In this document: positions 1 to 64,000 of the stretch, piece by piece | How the letters are laid out: the number at the start of each line of letters is the position of its first letter | How positions within the stretch are numbered: the stretch's first letter is position 1 | NCBI RefSeq assembly: GCF_002896875.1 | Contig: NZ_CP023278.1 | Location: 2,542,001-2,606,000 of the forward strand | DNA: 64,000 nt | Source of the DNA: Nostoc sp. CENA543 | GTDB lineage: Bacteria; Cyanobacteriota; Cyanobacteriia; Cyanobacteriales; Nostocaceae | Reading direction: 5' to 3' | Notes under the pieces: model-generated | Told to the model about the DNA's origin: nothing | Database searches by the model: none | The model's input: only the letters and a program-made list of their open reading frames with translations | Position numbers and translations under genes: made by a program

Positions 1-1147
1 CTTCTTTTGGCAGTGGTGGTGATAGAGACTCTGCTTTAAATGGTTCAGCCTGGTATTGCTTGACCCAAGAACGGAACTCAGACACAAACAAGTCTGCTTT
101 AGTTGGTAAATAAAACGCTTTAGTAAAGTTAGCACTACCACCAAGTTTTTCTAGATAGCGTTCTTGGTAATGTAAGAAAATCTGATCGTCTTCCAGGACG
201 CGATTTTGACCCAGATGAGAATACCAACGCGGAGTCAGCTTTAGAAATATGCCTGGTAATTTGGATGAAAACTTGAAAGGAAAACGGGCAAATAAACGAC
301 ATTCTCCCTTACGAATAGGAGTCGCATAAACTACTGTGAGTGTTCTGCCATATTGTTTAGAGGTGAGGTCATGCCACATTAATCCAGGTGCAATAAACGT
401 GGTGTCTTGTCGTCCTAAAGTTCCTTTGCGTGGGCCTTCTGCCCAAGTCCCTTTAAAACCCCACTTGCCTGATTCTGTAATCTCTAAATTGACTGGAGAC
501 ACATTAGCCCGATTTCCGACGGTACGGTGATGAGTGTAAGGAATATGGCTGGTGTCAAGCACATTTTCCATTAATGTCAGTGCATCATAGGGTAAATCTC
601 TAAATGTGTTCAGGCAAACCCAACCATCTGGCTCGTCTTCTAATGCTTCAACTATAGGAACAAGAGTTTTATCTGCATTTTCGGCTTTGCCCGGATAGAC
701 AAACAACAGTCCTTGACAAACTTTAGTCGGTAGAGACTTTACACAAGCCCGTGGCGAAACTTCTGCTTTTGTCTGTTGTGTTTGCTGCGGGATACTCTCA
801 CATTTACCTGTCCCCGAAAAAGCCCAGCCATGATAAGGACATTCTAACCATCCCTCATGATTAATTCTGCCTTCTGAAAGCGGTGCTAAACGATGTGGAC
901 ATTGATCTATAAATGCGCGCCATGTCTGTGCATTTTTGTCCCACCATAGAACAATATCTTGCTCTAACAAAGTAAAGCGAGTAAGTTGAGATTTATCGAG
1001 GTCTTCCAGGTAGTGAACAGGATACCAAACTTCTTGCCAATCGAAGCTATTTGGATCTAATCCACCGGCAGGTAACGCTTGTAATAAGTTAGTTGGAGTT
1101 GTGACTGCTTGTGGAGAACTCTCTTGAGGTAAAACACTCTGGGACAT
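1..1147 (-). CDS. Rieske non-heme iron oxygenase, pheophorbide a oxygenase (PaO)-like, partial
   Basis: Starts at ATG 1147 and reads without a stop to the window edge, so the C-terminus is missing (382 codons visible; the family is usually about 440-480). I see a Rieske [2Fe-2S] site CPH (C83, H85) and CPYHGW (C103, H106), followed by a mononuclear iron motif ENVLDTSHIPYTHH with D197, H200 and H205. This arrangement, with the PaO-type C-terminal region beginning after it, places it with pheophorbide a oxygenase/Lls1, chlorophyllide a oxygenase and Tic55-like proteins, which use ferredoxin-derived electrons to oxygenate tetrapyrroles. The substrate in cyanobacteria is not settled. The CxxC motif expected near the end would lie outside the window. 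It is not obviously in an operon with the next gene, 115 bp upstream. Confidence 0.85.
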   Translation of the reverse strand, partial: MSQSVLPQESSPQAVTTPTNLLQALPAGGLDPNSFDWQEVWYPVHYLEDLDKSQLTRFTLLEQDIVLWWDKNAQTWRAFIDQCPHRLAPLSEGRINHEGWLECPYHGWAFSGTGKCESIPQQTQQTKAEVSPRACVKSLPTKVCQGLLFVYPGKAENADKTLVPIVEALEDEPDGWVCLNTFRDLPYDALTLMENVLDTSHIPYTHHRTVGNRANVSPVNLEITESGKWGFKGTWAEGPRKGTLGRQDTTFIAPGLMWHDLTSKQYGRTLTVVYATPIRKGECRLFARFPFKFSSKLPGIFLKLTPRWYSHLGQNRVLEDDQIFLHYQERYLEKLGGSANFTKAFYLPTKADLFVSEFRSWVKQYQAEPFKAESLSPPLPKE

Positions 1148-1261
1148 GATGCAATTGAGTAACTATGTTATTTTCCATCCACCAAAAATGTAACTATTTT
1201 TTAATTCTATTGGCGAGAAAAAGTTGAGGAATCAGTCTTGAGTCTCAAGTAGTTCAGGTTT

Positions 1262-4060
1262 CTAGAGGGCAATTTCAGCTTTCATCACAGTAGTATCGCT
1301 GGTAACTTCCACACGAAAGCCGAGTTTTTCACAAACTCGTTGCATCCCGTAATTATCAGCTAGGATATCAGCCCTGATGTGGGTAATTTGCTCATCACGC
1401 CCGACTTGTAGTAGTCTTTTGACAAGTTCTGTACCTATGCCTTGACATTGATAGCGATCGCTGACTAACATTGCAAACTCAGCAGTATTTGTCCCATGCA
1501 ATTTACTCAATCTTCCCACTGCCAAGATTTGCCGTGTTCCGGTTTGAGCATCTTGATGTTCCACCACTAAGGCCATTTCACGGTCATAATCAATAAAGCA
1601 GATACGGGTTAACCGTTCGTGGGTAATGCGGTGGCTTAATTTCATCATGTGGAAGTAGCGAAAATAAACGCTTTCTTCGGAAAGTGTCTCGTGAAATTTC
1701 ACCATTAATGGTTCGTCTTCGGGACGAATGGGACGGATAGTTACAGGTGTACCGTCTTTCATTGTCCACTCTCCCACATATTGCGTAGGATAGGGACGAA
1801 TGGCTAACTTGGGTAATTGCGCTTCTGTAGTTTCCGACTCATGCAGCACTACCCGCGCATCTAAAGCAATTAATCCACCATTACCTTGATTGTGTGGGCT
1901 GGGAGGAGTCGCCAACAAGGGATTAATATCAATTTCTTTAATCCAACGCTGTTCAACTACCAAGTGACTAAACGCCACTAATAGTTGTTCTAGGGCATCC
2001 ATATCAATACTTTGCCTACCCCGCACACCTTTAAGGGCTTTGTAAATTTTAGTGTGTTCCATCATCCGCCGCGCCAAAGTTGTATTTAGTGGAGGTAGTG
2101 CGATCGCTCTATCTTGAAACACTTCTACTAATTGTCCCCCAGTCCCAAACAACAACACTGGCCCAAATTGCGGATCTAAACTACTACCAATAATCAGTTC
2201 GTAGCCGTCCATTTTCACCATTGGCTGCACAGTCACACCCAAAAAATGAGGTGACTGTTGACTATCGACTGTTACAAATTTTTCGCGCACATTAGCTTCT
2301 ATAGTCCGATAAGCACGCCTGACTGCATCTGCATCTTGTAAATTTAACTGGACACCGCCGACATCTGTTTTATGGGTGATGGTTTGGGAATAGAGTTTTA
2401 CCACCACTGGATAACCCAAATTTTCGGCACATCGCACTGCTTCATCTTCAGTAGCAGCGACACAAGTGGCAACAATGGGAATACCATAGGCAGCTAAAAT
2501 CTGTTTTGATTCATATTCCGTTAAGATAGTCCTTCCTGCCTGACGCGCCGAGGAGATAATATTTTCTACTAAATTGCGATAGGGAATTCCATTACCTGCG
2601 TCAATTGCTGGTAATACTGGCGTTTCGTAGATACCGCGCAGGTTATAGCTAGATTGCCACATATAACTAAACACTCGCGCCGCCGTATCTGGGTAAGGAT
2701 AAGTGGGGATGCGTTGACGATTGAGCATGATTTCCCCCTCTGCGACATCTGCACCCCCCATCCAACTAGCGAGGATGGGTTTACCTGGGATTTGGGCGTA
2801 GGGTTTTAACTGTTCTGCTGTTTGGGTGGGGTCAGTCATGGCTTGGGGTGTGAGAATCACCAAAAGGCCATCACTGTTGGGATCTTTTGCTGCAATTTCC
2901 AAAGCTTGGGTATAGCGTTGGGGATCAGCATCACCTAGAATATCAATCGGGTTATTGTGACTCCAGTGTTGGGGAAGAATTTTGTTGAGAGAGTCTATAA
3001 CTTCTGGGGAAATCGCGGCTAGTTCGCCGCCAGTTTCAATTAAAGCATCAGTTGCCAGTACCCCAGGCCCCCCAGCATTGGTGAGAATTGTTAATCTTGG
3101 CCCTTGGGGACGGGGTTGTTTTGCTAGTACCTCCGCCATATCAAATAAATCAGAAATGCTGTCAACCCTTAACACCCCACAACGTCGGAATGCTGCATCT
3201 AAAACTGCATCACTACCAGCTAAAGCCCCAGTGTGGGAAGCGGCGGCTTTAGCGGCTGCGGCTGTACGTCCGGCTTTAATCACAATAATCGGTTTGGTCA
3301 ATGCAACTTCTCGTGCAGCCGAGATAAAAGACCGGGCATCACCGATAGATTCCATGTAGATAACGATACTTTTGGTTTGGGGGTCATCACCCAAGTAATA
3401 AATCAAGTCTCCCCAACCCACATCTAACATTGAACCGATGGAAACAAACGCGCTAAACCCGACATTTTCCCGCACACTCCAATCTAGAATGGCGGTACAC
3501 AACGCCCCACTTTGACTCAGAAAACCCACATTCCCAGAACGCGCCATTGCACTGGCAAATGTGGCATTTAAACCGCTTTGAGGACTCATCACACCCAAGC
3601 AATTGGGGCCGATGATGCGGATTTTACCTCGTCGTGCTTGGGTTAAGATTTCCTGTTCTAAAGCGATGCCTTCCGCACCAGCTTCTTTAAAACCAGCCGA
3701 AATAATAATTGCTCCTTTCACCCCTGCATCGACACATTCAGCAATTACACCAGGAACTGTGGGGGCTGGTGTAGCAATTACTGCTAAATCCACCTGTTCT
3801 GGAATTTCGGCAATTGAGGGATAGGCTTTGATTCCGAGGACACTATGGCGTTTGGGATTGACAGGGAAAACTGTACCGCCAAAGGGACTGCTAATTAAAT
3901 TCCATAAAATCGTGCGTCCAACGCTACTCGCTTTTTCACTCGCACCAATGACAGCAACACTTTGGGGTGCAAAAATGGCATGGAGAGGATTGACCTTCTC
4001 TGCCTGCAAAATATCATAAGCGCGATCAATATTGGTAGTGGGCTTAAGAGATTGTGGCAT
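1262..4060 (-). CDS. ADP-forming acyl-CoA synthetase-like protein fused to GNAT acetyltransferase
   Basis: A 932-residue fusion. Residues about 27-125 form a CoA-binding Rossmann domain (VAVIGAS), followed by succinyl-CoA-ligase-like domains, an ATP-grasp domain at about 505-730 and a C-terminal GNAT domain at about 775-930. The same order occurs in protein acetyltransferase Pat/PatZ and in NDP-forming acetate-CoA ligases. The motif ASHTGALAG, with His about residue 276, matches the phosphohistidine of genuine ADP-forming acyl-CoA synthetases, so ligase activity may persist beside acetyltransferase activity. I chose ATG 4060, preceded by GGAGG, rather than the TTG one codon upstream. It may act on acetyl-CoA/acetate balance or acetylate metabolic enzymes; the sequence does not tell which. 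It stands alone on this strand, 235 bp downstream of hoxW. Confidence 0.85.
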
Positions 4061-4113
4061 CAATCCTCCAGATGATCAATTAGCATGGTGAGCAATTTAA
4101 CTGTGCTTGACAG

Positions 4114-4188
4114 TGGTGAGTGCTGAGTGCTGTTAGCGGTAGCGGGGCGTTTAGCCCGTGCTGAGTTGTGAGTGGCGAGTGCTGAGTG
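4114..4188. repeat. Interspersed repeat copy (GGGGCGTTTAGCCC hairpin core with GTGCTGAGT units)
   Basis: Contains GTTAGCGGTAGCGGGGCG, with a small hairpin GGGC-GTTTA-GCCC, flanked by degenerate GTGCTGAGT heptamer-like units. The same element, in the opposite orientation, occurs near 17150, 18647 and 20271 inside the hox cluster and as a tandem pair near 49304-49360. It lies between the synthetase gene and hoxW. Confidence 0.8.
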
Positions 4189-4298
4189 AAAACTCAGTTT
4201 TTTCAAGGTGGTGAGCAATCAAAACTGTTCTCAGTTCTGTGACTACGATTATAAAGTTCAAACTTTTTCAGTCAGGATAGATAAGGATATATCTATAT

Positions 4299-4775
4299 CT
4301 AAACTAATTCTTGAACTTCTACCCAATAGGTGTGGATTCTGTCCAAAATTTGAATGATTTTTAATAAAGCTAGTGATTTACCGATTTCAGCAATTCGGGA
4401 GAGGCGATCGCCAATTTCAAAGTTAAATCCTGGTATCGTTAATAACCAAGCTGTCGGAGAATAGCCGTATAAAGCCTGAGTTAAAGCTAACAGCGATCGC
4501 GGATCACAAATATGAACACTGTGATCTAAATCATCCGCCGGTGAGAGGGGTTGTATTTGCACATCCCAGTCATCGGTAGGTAAACAAGCATCTACAAATA
4601 TAGCTAAATCTGTTTTTGCTAAAGACGCTGCCAAATCTGGTGTTAGCTGTTGTATAGCCAAGGATTTTACAGAAGGTAAATGCCAATTAGCAATTTCATT
4701 GGCTATTTGCTGTCCTATGCCATCATCGCTTCTCAGTTCGTTACCGTATCCGATTACCATCACAGTCTTATTCAT
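4299..4775 (-). CDS. hoxW: Hydrogenase maturation endopeptidase, HoxW-type
   Basis: 158 residues, the usual size of the HyaD/HybD/HoxW peptidase family (M52). N-terminal GYGNELRSDDGIG carries the first metal-binding acidic residue (D17), FVDAC gives D62, and H85 or H88 supplies the third ligand. These enzymes clip the C-terminal extension of the NiFe hydrogenase large subunit after nickel insertion. The bidirectional HoxH encoded about 11 kb away on the same strand keeps such an extension, and no other hydrogenase large subunit is in the window, so HoxW is the natural assignment over HupW. It is monocistronic here. Its upstream region shares an exact 18-bp sequence with the region upstream of the usp-hox cluster. 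Confidence 0.82.
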   Translation of the reverse strand: MNKTVMVIGYGNELRSDDGIGQQIANEIANWHLPSVKSLAIQQLTPDLAASLAKTDLAIFVDACLPTDDWDVQIQPLSPADDLDHSVHICDPRSLLALTQALYGYSPTAWLLTIPGFNFEIGDRLSRIAEIGKSLALLKIIQILDRIHTYWVEVQELV

Positions 4776-5303
4776 TGTTTAACTCTCTAGATATCAAAAA
4801 TTGCCAATTTCAGAATGTAGTAAAACTCAGCAAATTTATCAGTATTCTTTTATTAAGTTGTTCAATTTGAAACAATAAACGAACAATTTGAGGAAGTTGT
4901 GAGGGATGGGAAATAAGGGACTTCCAACTTAAAAAATGTACTATCACTGTGTAGGCAGAGGGGCAGGGGGCAGGGGGCAGGGGGCAGGGGGAAAAATCAC
5001 GATGTCTGCTCTCGGAAATTGGATAATTTATTTTCTGGAAGTCCCTAAGCAGGGGAGGCAGGAGAGGAAAGAGGTTTATTTTTCGGTAATTCTTCTCTCC
5101 TGCTGTCTACCTGACTTAACCAAAAAATTTCTTACCCTTACACCCCCACACCCTTACACCCTTACACCCCTAAATCCTGAGTTTTTAGATTTTTTAATTT
5201 TTTATTTGGAATTATCACCTAGCAGCTATGGTAATTCTATGATTAACTTGTGTAGCGCAACACAATCAAACACCGACCCAATATTCTGATGTGAGGCTGT
5301 TTT
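4776..5303. other. Intergenic region with short tandem repeats, hoxW to pentapeptide gene
   Basis: The part near hoxW (4776-4920) is AT-rich and should hold the hoxW promoter. The rest contains (GGGGCAG)n at about 4955-4992 and (ACACCCTT)-type units at about 5138-5172. The open frame across 4936-5289 is made largely of these repeats and I do not accept it as a gene. Confidence 0.7.
4885..4902 (-). promoter_or_regulatory. 18-bp sequence shared with the usp-hox upstream region
   Basis: AATTTGAGGAAGTTGTGA on the plus strand (TCACAACTTCCTCAAATT in the direction of hoxW), centred about 118 bp upstream of the hoxW start. The identical 18-mer lies at 23357-23374, about 135 bp upstream of usp, in the same orientation relative to its gene. 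Likely a shared control or promoter element; the binding protein is unknown. Confidence 0.5.
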
Positions 5304-5690
5304 ATGTCTGAAGTTAATTACCAACAGCCAATTAGTACAGTAGCCACTCTGATGGAAAAGTACCATCTGGGTGAGAGGGATTTTAGCCGAGCCGAATTAG
5401 GTGATGCGGATTTGCAAGGCGTTAACTTGAAAGGCTCTGATTTGAGTTACGCTGATTTGAGTACAGCTAATCTCAGTGGTGCAAATCTCAGGGGTACTGA
5501 TTTGAGCTTTGCTGATTTGAGTCAAGCTAATTTACAAAATGCAGACTTACGAGGAGCAATGTTAATGTCGGCGGATTTGCGTCACGCCAACTTGCAAGGA
5601 GCAATGTTAGAAAAAGCTGATTGCGATCGCACTACTCATTTTCCCACCAACTTTGACCCCATAACCGCCGGTTTGCAGAACAAAGATTAG
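5304..5690 (+). CDS. Pentapeptide repeat protein
   Basis: 128 residues. After about 25 N-terminal residues nearly the whole chain follows the A(D/N)LXX pentapeptide rule (for example ADLSYADLSTANLSGANL), which folds as a right-handed quadrilateral beta-helix. There is no signal peptide or membrane segment. GAGG lies ahead of ATG 5304. Such small pentapeptide proteins are very numerous in filamentous cyanobacteria and most have no known function. The neighbours do not suggest one here. Confidence 0.85.
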   Translation: MSEVNYQQPISTVATLMEKYHLGERDFSRAELGDADLQGVNLKGSDLSYADLSTANLSGANLRGTDLSFADLSQANLQNADLRGAMLMSADLRHANLQGAMLEKADCDRTTHFPTNFDPITAGLQNKD

Positions 5691-6074
5691 TCCTCAGCAA
5701 CACGGGAAAATTCAGGACAAGGGGCAGGGGGGCAGGGAGCAGGGGGGAGAACCCCATACATAAATGTAGAGGATTAGAGGATTGAAGTAAAAACGTAAGG
5801 GGGTATTATTCCTTGCACTTATGCGTATTGAAATAAATATTTTTACTTTCTAGCATAAATAATGGTGCTTTAATCCCTGCTGGCAGGTAAAAACGAATTT
5901 CCCCCTTGCACCCTACACCCTGCTCTCCTGCCTCTTGTGGTCAAATATGATCCGCATATTCTTAAAGAAATCCTGAAGTTTCTCATAGTTAATGACAAAA
6001 GTTACTTTCAGGTGGAGAAAATATGTAATTATTACTAACGAGATTAAATATATCTAATTAATAGAGTTAACTAG
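5691..6074. other. Intergenic region with GGGGCAG repeat and palindromic tail
   Basis: Positions about 5714-5772 hold a G-rich tract followed by AACCCCATACATAAATGTAG; the same composite block recurs at about 34962-35015. The remainder is AT-rich, presumably the promoter and leader of the downstream adhesin gene. No gene seen. Confidence 0.65.
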
Positions 6075-9000
6075 GTGTTGCTTCACCACTGCCTACACAA
6101 ATTACAAACATCTCCCTATTGTCTCACAGCGACAATAATCTTTGCTGTGACGACATCTGTTATACTAAATCACAGCCAAACTGCTGTAGCAGAGATTATT
6201 GAAGATAAAACATTACCCGATAATTCTCAAGTTACCTTATCTCGTAGAACTTTCTTAATTGAAGGTGGCACTCAGATTGGGAATAATCTATTTCACAGTT
6301 TCTCTGAGTTTTCTTTACCAGAAAATTACATAGCTTACTTTAATAATCATACAGATATTCAAAATATTTTTAGTCGTGTTACAGGCAACAAAGCATCTTA
6401 TATCAATGGGTTAATTCAGGTAAATCCAGGAGCGAATCTATTTCTTATTAATCCTAACGGTATCAGTTTTGGTGCCAAAGCGCAATTGCGAATCGGCGGC
6501 TCATTTTTTGCCAGTACCGCTAATAGTATTAATTTTAATAATGGTGAAAAATTTAGTACCAAACCCGAAGAAAGTTCACCTTTACTGACAGTCAAAACTC
6601 CCATCGGCTTACAAATTGGCATAGATAAAGAAAAGCCTCTGACTAAAGTTGAAACGCTGGAAACACCCATTGGGCTAGAATTCGCCTCCAAGCCAGGGAA
6701 TATCATTGTTCAAGGCGAATCCCTGTTAGATAGAGCTAACCTACAAGTACCCTTTGATCAAACATTAGCTTTAGTCGGTGGCGATATATTTTTAGAAAAT
6801 GCCGATTTGAGTATCTCAAGGTTTGGAGGAAGAATAGAATTAGGCAGTGTAGCATCAGCAGGTTTTGTAGGCTTAACATCCACGAAATTAGGTACTATTC
6901 TTAACTTTGACCAAGCCCCTGATTTGGGGAACATTCAGATATCCTCAGCAACAAATATAAATTCTTTGGGTGCTTTGCAAGTTGTAGGGAGAAATATTCT
7001 TATTAATGGCAGTACATTAAAAGCCCAGACTGATATAAATTTGCAGGCGACAGAAAACATCCAACTATCTCATAATAGTTCTATTCACTCACAAGTTTCT
7101 GGGAGAAATAGCGGCGATTTCAACATCAATACGCAAAATTTGTTAATTCAAGATGGGTCTTATCTGGGTATAGATAAAGGTAACTTGAACATCAACGCAT
7201 CAGATACAGTACAACTCAACAGTAACCCCGATACTACCGTACAGGGTTCTAGTCTGCTCTTTGCCACGGCTTCGGGAGATATTAACCAACAAGTGGGAAA
7301 CATAACTATCAATACTCGCCATCTAGTAGTAGACAATGGTTCACAAATTCTCACTAATTCTTCTGGCAGTGCGGCTCCTAGTTTATTAAGTTATGATCAG
7401 GCGATCGCCACAGTTGAAAGAAGTAATATAGCTATCAATGCTACTGAATCCGTCACTTTATCTGGGAGTTCATTAAATGAACTAAATCCCAGTGGTTTAT
7501 TTACTAGAACTTTTGAAGGTGGAGATAGTGGAACTATCACAGTTAACACCAAAGTTTTATCAATTACAGACGGCGCACAGATAGCTACTAATAATTTTAG
7601 TGACAGTCAAGCTGGTAACTTGAGAATTAATGCCACAGATAAACTAGAAATTATTGGTACTTCACGCACAGGGAAAATTTTTGCTGATTTCCTCGGTGGA
7701 GAAATTTTAGTAGATGATCCCGCCCCTGATGCTTCTTTAATATCTTTATCTTCTGCTCAAGGTTTGAGAATTCAAGGTACTCTACCTAGTGGTGTATTTA
7801 CTAACGCGCCAAGCGCGGGAGACGCAGGTAATATTGATATCAAAACCCGCATTTTAGTCACCCAAGATGGTGGACAAATCAGTTCTAATAACTTTAATCG
7901 GGGACATGGTGGTGATGTAACCATCAATGCGTCTGAACAGGTGCAACTTTTGGGGACTTCCCCGAATGGAATATCTAGCGGTTTATTTACCAGAGCAAAT
8001 CCCAGAACCACGGGAGATGCTGGTACATTAAATCTTTTCACTGGTAATTTACTAGTAAAAGATGGGGCGCAGGTAAGCGCAAGTACCTTTGGCGCAGGAA
8101 CAGGGGGAGTTTTAAATGTTGAAGTCACTGACGGAATAAAACTCATCGGTGTTTCGCGTCTCAATGTCCCCAGTGGTTTGTTTACTCAAGCTAATGCTGG
8201 TAGTACCGCAGATGCGGGAGAACTGACTATCAATACCTCTACTCTGTTGGTGCAAAACGGAGCGCAAATCAGCGCAAGTACCTTTGGTACGGGTAATGGT
8301 GGTAATTTGACTGTGAAAGCCACAGCAGGGATTGAATTAATTGGCACTTCTAAAAATGAAAATTTATTCCCAAGTGGTTTGTTTGCTATCACTGCCCGTA
8401 GAGCCACAGGGGATGCGGGTAATCTTACAGATGAAACTTTTGCTAGCACCTACAGCAAAGGCGATACCACAGGGGATGCTGGTAATCTGATAGTAGATAC
8501 TCCTAAATTGTTAGTGCGCGATGGAGCGCAAATTGCCGCTAGCACTAGCAGCGAAGGTAAAGCTGGTAATGTAACAGTGAATGTTCCCGATAGAGTGCAA
8601 ATAATCGGGACGGCTGTAAATGGTGCGTTTCCTAGCGGTTTATTCGTTTCCGGTACTCCAGAGTCTAGCGGTAATGCTGGTAACTTGATCATCAAAACCA
8701 ATGTATTAGAAGTTTTTCACGGTGCAGGGATAGCAGTACGAAATCGAGGAAGCGGTAGTGCAGGTAACTTATTTGTCAATACCCGTTCTATGGAGTTGAA
8801 TAATCAAGCTTTCATCAGTGCTGATACGCGCGGTGTCAGTAATAACCCTAGTCAACTACAGGCTAATATTAACCTTAGTTCTCAAGACCTCATATTGCTG
8901 CGTGGCCGTAGCAGCATCACCACCAATGCCACAGGAAATAATGTGATTGGGGGTAATATTAACATTGATACCAAGTTGTTAGCCGCCTTTGAAAATAGTG

Positions 9001-9548
9001 ATATCAGCGCAAATTCGGCAGATTTTCGGGGTGGTCGTGTGAAAGTCTCAGCGCAAGGTATTATCGGTACACAATATCGTACCTCATTGACTCCAGAAAG
9101 TGATATTACCGCCACTGGGGCAACTCCAGATTTAAGCGGTACTGTGGAAATTAATACTCCAGAAGTAGACCCTAGTCGGGGTTTAACTGAATTGCCGTCA
9201 AATCTGGTTGATGTTTCTAATCAAATAGCACAGAAATGTCACGCTAGCGAAAATAGAGCCAGACAACGCAATCAATTTTTAATCACAGGTAAGGGTGGTA
9301 TACCTACAAATCCCTACGATACACTCCAGAATGAGTCAGCGATCGCCAACTGGATTAATGTGGATAATATCAACAATACTGCTCAAAATCACACTAATTA
9401 CACTAAAATCACTAGTCCACCGGAAACGCCTATTATCGAAGCTCAAGCCTTAGTATCTGATAGTAATGGCAATCTCATTTTAACTGCCAACACCCCTAAT
9501 TTAACATCCCAAAAATCAGCACTTACACACCCAGTTTGTAATAGTTAA
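6075..9548 (+). CDS. Secreted two-partner-type (filamentous haemagglutinin-like) beta-helical protein
   Basis: 1157 residues, GTG start at 6075. Residues about 10-39 look like a signal peptide ending near AVAE. The following 250 residues match the TPS secretion domain of filamentous haemagglutinins, with NPNGISFG and GGSFFAST as landmarks. The rest is a long repetitive beta-helix in which units of the form (L)LVxDGAQISASTFGxGxGG..V, GTS..G.PSGLFT and GDAGN(L) recur many times. In this family the protein is exported through an outer-membrane TpsB/Omp85-like pore and acts at the cell surface. No TpsB gene is in the window, so the partner must be elsewhere. The C-terminal 130 residues after the repeats (two Cys, at QKCHAS and PVCNS) may form a small cap. 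The exact start is uncertain. Confidence 0.82.
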   Translation: MLLHHCLHKLQTSPYCLTATIIFAVTTSVILNHSQTAVAEIIEDKTLPDNSQVTLSRRTFLIEGGTQIGNNLFHSFSEFSLPENYIAYFNNHTDIQNIFSRVTGNKASYINGLIQVNPGANLFLINPNGISFGAKAQLRIGGSFFASTANSINFNNGEKFSTKPEESSPLLTVKTPIGLQIGIDKEKPLTKVETLETPIGLEFASKPGNIIVQGESLLDRANLQVPFDQTLALVGGDIFLENADLSISRFGGRIELGSVASAGFVGLTSTKLGTILNFDQAPDLGNIQISSATNINSLGALQVVGRNILINGSTLKAQTDINLQATENIQLSHNSSIHSQVSGRNSGDFNINTQNLLIQDGSYLGIDKGNLNINASDTVQLNSNPDTTVQGSSLLFATASGDINQQVGNITINTRHLVVDNGSQILTNSSGSAAPSLLSYDQAIATVERSNIAINATESVTLSGSSLNELNPSGLFTRTFEGGDSGTITVNTKVLSITDGAQIATNNFSDSQAGNLRINATDKLEIIGTSRTGKIFADFLGGEILVDDPAPDASLISLSSAQGLRIQGTLPSGVFTNAPSAGDAGNIDIKTRILVTQDGGQISSNNFNRGHGGDVTINASEQVQLLGTSPNGISSGLFTRANPRTTGDAGTLNLFTGNLLVKDGAQVSASTFGAGTGGVLNVEVTDGIKLIGVSRLNVPSGLFTQANAGSTADAGELTINTSTLLVQNGAQISASTFGTGNGGNLTVKATAGIELIGTSKNENLFPSGLFAITARRATGDAGNLTDETFASTYSKGDTTGDAGNLIVDTPKLLVRDGAQIAASTSSEGKAGNVTVNVPDRVQIIGTAVNGAFPSGLFVSGTPESSGNAGNLIIKTNVLEVFHGAGIAVRNRGSGSAGNLFVNTRSMELNNQAFISADTRGVSNNPSQLQANINLSSQDLILLRGRSSITTNATGNNVIGGNINIDTKLLAAFENSDISANSADFRGGRVKVSAQGIIGTQYRTSLTPESDITATGATPDLSGTVEINTPEVDPSRGLTELPSNLVDVSNQIAQKCHASENRARQRNQFLITGKGGIPTNPYDTLQNESAIANWINVDNINNTAQNHTNYTKITSPPETPIIEAQALVSDSNGNLILTANTPNLTSQKSALTHPVCNS

Positions 9549-9854
9549 AATTAGCTACATCAAATTACAAAATACTTAATAATTACCGTAAATATTTATT
9601 CTGAAATAATGAATTATATTTCTGGAAAATATGGTGTACAGGAATTATCCTAGACTTTTAAAGTAATTAAAAGTGAGCTTAGAGATGAATGACAGCAAAA
9701 TTTTGTTGTCACTACTTTGATGTGTCGATTTTGGTTTGAAATTAAGCAATATAGAGATTTAATCAACAAAATTCATCACAGAAAATGGCATTTACTCAGT
9801 ATTAGCTCACTTTAGCAGTAGGTGCAAGTATTTCACGTTTGCAACGTAAAAAAA
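9549..9854. other. Intergenic region, adhesin to pfkA
   Basis: About 300 bp of AT-rich DNA. It should hold the pfkA promoter. I see no gene, repeat family or clear terminator. Confidence 0.5.
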
Positions 9855-10934
9855 ATGGGTAAAAGTAAGCGTATTGGCATTTTAACCAGTGGCGGAGATT
9901 GTTCTGGTTTAAATGCGGTAATTAGAGCCGTTGTTCACTGTGCTAGCGGTAAAGGTTGGGAAGTATTAGGAATCCGCCAAGCAACTTTAGGATTGATGGC
10001 GCGTCCACCGCAGGTAACTAAACTAGAAACTGAGCAAGTTGATCCGTTATTGACTTCTGGTGGCACAATGTTAGGTACTACCAATAAAGGCGATCCCTTT
10101 GCCTTTCCTATGACTGATGGTAGTATATGCGATCGCTCACCAGAAATTATTGCAGGCTATCATCAACTCGGTTTAGATGCGTTGATTGGTATAGGTGGTG
10201 ACGGTAGTTTGGCGATTTTGCGCCACCTAGCACAACAAGGTGGAATCAACTTAGTCGGTATTCCCAAAACCATTGATAATGATATCGGCATTACTGAACA
10301 CGCCATTGGATTTGATACAGCAGTCAATATTGCCACAGAAGCACTAGATAGATTACATTTTACCGCCGCTTCTCACAGTCGAGTCATGATTTTAGAAGTC
10401 ATGGGTCGTGATGCTGGACACATTGCTTTAGCTGCGGGAATTGCGGGTGGCGCAGATGTGATTTTAATCCCCGAAATCCTCTACAGTATGGATGACATTT
10501 GCTACCACATTAAACACCGTCAAGAAGAAGGCAAAAACTATTGTTTAATCATTGTGTCGGAAGCAGTACGCACTCAAGAAGGAGAAACTCGCACCCTGAC
10601 TAATCGTTTAGGTCAATCCCGATATGGTGGTATTGGAGAATACCTAGCCGATCAAATTAGCGATCGCATCGGTGCAGAAACGCGAGTGACAGTTTTAGGA
10701 CATATCCAACGGGGTGGTACAGCTTCGCCTCTAGACAGATTAGTCGCCTCTGCTTTTGGTGTAGCCGCCGTCAATCTCATTGAGGAAGGTAAATATGATT
10801 ACATGGTAGCCTGGCAAAATCGCCAAGTAATCACCGTACCCATTGCAGAAGCGATCGCTCAATATAGAGCAGTTAACCCAGAAGATACTCTAGTGAAAAC
10901 TGCTCGTGGTTTAGGTATTTATTTAGGGGAGTAG
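9855..10934 (+). CDS. pfkA: ATP-dependent 6-phosphofructokinase
   Basis: 359 residues from ATG 9855; an in-frame GTG 11 codons upstream is less convincing because family conservation starts at KRIGILTSGGDCSG. Motifs: nucleotide loop GGDCSGLNAVIRA, GIGGDGS (GGDGS rather than the GGDD form of pyrophosphate-dependent enzymes), catalytic PKTIDND, and EVMGRDAGHIA. The enzyme phosphorylates fructose 6-phosphate in glycolysis, which in cyanobacteria supports dark carbon breakdown and fermentation, the same conditions under which the nearby bidirectional hydrogenase works. It appears to be monocistronic. Confidence 0.93.
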   Translation: MGKSKRIGILTSGGDCSGLNAVIRAVVHCASGKGWEVLGIRQATLGLMARPPQVTKLETEQVDPLLTSGGTMLGTTNKGDPFAFPMTDGSICDRSPEIIAGYHQLGLDALIGIGGDGSLAILRHLAQQGGINLVGIPKTIDNDIGITEHAIGFDTAVNIATEALDRLHFTAASHSRVMILEVMGRDAGHIALAAGIAGGADVILIPEILYSMDDICYHIKHRQEEGKNYCLIIVSEAVRTQEGETRTLTNRLGQSRYGGIGEYLADQISDRIGAETRVTVLGHIQRGGTASPLDRLVASAFGVAAVNLIEEGKYDYMVAWQNRQVITVPIAEAIAQYRAVNPEDTLVKTARGLGIYLGE

Positions 10935-10942
10935 AGACTCAT

Positions 10943-11128
10943 CAATTCAAAATACCCTTACGGGAAGCAAGCTACAAAATTCAAAATTGAAGAATGAGAG
11001 GGGAATGGGAAATCGGTAAAAAGTTATCTGTTCTCCTACTCTTTAATTGCGTTAGCGTAGCGGGACGCAGTCCATTGCGAATTGCGTTAGCGAAGCGGGA
11101 CGTTAGTCCATTGCGAATTGCGAATTGG
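10943..11128. repeat. Two interspersed repeats downstream of pfkA
   Basis: Positions 10943-10988 carry AATTCAAAATACCCTTACGG then GAAGCAAGCTACAAAATTC, recurring at about 21959-22010. Positions about 11044-11127 carry two tandem units of GCGTTAGCGAAGCGGGACG with GCGAATTGC tails, recurring inverted at about 47520-47604. No gene in this spacer. Confidence 0.8.
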
Positions 11129-11146
11129 TATCATCTTTTACCTTTT

Positions 11147-11656
11147 CTATTCTGATTCCAAAAAGATTTGTGTTATGTAAATTTTACTACCATTGCTAGC
11201 TACACCCACCCCTGAAAGATTGAAGTTTCCCTCAATATTGGTTTTATGTATGGGACTATTGAGCCATTCTTCTACAGCTATAGTTGCAGAATTTTTCACG
11301 CCAACGTCAGCAACATTTTCAGCTGCACCATTATAGGGAATTGCGATCGCGTCGAGTCGTTCTTCTACTCCGTTATGTCCAAATGCAACTTTTCCACTAG
11401 CCATATTTTGACTGTGGATTCTGGCTTGATTGTCTATAGAAGCATCACGAGTTAGGGGTGGTAGCTTTTGAGAAACTCGATATTGATTCACTTGCTGAAA
11501 TACTGATGCTTCTATAGCATCAGTGTCAATCTGAGATTGTGCTATCTGCTGAAACTGAACAATCGGACTAGCGGCGGAGAATGCGATCGCGCTATTTGAA
11601 ATGAGAGTTGCAGACACAACACTCAAAAGAGTGCTGCTGATGATACCAAGTTCCAT
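11147..11656 (-). CDS. Secreted CAP (SCP/PR1/Ag5-like) domain protein
   Basis: 169 residues with an N-terminal signal peptide (hydrophobic residues about 5-26, ending near AIAFSA). The rest is a CAP domain: VNQYRVSQKLPPL, IHSQNMA, GHNG, AENVADVG and the C-terminal block WLNSPIHKTNI...GVGVA. Bacterial CAP proteins are extracytoplasmic and their activities are mostly unknown. Single gene, with repeats on the downstream side. Confidence 0.85.
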   Translation of the reverse strand: MELGIISSTLLSVVSATLISNSAIAFSAASPIVQFQQIAQSQIDTDAIEASVFQQVNQYRVSQKLPPLTRDASIDNQARIHSQNMASGKVAFGHNGVEERLDAIAIPYNGAAENVADVGVKNSATIAVEEWLNSPIHKTNIEGNFNLSGVGVASNGSKIYITQIFLESE

Positions 11657-11986
11657 AGTGTTGCGCTGAATGTGGGATACATTCTTGAGTATGCGCCTTT
11701 ACCCTTTAAAGCACAATATCTATCTCTGCAAAATATTTTTAAACACAGTGGATAATTTCAGCGTTTACTTAATTTTTCCATAAATTAAATCATGTAAATA
11801 GAGATGAATAAAGTAGTCCGTTATGTCATGACACGGTTTAAAAATAATTGTTAATTAGGCAACAATTCGATTTTTTATTAAAGTAGTTAATTACTCAGTT
11901 TATGTTAAAAAATATTCAAATGAAAATGCGCCAAAAATTCAAATAATAGCTATGATTTATCTAATTAATTGCCCATCCTTAAAAGC
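11657..11986. other. AT-rich spacer between divergent CAP and NACHT genes
   Basis: 330 bp of AT-rich DNA that should contain two divergent promoters. No gene, repeat family or structured element recognised. Confidence 0.5.
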
Positions 11987-12943
11987 ATGGAAACAATACT
12001 CATAACTGTTGCTGTGGTAATTTTCGAGGAGCTTTTCAAACAAGGTATAATTTTGATGAAAGACATGATTAGATTGATTGTCAATCTACTATATTTATCA
12101 TCACGAAAATACCAGGAAAATTTTATCAAGCGACACTGTTGTCTCGTTATGTTGGAGGAGAATGATCATCTGCGGACTTCATTGAATATGGAGCAATTAT
12201 TTATTGAAACCAGATTTTTAGTCAACAATGCTCATCAATCAGGAATTGAAGTTGCTAATGAGACACAGTATCTAATAGTTCATGGTCAACCTGGTTCTGG
12301 AAAGTCAGTATTTTTAAAGTGGTTGGCGATGGAGGCTCTTAAAAGAGAGGAAAGGATATATAATCATCAACTCATCCCAGTTTTTATTGATGCAGAAAGG
12401 TTAAATTCACCTGATATCAATCTGCTGAGTTTAATTAAGGATGAGTTTTTGCTCGCCGATTTACCCTATGTAGATAAATTCACAAAAGAAGCACTTAAAA
12501 TGGGCAGACTATTGATATTAATTGACGAAATTGATAGGATTCCAGAAGAGAACCACAATAGAAGTCGCGCCATAACTCACATTCAAGATTTTATTCACTT
12601 ATATGATAAAAATCGCTTTGTTGTTTCCTGTAGAACACAAAACAGATACATTTATAGAGGTAAATTAGGGTATCCCCAAAGAGAGTTAGCCACTTGGAAT
12701 GATGATCAGATGCAATCATATATCCAAAAATATTCGCACACTCATAAATGGCCGGATAGTACAGATAAAAACTTGTGGCGATTTTTACAAGAAACTACAA
12801 ATTCTCAAGTGCAAGATTTAGTCAGAATTCCAGTCTATCTAACTTACTTGTGTATTTATTATCAACAACAATCATTTCCCCGTGATGGTAGCTTCTTAGA
12901 GGGTTTGGATTTAAAGTCAGCAATAGAATATAGGAACACCTGA
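11987..12943 (+). CDS. Short NACHT-family NTPase with N-terminal hydrophobic segment
   Basis: 318 residues from ATG 11987 (a TTG six codons upstream is the alternative). Residues about 3-38 contain one or two hydrophobic stretches that could anchor it in the membrane. Walker A is GQPGSGKS (100-107); Walker B is LLILIDEID, with the acidic pair typical of NACHT/STAND proteins; a sensor-like VVSCRT follows. Full-length NACHT proteins continue with a winged helix and a repeat sensor; this one stops soon after the NTPase core, at a point where the sequence is still NACHT-like (LVRIPVYLTYLCIYY). It may be a truncated gene or a genuine short form. No partner is adjacent. NACHT proteins in bacteria are often anti-phage or regulatory. 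Confidence 0.7.
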   Translation: METILITVAVVIFEELFKQGIILMKDMIRLIVNLLYLSSRKYQENFIKRHCCLVMLEENDHLRTSLNMEQLFIETRFLVNNAHQSGIEVANETQYLIVHGQPGSGKSVFLKWLAMEALKREERIYNHQLIPVFIDAERLNSPDINLLSLIKDEFLLADLPYVDKFTKEALKMGRLLILIDEIDRIPEENHNRSRAITHIQDFIHLYDKNRFVVSCRTQNRYIYRGKLGYPQRELATWNDDQMQSYIQKYSHTHKWPDSTDKNLWRFLQETTNSQVQDLVRIPVYLTYLCIYYQQQSFPRDGSFLEGLDLKSAIEYRNT

Positions 12944-12973
12944 TTTTAATCGCAACTTGACCCTGCGATCGCG

Positions 12974-13007
12974 CAAAAAACCCTGGTTCTCTACCAAAAC
13001 CAGGGTT
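12974..13007 (-). terminator. Rho-independent terminator of the PEP-CTERM gene
   Basis: Inverted repeat AACCCTGGTT / AACCAGGGTT around a 9-nt loop, followed on the minus strand by a T run (GGTTTTTTGCG). It lies about 37 bp beyond the stop of the PEP-CTERM gene at 13045. Confidence 0.8.
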
Positions 13008-13044
13008 ATGCGTCAACTATAATACAGCCAATCTATTTACCCAA

Positions 13045-13731
13045 CTAGTCTTTTACTGTCTTATCTTTTAAACCTTTGACAACGGAAGTCGCACCGAAAG
13101 CACCTATTGCTAACAAGCCTAACATCGCATTGGGTTCGGGAACACTACGGTTAGCTAGTCTGTAGGAATGGTTGTCAGTTTCAAAAGCAATACCATTGGT
13201 ACGCATGACAACACGGTCAAATTTTTCACCATTTTCGCCAACTAAGTTGATAAACATATTAGCTTCTTTGCTAGTCCAACTTCCGTCAGCTATAGCAGTT
13301 GGGACATCTGAACCACTGAAACTTTTCAGCAACTTACCACCACTGTAAATGTCAACGAAGTTGTAAGAATCTAATGAACCAGCATAGAAACCGAAGTAAT
13401 CAATTGCTTCTTTAAAATCCAGAGTCACAAAACCAGTGCTACCTGCAACGCCACTACCTACAGGCGCAATTGTTAAATACTTGGTGTCATCACCGTATGG
13501 TGCAGCATATTGACCAGATTTACTACCAATAACAATGTTATCAGTGATATTGCTGTAAGTTACAAAGCCATTGGGGTCTTTAGCTGTGCCATCATCAAAA
13601 GTGACAGTCTTAGCATCAGAGTAAGAAGAGAACGGGCCAGCATTTACTTTCAGAGTTATAGCACTAGCGGGGTTGCTGCTCATGACTACAGCTGTCAAAC
13701 CTAATAATGCAATAGATAATTTTTTTAACAT
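13045..13731 (-). CDS. PEP-CTERM surface protein
   Basis: 228 residues. N-terminal signal peptide (about 1-24, ending NPASA), a beta-rich middle section with no recognised enzyme motif, and a C-terminal sorting signal: VPEPNA, a hydrophobic stretch, then basic residues (VVKGLKDK). Such proteins are processed by exosortase in the envelope; in cyanobacteria they are surface or matrix proteins of mostly unknown role. The middle section (FGFYAGSLDSYN) resembles a family of cyanobacterial exosortase-dependent surface proteins. No exosortase is in the window. Followed by a clear terminator. Confidence 0.85.
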   Translation of the reverse strand: MLKKLSIALLGLTAVVMSSNPASAITLKVNAGPFSSYSDAKTVTFDDGTAKDPNGFVTYSNITDNIVIGSKSGQYAAPYGDDTKYLTIAPVGSGVAGSTGFVTLDFKEAIDYFGFYAGSLDSYNFVDIYSGGKLLKSFSGSDVPTAIADGSWTSKEANMFINLVGENGEKFDRVVMRTNGIAFETDNHSYRLANRSVPEPNAMLGLLAIGAFGATSVVKGLKDKTVKD

Positions 13732-14766
13732 TTTGGTGATTAGTCTTTCTAATGTGTGAGTAGAACTGGATCTAATCTAAGTTGTCACCAACATAAACAT
13801 GAACTGTATATATACGAAAAAGTTCTTGAAGATTAAATAAAGTAAATCTCCTAAAATATTAGGAATCTAGTTAGCTTTATGAAATTCCTGAACAAGTGAA
13901 TATCTGATAAAGAACATCATCACTGTTAGAGATTAAACTGGTCTAGAATCCTTTAAAATCATGGCTTATACTTTATCCTTACAACATTATCGCCAGTAAA
14001 TAAATTGCTAATTTTCTAATTACTGATATTACCAATTAATGTATGTAGAACATATTTTATTGCATCAAATATAAGTTGTAAATCTAATAAAATTATCAGC
14101 TAATATTTCTCTATTGTTCTTGTAAAAAAATATCTATAAAAACAGACTAAGTAAAGACAAAGAATAAGTTAATCGACTTCAATCTGATTAACTTCAGTAG
14201 ATGGGCATAAAAAATGTAACACCATCATTGCGTTCGCGAAGCGTCTCGTAGAGAGCGAAGCAAACACAACGACATTTTATATTTAATTATGCCTGCCTCT
14301 TTAATTTGTATTAAAAATATTTTTTATATCTAGACTATCAAAAAAACAAAAAACCTTGAAATACAACACTTTAGCTTCATTTTTGTTGCTATAAGTTTTC
14401 GATAACTTTCCAAAATCATATTTTGTATGACAGATCGTCATACTTGGCAAAAAAACCATGTGGATATTGCGTAATTTTGGCTAACTTATCCATAAAATTA
14501 AACAAGCATTTAATTAGTGAAAGTTTGATAAAACTGACCTTATTCAGAGAGACAATGCTGTGGGAATCAGCATAGAATCCCATATAGTGAGCAAATGTTT
14601 ATACCAATTACGTCAGTTAATTCACACTCAGGTCTTGTAAAGTCAACACCTGAGACATATGTAGATATGGCAGACATATAATTTCTACCGTGAATCTACG
14701 CATTAATTGATATAAACGTTTTCCTCAAAAACAATTTTTTTCTTGAGATCTCTAACCGCATCAACC
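13732..14766. other. About 1 kb intergenic region between divergent PEP-CTERM genes
   Basis: Very AT-rich. I find no convincing gene. A palindromic repeat lies at about 14228-14275 (GCGTTCGCGAAGCGTCTC then GTAGAGAGCGAAGC), related to the element at 29279-29315. A TATAAT at 14677-14682 could be the -10 box of the downstream PEP-CTERM gene, but no good -35 accompanies it. Confidence 0.55.
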
Positions 14767-15381
14767 ATGAAAAGCAAGTTTTTCCATATTTCAGCTTCAG
14801 TTTTACTAGCTACCGGAATCGCAGGTGCAGTGACGAATGCACCTGCAAATGCATTAGCTTCTTCGTGCAGTACCAGTAACGTTTCCCTTGGTGGAGTAAA
14901 TGCTACAGCTTGTGCAGGAGCATTTGAAGGTAACGACACGGGCGAAAAGGGTACTTTAGGAGGTAAGTTGAATGGTGGGTTATTTAGTGATTTGGTTGGT
15001 CCTGGCGTAACTTGGACGCAATTCGGGAAATCTGATGAGGTCAATTCTTCAATTGACGCTGCTGAGGATTTTACTCAGGGTAGTTGGAGTTTGACAAAAG
15101 TATTACCCAGCAAGACTTTTGTCGTGAGCTTTAAAGCCAGCGATAGTTACAGTGCCTATCTGTTTAAAGATTACGATTGGTCTCAAGGTCTGACTGGGAT
15201 ATTTAATACCATCGGTGTTTCAGTCAATAAAAAAGGAAATGCACAGGCATTATCTCATGCTTCTCTTTTTGTTTCTGATATCAAGACTGATACCAAAGAT
15301 GTTCCAGAACCAGCTACTTTGTTGGGTTTAGGTTTAGTTGCTAGCGGTATGGTAATTTCTCGCCGTCGTCAATCTCGCTAA
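14767..15381 (+). CDS. PEP-CTERM surface protein
   Basis: 204 residues from ATG 14767; a TTG eight codons upstream is in frame, but the signal peptide begins with MKSKFFHIS. The signal peptide runs to about ALA (residue 33). The two Cys that follow (SSCSTSNV, TACAG) may pair. The C-terminus has VPEPATLLGLGLVASG followed by RRRQSR, a textbook PEP-CTERM signal. The middle part has no recognised domain. A strong hairpin terminator follows the stop. Confidence 0.87.
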   Translation: MKSKFFHISASVLLATGIAGAVTNAPANALASSCSTSNVSLGGVNATACAGAFEGNDTGEKGTLGGKLNGGLFSDLVGPGVTWTQFGKSDEVNSSIDAAEDFTQGSWSLTKVLPSKTFVVSFKASDSYSAYLFKDYDWSQGLTGIFNTIGVSVNKKGNAQALSHASLFVSDIKTDTKDVPEPATLLGLGLVASGMVISRRRQSR

Positions 15382-15415
15382 TTACAACCTAATAATTTTG
15401 GTAAAAGTCGAGTTT

Positions 15416-15448
15416 AAAAATCCTGGTTTATTGAAAACCAGGATTTTT
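15416..15448 (+). terminator. Rho-independent terminator
   Basis: AAAAATCCTGGTTT-ATTG-AAAACCAGGATTTTT: a nearly perfect stem followed by T residues, 35 bp beyond the PEP-CTERM stop. Because the stem begins with A residues, it may also terminate transcription from the other strand. Confidence 0.85.
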
Positions 15449-15462
15449 AGTTGTTGACAAGG

Positions 15463-15517
15463 TTCGTAGTGAGGACTTCAGTCCTCGTAAATAAGGACTA
15501 AAGTCCTTACTACAAAC
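15463..15517. repeat. Interspersed GTAGTAAGGACTTTAGTCCT-type repeat
   Basis: TTCGTAGTGAGGACTTCAGT ... ACTAAAGTCCTTACTACAAAC, an inverted-repeat element. A second copy at about 29250-29345 is interrupted by another palindrome. Confidence 0.8.
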
Positions 15518-15525
15518 GGGTAAAA

Positions 15526-16977
15526 TTAACTACGGGAGATTTCATCCAATACAGTACCATCTGAGGCGACTAATTGAATTTGCAATGGCATTTGTCCGGC
15601 GGCGTGGGTGGAACAACTCAAACAGGGGTCAAAAGCACGTATTCCGGCTTCGACACGATTTAGCATCCCTTCCGGGATTTCCGTACCTTGAATAAAATGT
15701 TTGGCAATTTGGGCGACTGTGCGATTCATCGCTAGATTATTTTGACCAGTAGCAATGATTAAATTAACCTTTTGCATGAGGCCATTTTCATCAACTTGAT
15801 AATGGTGAAATAATGTCCCTCGTGGTGCTTCACTTACGCCAACACCTTCTAATTGATTGACACCAGCTTCCGCACGTAATCGATTTGATAATATATCTGG
15901 ATGATCTAAAAAGATTTCGACATATTCAATACAAGCAATAATTTCAATTAAACGAGCATAGTGATAGAAAAATGATGATGTGACTGCACCTTGTGCGAGT
16001 TGACGAAATATCTGTAATTCTTGATCTGCTAAGGGTGTCCCAATAGAACTGCAAATATTTAAACGCGCTAGCGGCCCTACACGATACATTCCACTATCTA
16101 AACCGCTATGACCATTATTTTCTGGATATCCCAAGGGGCGATAGTAGGGTGATTTTAAGTAAGAATCTGGTTGAACAACTTCCCCGATAAACTCTTGATA
16201 GTTTGTGGGGTCAAGTTTATCAGCAATAATATTACCGTTACTATCAACAAAGCGAATATAGCCATCGTAGGTTTCCCATAAGCCATCAGGAGTTACTAAA
16301 CCCATAAATAAACTAGGGAAATTACCGAAGGTTTGTACTTCTTTTTGATAGTCTTGCAAAAGGTTCTTGAATTTATCTAAAGCATTGAGAGTAGTTGCTT
16401 TAGCTTCAGGGATGCGTTGTTGAATATGGGTGCGTGCTTCTGGTGTGAGGGGTTCTCTGACTCCTCCAGGAACAGCCCAAGCTGGGTGGATCTTTGCACC
16501 TCCCAATAATTCAATAATTTCTTGACCAAATTGACGCAGGCGAATACCACCACGGGCTAATTCTGGTTCGGCGGCGATGAGTCCGAAAACATTACGTTTA
16601 GCAGGGTCACTATCCATACCCAGCAATAAATCTGGGGCGGTAAGGTGAAAGAAACTTAAAGCATGGGATTGAATAATTTGCCCCCAATTCATCAGCCGCC
16701 GGAGTTTAGCAGCGACGGGAGGTATAGTAACAGATAAAATGCGATCGCCTGCCTTAGCTGAAGCCAATAAGTGACTAACTGGACAAATGCCACACACACG
16801 CGCCGTAATACCGGGCATTTCCCACAAAGGACGACCTTCGCAAAACTTTTCAAATCCGCGAAACTCAGTCACATGAAACCGAGCATCGCTAACTTGTCCA
16901 GTATCATCTAAGAAAATACTAATTTTGGCGTGACCTTCAATTCGGGTAACAGGATCAATAACAATTCTTTTAGACAT
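15526..16977 (-). CDS. hoxH: Bidirectional NiFe hydrogenase large subunit HoxH
   Basis: 483 residues. N-terminal nickel motif [10 protein letters not shown] (C62, C65) and C-terminal DPCLSCSTH (C452, C455, H458). After H458 a 25-residue extension (AAGQMPLQ...) remains, the part removed by a HoxW-type protease once Ni is inserted. HoxH carries the NiFe active site that reversibly oxidises H2 and pairs with HoxY; with HoxEFU it exchanges electrons with NAD(P)H or ferredoxin. It is the last gene of the minus-strand cluster, 228 bp after the CBS gene across a repeat-filled spacer. Confidence 0.97.
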
Positions 16978-17205
16978 AAGTGATAGGGGATAGGGGACTT
17001 ATCAATTCAAAATTCAAAATTCAAAATTCAAAATTAAAGAAGGATTGGGGACTGGGACAAGGTAGACAAGGGAGTATTTATTTCTCTCTCATCACTCATT
17101 ACTCATTAGTCATTAGTCATTAGTCATTAGTCATTAGTCATTACTCATCACTCAGCACGGGCTAAACGCCCCGCTTCCGCTAACAGCACTCATTACTCAT
17201 TACTC
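16978..17205. repeat. Composite short-repeat block between the CBS gene and hoxH
   Basis: In order: (AATTCAAA)n at 17004-17034, a GGACTGGGACAAGGTAGACA block, TTTATTTCTCTC, then (CATTAGT)n heptamers at about 17092-17148, and the hairpin core CACGGGCTAAACGCCCCGCT at about 17150-17191. The last two modules recur between hoxY and the DUF3122 gene and between hoxF and hoxU. Confidence 0.85.
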
Positions 17206-17820
17206 CTAAAGATCATAAAGTCGAGCTTCTAAGGCTTCTGGGTATTCATCGCAGTAGTCTTCAAAAGCTGTTTTGTGAATCTTTTCGGCTTTTTGGTGGG
17301 CAATTTCTGATTGCAGTTCTTCTACAACATCCCAAGCGGCGGCGCACTCTTCAGAACGGACACCTTTCTGTTCACAAACGACGCGGGCTTTTGTGATTTC
17401 GTCTTGTAATTGTTGTTCTAAAACTACTGTTCGGGGTAGTTCCAAAAAGTTACTGTTAGCCAAAATGTCGGTCAGGGAGATGATGCCCAATAACCCACCT
17501 TGAATCACGGGCGCTCTATGTAGATGATAATCAGCGAATAATCTGGCTACGTATTCTAAACCCAAATCTGGATTGATGGCGATACAAGGTTTAGTCATGA
17601 CTTCGTAGACACGAACTTTACCAGGATCTTTACCATAAGCAATCACTTTATAGACAATATCGCTCTCGCTAATAATGCCGTAAGCGTCTTGTTCATGGCG
17701 ACGATCTACAATTAAAGCCCGCCAGTCCCTAGCGCGCATTAATTTCACAGCGTCGGCGACAGTAGCAGAACTGCGGATAGTCGCCACATCTTTTGTCATC
17801 ACATCTGCTGCTTTTAACAT
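17206..17820 (-). CDS. CBS-domain pair protein in the hox cluster
   Basis: 204 residues. Two CBS motifs fill residues about 1-125 (VMTKDVATIRSSATVADAVK and VMTKPCIAINPDLGLEYVA), followed by a charged helical tail with conserved-looking Cys (VVCEQKGVRSEECAAAW). CBS pairs bind adenosine nucleotides and usually regulate a partner. A gene of this type between hoxY and hoxH is a known feature of Nostoc/Anabaena hox loci; it is not a hydrogenase subunit, and I infer a regulatory or energy-sensing role. GAGGT lies ahead of the start. Confidence 0.88.
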   Translation of the reverse strand: MLKAADVMTKDVATIRSSATVADAVKLMRARDWRALIVDRRHEQDAYGIISESDIVYKVIAYGKDPGKVRVYEVMTKPCIAINPDLGLEYVARLFADYHLHRAPVIQGGLLGIISLTDILANSNFLELPRTVVLEQQLQDEITKARVVCEQKGVRSEECAAAWDVVEELQSEIAHQKAEKIHKTAFEDYCDEYPEALEARLYDL

Positions 17821-17832
17821 AAGTTACCTCGG

Positions 17833-17894
17833 TTGGGGGATTGGGGGTTGGGGACTGGGGACTGGGGACTGGGGATTGGGGATTGGGGATTGGG
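17833..17894. repeat. (GGGGACT/GGGGATT)n heptanucleotide repeat between hoxY and CBS gene
   Basis: At least seven heptamer units GGGGACT or GGGGATT, a classic short tandemly repeated repetitive sequence of filamentous cyanobacteria. It fills most of the 147-bp spacer. Confidence 0.9.
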
Positions 17895-17967
17895 ACAAGG
17901 GAGACAAGGAAGACAAGGAAAACAAGGGAGAAAATTCTATGCCCCATGCCCGATGCCCCATATCCAA

Positions 17968-18513
17968 TTACCCAAATTTAATTAAATCGCGTCCTTCTAG
18001 ATGTGGTTTTTCTCCGCGCAATAGTGGTTCTAGGGCAGCGCGGATGCGTGTAGCTGAGGGTGGACAACCAGGTAAATAAATATCCACTGGTACTATTGTG
18101 TGTACTGGTGTCACTTGATCTAGTAATGGGGGGACAATACCTGGTTCGTGGGGAATTTGCGGTTTTAGATCAACTGCTTGGATGTAAGAACGCTGTAAAA
18201 CAGGTTCAGCACTACCTAAAGGATTGCGTAAGGCGGTGACGTTGCCGGTTACAGCACAGTCACCAAAGGAAATTAAGATTTGAGAACGTTCCCTGACGAT
18301 CTGGATAGTCTCCAAGTGTTCTTCATTAGCGATCGCACCTTCGACTAATACCACATCCACATACTCTGGATATTTTTTAATATCTGCAAACGGACTAAAC
18401 ACTACATCTGCTTGGGCGGCTAAGTCAATCAGCCATTCGTCTAAATCCAAAAAGGACATATGACAACCAGAACATCCGCCTAACCATACTGTTGCTAATT
18501 TCAAACGAGACAT
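17968..18513 (-). CDS. hoxY: Bidirectional NiFe hydrogenase small subunit HoxY
   Basis: 181 residues, the short HoxY type without the C-terminal extra clusters of uptake hydrogenases. GGCSGCHMS gives C14 and C17, FGDCAVTGN gives C86 and LPGCPPS gives C150, the four ligands of the proximal [4Fe-4S] cluster. No twin-arginine signal, consistent with a cytoplasmic enzyme. It forms the hydrogenase module with HoxH and passes electrons to HoxU/HoxF. Confidence 0.96.
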   Translation of the reverse strand: MSRLKLATVWLGGCSGCHMSFLDLDEWLIDLAAQADVVFSPFADIKKYPEYVDVVLVEGAIANEEHLETIQIVRERSQILISFGDCAVTGNVTALRNPLGSAEPVLQRSYIQAVDLKPQIPHEPGIVPPLLDQVTPVHTIVPVDIYLPGCPPSATRIRAALEPLLRGEKPHLEGRDLIKFG

Positions 18514-18520
18514 AATTTTT

Positions 18521-18690
18521 GGGGACTAGGGATTGGGGACTGGGGATTGGGGATTGGGGAAAAGGTAGACAAGGTAGACAAGGTAGAATTTATTTCTCTC
18601 TTAGCACTCACTACTCATTACTCATTACTCATTACTCAGCACTCATCACGGGCTAAACGCCCCGCTTCCGCTAACAGCACTCAAAACTCT
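18521..18690. repeat. Composite short-repeat block between DUF3122 gene and hoxY
   Basis: GGGGACT/GGGGATT heptamers (18521-18561), the block GACAAGGTAGACAAGGTAGA, TTTATTTCTCTCTTAGCAC, (ACTCATT)n and the hairpin core GGGCTAAACGCCCCGCTTCC at 18650-18680. The block runs into the 3' end of the DUF3122 gene and supplies its last codons. Confidence 0.88.
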
Positions 18691-19263
18691 CTGCCATTCT
18701 TGGACGATAAAGTGGGGGACGTTGATGTCGATGGAGCGATCGCCAGGTTGAGGTATGCTCAAAACTAGGGGTTCTGTTGGTAATTTGGACAAGATATCTT
18801 GAAAGTCATATTGACCAATGGTGGGTGCTGGTGCTTCTTCTAAGAAAACATCAGCAGCTTTGAAGACTTTGCCTGTAGCAGTGGTGATTTTTAAAGGTTG
18901 GGGATGAATCAGTTCAGCAGAACCGGGAAATCCTACCAGCCGTAAATTTAAAGTTTGTCCTTGACCTGGATAAACTTGTTTAAATAGAACAACTTGCCAA
19001 GTCTTTCCTAATTGATCAGCTAATCTTGTTTGTGAGCGATAGAGAGTTTCTGCTGATGCTGTTTCTCGTTTTTCAATAGACGCAATAACTGTTTCGGTAT
19101 ATAGACTTCCTAGACCAAAGAACATAATCATTGTTACTATCGCTAACAATAGCAGCCACCAAAAAATACTTTTGAAGGAAGTCGCAGACAAACACATCGA
19201 GAACGGAGAAACATTTTTCCCCATCTGTTTCCTCCTATTCACTTTTCGACTCACTCTCGCCAT
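18646..19263 (-). CDS. Membrane-anchored DUF3122-like protein in the hox cluster
   Basis: 205 residues from ATG 19263, which has AGGAGG eight bases upstream; the GTG three codons earlier overlaps that ribosome site. Basic N-terminus, one membrane segment (about residues 31-53, [16 protein letters not shown]), then an extracytoplasmic domain ([41 protein letters not shown]-like end). I recognise this as the cyanobacterial family DUF3122, function unknown. It sits between hoxU and hoxY, on the same strand. The last residues [11 protein letters not shown] are encoded by an interspersed repeat, so the C-terminus is probably altered relative to orthologues. Confidence 0.75.
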
Positions 19264-19309
19264 CAGATTCACCTCCTAATTTTGGGCATCGGGCATACAA
19301 GAGGAATTG

Positions 19310-19440
19310 GTGCAGGGTGCAGGGGGCAAGGGGGAAGAAAAATTTCCCCATTTCTCCCTGCCCTTCGGGTTCGCAGTCGCTCATGGGGGAAACCCCCAAG
19401 ACCGCGCTGTCTCACCCCCTGCCCCCTTGCCTCCTGTCTC
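19310..19440. repeat. Repeat-rich spacer between hoxU and the DUF3122 gene
   Basis: Contains GGTGCAGGGTGCAGGGGGCA, a CCCTTCGGGTTCGCAGTCGC segment and the hairpin TGGGGGAAACCCCCA (about 19384-19398). Open frames seen here in three phases are products of the repeats and are not accepted as genes. Confidence 0.7.
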
Positions 19441-19447
19441 CCAATCC

Positions 19448-20164
19448 CTAAAAATTCCATTGCTGCTTTTCCCGTGCAGTAACTAGGAAATCGAGTTTGG
19501 CGCGATCGCGTTTCATCTCGCCAACGCTGGAACCTTGATAAAATAGCGCGCCTGTGGGGCAAGCATTGACACATTTGCCGCAAGAGGTGCAAGTTTGGGA
19601 GGTTCCCCAAGGTTGGCTTAAGTCGGTAATGACGTGGGATTTTGTCCCTCTCCCTGCCATATCCCAGGTATGCGCGCCTTCGATTTCATCACATACACGG
19701 ATACAACGGGTGCAAAGAACACAACGATTATGGTCTATACCGTAGCGGTCATGAGATAAATCGACTTTGCGATCAGGGAAATGGTAGGCTAAACGCACAT
19801 GATCCATACCCATTTCAATCGCTAGGTCTTGTAATTCACAATTACCGTTAGCTACGCATACTGAGCAGACATGATTACCTTCAGCAAAGAGCATTTCTAT
19901 AATCGTGCGGCGATAATTTTGTAGGCGATCGCTATTAGTTACTACTTCCATACCCTCAGTAACTTTTGTCACACAAGCCGGAAGTAACTTATTCATCCCA
20001 GCGATTTCTACCAAACACAACCGACAAGCCCCCACATCTCCCACGCCTTCTAAATGGCACAGTGTAGGAATATGAACACCCGCTTCTTGCGCCGCTTGTA
20101 GTACCGTTTCCTCCTCACGCGCGCTGACTAATTGACCATCGATTGTTAAAGTTTTTACAGTCAC
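19448..20164 (-). CDS. hoxU: Hydrogenase diaphorase subunit HoxU
   Basis: 238 residues, GTG start with GGAG upstream. N-terminal plant-type [2Fe-2S] ligands C36, C47, C50, C64; then H98, C100, C103, C109; then two ferredoxin-type [4Fe-4S] sets C148/C151/C154/C158 and C192/C195/C198/C202. This is the NuoG N-terminal-like pattern of HoxU, which wires HoxF to the HoxYH hydrogenase module. Confidence 0.96.
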
Positions 20165-20189
20165 GTCGCTTTACTCCGAATTTATAGTT

Positions 20190-20328
20190 ACTGGGGACTG
20201 GGGACTGGGGACTGGGGATTGGGACAAGGTAGACAAGGTAGAATTTATTTCTCTCTTAGCACTCACTACTCAGCACGGGCTAAACGCCCCGCTTCCGCTA
20301 ACAGCACTCACTACTCAGCACTCAGCAA
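20190..20328. repeat. Composite short-repeat block between hoxF and hoxU
   Basis: GGGGACT heptamers (about 20190-20220), then a stretch of about 50 bp (GACAAGGTAGACAAGGTAGA ... AGCACTCACTACTCA) identical to the one at 18565-18615, then GCACGGGCTAAACGCCCCGC and a tail of CTCAGCA units. The block reaches into hoxF and supplies its last codons (LLSAE). Confidence 0.88.
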
Positions 20329-21918
20329 CGCCAAATACTCATCGTGAAAATAGCGCAAGGTACTAAAGACGGGGTTGGGTGCAGATTGTCCTAAACCACA
20401 TAAACTGGTGTTTTTCACCATGTCACAAAGTTCTTCTAGGAGTTTTAAATCAGCCTGTGATGCTTTCCCCTCGCTGATTTTGGTTAATAATCCATGCAAC
20501 TGTACAGTCCCAACTCGGCAAGGAATGCACTTACCACAGGATTCATCCATACAAAATTCCATAAAGAAGCGGGCAACATCTACCATATTGGTAGTTTGAT
20601 CCATGACAATCATCCCGCCAGAACCCATCATTGAACCTAAGCTAGCCAAGGATTCATAATCTACAGGTGTATCAAAAGCGGAGGCGGGAATACATCCCCC
20701 AGAAGGGCCACCTGTTTGTACTGCTTTCGCTGTACCACCATCGGGAACACCACCACCCATTTTTTCTACTATTTCTCGGAGAGAAGTTCCCATCGGCACT
20801 TCGATTAGTCCTGTATTGAGGATTTTGCCAGCCAGCGCAAATACTTTTGTCCCCTTACTTTTACCAGTACCGATACTAGCAAACCACTCCGCACCTTTAC
20901 GGATAATGGGGGCAATATTAGCAAAGGTTTCTACGTTATTAATTAAGGTGGGATGTCCCCATAAACCAGATTCAGCCGGATAGGGGGGACGGGGATGAGG
21001 AACACCGCGCTTACCTTCGATAGAAGCCATCAGAGCCGTTTCTTCACCGCAAACATAAGCTCCTGCACCGATGCGGATATCAATTTTAAAATCAAAGGGA
21101 GAATCAAAGATTTGACTCCCTAAAATACCTAAACGTTGGGCTTGATTAATGGCAGTTTGTAAGCGTTTGATGGCAGTAGGATATTCTGCCCGGACATAAA
21201 TATAACCTTGACTGGCACCCACAGCATAGCCTGCGATCGCCATTCCCTCTAACACCCGATGGGGATCACTCTCCAACACACTCCTATCCATAAACGCACC
21301 AGGATCTCCCTCATCGGCGTTACAGATCACAAATTTGCGCTCACCTTTAGCTTTAGCCACCGTCGCCCATTTCAAACCTGTGGGATAACCAGCACCACCA
21401 CGTCCCCGTAAACCACTGCGGCTAATAGTATCCACAACCTCAACCGATGTCAGATCCCGCAGCACATGATAAAGAGCCTGATAACCACCGGTGGCAATGT
21501 AAGATTGAATTCTTTCTGGATCTACTTTGCCACTGTTTTCTAAGACTATCGGCATCTGGGATGTAAAAAATGGTTGGTCTAGTTTTACTACCGATAGGTT
21601 AGACTCTTTACCTTTGAGAGTCTCTATAATGGCTGGTGCATCTTCAGGTGTCACCTTCTCATAGAGAATTTCTTGAGTCTCTACACCGACTCTTTCCACT
21701 TCTACTAAAGGCCCCTGACAGCACAAACGCATACAACCAACACCAGAAACTTGCACCTCTTGTTCCCAGCCTTCTGCTTTCACCACCGCTTCTAGTTGTT
21801 GTTTTACAGCTTGTGAGTTAGCAGAAAGACATCCAGCCGCCGTACAACAACGAATCTGTATTGGTTTAGCTTGAGAACGTTCTTGTCGAGATATTTCTAA
21901 TAATTCATTTAGTTCCAT
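20311..21918 (-). CDS. hoxF: Hydrogenase diaphorase subunit HoxF (NADH/FMN binding)
   Basis: 535 residues. The N-terminal 110 residues are a thioredoxin-like [2Fe-2S] domain (C25, C30, C62, C66). [13 protein letters not shown] binds NAD(H), [20 protein letters not shown] is the FMN site, and [12 protein letters not shown] plus the later SLCGLG holds a [4Fe-4S] cluster, as in NuoF. HoxF is the pyridine-nucleotide entry point of the HoxEFUYH enzyme. The C-terminal LLSAE is encoded by the flanking repeat. Confidence 0.97.
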
Positions 21919-21958
21919 GTTTTATACCAAATTTTTATATGCAACATACCCCGAATAC

Positions 21959-22060
21959 TAATTCAAAATTCAAAATACCCTACGGGAAGCAAGCTACAAA
22001 ATTCAAAATTAAGAAAGTGAGACTCAGCATAACTTTCACCTTTTACCTTTTGCCTTTTGG
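21959..22060. repeat. Interspersed repeats between hoxE and hoxF
   Basis: AATTCAAAATACCCTACGGG then AAGCAAGCTACAAAATTC (second copy of the element at 10943), followed by (CTTTTACCTTTTGC)-type heptamers at about 22036-22062. Confidence 0.85.
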
Positions 22061-22069
22061 CTTTTATCT

Positions 22070-22576
22070 TTATGTTCTTCCTAGCCACTCTTGTACTCGT
22101 TCGGTTACAGATTCAGGGGTTTGATTCCCTAAAACTTTGTTATCAAACACTACCGCCGGTGCAATTCCACAAGCACCCAAACAGCGTGCTGTCATTAGTG
22201 ATAACTGACCATCAGCAGTGGTTTCTCCCGCATGGATATGAGTTAACTGCTCTAGATTTGACAAAATTGCTGGTGCGCCTTTGACGTAACAAGCTGTACC
22301 AGTACACACCACACAACTATGAACGCCTTGTGGTGCTAAAGAAAACAGATGATAAAAAGTGGCTACACCATAGACTCGACTTGGCGGTAATTTCAGACTA
22401 TGGGCAATATACAGCAGTAAATCATTTTCTAAGTAACCGAAGAGTTCTTGCGCCTTGTGGAGAATTTCAATTAGTGCATCTTGTTGATATTGGTGACGCT
22501 TAATAGTTGCGTCTAGCATCTTCAAGCGTTTATCTCCACTCGGATGAGTCTGATTTGGTGGTAATGTGGTTGTCAT
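22070..22576 (-). CDS. hoxE: Hydrogenase diaphorase subunit HoxE
   Basis: 168 residues, NuoE-like. [2Fe-2S] ligands are visible as CTGTAC (C91, C96) and CLGAC (C132, C136). HoxE is the fifth subunit typical of cyanobacterial bidirectional hydrogenases and interacts with HoxF/U. First hox gene, 115 bp after usp and 151 bp before hoxF. Confidence 0.96.
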
Positions 22577-22582
22577 TTTTGG

Positions 22583-22690
22583 TTGATTGGGGATTGGGGA
22601 CTGGGAATGGGGTATTGGGAATGGGGCATGGGGTATTGGGCATTGGGGTATTGACTCTTAAAAACCCCTACACCCCTACACCCTTATACC
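22583..22690. repeat. GGGGATT/GGGGCAT and ACACCCCT repeats between usp and hoxE
   Basis: Degenerate heptamers (GGGGATTGGGGACTGGGAAT, TGGGGTATTGGG) followed by (CCCCTACACCC)-type units up to about 22705, which overlap the 3' end of usp. Confidence 0.8.
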
Positions 22691-22691
22691 C

Positions 22692-23222
22692 TCACACCCC
22701 TATTACTTGGTTATTATGGGAATCCTCTGTAATAGTCTCTTCGGCTGGACAATGGACTATGTGAACTGAACAAGGTGCATGGTGTAGGACGTAGTTACTG
22801 ACACTACCTAGGAATAATTCTTTGATTCCGGCGAAACCTCTGTGTCCCATGACGATTAAATCAGCATTCCAGGTAGTCGCTAATTTACAAATAGTGCGTC
22901 CGGGACTACCCATGATTTGGGTAAATTCCGTAGGTACGTCTGCGGTGTTGGCTTTCGCACTGAAGGATTGCAACATTTTCATGCCTTCATTTTTAAAGCG
23001 ATCCCATTGTTTTTGATAGATTTCAAAGCTTTGACCGCTTAATCCTGGATAGTAGTCATAAGTGGATACCATCGGAATGTGAGGACTACCATCTTCTTCT
23101 GAAGATAAAACGTGTACTAACAATAATTTACCTTCTGTGGCTTTTGCCAAAGCTAATGCTTGCTCAAAAACCTGTTGTCCCATTTCTGAGCGATCCAATG
23201 CGACTAAAATATTTTTCAGCAT
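22692..23222 (-). CDS. Universal stress protein (UspA family, ATP-binding type)
   Basis: 176 residues. N-terminal ILVALDRSEMG and the C-terminal nucleotide motif GHRGFAGIKELFLGS (G-2x-G-9x-GS) mark the ATP-binding UspA type. AGAGG precedes the start. As the first gene of the minus-strand run that continues into hoxEFUYH it could be co-transcribed with the hydrogenase. Usp proteins in other bacteria respond to anoxia and energy stress, which fits. Confidence 0.93.
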   Translation of the reverse strand: MLKNILVALDRSEMGQQVFEQALALAKATEGKLLLVHVLSSEEDGSPHIPMVSTYDYYPGLSGQSFEIYQKQWDRFKNEGMKMLQSFSAKANTADVPTEFTQIMGSPGRTICKLATTWNADLIVMGHRGFAGIKELFLGSVSNYVLHHAPCSVHIVHCPAEETITEDSHNNQVIGV

Positions 23223-23356
23223 ATAGACCTCTGCAAGTAGTTTGAATAATAAGGTGTTGGATTGTCAAATTGAGTTTTTATGTTTAGCTGTCGAAAAATA
23301 AGCAGGACGAGTCTTTTAGTTCTTACCCCCCTCACACTATATGTTTATAGGGCAAG

Positions 23357-23374
23357 AATTTGAGGAAGTTGTGA
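23357..23374 (-). promoter_or_regulatory. 18-bp sequence shared with the hoxW upstream region
   Basis: AATTTGAGGAAGTTGTGA on the plus strand, about 135 bp upstream of usp; identical to 4885-4902 upstream of hoxW and in the same orientation relative to the gene. A TATAAA/TATAGT region lies just downstream in the usp direction. Confidence 0.5.
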
Positions 23375-23407
23375 AGAAGGAAAGTAAAGTCAGTAACAAT
23401 GTTCTTG

Positions 23408-23423
23408 ATTGATGTATATCAAT
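23408..23423. promoter_or_regulatory. FNR/CRP-type palindrome TTGAT-N4-ATCAA
   Basis: ATTGATGTATATCAAT contains a perfect match to the enterobacterial FNR consensus (TTGAT, four bases, ATCAA). It lies about 185 bp upstream of usp and 400 bp upstream of the small helical protein gene. Cyanobacteria have CRP-family regulators (NtcA, SyCRP1-like) but no classical FNR that I know of, so the binding protein is open. Confidence 0.35.
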
Positions 23424-23820
23424 AGTCTAAAAGACCCCCTGATAAAATCTTTGTTATATAAAATACACTTGTTCTGGATATGGGACTGGGGGGTGAGGTT
23501 TACCTCAGTTTTTCCCCATGAGATGAAAAGTCAGATTCAAGCTTGGTTCATTTATATCGCTATCTCAGCCATTTTGCTCTAGTATAAAAAAGTAATGTAA
23601 TCTAAATGTAAACACTAGTAAATTCTCCAAAAGTAGGCTTTTCATTAGTCAAAGCTGTTAATTTTACTGACACTGGGCTGGCGATCGCCCAATTACATGA
23701 AATTCAACTGTTGTTGCATCAACCTTTGACAATTAGCTGGCTGATTAAGAAATATCAAAAAATGTTTCATTTAAAACGCTAAAAGCAGTGTAAATTCGGA
23801 TATTAGATGAGGTAAATAGT

Positions 23821-24270
23821 ATGGATATTGTATTTCTGACTAAATTATTAGCCCCCTGTCTGCCCTATTTGCTCAAATTAGGTGGGATAGCGGTCGAAAA
23901 AACTACAGAAAAGGTTGGAGAAAGCATTGCTCCAGATATCTGGGAAACGGCTAAGAAAATTTGGTCGAAATTAGGTACAAAGGTTGAATCTAAAGAGGAA
24001 TTGAAGGTAGCAGCTGAACAAGTAGCAGCAAAACCTGAAAGTTCAGCCCGTCAAGCCGTATTTCAAGAAGAACTAGAAATTTTGCTCCAGGATAACCCAG
24101 AGTTAGCTGAAGAGATAGCCAAAATATTGCAAGGAGAACAGTCAACCGCAACAGGAGTTCAGATCAATCAAACCATCACCAATAATGAAGGACAGGCTAT
24201 TGGACAAATGAACAATAGTAAGGCGATTGGCAGAATTGACGGCAATATTCAGGGTGGGGTGAGTTTTTAA
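23821..24270 (+). CDS. Small helical protein with C-terminal amyloid-like motif; candidate Bell-type effector
   Basis: 149 residues. The first 105 are predicted helical: a hydrophobic start (LTKLLAPCLPYLLKLGG), amphipathic helices with WETAKKIWSKL, and a charged region ending EELEILLQDNPELAEEIAK. This resembles the Bell domain, the proposed bacterial counterpart of fungal HeLo/HET-S pore-forming domains. Residues 113-142 carry QINQTITNNEGQAIGQM followed by AIGRI, nearly the same as residues 17-45 of the next protein. In NLR-associated bacterial amyloid signalling pairs the effector bears the motif C-terminally and the STAND protein bears it N-terminally, exactly as here. GAGG precedes ATG; the next gene follows after 52 bp, so an operon is likely. 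The function assignment rests on architecture and memory of the family. Confidence 0.6.
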   Translation: MDIVFLTKLLAPCLPYLLKLGGIAVEKTTEKVGESIAPDIWETAKKIWSKLGTKVESKEELKVAAEQVAAKPESSARQAVFQEELEILLQDNPELAEEIAKILQGEQSTATGVQINQTITNNEGQAIGQMNNSKAIGRIDGNIQGGVSF

Positions 24271-24322
24271 CGATTCAATTTATTCTCTGGAAGTCCCTTG
24301 AGATAATTGAGGCGATCGCATT

Positions 24323-26563
24323 ATGCAAAATAATTCAGATATTGATCTAGTTTCCCCTTCTCACTCAACTAATCAGATTCAGCAGGATATTGGCAATAAT
24401 TCCGGGCAAGCGATCGCACAGATGATTGGTGGGATGGCTATCGGTCAACTCACAGTCTATCTTTCTCAAGTCCGAACTGAGTTAGAAACTTCTCAACCGC
24501 CTACACATAAGCTGGGCGCAAATCCCTATCAAGGCTTATTAGCATTTCGAGAAATGGATGGCGATCGCTTTTTTGGACGAGACAAGCACATTGAGCAACT
24601 ATGGCAGAGATTTCGTCAGCTTCATGACAATGAAACTACGGTGCGGGTGCTACCTATATATGGCCCATCGGGTTCAGGAAAATCTTCACTAGCAAGGGCT
24701 GGTCTAATCCCCAAACTGGGAGCTAACCCCTTACCAGGAAGGAATCAGGCGCGATTGGTGGTACTTGTACCAGGAACTCACCCCCTTGAGTCTCTTGCCA
24801 CTATGTTGGCGCGGATTGCAACTAATGATCCCACCCCAGTAAGTAAGACACGGGAATTTGCCCAAGAACTCATCCAGCAAAACAATCATCAAGAATATGA
24901 TGGCTTGCGGCGTATTGCTGATGTCTTTCCTGATATTGCTGTCTCTCCCTTAATTATTTTGGTGGATCAGTTTGAGGAAGTTTACACACTTTGTAAAGAT
25001 CAAGTCGAACGCGACGCTTTTGTCGGAAATTTGCTGTGTGCAGCAGCCGAACCTTCAAAACGAGTGTCTGTGATTTTGACGTTACGGAGTGACTTTTTAG
25101 GCGAAACCCAACAACACCCACGCCTCAACAAACTCTTCTCTGAGCAAGGGTTTCTCGTGCCAACTATGCAGCCAGAGGATTTAGAAGCAGCTATTGCTCA
25201 ACCAGCAGCACAAGCCGGATATAAGTTAGACAGTGCAATTGTCAAACTTCTAGTAGAGCAAACCCAAGGACGAGAAGCTTTACCTCTATTACAATTTGCC
25301 CTGACGCGGATTTGGGAAGGCTTACAAAACGGAGTTGATCCAGCCGAAACCCTAGAAAATCTTGGTGGTGTAGGTGGCGCACTGACTGGAGAAGCACAAC
25401 GCCTGTATGAAACTTTGAATGAGGAAGATAAAGCGATCGCTCGACGGATTTTTTTAGCATTGGTAGAACTAGGGGAAGGCACAAAAAACACCCGTCGCCG
25501 TGCTGCTTTGTCAGAACTGATTGCTGATGAAAAGGAAGCCAAATCAGTTAGGTCGATAATTGATCGTTTTGCTGCGCCTGGAGTACGATTTTTAGCCACC
25601 TTCTCAGATAAACAGTCTGGTGAAATGATTGAAGTTGCCCACGAAGCGATGATTCGTAACTGGGGACAACTGCAAGAATGGTTAACTCAATGCCAAGAAA
25701 ATCTCCGCAAGAAACGCAAAATCGAGCAAGCGGCGGAAGAATGGGTAGATAAGGGCAAATCCAAAGAATACGTTCTTCAAGGTCGTTCTCTGCGCGATGC
25801 CAGGGAGTTTATGCAAGCCCAAAAAGATTATCGAGAAACTGCACTCTCAAGTTTAGCAAAGGAATTTGTGACAGCTAGTTGGAGGAAGGAGAGAGGCGAT
25901 CGTTGGAAAGTAACTGGATTTTTTCTGGCTTTTCCATTGATAGGAACACTTATGATTTTGCATTTTCTAGTGATTTTTAGAGCAGAACAAATGATGAAGA
26001 GTAAGGAATGTGAACCTAATTTGGATGCTCCATTTATTCTTCGATATATGTTGTGGACAGGTTATAAAGAGTTACAAAACAGAGATTTTTGTGGAGAAAT
26101 CCTTACTGGAATTGATTTTAAACGTGCTAACCTTTCTTATTCTAGTTTACAAAACGCAAGTCTTGGTAATGCTAACCTTCGGGGAACTTCTTTGATAAGA
26201 ACTAATTTTCAGAATGCTTTTCTTGTGGAAGCTAATCTCATAGCTAGTATTATGAAGGATGCAAAAATGCAAAACTCGAATCTTTTAGGTGCTAACCTAA
26301 AAAATTCTACTCTCAAAGGTGCTAGCTTACAAAAAGCTAACCTTAAACAAGCAAATCTATCAGGTGCTGACCTTTCTTATGCCAATCTTACAGATGCCAA
26401 TCTTACAGATGCCAATCTTACAGATACTGATCTTAGATATAGTAAAGGACTTACCAAAGAGCAAATCAGTCATGCTAAGGTTCTTTGTAGAACTAAACTA
26501 CCTAACGAAATTTTTATAAAATTAAGTAACAATGAAAGAAGAAATATAGAATGTAAATATTAA
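24323..26563 (+). CDS. STAND (nSTAND1-type) NTPase with N-terminal signalling motif, membrane segment and pentapeptide repeats
   Basis: 746 residues. Residues 17-45 hold NQIQQDIGNNSGQAIAQM then AIGQL, the motif shared with the preceding small protein. NPYQGLLAFREMD.RFFGR opens a novel-STAND NTPase with Walker A GPSGSGKS (114-121) and Walker B LIILVDQFEEV (210-220); LRSDFLG and the helical arm with VAHEAMIRNW follow. A membrane segment lies at about 529-552 and the C-terminal 600-710 is a pentapeptide-repeat beta-helix (ANLTDANLTDANL). STAND proteins are signalling switches that oligomerise on sensing a trigger; the pentapeptide part may be the sensor or scaffold. With the upstream gene it makes a plausible NLR-like cell-death or anti-phage pair. 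Confidence 0.8.
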   Translation: MQNNSDIDLVSPSHSTNQIQQDIGNNSGQAIAQMIGGMAIGQLTVYLSQVRTELETSQPPTHKLGANPYQGLLAFREMDGDRFFGRDKHIEQLWQRFRQLHDNETTVRVLPIYGPSGSGKSSLARAGLIPKLGANPLPGRNQARLVVLVPGTHPLESLATMLARIATNDPTPVSKTREFAQELIQQNNHQEYDGLRRIADVFPDIAVSPLIILVDQFEEVYTLCKDQVERDAFVGNLLCAAAEPSKRVSVILTLRSDFLGETQQHPRLNKLFSEQGFLVPTMQPEDLEAAIAQPAAQAGYKLDSAIVKLLVEQTQGREALPLLQFALTRIWEGLQNGVDPAETLENLGGVGGALTGEAQRLYETLNEEDKAIARRIFLALVELGEGTKNTRRRAALSELIADEKEAKSVRSIIDRFAAPGVRFLATFSDKQSGEMIEVAHEAMIRNWGQLQEWLTQCQENLRKKRKIEQAAEEWVDKGKSKEYVLQGRSLRDAREFMQAQKDYRETALSSLAKEFVTASWRKERGDRWKVTGFFLAFPLIGTLMILHFLVIFRAEQMMKSKECEPNLDAPFILRYMLWTGYKELQNRDFCGEILTGIDFKRANLSYSSLQNASLGNANLRGTSLIRTNFQNAFLVEANLIASIMKDAKMQNSNLLGANLKNSTLKGASLQKANLKQANLSGADLSYANLTDANLTDANLTDTDLRYSKGLTKEQISHAKVLCRTKLPNEIFIKLSNNERRNIECKY

Positions 26564-26659
26564 TTTTTTTAAATTAACTGAAGGTTTTGATCATCAAAAG
26601 TATTAATACAGATAAATTTGCAATTTAGCATATTATCTATTTTTTCTATCTTATGTACT

Positions 26660-28885
26660 CTATCTCAATCTCCAACATTCATTTACTTTTTCATATTCTT
26701 TAGTAGAGTTTCCATCACTACAGTATGCAATATTGTTATCAACAGTACATATTTTTTCCTTTATATTATGCTCTTTTTTACAAAGTGTAATTTTTAGCTG
26801 ATTATATAAATCAACTCTATCTTCAGAGATATCATATCTACTGGCATGATCAAAACTATTAATATTAGAAACACATTCTGACAAAGCCTTGATAGCCGCA
26901 TCTCTCACAGTATCATTATGACTTTTCAAAGCTTCAGTTAAAACTTGAATGGCAGTTTCCTGATATTTACCGAATTTTATTAACCCTTGGGCTATGGAAA
27001 TGTGTTGGAGAAATATTTTAGACGATTCCAAGCTTTTATGAACTTTGACTACCTGACCTCTGATGTTCTTTTCCTCTTCTTTTTTCCAACAATCTTCTAA
27101 AGATTGTCGCAATAAATAAATTGATTTAGCTATTACTGAGCGAGGTACAAAATCTACTTCACTAACTATTAATTCAACATCTTCAATTTCATTATTTTTA
27201 ATTCTTTCTTCAAGAATCTGCTCAATTTCCCATAAAATTTCATCTAATTTGGCTTTGAGTTTAGGAAAATCAGAAGGCATTTTTTGTCTCCTTGTTGTTG
27301 AAATATCGAGCAATTGTTTTTTTGCTAATTGCGGAGGATGGGACAAAGATAATGCAGAGTCATCAAACCTCATTCCCCAGACTACATTTTTCACTTCTTC
27401 TATCGAGGCATAAGCATCAGCTAATCCATAACCCGTAGCTAAATCTGGGCCTTGATGCGCCTGATAGCCCCCCGTACTTGGATGACTAGACCCTTCAACA
27501 ACATCGCGGGCTGTGTGTTGTAAAATTTCCTTGACTTTTGCTGGAGATAATCCAGAATCAAGCTGTTTCATCAAGGCACAAATGCCGGCTAACTGCGGTG
27601 CTGCGGCTGAAGTACCGCTAAAGGCAGCCCATCCATCCGTGGGTTTTGTACCATCACCGACAGAAGAATGCTCCTGATCTTTCTGACTACCAGGAGGTAC
27701 AGGCAACATAATATAAGCTCCATAGGGAAGCTGACCAACCAACCCACATACATCTGGAACCCTGCGCCCTTGATAAATTTGACTGATAAAACTGCTGGCG
27801 TAATTACTCGCTTCCAACTGTCCCTTCAACAGTCCATCCAAATGCTGATAAACACCACCTACTGAAATTACATCTGGATGTTGTGATGGAAAGCTCCATT
27901 GACCATTTCCAGAAGCAAAAATGACGATAATTCCCTGGCGCACAGCATCAGCAATGGCTGAGGCTAAGGCTTGATTAAAGGGAGACAATTTGTGATCGCT
28001 CAGATCACAGCCCCAACTGCAAGTGATAATATCTGGTCGTAGGGAAACAGCCTTTTTAAAGGCAGCGACTGAGTTGACATTCTTGAACTTGCCTGGATTG
28101 GTGAGAACATCAGCTTTAACCATCGTCAACTCGACATCAGGAGCCACAGCTAACAAATTGGCAGATTCCCCAGTTCCATGACCATTCTCGTCTTCTAAAG
28201 GAGCAGATGAACCAGGCGCAAGGACGACATTTACCTTGTAGTTATGCTTAGTGAAAAACGGATGACGATACCATCCAGTATCAACCATGACCACCTTGAC
28301 ACCTCTACCTGTGATGCCTTGTTGATGAGCTAAAGTGGCATTTAATCCTTGAGCGATGTCTTCTGGTACACGCAGATACTTTGTGGTTGTTTCTGGTGGA
28401 GACTCACGCAGATATTTTCTAGTTGTTTCTAGTGGAGAATCTAGAGAAATTTGGGGTCGGAAATAGAAAGCAGGCTCATTGATGGCAATTCCATCTAGAA
28501 GCTGATCCCAACTGGTTTGTGATGTATCAATTTCACCAAAGGGTTTGTCATCTCTGGCATTGATAAATGTCGCTGTTGTTTCCCCAACTATCTCCTTAAT
28601 GACGGGACGCTCAACTGCCTCTAAAGTTGTCTGAAGCGATCGCTCATAAACTTCGGCATCGGCAGCTATACTAATCGATGTCTTGCTCACGTTTAAAATC
28701 TCAAACCCTTCTGCTTTGAGGCGGTTCACTGCTGAGTCTAATAGGCGCGGTTCTGCATAAAATTGAGTCACATTCTCACAGGTGACAGGCGTAGAAGAGT
28801 GCAACAATGACTCTCCACTCACTGAACGAACGATGGCTTCAGTGTATATTTTTGAAGGTAATTTTGCCTGTCTTGCCTTGCTCAT
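26660..28885 (-). CDS. Subtilisin-like serine protease (S8) with helical C-terminal extension
   Basis: 741 residues. Catalytic D202 (MVDTGW), H236 (ENGHGTG), oxyanion N327 (ASGNG) and S426 (FSGTSAAAP) are all present. The first 140 residues are a prodomain-like region; no clear signal peptide, so it may be cytoplasmic. Residues 150-172 contain a duplicated segment (PLETTRKYLRES / PPETTTKYLRVP). After the protease domain (ending about 500) comes a coiled, charged helical region with a HEAT-like part (AIQVLTEALKSHNDTVRDAA) and a short Cys-bearing tail. It converges on the STAND gene, 97 bp apart. Proteases are common effectors in STAND systems, but no shared motif links it to the pair, so association is only suggested. 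Confidence 0.85.
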   Translation of the reverse strand: MSKARQAKLPSKIYTEAIVRSVSGESLLHSSTPVTCENVTQFYAEPRLLDSAVNRLKAEGFEILNVSKTSISIAADAEVYERSLQTTLEAVERPVIKEIVGETTATFINARDDKPFGEIDTSQTSWDQLLDGIAINEPAFYFRPQISLDSPLETTRKYLRESPPETTTKYLRVPEDIAQGLNATLAHQQGITGRGVKVVMVDTGWYRHPFFTKHNYKVNVVLAPGSSAPLEDENGHGTGESANLLAVAPDVELTMVKADVLTNPGKFKNVNSVAAFKKAVSLRPDIITCSWGCDLSDHKLSPFNQALASAIADAVRQGIIVIFASGNGQWSFPSQHPDVISVGGVYQHLDGLLKGQLEASNYASSFISQIYQGRRVPDVCGLVGQLPYGAYIMLPVPPGSQKDQEHSSVGDGTKPTDGWAAFSGTSAAAPQLAGICALMKQLDSGLSPAKVKEILQHTARDVVEGSSHPSTGGYQAHQGPDLATGYGLADAYASIEEVKNVVWGMRFDDSALSLSHPPQLAKKQLLDISTTRRQKMPSDFPKLKAKLDEILWEIEQILEERIKNNEIEDVELIVSEVDFVPRSVIAKSIYLLRQSLEDCWKKEEEKNIRGQVVKVHKSLESSKIFLQHISIAQGLIKFGKYQETAIQVLTEALKSHNDTVRDAAIKALSECVSNINSFDHASRYDISEDRVDLYNQLKITLCKKEHNIKEKICTVDNNIAYCSDGNSTKEYEKVNECWRLR

Positions 28886-29567
28886 GACACACAGATATTT
28901 ACCATTACGGGTATAAGAAGTGTTTTACAGATATTCTCTAATATTTTGGTAGCATTTGGATCAAAATTCCCCATAAAGATTAATAATTTCCATAAATCAA
29001 TGAATTCCGCCAGAACCAGAGCCTAAAATAACTTTGAGTAAATCTGTTAAAATTACTTATACGTAAGCTTTGAAGTGACAAAGTATCTGATCGTTAGGAC
29101 TGACGCAGTCATATGAAGAAGGATTTCTCACCAATTCTTGCAACCTCAGTCCATAGTCCGTAGGGGTTGAGGGAAATCTTCGTGAATGAACCGAGTATAT
29201 CTGTGAACCCGCCTCTACTGTTTGGAGAAATGCGGGTTTAGCCTTTTTTGTTCGTAGTAAGGACTTTAGTCCTTTTTTGTTCGCGGAGCGTCTGTCTACG
29301 ACACGCTCCGCGAACGTAGAGAGAACTAAATTTCTCACTACAAACCTTTAATTTTCTACCTTTTTTTACTTCACATCTGACTTAAGTCATAATTTTTAAG
29401 TCAGTCCAAGTCTTACTAAAGTTTGATAAATATTGATATTTGTGAAAAATTATTAATAATAGGTGGATATAACATTTAAGATGCTTTTAAATTACTCACA
29501 TTAATAGCTTATTTTTTCACCCATAAAAAATATTTTGGGTTGATTAATTATTAAAATTTTATTAAAT
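28886..29567. other. Intergenic region with nested repeats, protease to phosphorelay gene
   Basis: The 93-codon open frame at 29057-29338 (minus) is made of repeat DNA and is rejected. Positions 29208-29236 form a hairpin (AACCCGC / GCGGGTT). Positions 29250-29345 hold an interspersed repeat interrupted by a palindrome. 29350-29567 is AT-rich and probably the promoter region of the large kinase. Confidence 0.6.
29250..29345. repeat. GTAGTAAGGACTTTAGTCCT-type repeat split by a perfect 13-bp palindrome
   Basis: Outer arms TTCGTAGTAAGGACTTTAGT and CTCACTACAAAC match the intact copy at 15463-15517. The insert includes GTTCGCGGAGCGT (29279-29291) and ACGCTCCGCGAAC (29303-29315), perfect inverted arms with an 11-nt loop. 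Confidence 0.8.
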
Positions 29568-32500
29568 ATGAAGATTTTAATTGTAGAGGATGATGAATTA
29601 AATGCCTCCGCGCTGAGTGTGGTGTTGGCAAACCAAAATTATGTGGTGGAATTGGCAACTGATGGTAATAGTGCTTGGGATTTAGTAGAAACTTATGATT
29701 ATGATTTAATTCTTTTAGATGTAATATTGCCAAAGCTAGATGGCATCAGTCTTTGTCGGCAAATTCGCGCTAGTGGGAGACAAATGCCAATTTTGCTCTT
29801 GACTGGTTGTGATAGTGGTCACGAAAAAGCCATTGGCTTAGATGCTGGTGCGGATGACTACGTAGTCAAACCCTTTGATCAAGAAGAATTAGTAGCCAGG
29901 ATACGCGCACTATTACGACGGGGGGGAACAGTATCGCAACCAATACTAGAATGTGGTAATTTACGACTTGATCCTAGCAGTTGTGAAGTTACCTATAGAC
30001 AAGAATTACTATCACTAACACCAAAAGAATATGCACTATTAGAATTATTTTTGCGAAATCATCGTCGGGTGTTTAGCTGTAGCATGATTTTGGAGCATCT
30101 TTGGTCTTATGAAGACACTCCCAGTGAAGAAGCAGTCCGCACCCATATTAAAGGCTTACGGATGAAGTTGAGAAATGCGGGAGTTCCTGGAGATTTAATT
30201 GAAACAGTCTATGGTATTGGGTATCGACTCACACCACAGGAGGAAGGGAACCAAAGCACAGGGGAAAAAGAACAAGCTACATCTAGTAAATCGCAGTTGG
30301 AGTCAACACAAACGGCAATAGCAGGGATTTGGTCAAGATTTTATGGACGGGTAGATGAGCAAGTCAAGATTTTAGAAGCAGCAGCTAACGGTGTTAAGCA
30401 AGGCAGTTTCAGTACAGAATTGCAATTACAAGCCAAACAAGAAGCGCATACATTAGCAGGTTCTCTCGGAACATTTGGAATACCAGAAGGTTCAAAGTTA
30501 GCCAAGAAAATTGAGCAGCTGTTGAAATCAGAAGCAACTTGGACACCTGCCGAAACTGGTAAATTGCAAAAGTGGGTGAAGTTATTGCGCCAAGAAGTAG
30601 CCGCACGTAAACCCACAGAAGAAACTACTATATCTAATACTAATGCTGATTTACCAAAACCCCAAGCTAGCAGCCAAAGTTTAGCAGCGATCGCCCCCAT
30701 ACAACAACTGCCCCACACCGAAGCCAAAGTCCTAGCCGTAGACGATGACCCCCAAATTCTGGCTTTATTACAAACCCTCCTCCATCCTTGGGGACTCAAA
30801 GTGATCACACTAGATGATCCCCGTCATTTTTGGGAAATATTGCCAGCCGAAAATCCCGATTTATTAATCTTAGACGTAGAAATGCCCCATACCAACGGCA
30901 TAGAACTATGTCAAATCATCCGTAATGATGCCCAATGGAGTGAACTGCCAATTCTCTTCCTCACAGTCCATAGTGATGCGGAAATTGTCAATCAAGTTTA
31001 TAGCGTCGGTGCTGACGATTTTGTCAGCAAACCCATCGTGGGGCCAGAACTAGTCACACGCATTATCAACCGTCTGGAACGAGTCAAACTACTCAGGCGA
31101 GTATCTGCAAGGAGTGCAGGGGTGCAGGGGTGCAGAAGCAGCAGGGGCGCAGGGGTGCAGGGGTGCAGGGGTGCAGAAGCAGCAGAGGTGCAGGTGAGAT
31201 TAAATCCCAATACCCAGTCCCCAGTCCCCAGTCCCCAATACCCAGTCCCCAGTCCCCATCCTCCCTTCACACTCAATAGCTGTGCCATCTTCGACGCTGA
31301 ACCAGATTGCGTCAAAATTGTGGCGGCTGATGGTACTTTATTGGCAATTAATCAAGCTGGGTTGACTATCTTAGGTGCAGATCATCCTGATACTGTGGTG
31401 GGTAAGTCTATCTATAATGTGATTGCTCCTGAATACCAACAGACATTTCTGCAATTCCATACAAGTGTCTGTCAAGGACAAAAAGGGACTTTGGAATTCG
31501 TGCTGATTAACCGTCAAGGTGAACGTCGTTGGGTGACAACTCACGCTGTTCCTTTACGCAACCCCACAGATGATAGCTGGGTACAGTTAGCGATTACACG
31601 GGATATTACCAACATTAAACAAGTAGAAGCAGAAATTCAGCGAGTGAATCGCACATTAAAAACCTTAAGTGACTGCAATCAGGCTCTAGTGCGGGCAGAT
31701 AATGAAGAAGATTTACTGCACCAAGTTTGCGAAATTTTAATCCAAGTCGGGGGTTATCGTTTGGCTTGGGTGGCTTACGCCAAAAATAATCCCCACAAAG
31801 ATATTTATCCAGTCGCCCAAGCAGGCTATGAGGATGGATATCTGCAATCTCTGCATCTGACTTGGGCGGATACAGTTCGTGGTCAAGGGCCGACTGGTAC
31901 GGCTATTCGTACAGGTAAAACCACAATTATTCAAAATATTTTGACTGATAGTCGTTATGAGATTTGGCGTTGTCAAGCAACGAGTCGGGGTTATGCAGCA
32001 TCTATTGCCTTACCATTAATTGCTAATGGTCAACCTTTTGGGGCTTTGAATATTTATGCAGCAGAACCCAACGCCTTTGATGTGCATGAAGTGCAGCTGT
32101 TAGAAGAACTCACAGCAGATTTAGGCTATGGAATTTTAGCATTACGCAATCAACGCGATCGCCAACGTGCTGAAGCTGCCCTGAAAGAAAGTGAAGAAAG
32201 TCTTGCCCTCGCCTTGGAAGCCGCTAATTTAGGCATTTGGGATTGGAATCTCATCACTAACCAAGTAACTTGCTCTGATGGCCATGCCAAATTATTTGGG
32301 ATGACGCTGAATGGTTCTGATGAAATCTGGAAAAACTGCGTTTTACCAGCCGACTTTTCAGGCATAGAGCAAGCAATTCTTGATGCTCAGCAACACAAAA
32401 CTGATTATAATCATGAATTTCGCGTGGTTTGGCCAGATGGCAGTATTCACTGGCTAGAAGGCACAGGTAAATTTTACTACGATGAATCTGGGCAGGCTGT

Positions 32501-34571
32501 GCGAATGTTAGGTACAGTCAGAGATATCAGTAATCGCAAGCAAATCGAAGCAGCTCTGCAAACTGCCAACAACGAATTAGAATTGAGAGTGGCAGAACGC
32601 ACAGCTGAGTTAGTCAATGTCAATCGTCAGCTACAATCACAACTTGATGAACGCCAACGCATCGAAGCAGCACTGCGGATTTCTCAAATCAGATTGGCAC
32701 GCATTTTAGATATTGCCGATGATGCCATTATCTCCATTGATAGCAACCAAAATATCACCCTGTTTAACCAAGGAGCAGAGAAGATTTTTGGCTACTCTGC
32801 TGAAGAAATTATCGGTCAAAGCCTTGATGTGCTTTTACCACAGCGTTTTACTCACAGCCATCGTCAGCACGTCAACGGTTTTAGCCAATCTCCCAGCATG
32901 GCGCGACGGATGGGAGAACGACGGGAAATATATGGTTGTCGGAAAGATGGGACAGAATTTCCGGCTGAGGCTTCCATCTCAAAGCTACATATAGAAAAAG
33001 ATATTATTTATACTGTGATTCTCAGAGATATTACAGAAAGAAAGCAAATTGAACGGATGAAAGATGAATTTGTGTCCGTCGTCAGCCATGAACTACGTAC
33101 ACCTTTAACCTCAATTCATGGTTCATTGGGAATGCTCACCAGTGGATTATTACCAGCAACCTCAGAACAAGGTAAACGGTTACTGCAAATTGCTACCGAC
33201 AGCACCGAACGCTTAGTCCGCTTAATTAATGACATCCTGGATATAGAAAGAATTGAGTCAGGTAGGGTGAAAATGGAGCGAGAAACCTGCATCCTCACCG
33301 ACTTGATAGAATCGGCTGTTAGTATTATGCAGCCCTTAGCTAATAAAGCCCAAGTTACACTCTCTGTAGAAAGTCCATCACTACAACTGTGGGTAGATCC
33401 TGACCGGATTGTGCAAACCTTAACTAATTTACTCAGTAATGCCATCAAGTTTTCCTCTCCAAATGCCACCGTGTGGCTAGCGGCGCAAAAATCCGGTGAT
33501 GAAGTCTTACTGACAGTTAAAGATACCGGTCGGGGAATTCCGGCTGACAAAATCCACAGTATTTTTGAACGCTTTCAGCAGGTAGATTCCTCAGATTCAC
33601 GTAACCATGAAGGTACAGGTTTAGGCTTGGCTATTTGTCAAAGTATCGTCCATCAACATGGCGGGAGAATTTGGGTGGAAAGTGTTTTGGGAGAAGGTAG
33701 CACCTTTTACTTTACACTGCCGATTTTGCCTATTCCCCCCAATCCTGAGTTAGTGGATGATTCTTCCTTCCCCAGTCCCCAATCCCCAATCCCTTATCCC
33801 CAATCCCCACTCGTCCTAGTTTGTGATGATGATGCAGTGATTCGGCTAGAAATGCAAACTCTCCTGGAAAAAGGGGGATATCGCGTGATTACTGTAGCGA
33901 CAGGAGAAGAAGCGATCGCGATCGCTGCTAACCAACATCCCAGCGTGATTGTACTGGATTTACTCATGCCAGAGATGAATGGTTGGGAAACAATGGCACA
34001 CTTAAAAGAACAAGCCCAAACCAAAGACATTCCCATTGTGATTTGCAGTGTCTATAAGCAAAGCAGCAATAGTCAAAATAGTAGTGATTTTGTGGATTGG
34101 GTGCGTAAACCAGTCCAAGAAAGTTATTTATTAAACTCCTTAAGACAAGTTATCGCTAAATATTCTCAACAAGCTCGAATTTTGGTGGTGGAAGATGATC
34201 CTGATTTAGTAGAACTACTGGCGACGTTATTTGAAAGACATGGCATTGAAACCTTTTGTGCCAAAACCGGTAGAGAAGCGATTCATCTGAGTCAAGAAGT
34301 CAATCCCGATTTGTTAATTCTAGATTTGATTTTACCGGAAACTGATGGTTTTGCGGTTGTTGATTGGTTACAGCAACATCATCATCTGTGTAATATTCCT
34401 TTAGTAGTTTATTCTGCCCAGGATTTAGACGAATCAGAACGCAACAGACTGAAGCTAGGACATACAGAATTTTTAACCAAAGGACGTGTCACTACCCAAG
34501 AATTTGAACAACGAGTTATGGAACTACTGCAAAGAATTACTCACCAACAATCAACAGGACAGCCATCATGA
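29568..34571 (+). CDS. Giant phosphorelay protein: REC-wHTH-Hpt-REC-PAS-GAF-PAS-PAS-HisKA-HATPase-REC-REC
   Basis: 1667 residues without membrane segments. REC1 (D51); OmpR-type winged-helix DNA-binding domain about 125-223 (LTPKEYALLELFLR, ETVYGIGYRL); Hpt about 255-345 with EAHTLAGSLG (H294); REC2 (D436); PAS about 569-685; GAF about 693-867; PAS about 872-995; PAS about 1038-1162; HisKA with VSHELRTPL (H1174); HATPase about 1290-1400; REC3 (D1464); REC4 (D1586). Kinase, Hpt, receivers and a DNA-binding output are thus all in one chain. The linker 514-566 is low complexity and encoded by (GGGGTGCA)- and (CCCCAGT)-type repeats; a second repeat-encoded linker lies at about 1400-1415. Its stop overlaps the next response-regulator gene (ATGA). 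Confidence 0.93.
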   Translation: MKILIVEDDELNASALSVVLANQNYVVELATDGNSAWDLVETYDYDLILLDVILPKLDGISLCRQIRASGRQMPILLLTGCDSGHEKAIGLDAGADDYVVKPFDQEELVARIRALLRRGGTVSQPILECGNLRLDPSSCEVTYRQELLSLTPKEYALLELFLRNHRRVFSCSMILEHLWSYEDTPSEEAVRTHIKGLRMKLRNAGVPGDLIETVYGIGYRLTPQEEGNQSTGEKEQATSSKSQLESTQTAIAGIWSRFYGRVDEQVKILEAAANGVKQGSFSTELQLQAKQEAHTLAGSLGTFGIPEGSKLAKKIEQLLKSEATWTPAETGKLQKWVKLLRQEVAARKPTEETTISNTNADLPKPQASSQSLAAIAPIQQLPHTEAKVLAVDDDPQILALLQTLLHPWGLKVITLDDPRHFWEILPAENPDLLILDVEMPHTNGIELCQIIRNDAQWSELPILFLTVHSDAEIVNQVYSVGADDFVSKPIVGPELVTRIINRLERVKLLRRVSARSAGVQGCRSSRGAGVQGCRGAEAAEVQVRLNPNTQSPVPSPQYPVPSPHPPFTLNSCAIFDAEPDCVKIVAADGTLLAINQAGLTILGADHPDTVVGKSIYNVIAPEYQQTFLQFHTSVCQGQKGTLEFVLINRQGERRWVTTHAVPLRNPTDDSWVQLAITRDITNIKQVEAEIQRVNRTLKTLSDCNQALVRADNEEDLLHQVCEILIQVGGYRLAWVAYAKNNPHKDIYPVAQAGYEDGYLQSLHLTWADTVRGQGPTGTAIRTGKTTIIQNILTDSRYEIWRCQATSRGYAASIALPLIANGQPFGALNIYAAEPNAFDVHEVQLLEELTADLGYGILALRNQRDRQRAEAALKESEESLALALEAANLGIWDWNLITNQVTCSDGHAKLFGMTLNGSDEIWKNCVLPADFSGIEQAILDAQQHKTDYNHEFRVVWPDGSIHWLEGTGKFYYDESGQAVRMLGTVRDISNRKQIEAALQTANNELELRVAERTAELVNVNRQLQSQLDERQRIEAALRISQIRLARILDIADDAIISIDSNQNITLFNQGAEKIFGYSAEEIIGQSLDVLLPQRFTHSHRQHVNGFSQSPSMARRMGERREIYGCRKDGTEFPAEASISKLHIEKDIIYTVILRDITERKQIERMKDEFVSVVSHELRTPLTSIHGSLGMLTSGLLPATSEQGKRLLQIATDSTERLVRLINDILDIERIESGRVKMERETCILTDLIESAVSIMQPLANKAQVTLSVESPSLQLWVDPDRIVQTLTNLLSNAIKFSSPNATVWLAAQKSGDEVLLTVKDTGRGIPADKIHSIFERFQQVDSSDSRNHEGTGLGLAICQSIVHQHGGRIWVESVLGEGSTFYFTLPILPIPPNPELVDDSSFPSPQSPIPYPQSPLVLVCDDDAVIRLEMQTLLEKGGYRVITVATGEEAIAIAANQHPSVIVLDLLMPEMNGWETMAHLKEQAQTKDIPIVICSVYKQSSNSQNSSDFVDWVRKPVQESYLLNSLRQVIAKYSQQARILVVEDDPDLVELLATLFERHGIETFCAKTGREAIHLSQEVNPDLLILDLILPETDGFAVVDWLQQHHHLCNIPLVVYSAQDLDESERNRLKLGHTEFLTKGRVTTQEFEQRVMELLQRITHQQSTGQPS
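31112..31262. repeat. Short tandem repeats inside the phosphorelay gene
   Basis: GGGGTGCAGAAGCAGCAG-type units (31117-31195), then CCCCAGTCCCCAATACCCAG-type heptamers (31204-31262). They are the same families as in hox spacers but here stay in frame and encode the linker (GVQGCR.. and SPVPSPQ..) between REC2 and the first PAS domain. Confidence 0.9.
33765..33812. repeat. CCCCAGT/CCCCAAT heptamers inside the phosphorelay gene
   Basis: About five heptamer units encode FPSPQSPIPYPQSP between the ATPase domain and the third receiver. Confidence 0.88.
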
Positions 34572-34954
34572 AAAGCAAACGAATTCTAGTGGTTGATAAC
34601 GAGCAGTATATTCAAGAAGTCGCCAAAGTCTGTCTAGAAACGGTGGCAGGCTGGGAGGTGGTGACAGCTAGTTCCGGCCAAGAGGGAATTCATCAAGCGG
34701 AAACTTATCAACCAGATGCGATTCTCTTGGATGTGATGATGCCGGATATGGATGGCATTGCTACCTTTGAAAAATTACAAGCCAACCCCAACACCAAAAA
34801 AATCCCAGTAATTTTATTAACAGCCAAAATCCAAGCGTCTGATCGTCGTCGTTACTCCCAATTAGGTATGGCTACCGCGATCGCTAAACCCTTTAATCCT
34901 TTAGAATTAGCCGGACAAGTAGCTACAGCTTTGGGCTGGAATTTAGAACCATAA
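34568..34954 (+). CDS. Single-domain response regulator (CheY-like)
   Basis: 128 residues, one receiver domain with acidic pocket D10/N11/E12 (VVDNEQ), phospho-acceptor D55 (LLDVMMP), a switch Thr in LLTAK and the Lys in IAKPF. No output domain. The start overlaps the stop of the giant phosphorelay gene by four bases (ATGA), so the two are translationally coupled and this protein is probably its partner or a phosphate shuttle. Confidence 0.93.
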   Translation: MKSKRILVVDNEQYIQEVAKVCLETVAGWEVVTASSGQEGIHQAETYQPDAILLDVMMPDMDGIATFEKLQANPNTKKIPVILLTAKIQASDRRRYSQLGMATAIAKPFNPLELAGQVATALGWNLEP

Positions 34955-35356
34955 TAAAGAGGACAAGGGGCAGGGGGCAGGAGGCAGGGGGAAGAACCCC
35001 ATACATAAATGTAGGGGCTTGTGTCCCTGTTGGCAGGGGAATTTACTCTAGTTCCTGTTAAGCTATGAGACGATCGCTACTTTAATTTAGTAAAAAGTAA
35101 CTTTAATTACTAGCTTCTCAGTGCAGTCTAGGATATCTTAGATAAGTACATTAATGTAAAAATACTAACTTGTGTAAAGCAACATGAAATAGTATTAACA
35201 TTTATCGACTTCTAGGTTGAGACAAGATGTGATACCAATTCAAAATACTCTGTCTATTCCCTGTAAAGAGTTCCCTGTTAAAAAATAGCAGCAATCAACC
35301 TCTCTGAAGACCTCTGCAAGCAGAGATACCAGTTAGGAGAAACATGACGAGCCATT
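34955..35356. other. Intergenic region with G-rich repeat, upstream of cyanobacteriochrome kinase
   Basis: Positions about 34962-35015 carry the (GGGGCAG)n block with AACCCCATACATAAATGTAG, the second copy of the element at 5714-5772. The rest is AT-rich and probably holds the promoter of the next gene. See also the short reading frame at 35344. Confidence 0.65.
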
Positions 35357-35394
35357 ATGATTCAACGCGCCTGTATTACCATCCTATTAATTGA
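35344..35394 (+). CDS. Short overlapping open frame (16 codons) with the better ribosome site
   Basis: ATG 35344 is preceded by TTAGGAGAAAC, a strong ribosome site, and is followed by MTSHYDSTRLYYHPIN and TGA at 35392. It is out of frame with the giant kinase whose ATG is at 35357, 13 bases downstream. It may be a leader that couples translation, or a sign of a small indel near the kinase start. No function is claimed. Confidence 0.3.
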   Translation: MTSHYDSTRLYYHPIN

Positions 35395-38300
35395 TCATGA
35401 CACCGAAGATTGGATGAGTTTTCGGCAGTGTTTGCAGCAGGATGATGTGTACACATATCGCATTTTGGAGTTTGAGACCGCCACAGAGGCAATAGCGTGG
35501 TGTCAAGAGGGAAAATCAGATGTAATTTTGCTGAATTCTCCTGTATCTGGAGACAATTGTTTAGATTCCCTAGAAAAACTGAGGAAAATTGTCAGCCATA
35601 CAGAATCTGCAATCATTCTCTTAACCGCACATGAAGATATAGAAACTGCCGTTTGGGCAATGAAAAACGGGGCGCAAGATTATCTAGTCAAACCTCAACT
35701 CAGTCCGACTAGACTACAAGCAGCAATTCATGATGCCCTCAAACAACGAGACCAATATCGGCAATTAGCACAAATTCAGGAACAACAACAACTAATTAAT
35801 GCGATCGCCTCAAGGATTCGGCAATCACTCAAACTCAAAGATATTTTAGCGAGTACAGTCGCAGAAGTCCGGCAATTTTTACAAGCAGATAGGGTATTAA
35901 TCTATCGATTTCACTCTGATATGAGTGGCACCGTCGTATCGGAATCGGTTTTACCTGGTTGCACAGTCAGCTTAGAGGCACAAATTCAGGATACCTGTTT
36001 TCAACAAGGGGCGGGCATTGAATATCGCCAAGGGAAAACAAGAGCGATTCATAACATTTACCAAGCAGGCTTAACAGATTGTCATGTGCAACTCCTCGAA
36101 CAATTTGAAGTCAAAGCCAATCTGGTTGTGCCGATTGTGGTACTCAATCGTTTATGGGGATTATTAATTGCTCATCAATGTACTGCACCGCGCCAATGGC
36201 AAGCAATAGAACTAGAACTATTAGACCAACTCGCAGTACAAATAGCGATCGCCATTCAACAAGCTAGTGCTTACGAAATCGCCCAAAAACAACTCAGGGA
36301 ACGCTACCGAGTTGAAAAAAATCTCCGAGAAAGTGAAGAGCGATTTCGCAGTACCTTTGAACAGGCCGCAGTCGGTATTAGTCATGTGTCCTTAAGCGGG
36401 AAATTTCTGCGCGTTAACCAAAGGTTTGCTGACATTACTGGGTACTCCCAATCGGAACTAAAAACCTTGAGATTTCAAGAAATCACCCATCCAGAAGATT
36501 TAGCGGCTGATTTAGAGCAAGTACAAATCCTGCTGGCTGGGGCAATTTCGACTTATTCAATGGAAAAACGCTATATCCGCAAAGATAATACGATTATTTG
36601 GATTAAACTGACCGTATCTCTAGTCCGCGATGCTTTTGCTCACCCGCAATACTTTATTGGTGTAGTGGAAGATATTAGCGATCGCATCTTGGCACAACAG
36701 GCAATACAACAACTCAATCAAGAACTCGAAGCTAGAGTAGAACAGCGCACAGCAGCTTTAAGAGAAAGTGAAGAACGCTGGCAATTGGCACTACGTGGTA
36801 GTAATGATGGCATCTGGGACTGGAATCTGAAAACTAACGAACTATTTTTTTCGGCTCGCTGGAAACAAATACGGGGTTTTACTGATGATGAAATTAGCCC
36901 CGATTTAGCAGCATGGTCAAGCTATATTCATCCAGATGATCGCGATCGCATTCTGGCGGATTTAAATGACCATTTCGCCCAAAAAACACCATTCTTCCAA
37001 GCAGAATATCGAGTAAAGTGCCAAGATGGTTCATATTTATGGGTGTTAGATCGGGGTCAAGCACTGTGGGATGAAGCCGGTCATGTCATCCGCATCAGTG
37101 GTTCAGAGACGGATATTACCACACGTAAACAGGCAGAAGCTCAGTTATTTGAACTGCTGAATTTACAACAAGCCATTCTCACATCTACCGACTATGCCAT
37201 TACCTCTACCGACTCCCAGGGGATCATTCAAATCTTTAACCCAGCCGCCCAAAAAATGTTGGGTTATACAGCCGAGGAAATTGTAGGTCAGGTAACGCCT
37301 CTTTTGTTCCACGATCCAGAGGAAATTCAGCAACACGCACAAGCACTAGGACGAGAAATTGCTCCAGGGCAAAAATTGATCTCTACAAACCCATCGGAAC
37401 ATCAAAAAGAGGAGTGGACTTTTATTCGCAAAGATGGCTCATGCTTTCCCGTCTCTCTCTCAGTACAACCCCTATGTAATGCCGAAGGACAGGTAATTGG
37501 TGGAGTCGGCATTGCCAAAGATATTACACAACAAAAACAGATAGATGCCCAACTCCGCAAAAATGCCGCTAACCTGGCGGCTGCTCAAAGAATCGCCAAT
37601 TTGGGGAGTTGGGAGATGGATTTACACACCCAGGAAATCCTGTGGTCACAAGAGGTGTTTCGCATTTTTGGGCGCGATCCTAAGTCTGGAATGCCTACTT
37701 ATGGTGAAATGCTGGAGTGGATACATCCTGATGACCGTCATCATCAAGATTTTGTGGTACAACAAGCGATCGCCCAAGGTCAATGTTACGAACTAGAGTA
37801 TCGTTGTCATCGGCCAGATCAGAGTTTACGCTATGTACTATCACGGGGCGAAGTCATCCTCAATGCCGATGGTCAACCTAGCCAGCTAATCAGCATTATC
37901 CTTGACATTACTGACCGTAAACAAACTGAACAGCAGTTAAGTAATCTTTCAGATCGGTTAACCTTAGCACTCAAATCAGCCGATATTGGCACTTGGGACT
38001 GGGATCTGACCCATGATGTCTATTGGGATGAGAGGATGTATGCTTTGTACGATTTGCCATATTCTGAAACTTGTGTCAAGTATCAAGACTGGTTAAAGCT
38101 GATCCATCCAGAAGATCGGGACAAAACCGCAACTGCCCTGCAAGATGCCCTACAGGGAAGGCGGGAATTTGATGTAGAATTTCGCATCGTGCGGACTGAT
38201 GGTAGTATTCGCTATATCCATGCCTCCGCCCTGGTACAACATAACGAACAAAGAAAAGCGCAACGCATGGTAGGCATTAACTACGATATTACGGAGCGCA

Positions 38301-41300
38301 AGCAAGTAGAATCAGCCCTGCGAGAAAGTGAACATCGCTATGCCACCTTGACTGAAGCCGCTCCCGTAGCTATTTTTCGCTTAGATCATACAGGTCAATG
38401 TGTCTATGTTAACGAGCGTTGGAGCAGGATGACGGGTAGACCAATCAAGTCTGCTTTGGGTGTAGGATGGCTAGAAGCTCTGCACCCAGAAGACCGCGAT
38501 CGCCTACTCACAAAATGGTTACAACAAGGATTTAGTCAACCAGAACTCTATCAAAATGAAGGCAGACATCTACTCCCTGATGGTAGCGTCAACTGGTTTT
38601 ATTGCCATATCCTACCAGAAACCGACTCCAACGGTGCAATTATGGGCTACATTGGCACACTGACGGATATTACAGAGCGTAAACAAGCAGAAGAACAGCT
38701 GCATCATCTCTCAGAAAGATTGTCCCTCGCCATCAAATCAGGAGGCTTTGGGATCTGGGAATATGATTTTGTCAAAGGCAGGCAAATTTGGGATGAACAG
38801 ATGTACAAGCTCTACGGAGTCAGTCCTGTTGATTTTGACCCTACCCTGGATACATGGTTAAGTTGTCTGCATCCAGATGATCGCGATTATATCGTGGCAA
38901 TTATGGATCAAGTTGTGCAGAACAGTCAAGAATACGACGTTGAGTTTAGCATCATTCAACCGAACGGAGAAATTCGCTATATCAAAGCCTACGGTCTGCT
39001 CAATTGTGACCCCCAAGGTCAACCTTTACGCATGATTGGGGTAAACTTTGACATTACGGCGCACAAGCAAGCTGAAAAAGAACTGATCCGTAACCGAGAT
39101 TTGCGGGAAATCATTTTTAATGAATCGGCTGATGCTTTGTTTTTAGTTGATCCAGTGACCTTAATCACTCTTGATTGTAATCGGCGTGCCGTCGAACTAT
39201 TTGAAGCCGCCAAAAAATCGGATTTATTAGGAATAGAGGGGCATCAACTCCAAAGATACCAATTTTCTCCCGCAGAAATGGATAATATCGTGACTCAAAT
39301 GCGAACCAAAGGTTTTTGGAGTCAAGAAATTGAGTATGTTACTTGTAAAGGTAAGGTTTTCTGGGGAAACATTGCTGCCAAACCCATTGTAATTGCTGGC
39401 CGTACCCTAAATTTATTGCGAGTGACTGATATTAGTGAGCATAAACAAGCTGAAGAAGCTCTAGCTAAATATGCCCGTGAAGTTGAAGATTTGTATAACA
39501 AAGCACCCTGTGGCTACCATTCCCTAGATAGTGCAGGTCGAATCATGCGGGTGAATGAAACAGAATTGCAATGGTTGGGCTACTCTCATGAAGAGATGAT
39601 TGGTCAGCCTTTCATTAACTTTTTTACGGAACCTAGCCGCCAAGCTTTTCAGGAAAACTATCCTCGTTTTAAAGAAAGAGGTTGGTCAAAGGATTTAGAG
39701 TATGAGATGGTCTGCAAAGATGGCACAATTTTACCAGTCATGATCAGTGCTGCTGCCGTTAAAGATGCAGAGGGCAATTATTTATACAGCCGTGCCACCT
39801 TATTCGATATGCGCGAACAGCAAGCCGCGCTACGCGATCGCCAAAAAGCAGAACAAGAGTTGCAAGCATCACGCACCATGCTGCAACTAGTCCTAGATAC
39901 CATTCCCCAACGTGTCTTCTGGAAAGATTGCCAGTTAAATTACATCGGCTGCAATCCAGCCTTTGCTAATGATGCTCAACTATCCCAGCCGGACGACATT
40001 ATCGGCAAAACTGACTTTGACCTGCCTTGGAAACAACAAGCACCAATATATCGTGCCGACGATACTTTAGTGATTACCACGGGAAAAGCCAAACTCGGCT
40101 ATGAAGAACCGATGGCAACTCCCGATGGTGCAAGCATTTGGTTAAGAACTAGCAAAATTCCTCTCACTAACGCTACAGGGGAAGTGATTGGCGTTCTGGG
40201 TTCCTATGAAGATATTACAGAACGTAAATACGCTGAAGAGAAATTGCGCCAAACCAATGAACAATTAGCCAATGCTAACGCCGAACTAGCCCGTGCTACT
40301 CGCCTCAAAGACGAATTTCTCGCCAATATGAGTCATGAATTGCGAACCCCCCTCAATGCCATTTTGGGTATGTCGGAGGGGTTTGAGGAGGGTGTGTTTG
40401 GTGCGATTAATGAACAACAAGCCAAAGCGATCGCCACTATTGAACGCAGTGGTAGACACCTCTTAGAACTGATCAATGACATCCTCGACTTATCCAAAAT
40501 TGAATCAGGTAAGTTAGAATTACAACTGAGTGATATTCCCATTAAAAGCCTGTGTGAAACCAGTCTAGTATTTATTAAACAGGTAGCATTGAAAAAAAGT
40601 ATTCGCCTCCTGACGGAAATTCCCCATCATCTAGGCAGTATCCAAGCGGATGATCGCCGTTTACGTCAGGTACTAATTAACTTACTCAGCAATGCTGTCA
40701 AGTTCACTCCAGAAGGCGGTACGGTAACACTCAAAGTCTGGCTGGAAGAACCAGGGGAAAAGGAATGCAGGGGTACAGGAGATGCAATTTCTTGCTTGTC
40801 TTCCCAATCAAGCGTTAAGTGTCAAGCAATACCCCACATCAATTTCTGTGTCACTGATACTGGTATTGGGATCACTCCTGAAAACATAGGCAAATTATTT
40901 CAACCTTTTATGCAGCTAGACAGCAGCCTCAATCGTCAATATAACGGTACTGGTTTAGGTCTGGCACTGGTACAAAGAATTACTACTTTACATGGCGGTA
41001 CGGTCTGTGTTGACAGTCAGTTGGGAAAAGGCAGTTGTTTTACGGTGAGCATTCCTTACATCACCAGTGATATTTTGCCAACAAAGTTAGCAACCGCACC
41101 ATTGCCTAAAAATTACTCCCTGTCTCCCAACAGCCCAGTGTTAGTTATCGAAGATTCAATGGCTGCGGCTGACCAAATCACTCGCTATCTCCTGGAGATG
41201 GGCATCAAATGTTTAGTTTATCCAATGGGTGAAGGTGCGCTAGAAGAAGTCATACGTATTCGCCCAGCACTAGTGATTTTGGATCTGCAACTACCCAACG

Positions 41301-41899
41301 TATCCGGTTGGGATGTCCTCAAACAACTCAAGCTCAACCCACAAACCAAGGAAATTCCCGTTTTGATCGTTTCGGTTGTCGATGAACGGACTCAAGGCAT
41401 AACTGAGGGAGCATTTGCATATTTAGTCAAACCTATTACCCGGACTCAGTTTCAAGCAACCCTGGAGCGACTCAAATGTTCCACTAATGATGAGTCTGGA
41501 ATGATTAACGTCACAGCAAAATCTACTTTGGCCTCTGCTTTGATTTTACTAGTAGAAGACAATCAAGCCAATATCAATACTATGTCCGGTTATCTGGAAA
41601 GTCGTGGATATCGATTAGCGATCGCCAACGACGGACAACAAGCCATTGCACAAGTTTATGCCCAACGTCCTGACCTCATTGTCATGGATATCCAAATGCC
41701 AGAGATGGACGGATTGACGGCCATCCGCCGCATTCGTGAGGATGAGCAATTTGCGGATTTGCCTATCATTGCATTAACAGCACTAGCCATGCCGGGCGAT
41801 CGCGAAACCTGTCTAGCCGCAGGAGCTAATGAATATTTAACCAAACCCGTAAAACTCAAACAACTCGTAGCAACAATTCAAAAATCTTTAACTAGATAA
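35357..41899 (+). CDS. Giant hybrid histidine kinase with DXCF-type cyanobacteriochrome GAF and about ten PAS domains
   Basis: 2180 residues. A degenerate receiver (about 5-120) has N60 where the phospho-acceptor Asp should be. The GAF domain (about 145-310) has both chromophore cysteines of DXCF cyanobacteriochromes: DTCF (C214) and DCHVQLL (C242), 28 residues apart as in TePixJ, plus LWGLLIAHQC. It should bind a bilin and sense blue/green-range light. About ten PAS domains follow (roughly 327-1625), then HisKA (MSHELRTPLN, H1660), HATPase (about 1760-1900) and two receivers (D1976, D2111). An odd insertion at about residues 1798-1822 lies inside the ATPase domain. Upstream neighbours are the other phosphorelay genes. 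The start is ATG 35357; it lacks a strong ribosome site of its own. Confidence 0.92.
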   Translation: MIQRACITILLIDHDTEDWMSFRQCLQQDDVYTYRILEFETATEAIAWCQEGKSDVILLNSPVSGDNCLDSLEKLRKIVSHTESAIILLTAHEDIETAVWAMKNGAQDYLVKPQLSPTRLQAAIHDALKQRDQYRQLAQIQEQQQLINAIASRIRQSLKLKDILASTVAEVRQFLQADRVLIYRFHSDMSGTVVSESVLPGCTVSLEAQIQDTCFQQGAGIEYRQGKTRAIHNIYQAGLTDCHVQLLEQFEVKANLVVPIVVLNRLWGLLIAHQCTAPRQWQAIELELLDQLAVQIAIAIQQASAYEIAQKQLRERYRVEKNLRESEERFRSTFEQAAVGISHVSLSGKFLRVNQRFADITGYSQSELKTLRFQEITHPEDLAADLEQVQILLAGAISTYSMEKRYIRKDNTIIWIKLTVSLVRDAFAHPQYFIGVVEDISDRILAQQAIQQLNQELEARVEQRTAALRESEERWQLALRGSNDGIWDWNLKTNELFFSARWKQIRGFTDDEISPDLAAWSSYIHPDDRDRILADLNDHFAQKTPFFQAEYRVKCQDGSYLWVLDRGQALWDEAGHVIRISGSETDITTRKQAEAQLFELLNLQQAILTSTDYAITSTDSQGIIQIFNPAAQKMLGYTAEEIVGQVTPLLFHDPEEIQQHAQALGREIAPGQKLISTNPSEHQKEEWTFIRKDGSCFPVSLSVQPLCNAEGQVIGGVGIAKDITQQKQIDAQLRKNAANLAAAQRIANLGSWEMDLHTQEILWSQEVFRIFGRDPKSGMPTYGEMLEWIHPDDRHHQDFVVQQAIAQGQCYELEYRCHRPDQSLRYVLSRGEVILNADGQPSQLISIILDITDRKQTEQQLSNLSDRLTLALKSADIGTWDWDLTHDVYWDERMYALYDLPYSETCVKYQDWLKLIHPEDRDKTATALQDALQGRREFDVEFRIVRTDGSIRYIHASALVQHNEQRKAQRMVGINYDITERKQVESALRESEHRYATLTEAAPVAIFRLDHTGQCVYVNERWSRMTGRPIKSALGVGWLEALHPEDRDRLLTKWLQQGFSQPELYQNEGRHLLPDGSVNWFYCHILPETDSNGAIMGYIGTLTDITERKQAEEQLHHLSERLSLAIKSGGFGIWEYDFVKGRQIWDEQMYKLYGVSPVDFDPTLDTWLSCLHPDDRDYIVAIMDQVVQNSQEYDVEFSIIQPNGEIRYIKAYGLLNCDPQGQPLRMIGVNFDITAHKQAEKELIRNRDLREIIFNESADALFLVDPVTLITLDCNRRAVELFEAAKKSDLLGIEGHQLQRYQFSPAEMDNIVTQMRTKGFWSQEIEYVTCKGKVFWGNIAAKPIVIAGRTLNLLRVTDISEHKQAEEALAKYAREVEDLYNKAPCGYHSLDSAGRIMRVNETELQWLGYSHEEMIGQPFINFFTEPSRQAFQENYPRFKERGWSKDLEYEMVCKDGTILPVMISAAAVKDAEGNYLYSRATLFDMREQQAALRDRQKAEQELQASRTMLQLVLDTIPQRVFWKDCQLNYIGCNPAFANDAQLSQPDDIIGKTDFDLPWKQQAPIYRADDTLVITTGKAKLGYEEPMATPDGASIWLRTSKIPLTNATGEVIGVLGSYEDITERKYAEEKLRQTNEQLANANAELARATRLKDEFLANMSHELRTPLNAILGMSEGFEEGVFGAINEQQAKAIATIERSGRHLLELINDILDLSKIESGKLELQLSDIPIKSLCETSLVFIKQVALKKSIRLLTEIPHHLGSIQADDRRLRQVLINLLSNAVKFTPEGGTVTLKVWLEEPGEKECRGTGDAISCLSSQSSVKCQAIPHINFCVTDTGIGITPENIGKLFQPFMQLDSSLNRQYNGTGLGLALVQRITTLHGGTVCVDSQLGKGSCFTVSIPYITSDILPTKLATAPLPKNYSLSPNSPVLVIEDSMAAADQITRYLLEMGIKCLVYPMGEGALEEVIRIRPALVILDLQLPNVSGWDVLKQLKLNPQTKEIPVLIVSVVDERTQGITEGAFAYLVKPITRTQFQATLERLKCSTNDESGMINVTAKSTLASALILLVEDNQANINTMSGYLESRGYRLAIANDGQQAIAQVYAQRPDLIVMDIQMPEMDGLTAIRRIREDEQFADLPIIALTALAMPGDRETCLAAGANEYLTKPVKLKQLVATIQKSLTR

Positions 41900-42078
41900 A
41901 GAATTTAGTGGCAAAAAATAACTGTTAAACCCCTTTATCTTTTAAATTATCCCTATGTCTAATTTTGGCATTAGTCAGTGAGCAAAAACACCACAAAGTT
42001 AATAACAAGCAACTAGGCTGAAACTATTTCTTCCTTCTGCCCTATAAACTATTCTTCTGAAAAAATAGAGATTTAATT

Positions 42079-43155
42079 ATGAATCATCAACATTCTATTT
42101 TAATAATTGACGATGAACCGGATAACTTTGATGTAATTGAAATTCTACTTGATAGCGAAAACTACGAATTACATTATGCCCCCAGTGGTCAACAAGCTAT
42201 TGATTGCCTTGATAGTTTTCAGCCAGATGTTATTTTGTTAGACGTAATGATGCCTGATTTAGATGGCATGGAAGTATGTCGGAAAATTAAATCTGAACGA
42301 CAATGGCAAACAATTCCGATCATTATGGTAACGGCATTAACCGCTAAAGAAGATTTGGCTAAATGTATGGCGGCTGGGGCAGATGATTTTATTAGTAAGC
42401 CAGTCAATGGTGTGGAACTAAGAGCCAGAGTTAATTCTATGCTGCGAATTAAAGGCCAGTATGATCAATTGCAGAGTCTGCTGAATCTGCGTGAAGATAT
42501 GGTCAATATGATCGTACATGACTTACGCAACCCCCTCACCAGCATTATCATCTCCAATGAAGTGTTGCAAATTCCTGGACTATCACCAGAAAAGCATGAA
42601 CAAAAGACACATAAAATTATTCTCGCAGCCCAACAAATGCAATCTATGATTGATAGCTTGCTGATTATGGCTAAGTTGGAATCTGGTAAAATGGTTCTCC
42701 AGCGCAACGATGTAGAACTGGGTACGCTTTGTCTGTCGGCGTTGGCGGATGTGGAAGAAATTGCTCACCACAAGAATCTTCATCTGATCAGCGAACTACC
42801 CAATCCAGGAAGCATGGTAAATGTCGATTTACCGATTTTTCGCCGCATTTTAGATAATTTACTCTCTAATGCCATTAAATTTTCCCCTCCTCACTCTCAA
42901 GTTATCCTCAAAGCAGAATGTTCTACTACAGATATTAAATTGCAAGTTATCGATTCCGGTTCAGGAGTACCGCCAAATTTACGCCAAAGCATTTTTGAAA
43001 AGTATGAGATTGGCACAAGAATGAGCGAGGTTTCACAAATTGGCTTAGGATTAGCTTTTTGCAAAATGGCAATTGAGGCGCATCACGGTATGATTATGGT
43101 TGAAGATAATTATCCCCAAGGGAGTGTTTTTACAATTTTCTTACCGTCAATTTAG
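42079..43155 (+). CDS. Response regulator-histidine kinase hybrid (REC-HisKA-HATPase)
   Basis: 358 residues. N-terminal receiver with DDE pocket and D55 (LLDVMMP), then HisKA with MIVHDLRNPLTS (H147) and an HATPase domain (LLSNAIKFS, DSGSGVP, GLGLAF). REC-kinase proteins of this order read phosphate from an upstream kinase rather than a ligand directly. 179 bp after the cyanobacteriochrome kinase, same strand, so it probably completes the phosphorelay. Confidence 0.93.
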   Translation: MNHQHSILIIDDEPDNFDVIEILLDSENYELHYAPSGQQAIDCLDSFQPDVILLDVMMPDLDGMEVCRKIKSERQWQTIPIIMVTALTAKEDLAKCMAAGADDFISKPVNGVELRARVNSMLRIKGQYDQLQSLLNLREDMVNMIVHDLRNPLTSIIISNEVLQIPGLSPEKHEQKTHKIILAAQQMQSMIDSLLIMAKLESGKMVLQRNDVELGTLCLSALADVEEIAHHKNLHLISELPNPGSMVNVDLPIFRRILDNLLSNAIKFSPPHSQVILKAECSTTDIKLQVIDSGSGVPPNLRQSIFEKYEIGTRMSEVSQIGLGLAFCKMAIEAHHGMIMVEDNYPQGSVFTIFLPSI

Positions 43156-43265
43156 AACACAAAAATAATTTCATTTCTGAAATTCCCTCGCTTCTTATAT
43201 AGTAACAATTAAGACTAAGCTCCCTTGCTGTCTACCTACAAATATTTACATCCTTCTACTTATTT

Positions 43266-44144
43266 ATGGTGTCTTCTAGCCAAAAACTACGGCAGTTACT
43301 TGCAAAACCTGAAATTATTGTGATTCCTGGTGTTTATGATTGCTTAAGTGCAAAGTTGGCAGAAAATATAGGTTTTGATGTTATAGCTACCAGTGGTTTT
43401 GGTATTGCAGCTTCTACCTTGGGTTTACCAGACTATGGTTTTCTCTCCGTTACAGAAACCCTATATAGTATTGGACGCATTGCTCAAGCGGTGAATGTAC
43501 CTCTGATTGCAGATTTAGATACCGGCTATGGCAATGCTCTGAATGTGATGCGGACTATTAAGGATGCTGTACAGTTGGGAGTGGCGGGGGTGTTGCTAGA
43601 AGACCAGGAATGGCCGAAAAAGTGCGGACACTTTGAAGGTAAACGAGTCATCCCCACGGAAGAACACGCCGGGAAAATCAGAGCCGCAGTTGAGGCGCGG
43701 GGAGATAGTGGTTTAGTGATTATCGCCCGGACTGATGCCCGTGCGCCTTTGGGTTTAGAGGCAGCGATCGCTCGTGGTCGTTCTTATATTGCTGCCGGAG
43801 CAGATATACTCTTTGTAGAAGCACCCCAATCTGTAGAAGAATTAACAGCAATTAGAGCTGCTTTTCCTGACATCCCCTTAGTAGCTAATATCGTTGAAGG
43901 TGGTAAAACTCCTTCCCTTTCGGCTACTGAATTACAAAATCTAGGCTTTAAAATTGTCTTTTTTCCATTAACTGGTTTATTAGCAGTTACCCAAACTCTT
44001 ACTAATTGTTTAACGCATTTAAAACAACAGGGAACAACAGCTAATTTTCATGATTTAGTGAGTTTTCAAGATTTTCAAGCACTCGTCGGTGTTCCCCAAT
44101 TTCTGAAAACAGAAAAGAAATTCACTATAGAAAATGATGAATAA
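43266..44144 (+). CDS. Isocitrate lyase/PEP mutase superfamily lyase
   Basis: 292 residues. A TIM-barrel lyase of the methylisocitrate lyase / carboxyphosphonoenolpyruvate mutase type: GVYDCLSAKLAENIGF, ATSGFGIAAS, Mg-binding DLDTGYG, the catalytic loop KKCGH, and IARTDAR. These enzymes cleave or form C-C or P-C bonds next to a carboxylate; substrates such as methylisocitrate, dimethylmalate or oxaloacetate are all possible. It overlaps the next acetyltransferase gene by 11 bases, so the two are co-translated. Confidence 0.88.
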   Translation: MVSSSQKLRQLLAKPEIIVIPGVYDCLSAKLAENIGFDVIATSGFGIAASTLGLPDYGFLSVTETLYSIGRIAQAVNVPLIADLDTGYGNALNVMRTIKDAVQLGVAGVLLEDQEWPKKCGHFEGKRVIPTEEHAGKIRAAVEARGDSGLVIIARTDARAPLGLEAAIARGRSYIAAGADILFVEAPQSVEELTAIRAAFPDIPLVANIVEGGKTPSLSATELQNLGFKIVFFPLTGLLAVTQTLTNCLTHLKQQGTTANFHDLVSFQDFQALVGVPQFLKTEKKFTIENDE

Positions 44145-44559
44145 ATTTCCCCAATCTATCCAATACAAAGATACATACGATATTAACCAAAATACTATTC
44201 TCACCCTATATCAAGCTAATCAATGGTCATCAGCAGAAAAACCGGATTTACTCTACCAAGCTTTGATAAATTCCCATTCGCTCATTTCTGCATGGCATGA
44301 AGACAAGTTGGTAGGTTTGGGTAATGCTATTTCAGATGGCTTTTTAGTAGTGTATTATCCTCATTTATTAGTCTTGCCAGATTACCAAAATCAAGGTATC
44401 GGCAGTCAGATTATCAAAATGCTGATAGCTCGCTATGATGGCTTTCATCAGCATATTTTACTGGCGGAAAACCAAGCCATTAATTTCTACAAAAAAGTAG
44501 GTTTCCAGCGTGCAGGTGCAACAGAACCTATGTGGATTTACTCTGGAAATGACCACTGA
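44134..44559 (+). CDS. GNAT-family N-acetyltransferase
   Basis: 141 residues. Acetyl-CoA loop in VLPDYQNQGIGSQII and the following NFYKKVGFQ block are typical of GNAT enzymes. The substrate is unknown. It starts inside the end of the lyase gene (ATGATGAATAA), which indicates translational coupling and perhaps a common pathway. Confidence 0.88.
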   Translation: MMNKFPQSIQYKDTYDINQNTILTLYQANQWSSAEKPDLLYQALINSHSLISAWHEDKLVGLGNAISDGFLVVYYPHLLVLPDYQNQGIGSQIIKMLIARYDGFHQHILLAENQAINFYKKVGFQRAGATEPMWIYSGNDH

Positions 44560-44625
44560 ATTTAGACATCTATTTCTTATTTTCTTAGAAAATCAGGTTA
44601 CTAATTTGTAAAAAATTTCATTATT

Positions 44626-45021
44626 CTACTCATTTAAATGTTCTTTTAAAGATGAATATAAATTAATAATGTGATGGTCAGCCAAGCTGTAATAAACATT
44701 TTTACCTTCTCGACGATAATTCACTAACCGCATCGCTTTTAATAATCGCAATTGATGAGAAACAGCCGATTCGGTCATTTTTGTTAAAGCAGCTAAATCA
44801 CAAACGCACAACTCTTGGGAAGCCAAAGCTGATATCAACCGCAGACGATTGGGATCTGCAAGTATGCCAAAAATTTCTGCCATCTGTTGTGCCTGATCTG
44901 AAGACAAGATTTGTGTTTGGATTAACCGCACATTATCCAGATGTACCAAATGCGTGTCACACTTCGGCAGGTCGGCATTTTGAACCAATTCCAACTCTTT
45001 TTTACTCTGTTGCTTGTTCAT
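44626..45021 (-). CDS. SmtB/ArsR-type metal-responsive repressor
   Basis: 131 residues from ATG 45021 (a TTG five codons upstream is the alternative). Winged-helix ArsR fold with LADPNRLRLI, ELCVCDLAALT (metal-site CVC in the recognition-helix region) and TESAVSHQLRLLK. The N-terminal CDTHL and the C-terminal DHHIINLYSSLKEH supply further ligands, as in SmtB, ZiaR and AztR. It is divergent from the P-type ATPase, with an operator-like palindrome between, so it should derepress the exporter when Zn, Cd or Pb is in excess. Confidence 0.92.
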   Translation of the reverse strand: MNKQQSKKELELVQNADLPKCDTHLVHLDNVRLIQTQILSSDQAQQMAEIFGILADPNRLRLISALASQELCVCDLAALTKMTESAVSHQLRLLKAMRLVNYRREGKNVYYSLADHHIINLYSSLKEHLNE

Positions 45022-45084
45022 CAGGCTGCTTTCCAATAATGGTTATTACTCTCAATCTTAACTAAAATTAAAACATTGTACACT

Positions 45085-45098
45085 TGAATAAATGTTCA
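45085..45098. promoter_or_regulatory. SmtB-type operator palindrome
   Basis: TGAATAAATGTTCA, an imperfect inverted repeat with TGAA and TTCA arms in an AT-rich context, lies in the 195-bp spacer between the repressor and the exporter. It matches the style of SmtB/ZiaR operators (TGAAC-type half sites). Confidence 0.6.
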
Positions 45099-45216
45099 TA
45101 TGTTGTATTAAAATACTTGTAAAAGACCGACACTAATATCCACTGGCGACGATGAAAGATTGTTGCTGCAAGTGCGTAAGTCACATGGTAATTAACTTTG
45201 TCACCTGCAAATTGCT

Positions 45217-47517
45217 ATGACTCAAACTCCTTCCCTGAAAACCCAGATTCTCCAAGTGAACGGTATGGATTGTGGTAGTTGTGCCAAGACGATAGAAGTT
45301 GGTTTGCAACAATTACGCGGTGTTACGGAAGCATCAGTTAGCTTCGCTACAGGCAAAGTCAGGATATCCTACAATCCAGAGGATTTGGGTTTAAAAACTA
45401 TTTACGATCGCATTCAGGCTTTAGGTTACACAGTAGAACAAAGTGCTGAGGTAGAGTCAGAGCAGAAAACTTATTCTTGTGGTTGTAGTCACGATCATGC
45501 TCATCACAGCGATAGTCATTCACTGGTGGAAATAGCTGATACTCAATCGCTACAACATAACTGTGATCATGACCATGACCACCATCAGCATCAAGATGCA
45601 GTTTCAACTACTCCACAGCAATCTGATCCCACAAACTGGAAATTTTGGATTACTAACCGCCGGGGACAGGGTGTCATTCTTACAGGTGTGGGGTTAGCGT
45701 TGGGTTTACTGGCGCAATATTTAGCCTTACCTATTTGGATAGCACGAGCTTTTTATGGCGTTGGTATAGTGATTGCAGGCTATCCCATTGCACGGATTGG
45801 TTTCTTGGAATTGCGCTTGCGCCGGGCTGATATGAATTTGCTCATGACTATTTCAGTCATCGGTGCATTGATTTTAGGTGACTGGTTTGAAGGGGCGTTA
45901 GTTGTCTTTTTGTTCTCTTTGGGTACAACATTGCAAGTCTTGACCTTTGGTCGCACCCGCAACGCAATTCGCGCCCTCATGGATTTAACTCCACCCACAG
46001 CTACCGTCAAACGAGGGAATCAAGAAGTGACAGTTCCCGTGGAAAATGTTCAAGTTGGGGAAATTTTGACAGTTAGACCAGGTGGACGCGTAGCGTTAGA
46101 CGGCATAGTTGTTTCTGGTAGCAGTGCTATTGACCAGTCTCCAATTACGGGAGAATCAATCCCAGAAGATAAAGAAGCAGGCGACACTGTTTTTGCTGGG
46201 ACGTTAAATCAATCAGGCTTTTTGGAAATCAAGGTTACACATACTGTAAAGGATACGACTGTAGCTAAAATTATCCATTTAGTAGAAACAGCCCAAGGTA
46301 GTCGCGCACCTTCTCAGCAGTGGGTAGATAAGTTTGCTGGAGTGTACACCCCGATTGTGATTGTGATTGCGATCGCGATCGCGCTCATTCCGCCTTTGGT
46401 ATTTGCTCAACCTGGGAATGTCTGGTTTTATCGAGCCTTAGTCATGCTAGTCATTGCTTGTCCCTGTGCTTTAGTCATTTCTACCCCAGTTTCCATTGTG
46501 AGTGCGATCGGTGCAGCAACTCGTCAAGGAGTGTTATTTAAAGGAGGTAACGCACTAGAAACAGCCGGACATCTGACTACTCTGGCTTTTGATAAGACAG
46601 GTACAATTACCCAAGGGCTACCGATTGTACAAAAGATTTATAGTCTGGGAAATCACAGTACCCATCAAGTGTTACAAATTGCCGCCATCCTAGAGCAACA
46701 CTCAGAACATCCACTAGCAAAGGCTATCGTGGCTAAAGCTGATGAACTGAGCATAGATTTGGAAACACCGGTGAACTTCACAGCACTACCAGGGAAAGGC
46801 ATTCAGGCAATCTGGAGTGAAATAGTTTATTTAGTTGGTAATCGACGGTTGTTTTCCGAGCAAGGTATTTCCTTATCTGGTGAAGTAGAAACTCTGTTGG
46901 CAGAAATTGAACAACTTGGTCAAATTCCGGTAATCGTAGGAACAAAACAAGAAATATTAGGAGCGATCGCGCTGTCTGATGGTATCCGTTTAGAAGCAAC
47001 AGAAGCCATCCGACAACTCAAGCGACTAGGGTTAAAGCAGCTAGTCATGCTAACAGGCGATCGCGATCGGGTGGCTAGGCAAATTGCCCAACAAGTTGAG
47101 ATTACAGAATATCGAGCCGAACTCTTACCAGAAGATAAACTCCAAGCAATTCAACAGCTAAGACGTTCTGGGGTGGTAGGTATGATTGGGGATGGGATTA
47201 ATGATGCACCAGCTCTAGCGGCGGCAGATATCAGTTTTGCTGTGGGTGGAATTGATATTGCCTTAGAAACAGCAGATGTAGTGCTGGTTGGTGGTGACTT
47301 GAGACGGCTTGCTTATGCAGTGGATTTAAGTCGTCGAACTGTATCTGTGATTCAACAGAATGTAGTTTTTTCCTTAGTCACTAAAGCTTTATTTCTACTC
47401 TTGGGAACGTTGGGTGTTGTTGGGTTAGCGGTAGCCGTCTTAGCAGACACAGGTACTTCCTTATTAGTGACTGCAAATGGAATGCGCTTATTTAAATCAA
47501 GAAATAGGGGGGTGTAA
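45217..47517 (+). CDS. Zn/Cd/Pb-type P1B ATPase with His-rich N-terminus
   Basis: 766 residues. N-terminal heavy-metal domain GMDCGSCAKT (C19, C22), then a His-rich segment (SHDHAHHSDSH and DHDHDHHQHQ, about 90-128). Six or more membrane segments, TGES, the CPC motif (ACPCAL) in the transport helix, phosphorylation site DKTGT and GDGINDAPAL. GMDCxxC, CPC and the His cluster are as in ZiaA and AztA of cyanobacteria, which export Zn and related ions. Control by the divergent SmtB-type repressor is expected. Confidence 0.93.
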   Translation: MTQTPSLKTQILQVNGMDCGSCAKTIEVGLQQLRGVTEASVSFATGKVRISYNPEDLGLKTIYDRIQALGYTVEQSAEVESEQKTYSCGCSHDHAHHSDSHSLVEIADTQSLQHNCDHDHDHHQHQDAVSTTPQQSDPTNWKFWITNRRGQGVILTGVGLALGLLAQYLALPIWIARAFYGVGIVIAGYPIARIGFLELRLRRADMNLLMTISVIGALILGDWFEGALVVFLFSLGTTLQVLTFGRTRNAIRALMDLTPPTATVKRGNQEVTVPVENVQVGEILTVRPGGRVALDGIVVSGSSAIDQSPITGESIPEDKEAGDTVFAGTLNQSGFLEIKVTHTVKDTTVAKIIHLVETAQGSRAPSQQWVDKFAGVYTPIVIVIAIAIALIPPLVFAQPGNVWFYRALVMLVIACPCALVISTPVSIVSAIGAATRQGVLFKGGNALETAGHLTTLAFDKTGTITQGLPIVQKIYSLGNHSTHQVLQIAAILEQHSEHPLAKAIVAKADELSIDLETPVNFTALPGKGIQAIWSEIVYLVGNRRLFSEQGISLSGEVETLLAEIEQLGQIPVIVGTKQEILGAIALSDGIRLEATEAIRQLKRLGLKQLVMLTGDRDRVARQIAQQVEITEYRAELLPEDKLQAIQQLRRSGVVGMIGDGINDAPALAAADISFAVGGIDIALETADVVLVGGDLRRLAYAVDLSRRTVSVIQQNVVFSLVTKALFLLLGTLGVVGLAVAVLADTGTSLLVTANGMRLFKSRNRGV

Positions 47518-47519
47518 TA

Positions 47520-47604
47520 CCAATTTGCAATTCGCAATTCGCAATTCGCAATGGACTTCTCTCCGAGACGCTGCGCGAACGTCCCGCTTCGCTAACGCAA
47601 TAAC
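47520..47604. repeat. Interspersed repeat, inverted relative of 11044-11127
   Basis: (GCAATTC)n heptamers, then GCGCGAACGTCCCGCTTCGC and TAACGCAAT. The rest of the spacer to 47795 shows a GGCGCAAAGGCGCAAA repeat and no gene. Confidence 0.8.
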
Positions 47605-47795
47605 AGAAGATATTATATTTTGGCGTTGCTGATTAATGGGATGATTTATGTTTCGCGCAAAGGCGCAAAGGCGCAAAAAATCGGTAGGTTCTGGAATAGC
47701 AATACAAATTCAAATTTAACCATTTTTTGGGATGCTGAATTTGGTAAAAATTGGCAATTTACGCAGAGATTTGCCTAATTTGTGCTGAACCCAAA

Positions 47796-48872
47796 TTACA
47801 TCACCGTGTTGCGTGTAGCTTCAGTATCAATTGGCTTAATTAAGTACAAACGTAACATGTTCCAAAAAATCGCCAAAGCAGGCGGGATTCTTTGGCAGAA
47901 TTTGACAAAATTAGGCAAATTACTATTGTTAATGGCTGCTAGCTTCAGATTATTTTCGGAACACTGTTCTAACCGCCAGAAAAATTCGGGATGATTAGTA
48001 TTCAAAATTACAGGGAATGCTCTAGCAGAGGTATTATTTGTCTCTTGAATGACTCTTTGATTGTATTTGCGGGGATGGATACCAATGACTTCGTAAAAGC
48101 TGGCTCTCTCAAATACTGTCATTGTGTGGGTAGCAAATACAGTTAATAAGAAAAAGCGTATCCATAACTTAGCTTTCCAACTTTTCCATAATTGGGGCTG
48201 CGATCGCAATACGGCTTTAAAGAAATCTCCGTGGCGATTTTCGTCTTGACACCAACTCTCAAATTTACGAAACAGAGGATAAAACTGGTATTCTGGATGC
48301 TCCTGCATATGCTTATGCACCAAAATATAACGCCAGTAACCAATTTTCTCCGATAGGTAGACGGTGTAAATCACCCACTCTGGCGGGAAAAAAGTATATG
48401 TGCGCTTCTTGGTTAAATAATTTAGGTCTAAGGAAAGGTTTAAATCTGCCATCGATTTATTTAAAAATCCCGCATGGCGTGCCTCATCCCGTGCCATATA
48501 ATTAAAGGCCTCAGCCAATAGGGGATTGCGGTCTTTAATGCGGCGTGATAGCTCTTTAAATAGGAGAAATCCAGAAAACTCCGAAGTGCAAGAACGTTCC
48601 AAGAAATCAATAAAGGCGCGGCGTTTTTCCCCTGTAATATGATCCCAATTTTGCTTAAACTCTGCATCTCGAACGAAGTGATGGCGGTTGTAGTCCGCCC
48701 GCAGTTCTTCTACAATGGCTCGAATCTCCGCCTCATTGGCTGAAATATCCATCTTCGCCACTGCGTCAAAGTCGGTAGTATAAAACCGGGGTGTTAATAA
48801 AGTTTCTTGAACAGGTGCTTTAATTCCTGGCTTCAGAGTTTGTGGCTCTGGGGTTGCAAGGCTATTAACCAT
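47796..48872 (-). CDS. acsF: Mg-protoporphyrin IX monomethyl ester oxidative cyclase (AcsF/ChlA-type)
   Basis: 358 residues, the usual length for AcsF. Two ExxH motifs of a di-iron site: DEARHAG and DENRHGD. AAGGAG precedes ATG 48872. The enzyme forms ring E of chlorophyll using O2. Cyanobacteria often have two paralogues, and the copy beside heme oxygenase and hemN is, in Synechocystis, the one induced at low oxygen (chlA-II). The divergent ho-hemN pair here suggests this is that form; sequence alone cannot prove it. Confidence 0.92.
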   Translation of the reverse strand: MVNSLATPEPQTLKPGIKAPVQETLLTPRFYTTDFDAVAKMDISANEAEIRAIVEELRADYNRHHFVRDAEFKQNWDHITGEKRRAFIDFLERSCTSEFSGFLLFKELSRRIKDRNPLLAEAFNYMARDEARHAGFLNKSMADLNLSLDLNYLTKKRTYTFFPPEWVIYTVYLSEKIGYWRYILVHKHMQEHPEYQFYPLFRKFESWCQDENRHGDFFKAVLRSQPQLWKSWKAKLWIRFFLLTVFATHTMTVFERASFYEVIGIHPRKYNQRVIQETNNTSARAFPVILNTNHPEFFWRLEQCSENNLKLAAINNSNLPNFVKFCQRIPPALAIFWNMLRLYLIKPIDTEATRNTVM

Positions 48873-49402
48873 GAGACTCCTTACTATAAATGGTTTTATA
48901 GTTATATAAACATAAAATGATATTTGTATACATCAGTTAAATTATTGAACTGATTAGGTATTGGGGATTAGTGATTAGGGACTGGGTACTGGGGAATAGA
49001 GCAGGATTTCTTGATCAAAAGATATATGTAGTGAAATTAAGCGAAATATAAAAAAATATTAATCTCCGTATAGTTATAAAGCTATTAATAGTTAAATGAG
49101 TTTGGGAGATATAAAAATAGTCTGGATTTGCATCAGCAGTGGTAGTTGCTAGATAGAGCGATGCCAATCCTCTCTAAACCCAGAATAACAATCCTCTCCA
49201 GTATTGATTGTGAACTGGCAACCATTTTGAGTCTATGAAGGGTGCTGAGTTAAAAGTGCTAGTTACTGAGTTAAAAAATGATGATCTCAATAACTGATCA
49301 TCAGGTAAACGCCACGCTACCGCTAACAGCACCGGCTAAACGCCGCGCTACCGCTAACACCACTCAGCACTCACCACTAAATCAAGCATCAAGGAAGTAA
49401 AA
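48873..49402. other. Intergenic region between divergent acsF and heme oxygenase genes
   Basis: Contains GGGGATT/GGGACT heptamers at about 48961-49000 and, at 49304-49375, two tandem copies of the GCTAAACGCC...GCTACCGCTAACA repeat, the second running up to about 30 bp before the heme oxygenase start. Should hold both promoters; TTGATCAAAA at 49011 is noted without a claim. Confidence 0.6.
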
Positions 49403-50116
49403 ATGAGTAGCAATTTAGCCATTAAATTACGTTCTGGTACTCAAAAAGCTCACACAGCAGCAGAAAATGTGGGATTCATGAAATGCTTTTTGAAGGGGGT
49501 TGTAGATAGAGAATGTTTTGCTAAATTTTTAAGCAATCTGTATTTCGTCTACAGTGAACTAGAAACCGCAGTGAAAAGTCATGTCAATAACCCTATAATT
49601 GCTGCGGTTTACTTTCCAGAATTGAATCGCCAAGCCGCCTTAGAAAAAGACATGGTGTTTTATTATGGCAGTGAGTGGCGCAATTTGATTACACCTTCTA
49701 GTAGCGCACAGGCGTATATTAATCGCCTTCGCCAACTGTCTGCCCATGAACCTGTGTTGTTAATTGGTCACACCTATACACGCTACATGGGCGACCTTTC
49801 TGGGGGTCAGATGTTGCAAAAAATTGCTCAGTCAACCCTGAAACTATCTGGCTACGAAGGTACATCTTTCTATAATTTTGACCAGATTCCCGACAAAGCA
49901 GCATTTAAAAACAAGTATCGTCAGGCGATGGATTCATTATCTATTGATGATGCCACTGGCGATCGCATTGTTGCTGAAGCCAATATTGCTTTCCAATACA
50001 ATATGCAAATGGCTAGAGATTTAGAGGGCAATTTAATCAAAGCCATTGGTCAAGTAGTCTTCAATAGCTTGACTCACAACACTAACCCTGGTAGTACCGA
50101 AGCACCAGCAACCTGA
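49403..50116 (+). CDS. ho: Heme oxygenase
   Basis: 237 residues, normal for cyanobacterial HO. Proximal heme ligand H17 in GTQKAHTAAEN; distal helix GDLSGGQMLQ. Opens heme to biliverdin, the precursor of phycobilins and of the chromophore for the cyanobacteriochrome encoded nearby. AAGGAAG precedes ATG. Followed by hemN on the same strand. By position it corresponds to the low-oxygen ho2 of other cyanobacteria. Confidence 0.94.
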   Translation: MSSNLAIKLRSGTQKAHTAAENVGFMKCFLKGVVDRECFAKFLSNLYFVYSELETAVKSHVNNPIIAAVYFPELNRQAALEKDMVFYYGSEWRNLITPSSSAQAYINRLRQLSAHEPVLLIGHTYTRYMGDLSGGQMLQKIAQSTLKLSGYEGTSFYNFDQIPDKAAFKNKYRQAMDSLSIDDATGDRIVAEANIAFQYNMQMARDLEGNLIKAIGQVVFNSLTHNTNPGSTEAPAT

Positions 50117-50531
50117 AAGCAGGGGAAGAAGAAGGAAAAAGGCAAAAGGCAAAATTCAAAAAAGCCATCTTTTACCTTTCTTATGCCCCATTCCCTAATT
50201 TGGTTTAAATGAACACATCAGACTCTAGCAGTGAATCTTTAAACTAGAAAATAGCTAGAGCAGAGGCATTTTATTGGCAATTTGTGACCAATCAAACAAC
50301 AAATTGTAGACCCTACATACCCATAGACCCGACCGTACAGCAAGGCAAAAGTAACAAGTCAAAATTCAAAGTATATTGTGTCATTTCAGATGTTATGGAA
50401 GTTACTACTGCACTTCAAATCTCTGATAAAAAGTAGTAATAAATACATTTGAATTGATCAAAATTATCCAAGCTATCTTTTGCCTTTTGACTTTTACCTT
50501 TTTGAATGGTCACATTAACCTGGAGGATTTG
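50117..50531. other. Spacer between heme oxygenase and hemN
   Basis: Contains GGCAAAAGGCAAAATTC heptamer-type units (about 50137-50165) and the related (CTTTTGACTTTTACC) units at about 50476-50500. No gene seen. Confidence 0.55.
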
Positions 50532-51914
50532 ATGGTTTTTCTGTCGTCTGGAGTCAAATTTGACCTGGAATTGATTCAAAAGTATGACACACCTGCACCA
50601 AGGTATACCAGTTACCCAACTGCGACACAGTTAGCTGAAGGATTTACAGAGAGTGATTTTCGGGAGGCGATCGCTAGATCCAATCACAGAAAATCACCTC
50701 TTTCTTTATACTTCCATATTCCTTTTTGTCAAAGTGCTTGTTACTTCTGTGGTTGCAATACTGTTATTTCTAATAACAGAAATATTGCTAAACCTTATCT
50801 AGAAAATTTAGCACAAGAAATCCAGCATACTGCTTCCTTGATTGACCAAGATAGAAAGGTACTGCAAATTCATTGGGGTGGTGGTACACCTAATTATTTA
50901 GATTGTGAGCAAGTAGAATTTTTGTGGAAACAAATTACCCGCAACTTCAACCTTGATCCACAAGCTGAAGTTTCTATTGAGATTAACCCCCGCTACGTTG
51001 ACGAAGATTACATTTTCTTTCTTAGGGAAATTGGGTTTAATCGCGTTAGCTTCGGTATCCAAGACTTTAATAGCAAAGTACAAGTAGCTGTAAATCGCGT
51101 CCAACCAGAAGAGATGTTATATAACGTCATGAGTTGGATTAAAGCGGCTCAGTTTGAAAGTGTAAATGTAGACCTAATTTATGGTTTACCTTATCAAACT
51201 TTACAAACATTTCGAGAGACAGTACAGAAGACAGTTGCATTAGATCCGGATCGGATTGTGGTATTTAACTTTGCTTATGTACCTTGGTTGAAACCAGCAC
51301 AAAAGCATATTCCTGTGGAAGCATTACCCGAACCCCAGGAAAAGCTAGAAATTTTGCAAATGACTATTGAGGAATTGACAAAAAGCCAATATTTATTTAT
51401 AGGGATGGATCATTTTGCCAAACCTAACGATGAATTAGCGATCGCCCAACGTAACCGCACTCTGCAACGTAACTTTCAAGGCTATACCACCCACGCTGGT
51501 ACGGATTTATTTGGCTTTGGTGCTACGTCTATTAGCATGTTACATGATGCTTACGTACAAAATCATAAGCAATTAAAAGAATATTATCAAGCAGTTGGTA
51601 GTGATACTTTACCAATTAGTAAAGGTGTCAAACTCACCGATGATGATATCTTAAGACGCGATGTGATTATGTGCATTATGTCCAATTTTCAGCTAAATAA
51701 GTCAGAAATCGCCGAAAAATACGGTATCAACTTCGATGAGTATTTTGCCCTGGAACTAGAGTTATTAGAGCCATTAGCAGCTGATGGTTTAGTGAATTTA
51801 TCAACTAACCATATCCAAATTACGGATATTGGTAGATTACTGGTACGAAATGTTGCTGTAGTTTTTGATACCCACAATCAAACACCAGAAAAACATTTCT
51901 CCCGTGCCATATAA
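50532..51914 (+). CDS. hemN: Oxygen-independent coproporphyrinogen III dehydrogenase HemN
   Basis: 460 residues from ATG 50532, which has GGAGG upstream; an in-frame TTG 26 codons earlier crosses repeat DNA and is unlikely. Radical SAM motif FCQSACYFCGC (C66, C70, C73, plus C75), with HWGGGTPNYL and GTTGS-type landmarks of true HemN (RYTSYPTA near the start, VFNFAYVPW). It converts coproporphyrinogen III to protoporphyrinogen IX without O2, so it complements the low-oxygen heme oxygenase and cyclase. Confidence 0.94.
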   Translation: MVFLSSGVKFDLELIQKYDTPAPRYTSYPTATQLAEGFTESDFREAIARSNHRKSPLSLYFHIPFCQSACYFCGCNTVISNNRNIAKPYLENLAQEIQHTASLIDQDRKVLQIHWGGGTPNYLDCEQVEFLWKQITRNFNLDPQAEVSIEINPRYVDEDYIFFLREIGFNRVSFGIQDFNSKVQVAVNRVQPEEMLYNVMSWIKAAQFESVNVDLIYGLPYQTLQTFRETVQKTVALDPDRIVVFNFAYVPWLKPAQKHIPVEALPEPQEKLEILQMTIEELTKSQYLFIGMDHFAKPNDELAIAQRNRTLQRNFQGYTTHAGTDLFGFGATSISMLHDAYVQNHKQLKEYYQAVGSDTLPISKGVKLTDDDILRRDVIMCIMSNFQLNKSEIAEKYGINFDEYFALELELLEPLAADGLVNLSTNHIQITDIGRLLVRNVAVVFDTHNQTPEKHFSRAI

Positions 51915-51956
51915 TATCTAATCTGATCCTGTCAGCTTGTGTTCATGGAACATTTT

Positions 51957-52008
51957 GGTAATTGGTAGCTGGTAATTCCCTTCACTTAATTACCTCTGAC
52001 CAATTACC
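51957..52008. repeat. Long two-tier hairpin downstream of hemN
   Basis: GGTAATTGG (51957-51965) pairs with CCAATTACC (52000-52008); inside it, GGTAATT (51971-51977) pairs with AATTACC (51988-51994). It could be a mobile hairpin repeat or a transcript end; there is no T run. Confidence 0.55.
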
Positions 52009-52205
52009 GACTGTCATCTCATAATACTCATTAAAATAATTCGTTATCCTGGGATAATTCAGTAACTTCCTAAGCGTAGGCTATTCTGAACTTATTAAGT
52101 CTGACATATCTATCTTTTGGCTTCAAAAACTTACTTCATCTGGTGGAAACGCTAGCAAATTGAGATTGCTAATCTGAGTACAGATGAGATTTTTGAGGAC
52201 ATTAT

Positions 52206-52478
52206 ATGAATATTATTGCTTGGGTAATATTAGGACTATTAGCTGGCGCGATCGCTAAAGCAATTTATCCTGGAACTCAAGGTGGCGGTATTCTTTCCAC
52301 AATGATTTTAGGTATCATCGGTGCTTTCATTGGTGGTAGTTTATATAGTTTATTCGCCACGGGAACTTTACAATTAACTGCCACAAGTTTAAGTCTACCT
52401 GGTCTTTTAATTGCTGTCATTGGTGCAATGATTGCTATCTACCTGTGGGGACTAATCAGCAGAAGCCGCAGTGTGTAA
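52206..52478 (+). CDS. GlsB/YeaQ/YmgE-type small membrane protein
   Basis: 90 residues, three hydrophobic segments with the glycine-rich pattern GLLAGAIAKAIYPG, LGIIGAFIGG and a final AVIGAMIAIYLWG. This is the transglycosylase-associated / GlsB stress-response membrane family, function unknown. GAGGA precedes ATG. Next to Mn catalase, in line with a stress role. Confidence 0.88.
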   Translation: MNIIAWVILGLLAGAIAKAIYPGTQGGGILSTMILGIIGAFIGGSLYSLFATGTLQLTATSLSLPGLLIAVIGAMIAIYLWGLISRSRSV

Positions 52479-52579
52479 AAAAAATCAAAATAAGCAACTC
52501 CTCATTTTGTTATCAAGCATTCAATTTTGTGATGCTTGATCATTTCTTTCTCAGTTGAAAATATTTGTAGAGGCGGTTC

Positions 52580-53269
52580 ATGTTTTTTCACAAAAAAGAG
52601 CCTATTCATGCTGTCAAAGTCGAGGAAGCTAATCCTCGCTTTGCTCAATTACTTCTAGAGCAGTTTGGCGGAGCAACAGGAGAATTATCAGCAGCTTTAC
52701 AATACTGGGTGCAATCATTCCATGTTGAGGATGCTGGAATTCGCGATATGCTGCAAGACATTGCAATTGAGGAATTCGGGCATTTAGAAATGGTGGGTAA
52801 ACTCATTGAGGCTCATACCAAAAATGTGGATCAAACAGATGTTTATAAAAGCACTCTTTTTGCAGTCAGAGGAATAGGGCCTCACTTTCTAGATAGTCAA
52901 GGTAATGCTTGGACTGCAAACTATCTCAATGAAGGCGGAGATGTAGTTAGAGATTTGCGCGCGAATATTGCAGCCGAAGCTGGTGCGCGTCAAACCTATG
53001 AAGAATTAATTAAGCTATGTCCAGACCAAGGTACAAAACAAACTTTAGTACATCTTTTGACTAGAGAAGTTTCTCACACCCAGATGTTTATGAAAGCATT
53101 AGATTCACTGGGTAAATTAACAGATCCATTCTTTGGCAATATTCAACCTGATGAGACTGTAGATATTTACTACAATCTATCGACTAATGGGCATGGACAA
53201 GATGAACGCGGCCCCTGGAACTCTGAGCCAACATTTAAATACATTGCCAACCCATTAGAAAAAAGGTAA
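52580..53269 (+). CDS. Manganese catalase
   Basis: 229 residues, the short cyanobacterial form (non-heme Mn catalases elsewhere are about 270-300). Di-manganese ligands are seen in ATGELSAALQYW, EEFGHLEM, AEAGARQTYE and TREVSHTQMF. It breaks down H2O2 in the cytosol; in Anabaena relatives such enzymes protect against oxidative and salt stress. GAGG precedes the start. Confidence 0.93.
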   Translation: MFFHKKEPIHAVKVEEANPRFAQLLLEQFGGATGELSAALQYWVQSFHVEDAGIRDMLQDIAIEEFGHLEMVGKLIEAHTKNVDQTDVYKSTLFAVRGIGPHFLDSQGNAWTANYLNEGGDVVRDLRANIAAEAGARQTYEELIKLCPDQGTKQTLVHLLTREVSHTQMFMKALDSLGKLTDPFFGNIQPDETVDIYYNLSTNGHGQDERGPWNSEPTFKYIANPLEKR

Positions 53270-53332
53270 AAGGCAAAAGGTAAAAGGCAAAAGGCAAAAG
53301 GTAAAAGGTAAAGGGTAAAGGGCAAAAAGCTA
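53262..53332. repeat. (AAAAGGT/AAAAGGC)n heptanucleotide repeat
   Basis: About nine heptamers AAAAGGTA/AAAAGGCA run from the last codons of the Mn catalase gene into the spacer, followed by the inverted TTTACTTTTTACTTTTT. Confidence 0.9.
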
Positions 53333-53393
53333 TTCTTTACTTTTTACTTTTTCTTTTTGAGGTAAGTCAGTTTCCTAAATTGGAGAGTAATCT

Positions 53394-54122
53394 GTGATTG
53401 TAAATCCAACCCCAAATGGATGGGAAATTATTTATCACCGCGCCCATGCGTTGTTAGCAGCGCAACTAGCAGGACAATGGCGACGCAAAAATTCTCCAGC
53501 ACGGATATATGAAACCCTAGCAGCCATTTCTCATCATGATGACTTAGAAAAAGAATGGCAAGAAGATAACCTGACTCCCGGAGGTGCGCCAATGGACTTT
53601 ACCATGCACCAAGACACCTCCGTGGAAAAACTGGCTGATCTGGTGAATAATGCCCGTTATCGAGGACGCTGGGTGACTTTATTAATTTCCAAACATATGA
53701 GTCGTTTACATGAGTCAAAACGGGGACAATGTTCGGAACTAGATCAATTTCTAGATGAGCAACTGCAAAATCAACAGCGTTGGCGTGAGGAGTTGGGCAT
53801 CGAAAAAGAAGATGTAGATGCGGCTTATGCTTTTATGCAATGGTGCGATCGCCTATCATTAATCTTATGTCAGCAAGAATTACCAGCCGACGAAAGATTT
53901 TTAGAAATTAGTTTGGGGCCTGATGGTCAACGTTATGACATTATGCAGCGTAGTGATCATTTGCTGACTGTTCAGCCCTGGCCTTTTGAGGAAGATAAGT
54001 TTACAGTTAATGTCGAAGCCTGTGATTTACATCAGGTCAAGTTTGGTAGTAATGCGGAACTTACTCACGCTCTGCAAACAGCACCGATTAAAGTGTTAGA
54101 GTGGACTTTTGTGGAAACTTAA
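53394..54122 (+). CDS. DUF3891 family protein
   Basis: 242 residues, GTG start with TGGAGAG upstream. HRAHALLAAQLAGQW, an HHDDLE motif and DFTMHQ.. identify the DUF3891 family, an HD-like helical protein with conserved His/Asp that may bind a metal. Function unknown. Follows Mn catalase after a repeat, same strand. Confidence 0.82.
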   Translation: MIVNPTPNGWEIIYHRAHALLAAQLAGQWRRKNSPARIYETLAAISHHDDLEKEWQEDNLTPGGAPMDFTMHQDTSVEKLADLVNNARYRGRWVTLLISKHMSRLHESKRGQCSELDQFLDEQLQNQQRWREELGIEKEDVDAAYAFMQWCDRLSLILCQQELPADERFLEISLGPDGQRYDIMQRSDHLLTVQPWPFEEDKFTVNVEACDLHQVKFGSNAELTHALQTAPIKVLEWTFVET

Positions 54123-54152
54123 GAATTCTCACGATTTCAAGTTACCCCACAT

Positions 54153-54230
54153 AATTAAAAAACGTCCGGGAGTGTTGCCGTGTTTCCACCCCAGACGCTT
54201 TTCAATTTCAACTTGCTCCTCACACACAAC
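54153..54230 (-). ncRNA. yfr2: Yfr2-family small RNA, copy A
   Basis: On the minus strand: 5' TTGTGTGTGAGGAGCAAG, then a long stem AAAAGCGTCTGGGGTG / CACTCCCGGACGTTTTTT whose loop side carries GTGGAAACACGG. GGAAACA is the hallmark of the cyanobacterial Yfr2 family. The T-rich 3' end acts as terminator. A -10 like TATTCT at 54239-54234 places the 5' end near 54228. Boundaries are approximate. Confidence 0.8.
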
Positions 54231-54311
54231 TAGAGAATATCACTTATTTTTTATCCAGTAAATTTGGATTGTGACACTTTCTTAAGTGTACAAATACTGC
54301 TGGTTTTACCA

Positions 54312-54392
54312 CATAATTAAAAAACGCCTGGGAGTGTGACCGTGTTTCCACCCCAAGCGTTTTTTAATTTCAACTTACTCCTCACACACAAA
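54312..54392 (-). ncRNA. yfr2: Yfr2-family small RNA, copy B
   Basis: Tandem to copy A, same strand. 5' TTTGTGTGTGAGGAGTAAG, stem AAAAAACGCTTGGGGTG / CACTCCCAGGCGTTTTTT with GTGGAAACACGG. The 5' part contains GTGTGAGGAGT, the exact reverse complement of the ACTCCTCACAC core of Yfr1. TTGCTA and TAACTT with 17-bp spacing lie upstream. Confidence 0.8.
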
Positions 54393-54616
54393 TAAAAGTT
54401 ATCATCTGCCTGGGAGAATAGCAAGTATTCGATTTAACTCTTTACATAAACTTAACATTCACTCAGATAAAGTTTTTAAGTTCCATCTCAACGCTTACAA
54501 TTTAGTAAGAACGACAGAAGCTAGCACCCTCAAGATATACCCGCAGACGGTTGCTCACGGTGGGAAGAAGTTCTATGTCTTAATAGGCAGGTTACTGCAT
54601 CAGGATTAAATCCAGT

Positions 54617-57600
54617 ATGTCAAGAATCCAGCGTACCCATTTGCAGTGTTACTATGTTTCCATCGTCTCAATGTTATTGATGCTGCTCTTAAGCTTCACG
54701 CTGGAAAACTGGTTAAAAGTGGAGGTTACACCACTTTTTCTGGCGGCTGTAGTTTTTATGAGTTGGTATGGTGGATTATTTCTGGGTTTAGTCGCTACCG
54801 TCTTAGCGACTGTAGGAAAAGATTACTTTTTCAATTTGCCTTTATACTCTGTACCACCATTAAACTGGACTGATGTATGCAATTTAATCATTTTTAGTTT
54901 AGTAGCATTATTTATTAGTTCAATACATTCAGAACTACATACTGCTAGACCCAAACCTGATGTCGAACTAGAAAAGCTCAAAGTGAGCCATTTTCACCTA
55001 TTAGAGACAATCAATGAAGGTATTTGCATATTTAACACTGAGGGACAGACAGAATATGTCAATCCTCGGTTAGCTCAAATGCTAGGTTATAGTACCGAAC
55101 ATCTCAGCGATCGCTCAATTTTTGACTTCATTAACCATCAGGCGCGCCTCGAAATAGAGCAATGGCTAGAACAAGAAAATCACAAGCATCCACAGACAAA
55201 ACAACGGTTTGAGTGGCGTTTACAAAATCAGGATCAATCAGGAATTTGGGTAAGTGTTTCTATAAGTCCCATGCTGAATCAGCAGGGGGAATTATCCGGT
55301 GCGATCGCGATTCTCACCGACATCACAGAACGCAAGCAGATAGAAGCAGCATTGCGACACAGTGAAGCGATCGCCAAAGCACGGGCAGAAGAACTAGAAA
55401 CCATTATGGAGACAGTCCCTGTGTCTGTGTGGATTGCCCACGATCCGCAATGCCATTACATGAGTGCCAACCGCACTGCTTACGAAATGATGCGAATGCC
55501 ACCAGGCTCGGTAATGACGGCGACTCCTGCCAGTGGAGAATACCCCTTTCCGTTTAAAATCCAAAAAAATGGTCAAGATATTCCACTTACCGAGTTGGCA
55601 ATGCAACGCGCAGGTTTGACAGGACAAGAGGTGGAAGCAGAATTTGAGTTTGTCTTTAGTGATCATGATATCCGGTATATTTACGGCAAAGCTACTCCTT
55701 TGCGGGACACAGATGGTCATGTCCGGGGTGTAATTGGTGCATTTATGGATGTCACTGAACGTCAGCAAGCTGAAGCCGAACGACAAAAGTTGATGTCTCT
55801 GTTGCAACAAAAACAGGAATGGCTTGATTTAGCCCAAAAATCTGCCAAAATCGGTAGTTTTTACTGGGAAGTGCCAGCTAATGTCAATGTCTGGTCACAA
55901 GAGTTAGAAACCATCTATGGTTTAAAACCTGGTGAATTTGGCGGTACTTATCAGGACTGGGCTAAATTTGTGCATCCAGATGATTTAATGAACGCAGAAG
56001 CAGAATTACATCGTTGCATAAATCTAGGTGAAACTGAATATTTCACTGATTTCCGAATTATTTGGCAGGATGGTAGCATTCACTGGCTTCAGTCGAGGGC
56101 TAGAATTCTCTATGATGATGCAGGTCAACCCTGCCGCATGGTGGGGGTAAATATTGATATTAGTGAACGCAAGCAAGTAGAAGAAGCATTGCGGCAAAGT
56201 GAGGCTCGACTCAGACAGTTATTACAATCCAGCATCATCGGCATTATTGAGGTCGAGTTAGACACAATTACCTTTGCCAATGATGCCTTCTTAAAAATGG
56301 TTGGTTATAGCCAGGAAGATGTCTTAGCCAGAAAGCTCAACTGGCAAGCAATGACTCCACCAGAATACAACGAAATTGATCAAGCTAAAGTCGAGGAAGT
56401 CTTAACATCGGGAGTTTGTATTCCCTTTGAAAAAGAGTATATCCGTAAAGATGGTTCTCGTGTACCGATTATGTTGGGTGCGGCGCGATTAACATCTGGC
56501 CCGTCAACATGGGTTTGCTTCATTTTAGATTTAACAGAACGCAAACAAGCCCAAGCCGCCCTACAAGAAAGCGAATTGATGTTTCGCACCCTGGCTAACA
56601 CCACACCGCAGATGTTTTGGATTACGCAGCCAGATGGCTTTCATGAGTATTTTAATCAACGCTGGTACGACTATACAGGAGGAACTCTAGAAAAGGCTCA
56701 AGGTGAGGGATGGTTAGCGATTTTGCACCCTGACGATGTGCAACGTACCATAGAATGTTGGTATGGTTGCCTGCAAACAGGCAAAGATTACGAAATTGAG
56801 TATCGTTTGCGTCGTGCGGATGGAGAATACCGTTGGCATTTAGGGCGGGCAATTCCCCTAAAAAACAAAAATGGTCAAATCTTGAAATGGTTTGGTTCTT
56901 GTACCGATATTCACGACCAAAAATTGGCAATTGAAGAACGGGCAGATGCTTGGGAAAAAGAACGCAAAGCCCGGATAGAATTAGAACAAGCCAACCGCAT
57001 GAAAGATGATTTTTTGGCTATAGTTTCTCATGAATTGCGATCGCCCCTCAATCCGATTCTTGGCTGGGCAAAACTCCTCAAAACCCGCAAGTTGGATCAA
57101 ATCAAGACAAAACAAGCACTAGAAGTAATCGAACGCAATGCCAAATTACAAGCGCGGTTAATCGAAGATTTACTGGATGTTTCCCGAATATTACGTGGCA
57201 AACTCAGCTTGAATACTTGTACAGTTGACTTGGTAAATACCATTGAAGCAGCACTAGAAACAGTACGTCTAGCGGCTGAAGCTAAATCAATTGACATCTA
57301 CACTGAGCTTGCTACTAATGAGTGCAAGGTAGAAGGCGACCCCAACCGTTTACAACAAGTAGTTTGGAATTTGCTCACTAATGCTGTTAAGTTTACACCA
57401 GAAGGAGGACGAGTAGAAGTAAGGTTAGAGAAAATAGGAGCTTGGGCGCAAATTCAGGTAAGTGACACAGGAAAAGGTATTACCCCAGACTTTTTACCTT
57501 ATGTGTTTGAACGCTTCCGCCAAGCCGATGAAGGCACGACCAGAAAATTTGGTGGCTTAGGATTAGGATTAGCTATTGTGCGTCATCTTGTAGAACTTCA

Positions 57601-58102
57601 CGGCGGTTCTGTACAAGTTACAAGCCCAGGAGAAGGTTTAGGTGCGACTTTTTCCGTCAAGCTACCACTGATTGCGACATATCAAGTTGATAATGACTAT
57701 CGTTTACCGGATTGTACTCCCAATATTCAAGGCTTGCGGATATTAATTGTAGATGATGATGCCGACACCTTAGAATTACTCACTTTCATCCTAGAACAGC
57801 ATGGTGTGGCAGTCCAAGCCGTAACGTCAGCGAGTGCAGCACTAGAAGCGATCGCTCAAAATAAACCTGATTTACTATTAAGTGATATTGGAATGCCGGA
57901 AATGGATGGTTATATGCTCATTCAGCAAATAAGAGCCTCAGAAGCAGCATCAATTACCAAGTTACCAGCGATCGCCTTAACTGCTTTTGCTGGTGAGAGT
58001 AACTCTCAAAAGATTATTTCCGCCGGTTTCCAAAGACATCTAACTAAACCTGTAGAACCATCAGAATTAGCAGCCGTAATTGCCAACCTCATACAAATTT
58101 AA
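54617..58102 (+). CDS. Membrane-anchored hybrid histidine kinase (DUF4118-type sensor, five PAS, HisKA, HATPase, REC)
   Basis: 1161 residues. Residues about 13-105 hold three or four membrane segments in the KdpD-like DUF4118 pattern (MSWYGGLFLGLVATVLAT). Five PAS domains lie at about 122-240, 256-390, 395-515, 525-640 and 652-770; several have HPDD loops (PAS3-type). HisKA has VSHELRSPLNP (H805), the HATPase has LLTNAVKF and GLGLAIV, and the terminal receiver has D1090 (LLSDIGMP). Flanked by Yfr2-like RNA genes on both sides. The signal sensed is unknown. Confidence 0.92.
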   Translation: MSRIQRTHLQCYYVSIVSMLLMLLLSFTLENWLKVEVTPLFLAAVVFMSWYGGLFLGLVATVLATVGKDYFFNLPLYSVPPLNWTDVCNLIIFSLVALFISSIHSELHTARPKPDVELEKLKVSHFHLLETINEGICIFNTEGQTEYVNPRLAQMLGYSTEHLSDRSIFDFINHQARLEIEQWLEQENHKHPQTKQRFEWRLQNQDQSGIWVSVSISPMLNQQGELSGAIAILTDITERKQIEAALRHSEAIAKARAEELETIMETVPVSVWIAHDPQCHYMSANRTAYEMMRMPPGSVMTATPASGEYPFPFKIQKNGQDIPLTELAMQRAGLTGQEVEAEFEFVFSDHDIRYIYGKATPLRDTDGHVRGVIGAFMDVTERQQAEAERQKLMSLLQQKQEWLDLAQKSAKIGSFYWEVPANVNVWSQELETIYGLKPGEFGGTYQDWAKFVHPDDLMNAEAELHRCINLGETEYFTDFRIIWQDGSIHWLQSRARILYDDAGQPCRMVGVNIDISERKQVEEALRQSEARLRQLLQSSIIGIIEVELDTITFANDAFLKMVGYSQEDVLARKLNWQAMTPPEYNEIDQAKVEEVLTSGVCIPFEKEYIRKDGSRVPIMLGAARLTSGPSTWVCFILDLTERKQAQAALQESELMFRTLANTTPQMFWITQPDGFHEYFNQRWYDYTGGTLEKAQGEGWLAILHPDDVQRTIECWYGCLQTGKDYEIEYRLRRADGEYRWHLGRAIPLKNKNGQILKWFGSCTDIHDQKLAIEERADAWEKERKARIELEQANRMKDDFLAIVSHELRSPLNPILGWAKLLKTRKLDQIKTKQALEVIERNAKLQARLIEDLLDVSRILRGKLSLNTCTVDLVNTIEAALETVRLAAEAKSIDIYTELATNECKVEGDPNRLQQVVWNLLTNAVKFTPEGGRVEVRLEKIGAWAQIQVSDTGKGITPDFLPYVFERFRQADEGTTRKFGGLGLGLAIVRHLVELHGGSVQVTSPGEGLGATFSVKLPLIATYQVDNDYRLPDCTPNIQGLRILIVDDDADTLELLTFILEQHGVAVQAVTSASAALEAIAQNKPDLLLSDIGMPEMDGYMLIQQIRASEAASITKLPAIALTAFAGESNSQKIISAGFQRHLTKPVEPSELAAVIANLIQI

Positions 58103-58513
58103 AAAATTCACGCCTATTCTATGGCTAGGCTTAGGCCGATCAAATTCCCAATTAAGCAAGGCTAAATTTTACCTGGTTAGTGCGTATATATGTGTCGTCT
58201 TTAAAACACCAACAACGGTAAAAAGGATGAAAAATTAAAGAGCGTCTGGACGTGTTGCCGTGTTTCCACTCCAAACGCTCTTAATTTTCAACTTGCTCCT
58301 CACACACAACTAGAGAATAGCACCATTGGGAAACAGTGACTAGTAATATAAGTGACACTTTGCAAACTGCACCATGAGATGGGATTGGGGACTGGGAAGA
58401 TGGGGAAGTGTGGGGAGAGAGGGGGGAAAGATTTCTTCCCTATCCTCCCACACCTCCCACCCCTCCCACACTTCCTGCTTGCCCTATGCCCCATGCCCCA
58501 TTCCCCATTCCCA
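58103..58513. other. Intergenic region with third Yfr2-like RNA and G/C-skewed repeats
   Basis: The RNA gene is at 58229-58310. About 58379-58512 carries GGGGATTGGGGACTGGG heptamers and (CCTCCCACAC)n-type units up to the purH stop; no gene. Confidence 0.65.
58229..58310 (-). ncRNA. yfr2: Yfr2-family small RNA, copy C
   Basis: Minus strand, 5' TTGTGTGTGAGGAGCAAG, stem AAGAGCGTTTGGAGTG / CACGTCCAGACGCTCTT with GTGGAAACACGG. Compared with copies A and B the stem differs at both sides (GAGCGT with ACGCTC), a compensatory change that supports the RNA structure. The -10 TATTCT and the following CTAGTTGTGTGTG are the same as in copy A. Confidence 0.8.
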
Positions 58514-60052
58514 TTAGTGGAGAAAATGACGGATACCGGTCAATACCATGACTAAACCTAGTTCATTAGCAGCTTTGATCGAATCTTGGTCACGCAAGCT
58601 TCCGCCTGGTTGGACGATCGCAGTAATACCTGCGGCGGCGGCTGTTCTGACAGAATCATCAAAGGGGAAAAATCCGTCACTGGCGAGAATCGCACCTTTG
58701 GCTTGATCTCCGGCTTGTTCGAGGGCGATTTTGGTTGAACCAACGCGGTTCATTTGTCCAGCACCGACACCAAGAGTAGTGCGATCGCTTGTGAGGACAA
58801 TGGCATTAGATTTAACGTGTTTGCAAACTTTCCACGCAAATAACAATTCTTCTAGTTCATCAACAGTGGGTTGACGGTCAGTGACGACTTGCCATTTACT
58901 AGTGTCAGCGATCGCATCGTCCGCAGTCTGCACCAAGAAACCGCCCGCAATTTGTTTTACCAGAGTTTTCGGGCCACTACTCAAATCTGCTAAAGTCAAA
59001 ACCCGCACATTGGATTTTTTCGCCAGAATTTTTTGGGCTTCTGCATCACAATCAGGTGCAACTACACATTCTAGAAATGTCTTAGTTAATTCAGTGGCGG
59101 TAGCTGCATCAATGGAACGATTGAGGGCGACAATACCACCAAAAGCAGAGATAGAATCAGCATTAAAAGCCTTTTGATAAGCTTCCACCAAGGTATTACC
59201 TAACGCCGTGCCGCAGGGATTGGTATGTTTGATGATGGTAGCGGCTGGTGTATCAGGAAATTCAGCAATAATGCGACGGGCGGCTTCTAAATCCACCAAA
59301 TTATTGTAGCTGAGTTCTTTTCCTTGCAATTTTGTCGCCGCCGCCCAACCACTTGCAGTTATACCAGTTTGATACCAAGTAGCAGGTTGGTGGGGGTTTT
59401 CGCCGTAACGCAGAGATTGTAACTCTTTACCGTTGAGGGTGTATTGTTGGGGGAGGGAAGTTTGGGATTGTTGAGACAGGTAGGAAGCGATCGCTTGATC
59501 ATAACTAGCTGTATGCAAAAATCCTTTTAAAGCTGCTTTTTGACGAAATTCTAGGGAAACTTCGCCGTTATTTTGCCGTAATTCCTGCAAATACTCATCG
59601 TACTGCCCTGGGTCACATAATACTGTCAGATGAGCGAAATTTTTTGATGAAGCTCTTAACATCGCCGGGCCACCAATATCAATTTGTTCCACAGCTTCAG
59701 ATAACGTTACCCCTGGTTTAGCAATAGTCGCCTCAAAGGGATAAAGATTCACGACTACTAAATCAATCGGGCGAATTTGGTTATTTTCCAAATCTGTCAC
59801 ATCTTGAGGTACATCCCGCCGGGCCAAAATACCACCATGAATCCGAGGATGGAGAGTTTTTACACGTCCCCCTAAAATTTCCGGTGAACCCGTATATTCC
59901 GAAACCTTCGTTACAGGTATTCCCGCATCTTTGAGGGCTTGGGCTGTTCCCCCACTGCTGATTAAATCAAATTCAAATTCTTCTACCAAGCTACGGGCTA
60001 AGTCAATTAAACCAGTTTTATTAGATACACTCAGCAGTGCTAGACGCGCCAT
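58514..60052 (-). CDS. purH: Bifunctional AICAR formyltransferase/IMP cyclohydrolase
   Basis: 512 residues, full length. N-terminal IMP cyclohydrolase domain (LALLSVSNKTG, SSGGTA, GGRVKTLHPRIHGG) and C-terminal AICAR transformylase domain (SLRYGENPHQ, IKHTNPCG, QMNRVGS). Catalyses the last two steps of purine synthesis. Housekeeping gene; divergent from the TIR gene. Confidence 0.96.
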   Translation of the reverse strand: MARLALLSVSNKTGLIDLARSLVEEFEFDLISSGGTAQALKDAGIPVTKVSEYTGSPEILGGRVKTLHPRIHGGILARRDVPQDVTDLENNQIRPIDLVVVNLYPFEATIAKPGVTLSEAVEQIDIGGPAMLRASSKNFAHLTVLCDPGQYDEYLQELRQNNGEVSLEFRQKAALKGFLHTASYDQAIASYLSQQSQTSLPQQYTLNGKELQSLRYGENPHQPATWYQTGITASGWAAATKLQGKELSYNNLVDLEAARRIIAEFPDTPAATIIKHTNPCGTALGNTLVEAYQKAFNADSISAFGGIVALNRSIDAATATELTKTFLECVVAPDCDAEAQKILAKKSNVRVLTLADLSSGPKTLVKQIAGGFLVQTADDAIADTSKWQVVTDRQPTVDELEELLFAWKVCKHVKSNAIVLTSDRTTLGVGAGQMNRVGSTKIALEQAGDQAKGAILASDGFFPFDDSVRTAAAAGITAIVQPGGSLRDQDSIKAANELGLVMVLTGIRHFLH

Positions 60053-60377
60053 GTCTCAATTCCTCAAATTTAGCGGGTGATGCCAAAGACCACAATTTTT
60101 ACATAACCCTGGCTTCACTTCAATACCATGAGGAATAATTGTGTTTCTATGTCTGCCTGAACAGTGGAAAATCATAAAAAGTGGGCAAATGGTCAGAATT
60201 TATTTTTAAGTGTCGCTGAAGGCATTCATATACTAGCAAAAAAATTAGCAAAAAATTTATAAAAAACAATCGATTGAAACTGCATTATGAGAATCGAATA
60301 GATTATCAGCAAATTAAAACTCAATACTTTCAATAGATAAACTCATCCTTAGTTCAGATTAATAGGTATTAAGGTCA
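60053..60377. other. Spacer between divergent purH and TIR genes
   Basis: 325 bp, AT-rich, with promoters expected in both directions. No gene or repeat recognised. Confidence 0.5.
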
Positions 60378-61442
60378 ATGTCAGCATCTAAACTTGTCAA
60401 AGTTTTTTACTGTTGCTCCAATGCGGAACGAGATGAACAACTGCGCCAGAAATTAGAAACTCATCTCAAAGGCTTGGAGAGGGAACGCGTGATCAATAGC
60501 TGGCATCCAGGTATGGTGAGTCCTGGCAAAGAATGGGAAATCGAGAGTGATAGAGAACTAAATGAGGCAGATATAATTTTGGTGCTAATTAGTTCCGATT
60601 TTATATATTCTGATTATCATTGGGAAATAGTGATCAACAAAGCTATGCAAAGGCATAGGGCTGGAGAAGCTCGCGTAATTCCTATTCTCCTCCGTCCCGT
60701 TCTTGATACTTGGAAACTTGCATTAGATAATCTCAAAGCTTTGCCAGAAGGTGAAAGACCTATCACTGATTGGAAACCATACGATAAAGCTTTTCTCAAT
60801 ATTGCTCAAGGTATCAAGGCAGAAGTCAAAAAACTCACCGATCCCACCTTCACTATAAAACAATATTCACGGCAAACTGGTGCAGTTCTAATACCGATTT
60901 TAAAAACTGCTGGTCATGCTTTTATACATATCATAGGACTTAAATCGTCAAAAACTCGTCGGCATCGCAGAAACAGTAAGATACTTGATAAAACAGTTAT
61001 TTTCATTGCACTATGCAGTGTTCCTATACTTTTATTTTTTTGGCAACCAGGCATATATAAAAGTTTTTTCTTAGAATCTATTCCCCATCTAGAATCTACA
61101 GAAAAAGTTAATTCCTCTGGATGGATATGGTTAGGTATAGTTAAAAATCGTCCAGGTGCTTTGTCCCCTGGAGAACCGTTAGTTGTTCAACAAAAAAATA
61201 TTGAAGAATACCCTAGTATTGAGCCTCTCATTGTCCCATCACCAGGAACCGTAGTAACGGTTAGACAAATTGTAGATTTAAGGCAAGAAAAATCTTTAAT
61301 TTCAGAACCAATTCATAGATTTCAAGGTGGAGAGGAGTTAGTCATACTTAAAGTAGAGCCTTTAAAAAAGGCTAGTAGAAATTCAGCCTATATCCGATTG
61401 ATGGCAAAAGTTCGTTGTAATCACAATTGTGACAAAAAATAG
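60378..61442 (+). CDS. TIR-domain protein with membrane segment and C-terminal beta domain
   Basis: 354 residues. Residues about 5-150 form a TIR domain of the bacterial TIR_2-like class: VKVFYCCSNAERDE, WHPGMVSPG, DIILVLISSDFIYSDYHWE, ARVIPILLRPV. A membrane segment (about 208-230, VIFIALCSVPILLFFW) separates it from a C-terminal 120 residues with an SH3-like beta pattern (GWIWLGIV...LVVQ.., VVTVRQIVDLR). The likely catalytic Glu is E83 (HWEIV), but in related TIRs the acidic residue sits slightly further on, so NADase activity is uncertain. Stand-alone; such proteins are often defence or cell-death effectors. Confidence 0.8.
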   Translation: MSASKLVKVFYCCSNAERDEQLRQKLETHLKGLERERVINSWHPGMVSPGKEWEIESDRELNEADIILVLISSDFIYSDYHWEIVINKAMQRHRAGEARVIPILLRPVLDTWKLALDNLKALPEGERPITDWKPYDKAFLNIAQGIKAEVKKLTDPTFTIKQYSRQTGAVLIPILKTAGHAFIHIIGLKSSKTRRHRRNSKILDKTVIFIALCSVPILLFFWQPGIYKSFFLESIPHLESTEKVNSSGWIWLGIVKNRPGALSPGEPLVVQQKNIEEYPSIEPLIVPSPGTVVTVRQIVDLRQEKSLISEPIHRFQGGEELVILKVEPLKKASRNSAYIRLMAKVRCNHNCDKK

Positions 61443-61508
61443 TCTAATGCAATTACATCGAAGATTTAATGGCTTCAGTAATTTTCCTGAGAAATGGGGA
61501 ATAAGGCA

Positions 61509-62369
61509 CTATTTCCTATCCAACCAAGTCTGTAAGTCAGCTAAACTGCTGAAATCTAGTAGTGCTTCACTCAAATCTTCCAGACTAGGCAAAGGTAAAT
61601 CAGTAATTGTGGCGTGCATTTCTTCAGACAGTTCGCCAAAACGCTTAGTTAGCAGTCGGATAATTAGATTGATTGTTGCTTCTTCTCTTCCTTCCTCTCT
61701 CCCTTCCTCTCTTCCTTCTTCCTTGATTTCTCGATAAACTCTTGTTTCCTTAAGTGTAATTCCCAGCATTGACTCAACCTCTATTCTGCTCAATTGTTCA
61801 AACTTGTACACCATAATTGTAATAATCATCTCTATTATGGCGCGACTTGCTGGCTCAGTTACTTCTTGACGCGTTTTGCTTAATAAGTATCGGGCTTCTT
61901 CTGGTGCTTGACTTTCTTCTACAGTAGTCAGCACCATGAGTGCTACCCATATTGGTAATTGGCGAATATTTCCTAATTCATCTAAATAGATTCTATGTAC
62001 TTGTTCACCGTTAAGTAATGAACGATGAGGATGAATTTTACTTTGCTCAAAATTGCGTGAGGGATAAATGATCACTGCTTGCCAATCGCTAAACTTTGTA
62101 TGGTTGCGATAGAAGTAGAGTGAAGATTCTGCAAAGACTCTTTCGTAAAGTTGTTCGTCTTTTTGAAATTGTACCTCACAAAAATATATAACTCCTGTAT
62201 CTTGGTTTTCTGGTGGTAGAAACACCCCATCAATTTCAAATTTGGGTTCTTTGACAGCTACAGATTCAAATCGGTAAGCATCTGCATTAGTTGGCGGTGT
62301 TGCTAGTAGTTGAAACAAGAGTGTAGGAGATTGTTGAAACAGTTTGTAAAAAATGGAATCTCGCCGCAT
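61509..62369 (-). CDS. Rpn/DUF2887-type putative nuclease with DUF4351-like tail
   Basis: 286 residues. MRRDSIFYKLFQQSPTLLFQ and the PD-(D/E)xK-like pair EIDGVF...IYFCEVQFQKD identify the Rpn/transposase_31-like nuclease family common in cyanobacteria. A charged repeat (GREEGREEGREE) links it to a C-terminal DUF4351-like helical segment (IIRLLTKRFGEL). Usually present in many copies per genome; it may promote recombination. The overlapping plus-strand open frame is rejected. Confidence 0.85.
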   Translation of the reverse strand: MRRDSIFYKLFQQSPTLLFQLLATPPTNADAYRFESVAVKEPKFEIDGVFLPPENQDTGVIYFCEVQFQKDEQLYERVFAESSLYFYRNHTKFSDWQAVIIYPSRNFEQSKIHPHRSLLNGEQVHRIYLDELGNIRQLPIWVALMVLTTVEESQAPEEARYLLSKTRQEVTEPASRAIIEMIITIMVYKFEQLSRIEVESMLGITLKETRVYREIKEEGREEGREEGREEATINLIIRLLTKRFGELSEEMHATITDLPLPSLEDLSEALLDFSSLADLQTWLDRK

Positions 62370-62388
62370 TCTTCTTTAAATGTTACTA

Positions 62389-64000
62389 TTACTTAGCAGT
62401 ATTGATCAGCCATTCATTAGTTGCTGCATCTCTTAACAGAGAGAATCGAATAGCAGCAGGTGTTTGTTGTCCCGATTTCATGAAAAATGTTAAACGAGTG
62501 TCAACTGTTGCTGTTGATGTGTCGGAATTTATTAAAGTGACGTTATCAACAGATACACTTTCTACTTGTCCTTGCCACCAGTCCGAATAAGAACGATAGC
62601 CATTGGGGTGCAGGTTGCTATTTTGAAAACTGGGAGTTAACAAATTCCAGGCTGTTTCATATTGACCCTGGTTGATGTAAGCATAATAATTCTCTACTGC
62701 TTGTTCTGGCGACTGTGTTTCAACTTGTGATGTTTGAGAATTGGCAGATGATGTATTACCTGCTTGCAATTCTTCATTGGTGGGTTGTGAACCAACGGGT
62801 TCTGTGGTTTCGGGAGTGGATGCAGTTACAGGTGAATTTGTGACGGCTGAAGAATTTGAGTCTGGCGTGGTTGCGGTTTGAGTAGTTTGTTGTGTTGTGG
62901 TGGTATTGGAAGTTGCAGGTGTATCTGTTGGTTCTACGCTGGGGGTGCTGTTGTTGTTAGTAGTAGATTCACTAGAGGAGATTGTTGAAGGTGTGACTGA
63001 TTGATTGGGTCTAGTTAAGGCAAAACCAATTAATACAGATACACTCACTAAACCACCAGCAATTAAGCTACCAAGTAATATCCCCCGACTGCTATTTTTT
63101 TTGCTGACAGGTTCGGGAGAGGGGGAAGATGCGGGGCTAACAGCGACGGTATTAGACGCTGTAGCTGGTGGTGGAACTGTGACTACTGGCGGTTGTTGAT
63201 AGGGAGTTGTTGGTGGTTGTGATTGTTGATAGGGAGTTGTTGGTGGTTGCGGTTGTTGATAGGGAGTTGTAGCAGGTTGGGGTTGTTGATAGACAGTTGG
63301 GGGTAAGCTAACTGTGCCTAATTGCAAGGCTTCTAACATTTCCCTGGCGGTGGCGAACCGTTCTCTGGGATGATAGGCGATCGCACGATCAAGGGCATCT
63401 GCAAATGTCGGACTGACATTCAAAGCGTGTGTACGCCAGATAATTTCCCCGGTTCTGGAGTCTGTTTCTAATTCATGGGGTTGTTTCCCAGTCAATAAAT
63501 AAATTGCTGTCATCCCCAAACTATAAATATCACTAGAATACATGGGTCTACCTGCCGCTTGTTCACTCGGCATATACCCTGGTGTACCAATCACAATCGA
63601 ACTGGTAGGATTACCTTGGGAATTAACTACTGTACCCATAGATTCCCGCACTGCACCGAAATCAATTAATACAGGTTTGCCATCTCGATGACGCAAAATA
63701 ATATTGTCTGGTTTAATATCGCGGTGAATTATGTGTTTTGAGTGGACATACTCTAAAACAGGTAGTAAGTGAATGAGAATTTCTTGAACCGACTCTTCAC
63801 TAAACACACCTTGTTGATAAAATTTATTGGTTAATGTGCTACCTTCTATCCACTCTTGAATCAAATAAAATTGCTCATTTGATTGAAAATAAGCATATAA
63901 AGTAGGAATTTGGTCTGTATAGCTGCCTAACTCTTCTAAAATAGCTGCCTCGCGTTGAAATCGCTCTTGGACGAGTTGGTAAATTTGAGGATTATTGTGT
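62389..64000 (-). CDS. Eukaryotic-type Ser/Thr protein kinase, 5' partial
   Basis: The reading frame continues upstream to the window edge (visible start HNNPQIYQLVQERFQREA), so the N-lobe with the ATP loop and Lys is outside. Visible: HRDIKPDN catalytic loop, DFGAVRES, GTPGYMPSEQ and DIYSLG. A Pro/Gln linker with four TPYQQ(P/S)Q repeats, a membrane segment (ILLGSLIAGGLVSVSVLIGF), a Ser/Thr-rich stretch and a C-terminal NTF2/SnoaL-like domain (AVENYYAYINQGQYETAW) follow. Membrane kinase with an extracytoplasmic sensor domain; typical of multicellular cyanobacteria. An internal TTG that could be read as a start lies at 63864 and is not used. Confidence 0.9.
   Translation of the reverse strand, partial: HNNPQIYQLVQERFQREAAILEELGSYTDQIPTLYAYFQSNEQFYLIQEWIEGSTLTNKFYQQGVFSEESVQEILIHLLPVLEYVHSKHIIHRDIKPDNIILRHRDGKPVLIDFGAVRESMGTVVNSQGNPTSSIVIGTPGYMPSEQAAGRPMYSSDIYSLGMTAIYLLTGKQPHELETDSRTGEIIWRTHALNVSPTFADALDRAIAYHPRERFATAREMLEALQLGTVSLPPTVYQQPQPATTPYQQPQPPTTPYQQSQPPTTPYQQPPVVTVPPPATASNTVAVSPASSPSPEPVSKKNSSRGILLGSLIAGGLVSVSVLIGFALTRPNQSVTPSTISSSESTTNNNSTPSVEPTDTPATSNTTTTQQTTQTATTPDSNSSAVTNSPVTASTPETTEPVGSQPTNEELQAGNTSSANSQTSQVETQSPEQAVENYYAYINQGQYETAWNLLTPSFQNSNLHPNGYRSYSDWWQGQVESVSVDNVTLINSDTSTATVDTRLTFFMKSGQQTPAAIRFSLLRDAATNEWLINTAK

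Follow-up and report, generated by a model that had tools for sequence, protein, structure and literature searches.

We report here a locus that probably encodes a compact immune-type module, in which a membrane-anchored, NLR-like STAND receptor would act on a small membrane-targeting effector via a matched, probably cross-beta motif, with a subtilase as third component. The locus lies in a stretch of 64,000 nucleotides from Nostoc sp. CENA543 that was analysed as a whole and is called the window below, and its features are the following.

23383..29369, no strand: segment of about 6 kb with exactly three genes (small protein, NLR and subtilase), which the nearest relative lacks at this site
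23821..24270, plus strand: small helical protein of 149 aa, a Bell-like candidate effector (ORF call)
24157..24267, plus strand: motif at the C-terminus of the small protein, residues 113-149, of which residues 114-139 (24160-24237) are common with the NLR
24323..26563, plus strand: STAND NTPase (nSTAND1) of 746 aa, the NLR, with a motif at the N-terminus, a single predicted transmembrane segment and a pentapeptide beta-helix (ORF call, Pfam, hydropathy, AF2)
24374..24451, plus strand: N-terminal motif of the NLR, residues 18-43 (BLASTP, genome search, relatives, profile)
24524..25765, plus strand: nSTAND1 NTPase domain, residues 68-481 (Pfam PF20703, E 9.3e-108)
25922..25978, plus strand: predicted transmembrane segment, residues 534-552 (mean hydropathy 2.41)
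26087..26437, plus strand: pentapeptide beta-helix, residues 589-705, predicted to be an extracytoplasmic sensor (Pfam, AF2)
26660..28885, minus strand: subtilase (Peptidase_S8) of 741 aa, convergent third gene of the module (Pfam, co-occurrence, synteny)

A motif common to both window proteins

The preliminary description of this DNA had called the two ORFs of the pair with the ends listed above; they lie on the same strand, the small gene upstream, with a gap of 52 nt. The motif that it had seen on the tail of one protein and the head of the other is real, as QINQTITNNEGQAIGQMNNSKAIGRI (residues 114-139 of the small protein) and QIQQDIGNNSGQAIAQMIGGMAIGQL (residues 18-43 of the NLR) are identical at 15 of 26 positions and are aligned by BLASTP with an E-value of 3e-5 in a single comparison. 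Their Smith-Waterman score of 69 was not reached in any of 20,000 shuffles (mean 26, sd 5.3, maximum 59) in which residues 109-149 of the small protein were permuted and compared with residues 1-60 of the NLR; when both proteins were compared over their full length, one of 2,000 shuffles of the small protein reached this score. When the host's own genome was searched with the small protein, there was no second copy of it, and the sole other match at E<=1 was the N-terminus of its neighbour, weak genome-wide (E 0.39). A 30-position profile of the motif placed both window sites at E ~1e-13 and no other site better than 0.06, of which only the gap to the next match is informative because the profile was built including both window sequences. 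Conservation in related genomes, on which the preliminary description had made its reading depend, was also found: every one of the five orthologous pairs in the family (window included) retains the motif pair, and so do more distant pairs. In comparisons with four orthologues, dN was 0.05-0.07 both for residues 1-105 of the small protein (dS 0.54-0.80) and for its tail, residues 113-149 (dS 0.14-0.92).

Effector tails in general are rich in N, S, G and Q, which would fit a chance low-complexity likeness or else the functionless trace of a recent local duplication, but the shuffles, the permutations given below, the low dN of the tail and the repetition of the arrangement with different motifs in other pairs leave this explanation a negligible probability. 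The BASS3/RHIM-like core is given as G-(I,V)-Q-(I,V)-G in a passage of PMC7885112; a search for G[IVLM]Q[IVLM]G found it in neither window protein, in none of 79 tails and in none of 73 neighbour N-termini.

The small protein and tail-to-NLR matching across relatives

The small protein begins with a hydrophobic, proline-kinked segment of only moderate hydropathy (1.53), which may be peripheral at the membrane, continues with helices up to residue 110 (AF2: 3-10, 14-20, 38-57, 59-70, 75-91 and 93-110) and ends with the motif tail; residues 107-149 have a pLDDT below 50, and the tail alone gives no confident structure. Helices and hydrophobic start are in line with the published description of Bell. 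At cut-off, neither Pfam nor NCBIfam has a family for this protein, its best PADLOC match has an E-value of 0.025, and 46 of its homologues gave only scattered weak matches in Pfam (best E 0.0003). Foldseek found nothing significant in the PDB for its predicted fold (best E 1.8), and neither HeLo nor MLKL was found among the 50 of 75 matches listed. A sub-threshold match to Miga (17 bits, cut-off 25) was rejected, and so were, as helical background, the 20 distinct PDB sequences retrieved by a profile search, with designed helical proteins on top (best E 0.0077) and F-BARs below.

Of 217 genomes of the host's family, 88 contain a homologue of the small protein, the host's own genome counted. 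Furthermore, one peptide pattern collected 63 named loci, 45 of them cyanobacterial, 17 from Chloroflexi and one from Nitrospirota. Most of the cyanobacterial names are filamentous genera, and Acaryochloris (L128; plasmid match H1) is unicellular. Some homologues carry the small domain in a fusion protein, behind a CHAT protease, which supports an effector role, and at two Chloroflexi loci the domain stands ahead of NACHT in one chain with NACHT and FGE. Both are effector positions and the small protein is moreover common to more than one NLR type, which makes it quite improbable that it is an inhibitor or antitoxin-like partner held by the motif, with the STAND protein or the subtilase as the effector; such a role would agree with the gene order, in which the small gene directly precedes the STAND gene on a common strand, and with the intact triad of the subtilase and its linkage to the pair.

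For the matching of tails and heads we had 80 loci, of which L109 was lost (its match was in two separate pieces) and L033 was read by hand from residue 2, the codon before it not being ATG, GTG or TTG (alignment rows L032 and L033 start at residue 2). Among the 79 loci, six were left unscored for want of a same-strand ORF of 200 aa within 1.5 kb (L054, L089 and L100 at a contig end, L036 with an opposite-strand neighbour, L068 and L103 with only short ORFs nearby). Tails fall into several mutually dissimilar classes, and at many loci another motif is common to tail and NLR head. The own tail-head pair scores at least 45 at 47 of the 73 scored loci, and the summed own-pair score was 3,843, compared with at most 2,629 in 10,000 permutations, none of which was as good; substituting the helical body for the tail gave no match at any of the 73, and shuffled tails matched in 5 of 1,460 cases. 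All 22 scored loci match in the tail class that includes the window, a class that unites several sub-motifs, and there own pairs exceeded swapped ones, none of 5,000 permutations being as good. Swapped pairs equalled own pairs in class 1 (4,501 of 5,000). The own partner was the single best head at just 8 of 51 matching loci, 5 of 73 heads scoring higher at the median locus, and the matching appears to lie mostly at the level of the class. One tail class, with 20 of the 73 scored loci, had a matching motif on the adjacent ORF in none of the 20, and among 19 further loci beyond the first set there were eight, Chloroflexi included, at which the head of the next ORF downstream matched.

The proposal of an effector/STAND pair stands in part: motif pairing and CHAT fusions speak for it, whereas a curated family for the small protein (Pfam, NCBIfam, PADLOC) and a match at 20 of 73 loci are missing. 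That the tags are usually matched within the gene pair in related genomes points to an amyloid-like relay from the sensor to a cell-death effector. We regard it as unlikely that the common segment is instead a small homotypic docking peptide or folded adaptor, which by the EAD principle would form a finite complex, not an amyloid, and bring the small protein to the STAND oligomer. There is precedent for this in passages of Kaur et al. (PMC8195603, PMC7159879), where STAND and iSTAND proteins have N-terminal EADs (effector-associated domains) that pair with effectors, and at L111 the paired segment lies partly under Pfam EAD10 (24.9 bits in one partner and 22.4 in the other, cut-off 24.1), so that the EAD and amyloid-motif descriptions overlap. 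However, the segment has just 26-36 residues, the N/S/G/Q-rich tails come without confident predicted structure, EAD models were not found among the matches of either window protein, and several mutually dissimilar classes doing the same job fit short self-templating motifs better than one fold.

The receptor, the subtilase and the inserted segment

That the larger protein of the pair is a STAND NTPase with pentapeptide repeats and a membrane segment, as first described, was borne out by Pfam and by the hydropathy prediction. By eye, its Walker A (GPSGSGKSS) and Walker B-like (LIILVDQFEE) motifs are intact. It has one strong hydrophobic segment, with a hydropathy of 2.19-2.51 in five aligned relatives, 5 K/R in the preceding 15 residues and 3 in the following 15, and four invariant cysteines (563, 590, 722 and 744) flank the beta-helix; segment and cysteines are kept in 6/6 NLRs. 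Judged by hydropathy and charge alone, the NLR is probably transmembrane with an extracytoplasmic pentapeptide beta-helix, which would be an unusual sensor. In the AF2 model of the whole NLR (six sequences, mean pLDDT 56) only the beta-helix is trustworthy (pLDDT 92-97 at residues 601-710), and strands predicted at 31-40 and 43-51 were set aside as evidence for their low confidence. The dN of the pentapeptide part exceeds that of the NTPase by a factor of five to ten, yet exactly four cysteines are kept. As dS is raised too (0.71-1.76 in the pentapeptide part vs 0.29-0.37), recombination or repeat misalignment may account for part of the divergence, and we do not claim positive selection.

The subtilase (Pfam PF00082, E 3.8e-27) has an N-terminal extension and a variable C-terminus, and its triad is intact, the motifs holding D, H and S starting at 201, 235 and 423. 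Among 217 genomes it is present at 76% identity or more in five, exactly those that have the small protein at 85% identity or more; three of these five belong to one genus. It adjoins the pair in all four genomes in which one contig spans both, and also in a more distant cyanobacterium (L122). By this linkage we count the subtilase as a member of the module, its convergent gene being outside the operon. The subtilase gene and the probable position of the sensor outside the cytoplasm are both additions to the preliminary description.

All three genes lie in the 6-kb segment, which is missing from the same site in eight genus relatives; the distance from usp to the response regulator is 6,345 bp in the window vs 524-816 bp in these relatives. 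In the nearest relative (L192), homology ends at 23382 and restarts at 29370.

Proposed working and known systems

In the working that we propose, a ligand (a phage or injury cue) would bind the pentapeptide beta-helix beyond the inner or thylakoid membrane, and the cytoplasmic NTPase would swap its nucleotide and oligomerise, as expected for the STAND family. The clustered N-terminal motifs would then seed an ordered assembly that templates the tail of the small protein; the pairing comes from sequence and comparative genomics, and for the assembly we infer an amyloid-like state. By analogy with Bell and HeLo, clustered small proteins could push their hydrophobic N-terminal segments into the membrane, so that the cell is killed or shut down, and the subtilase might process a component or be a second executioner. 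A fuller version, which we advance only tentatively, is that a transmembrane STAND receptor samples the periplasm or thylakoid lumen with a rapidly diversifying, disulfide-capped beta-helix, drives amyloid templating of a killer inward and has a dedicated subtilase, like motifs coupling the killer to iSTAND-MoxR-vWA. If true, amyloid-type NLR signalling would be common in the host's cyanobacterial family, in view of the frequency of the effector domain, and interchangeable plug-and-socket motifs would carry signalling beyond cytoplasmic receptors and classic NLRs. The two- or three-gene module could be tested, and with its natural series of paired motifs it would allow one to ask what determines specificity in amyloid signalling and what keeps co-resident systems free of cross-talk.

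Avs and other anti-phage STAND systems have a STAND NTPase with a repeat sensor. In contrast to these, the window effector is a separate gene, and no PADLOC model matched the window proteins convincingly (best E 0.0072, for mad3, and 0.025). Related motifs also connect this small protein with iSTAND operons of MoxR-vWA type, a system described in part of PMC7159879: at L127, L128 and L160 a small protein with a related motif is directly upstream of iSTAND-type, AAA-type and third genes, with a Pfam basis for L127 and L160 (= L038) only. The window locus differs in that its nSTAND1 looks active from its sequence and no such AAA or third gene is beside the pair. In fungal HET-S/NLR and HELLP/PNT1, according to passages of PMC7885112 and PMC7889193, the head of the NLR serves as template for a like motif in the tail of an effector that acts on membranes, as proposed here. 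We saw no sequence relation to these, and the bacterial domain has no fold match in the PDB.

The source study for Bell/BASS-NLR amyloid signalling pairs is reportedly that of Dyrka et al. 2020. As outlined in parts of PMC7889193 and PMC9815663, such NLR-associated bacterial pairs consist of a Bell effector, a BASS motif and an NLR in adjacent genes, with cyanobacteria among the hosts and an association with CHAT. The window locus differs from them in being without a RHIM/BASS3-type core, in its seemingly transmembrane receptor with a pentapeptide sensor, in the linked subtilase and in the occurrence of the small domain with iSTAND as well. What it has in common with the pairs as set out there (PMC7889193, PMC9815663) is the layout that the preliminary description had recognised, namely adjacent genes for a small helical protein that carries the motif C-terminally and an NLR that carries it N-terminally, and furthermore a like motif of 20-40 residues on both, a STAND partner with a repeat region and the CHAT association.

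The gene pair and its shared motif

The host genome measures 7.2 Mb. The two genes of the pair, both on the + strand and separated by 52 nt, meet a third gene that is convergent to them:

23821-24270, + strand, ORF, small protein of 149 aa
24323-26563, + strand, ORF, STAND protein (NLR) of 746 aa
26660-28885, convergent to the NLR gene, subtilase (Pfam Peptidase_S8, E 3.8e-27)

Pfam places an nSTAND1 domain at residues 68-481 of the STAND protein (E 9.3e-108), with pentapeptide repeats spanning roughly residues 589 to 705; the small protein had no accepted family in Pfam, NCBIfam or PADLOC. The preliminary description had claimed that the tail of the small protein and the head of its neighbour carry the same motif, and this was borne out, as 15 of 26 residues are common to positions 114-139 of the former and 18-43 of the latter. 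The tail aligned to the first 60 NLR residues with a score of 69 vs a maximum of 59 in 20,000 shuffles, and when the whole small protein was shuffled 1 of 2,000 reached 69. In a search of its own genome with the small protein, the sole match at E<=1 besides itself was the head of the neighbour (E 0.39). The sequences establish that tail and head motifs are paired; an amyloid state of the motif and killing by the module are inferences.

The AF2 model of the small protein (mean pLDDT 68) has helices up to residue 110 and no confident structure beyond, with pLDDT below 50 over residues 107-149; the predicted structure gave no significant Foldseek match. At the N-terminus is a hydrophobic segment (19-residue mean 1.53) kinked by prolines, of which P12 and P15 are invariant across 46 aligned sequences. 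In one orthologue (L033:5998-6444, genome G159) the conserved first codon is none of ATG, GTG and TTG, and in L109 (G208) the match is split into two separate pieces.

Generality of the pairing

A search of the 217 family genomes for homologues of the small protein gave 120 places, distributed over 88 genomes (E<=0.001, own genome counted). Of the 119 places other than the window we retrieved 80, each with flanks of up to 6 kb; these were the top scorers as far as E 7.8e-13, one partial match being left aside. A script recovered the small-protein ORF in 78 of these 80 loci (79 including the window), and scoring covered the 73 of 79 loci in which an ORF of 200 aa or more follows on the same strand no more than 1.5 kb downstream. 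Among the homologues the helical body is conserved and the tails are widely divergent. The tail-to-neighbour scores summed to 3,843 over the 73 loci vs at most 2,629 in 10,000 permutations, and 47 loci scored at least 45, a threshold reached in 0/73 cases when the helical body replaced the tail and in 5 of 1,460 with shuffled tails.

When tails were classed by single linkage, the threshold of 45 was reached by all 22 scored loci of class 0 (which includes the window and also takes in most relatives having a long N-terminal extension), by 18 of 23 in class 1 (22 at a score of at least 35), by 4/4 in class 3, by 3/3 in three small classes together and by none of 20 in class 2. L111 was 0/1 downstream, and its tail instead matches a CHAT gene upstream. 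The 26 loci below 45 are therefore 20 of class 2, five of class 1 and L111. In L111 (5671-6441 and 6530-7819) Pfam EAD10 overlaps the paired segment, and therefore this effector-associated domain and the motif of amyloid-signalling kind may be the same thing under two names.

The own partner was the single best head in only 8 of the 51 loci with an own score of at least 35, and in the median locus of those 51 five heads outscored it; for 48 of them, the top-scoring head of any other locus came from a locus of the same tail class. Own partners beat swapped ones in class 0 (0 of 5,000 permutations as good), part of this advantage being sub-class agreement because the class joins several sub-motifs. 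They were no better than swapped ones in class 1 (4,501/5,000) and had no clear advantage in class 3 (1,065/5,000).

The pairing genuinely breaks down in class 2: in its 20 loci the downstream ORF, called NB-ARC-like from its P-loop and its likeness to class-1 partners, has no matching head. Here the motif rule may not hold, or the partner may be encoded elsewhere. In this class (L053, L055, L057, L058 and 16 other loci) the tail is conserved and of the NAQSYDESIQINTAGN type, and the NB-ARC-like ORF begins 38-185 nt downstream of the small protein.

A domain scan covered ten neighbour proteins.

Domains of proteins neighbouring the small protein.
L034: nSTAND1-pentapeptide, matching head
L038: iSTAND, matching head
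L041, L102: nSTAND1-WD40, matching head
L083: NB-ARC, matching head
L066: NB-ARC-TPR, matching head
L096: NACHT-GUN4, matching head
L037: NB-ARC (further scan, outside the ten)
L107: TPR only
L108: nothing at 1e-5; weak NB-ARC in a further scan
L086 (class 2): TPR, among 25 of 29 families listed

A long N-terminal extension precedes 12 of 79 small domains, and the two extended proteins scanned (L040, L089) both contain CHAT, one also having EAD1. One peptide pattern, run across the genome collection, yielded 63 named loci (45 cyanobacterial, 17 Chloroflexi and 1 Nitrospirota), of which 19 were examined by script. The adjacent downstream ORF had a matching head in eight (L122, L126, L127, L128, L148, L158, L162, L167; that of L126 has only 124 aa); the match lay in the C-terminal part of the upstream ORF in L157 and L161 and in L163 it lay internally in the downstream ORF. 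In two Chloroflexi MAGs (L151, whose reading frame extends unbroken to the contig start, and L179) a single chain has the small domain and a stretch resembling the motif ahead of NACHT and FGE-sulfatase. The script gave no convincing match in L159, L164, L165, L172 and L180 and no ORF in L168. In an even sample of the phylum the small domain was present in 25 of 386 genomes (E<=1e-4).

The predicted NLR sensor and the three-gene segment

The membrane segment and pentapeptide beta-helix that had been proposed for the STAND protein are both predicted, by hydropathy and by Pfam and AF2, respectively. The NLR has a single strong hydrophobic segment (residues 534-552, mean 2.41), which is kept in 6/6 NLR sequences (mean 2.19-2.51). 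The 15 residues before it contain 4-5 K/R and the 15 after it 1-3 in the six sequences, and this excess predicts that the N-terminus is inside. Past the segment only 27 of 195 alignment positions are invariant, yet every sequence has exactly four cysteines there, and these align with one another throughout. AF2 models the beta-helix well (pLDDT 92-97 over residues 601-710) and the remainder of the NLR poorly. Between the window and the orthologous pairs of L032-L035, dN is 0.050-0.073 in the NTPase vs 0.29-0.53 in residues 581-746, and dS rises likewise from 0.29-0.37 to 0.71-1.76. The pentapeptide region would thus be a diversifying extracytoplasmic sensor, and recombination may contribute to its divergence.

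The subtilase gene lies 96 nt from the end of the NLR gene and keeps the D, H and S motifs. Window apart, its close orthologues among the 217 genomes (76-84% over the best stretch) are in G111, G159, G164 and G165, which together with the own genome (G000) are the same five that have the small protein at 85-100%; these are not five independent events because three share one genus. The three genes are adjacent in G000, G159, G164 (with a shorter subtilase frame of 546 codons) and G165, and G111 has the pair near the end of one contig and the subtilase near that of another. All three also occur in L122, a MAG from a more distantly related cyanobacterium (54-55% for the small protein, 54% for the subtilase), and less similar subtilases (45-56%) occur in six further genomes. 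Only L032, L033 and L034 of the 80 loci have the window's subtilase. Its last 51 residues (window 26663-26812, the 3' end of the gene) vary strongly, four comparisons giving 15-31% identity, and still have several cysteines by eye; the variable ends of the subtilase and NLR genes face each other. In G084 and G031, two of those six further genomes, a related subtilase is convergent to a gene that reads by eye as HEAT-transmembrane-STAND (L182:4085-8809, L183:3385-8423), and no small-protein homologue was found on these stretches; such a protease may be associated with membrane STAND proteins beyond this module.

In G208, the nearest relative with the same neighbours, homology ends at window 23382, and some 200 bp of other sequence follow before it restarts at 29370. 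The flanking genes, which we take to be universal-stress-protein and response-regulator genes, are 6,345 bp apart in the window vs 524-816 bp in eight relatives (L192-L196, L199-L201), and in L197 and L198 the response regulator does not adjoin the hox/usp genes; this comparison covered ten of the twelve other genus members in the genome set. The three genes are thus bounded as one segment absent from relatives and were therefore gained, or lost, together. L197 and L198 have different small-protein/NLR pairs, which lie some 3 and 6 kb away from the orthologue of the response-regulator gene (window 29568-34571) in a gene order that differs from the window, and this neighbourhood is possibly a hot spot for such pairs. 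Short tandem repeats common to many nearby places occur at window 22585-22653 and 31205-31261, the latter within a large hybrid sensor/regulator ORF.

Relation to iSTAND and to known amyloid-signalling modules

In a Leptolyngbyaceae MAG (L127), an Acaryochloris MAG (L128) and Anabaena subtropica FACHB-260 (L160) a small protein with a related motif is encoded directly upstream of a gene whose product starts with the motif. After that gene come two more, the second encoding 334-337 aa and the third about 950-1,017 aa, the third extending past the locus end in L127. From their position we take the second and third genes to be MoxR and vWA components. Pfam assigned iSTAND in L127, together with AAA, and also in L160 (scanned as L038, L038 and L160 being one locus), and L128 was assigned by likeness; among 25 of 33 Pfam families listed for L127 there was no vWA, and WD40 repeats were present. 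In L212, and in pieces in L214 (G083:C42, G021:C363), an iSTAND-type protein has two different head motifs, one window-like and the other (GGMQAIQGNNN) resembling a segment of a CHAT-like protein encoded just upstream, and such a receptor may address two effectors. Our literature searches found no statement linking MoxR/vWA/iSTAND to amyloid motifs: the word 'amyloid' is absent from PMC7159879 and occurs once each in PMC8195603 and PMC10907252, apparently in reference titles. Nor was there, among the papers listed for a pentapeptide or subtilisin link, one on such a module.

The layout of the gene pair is of an already known kind. The paper defining Bell and BASS1-10 is reportedly that of Dyrka et al. 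2020. Actinobacteria, cyanobacteria and archaea are described as having ten families of such motifs (PMC9815663), and Bell as a small bundle of helices that includes a hydrophobic one (PMC7889193). The small protein agrees with this published wording in its helices and hydrophobic N-terminal segment, which is likeness to a description rather than the outcome of a homology test. As far as literature searches reach, what is new beside these systems is the link of the small protein and motif to iSTAND, the linked subtilase, and what is probably a transmembrane pentapeptide receptor with four fixed cysteines.
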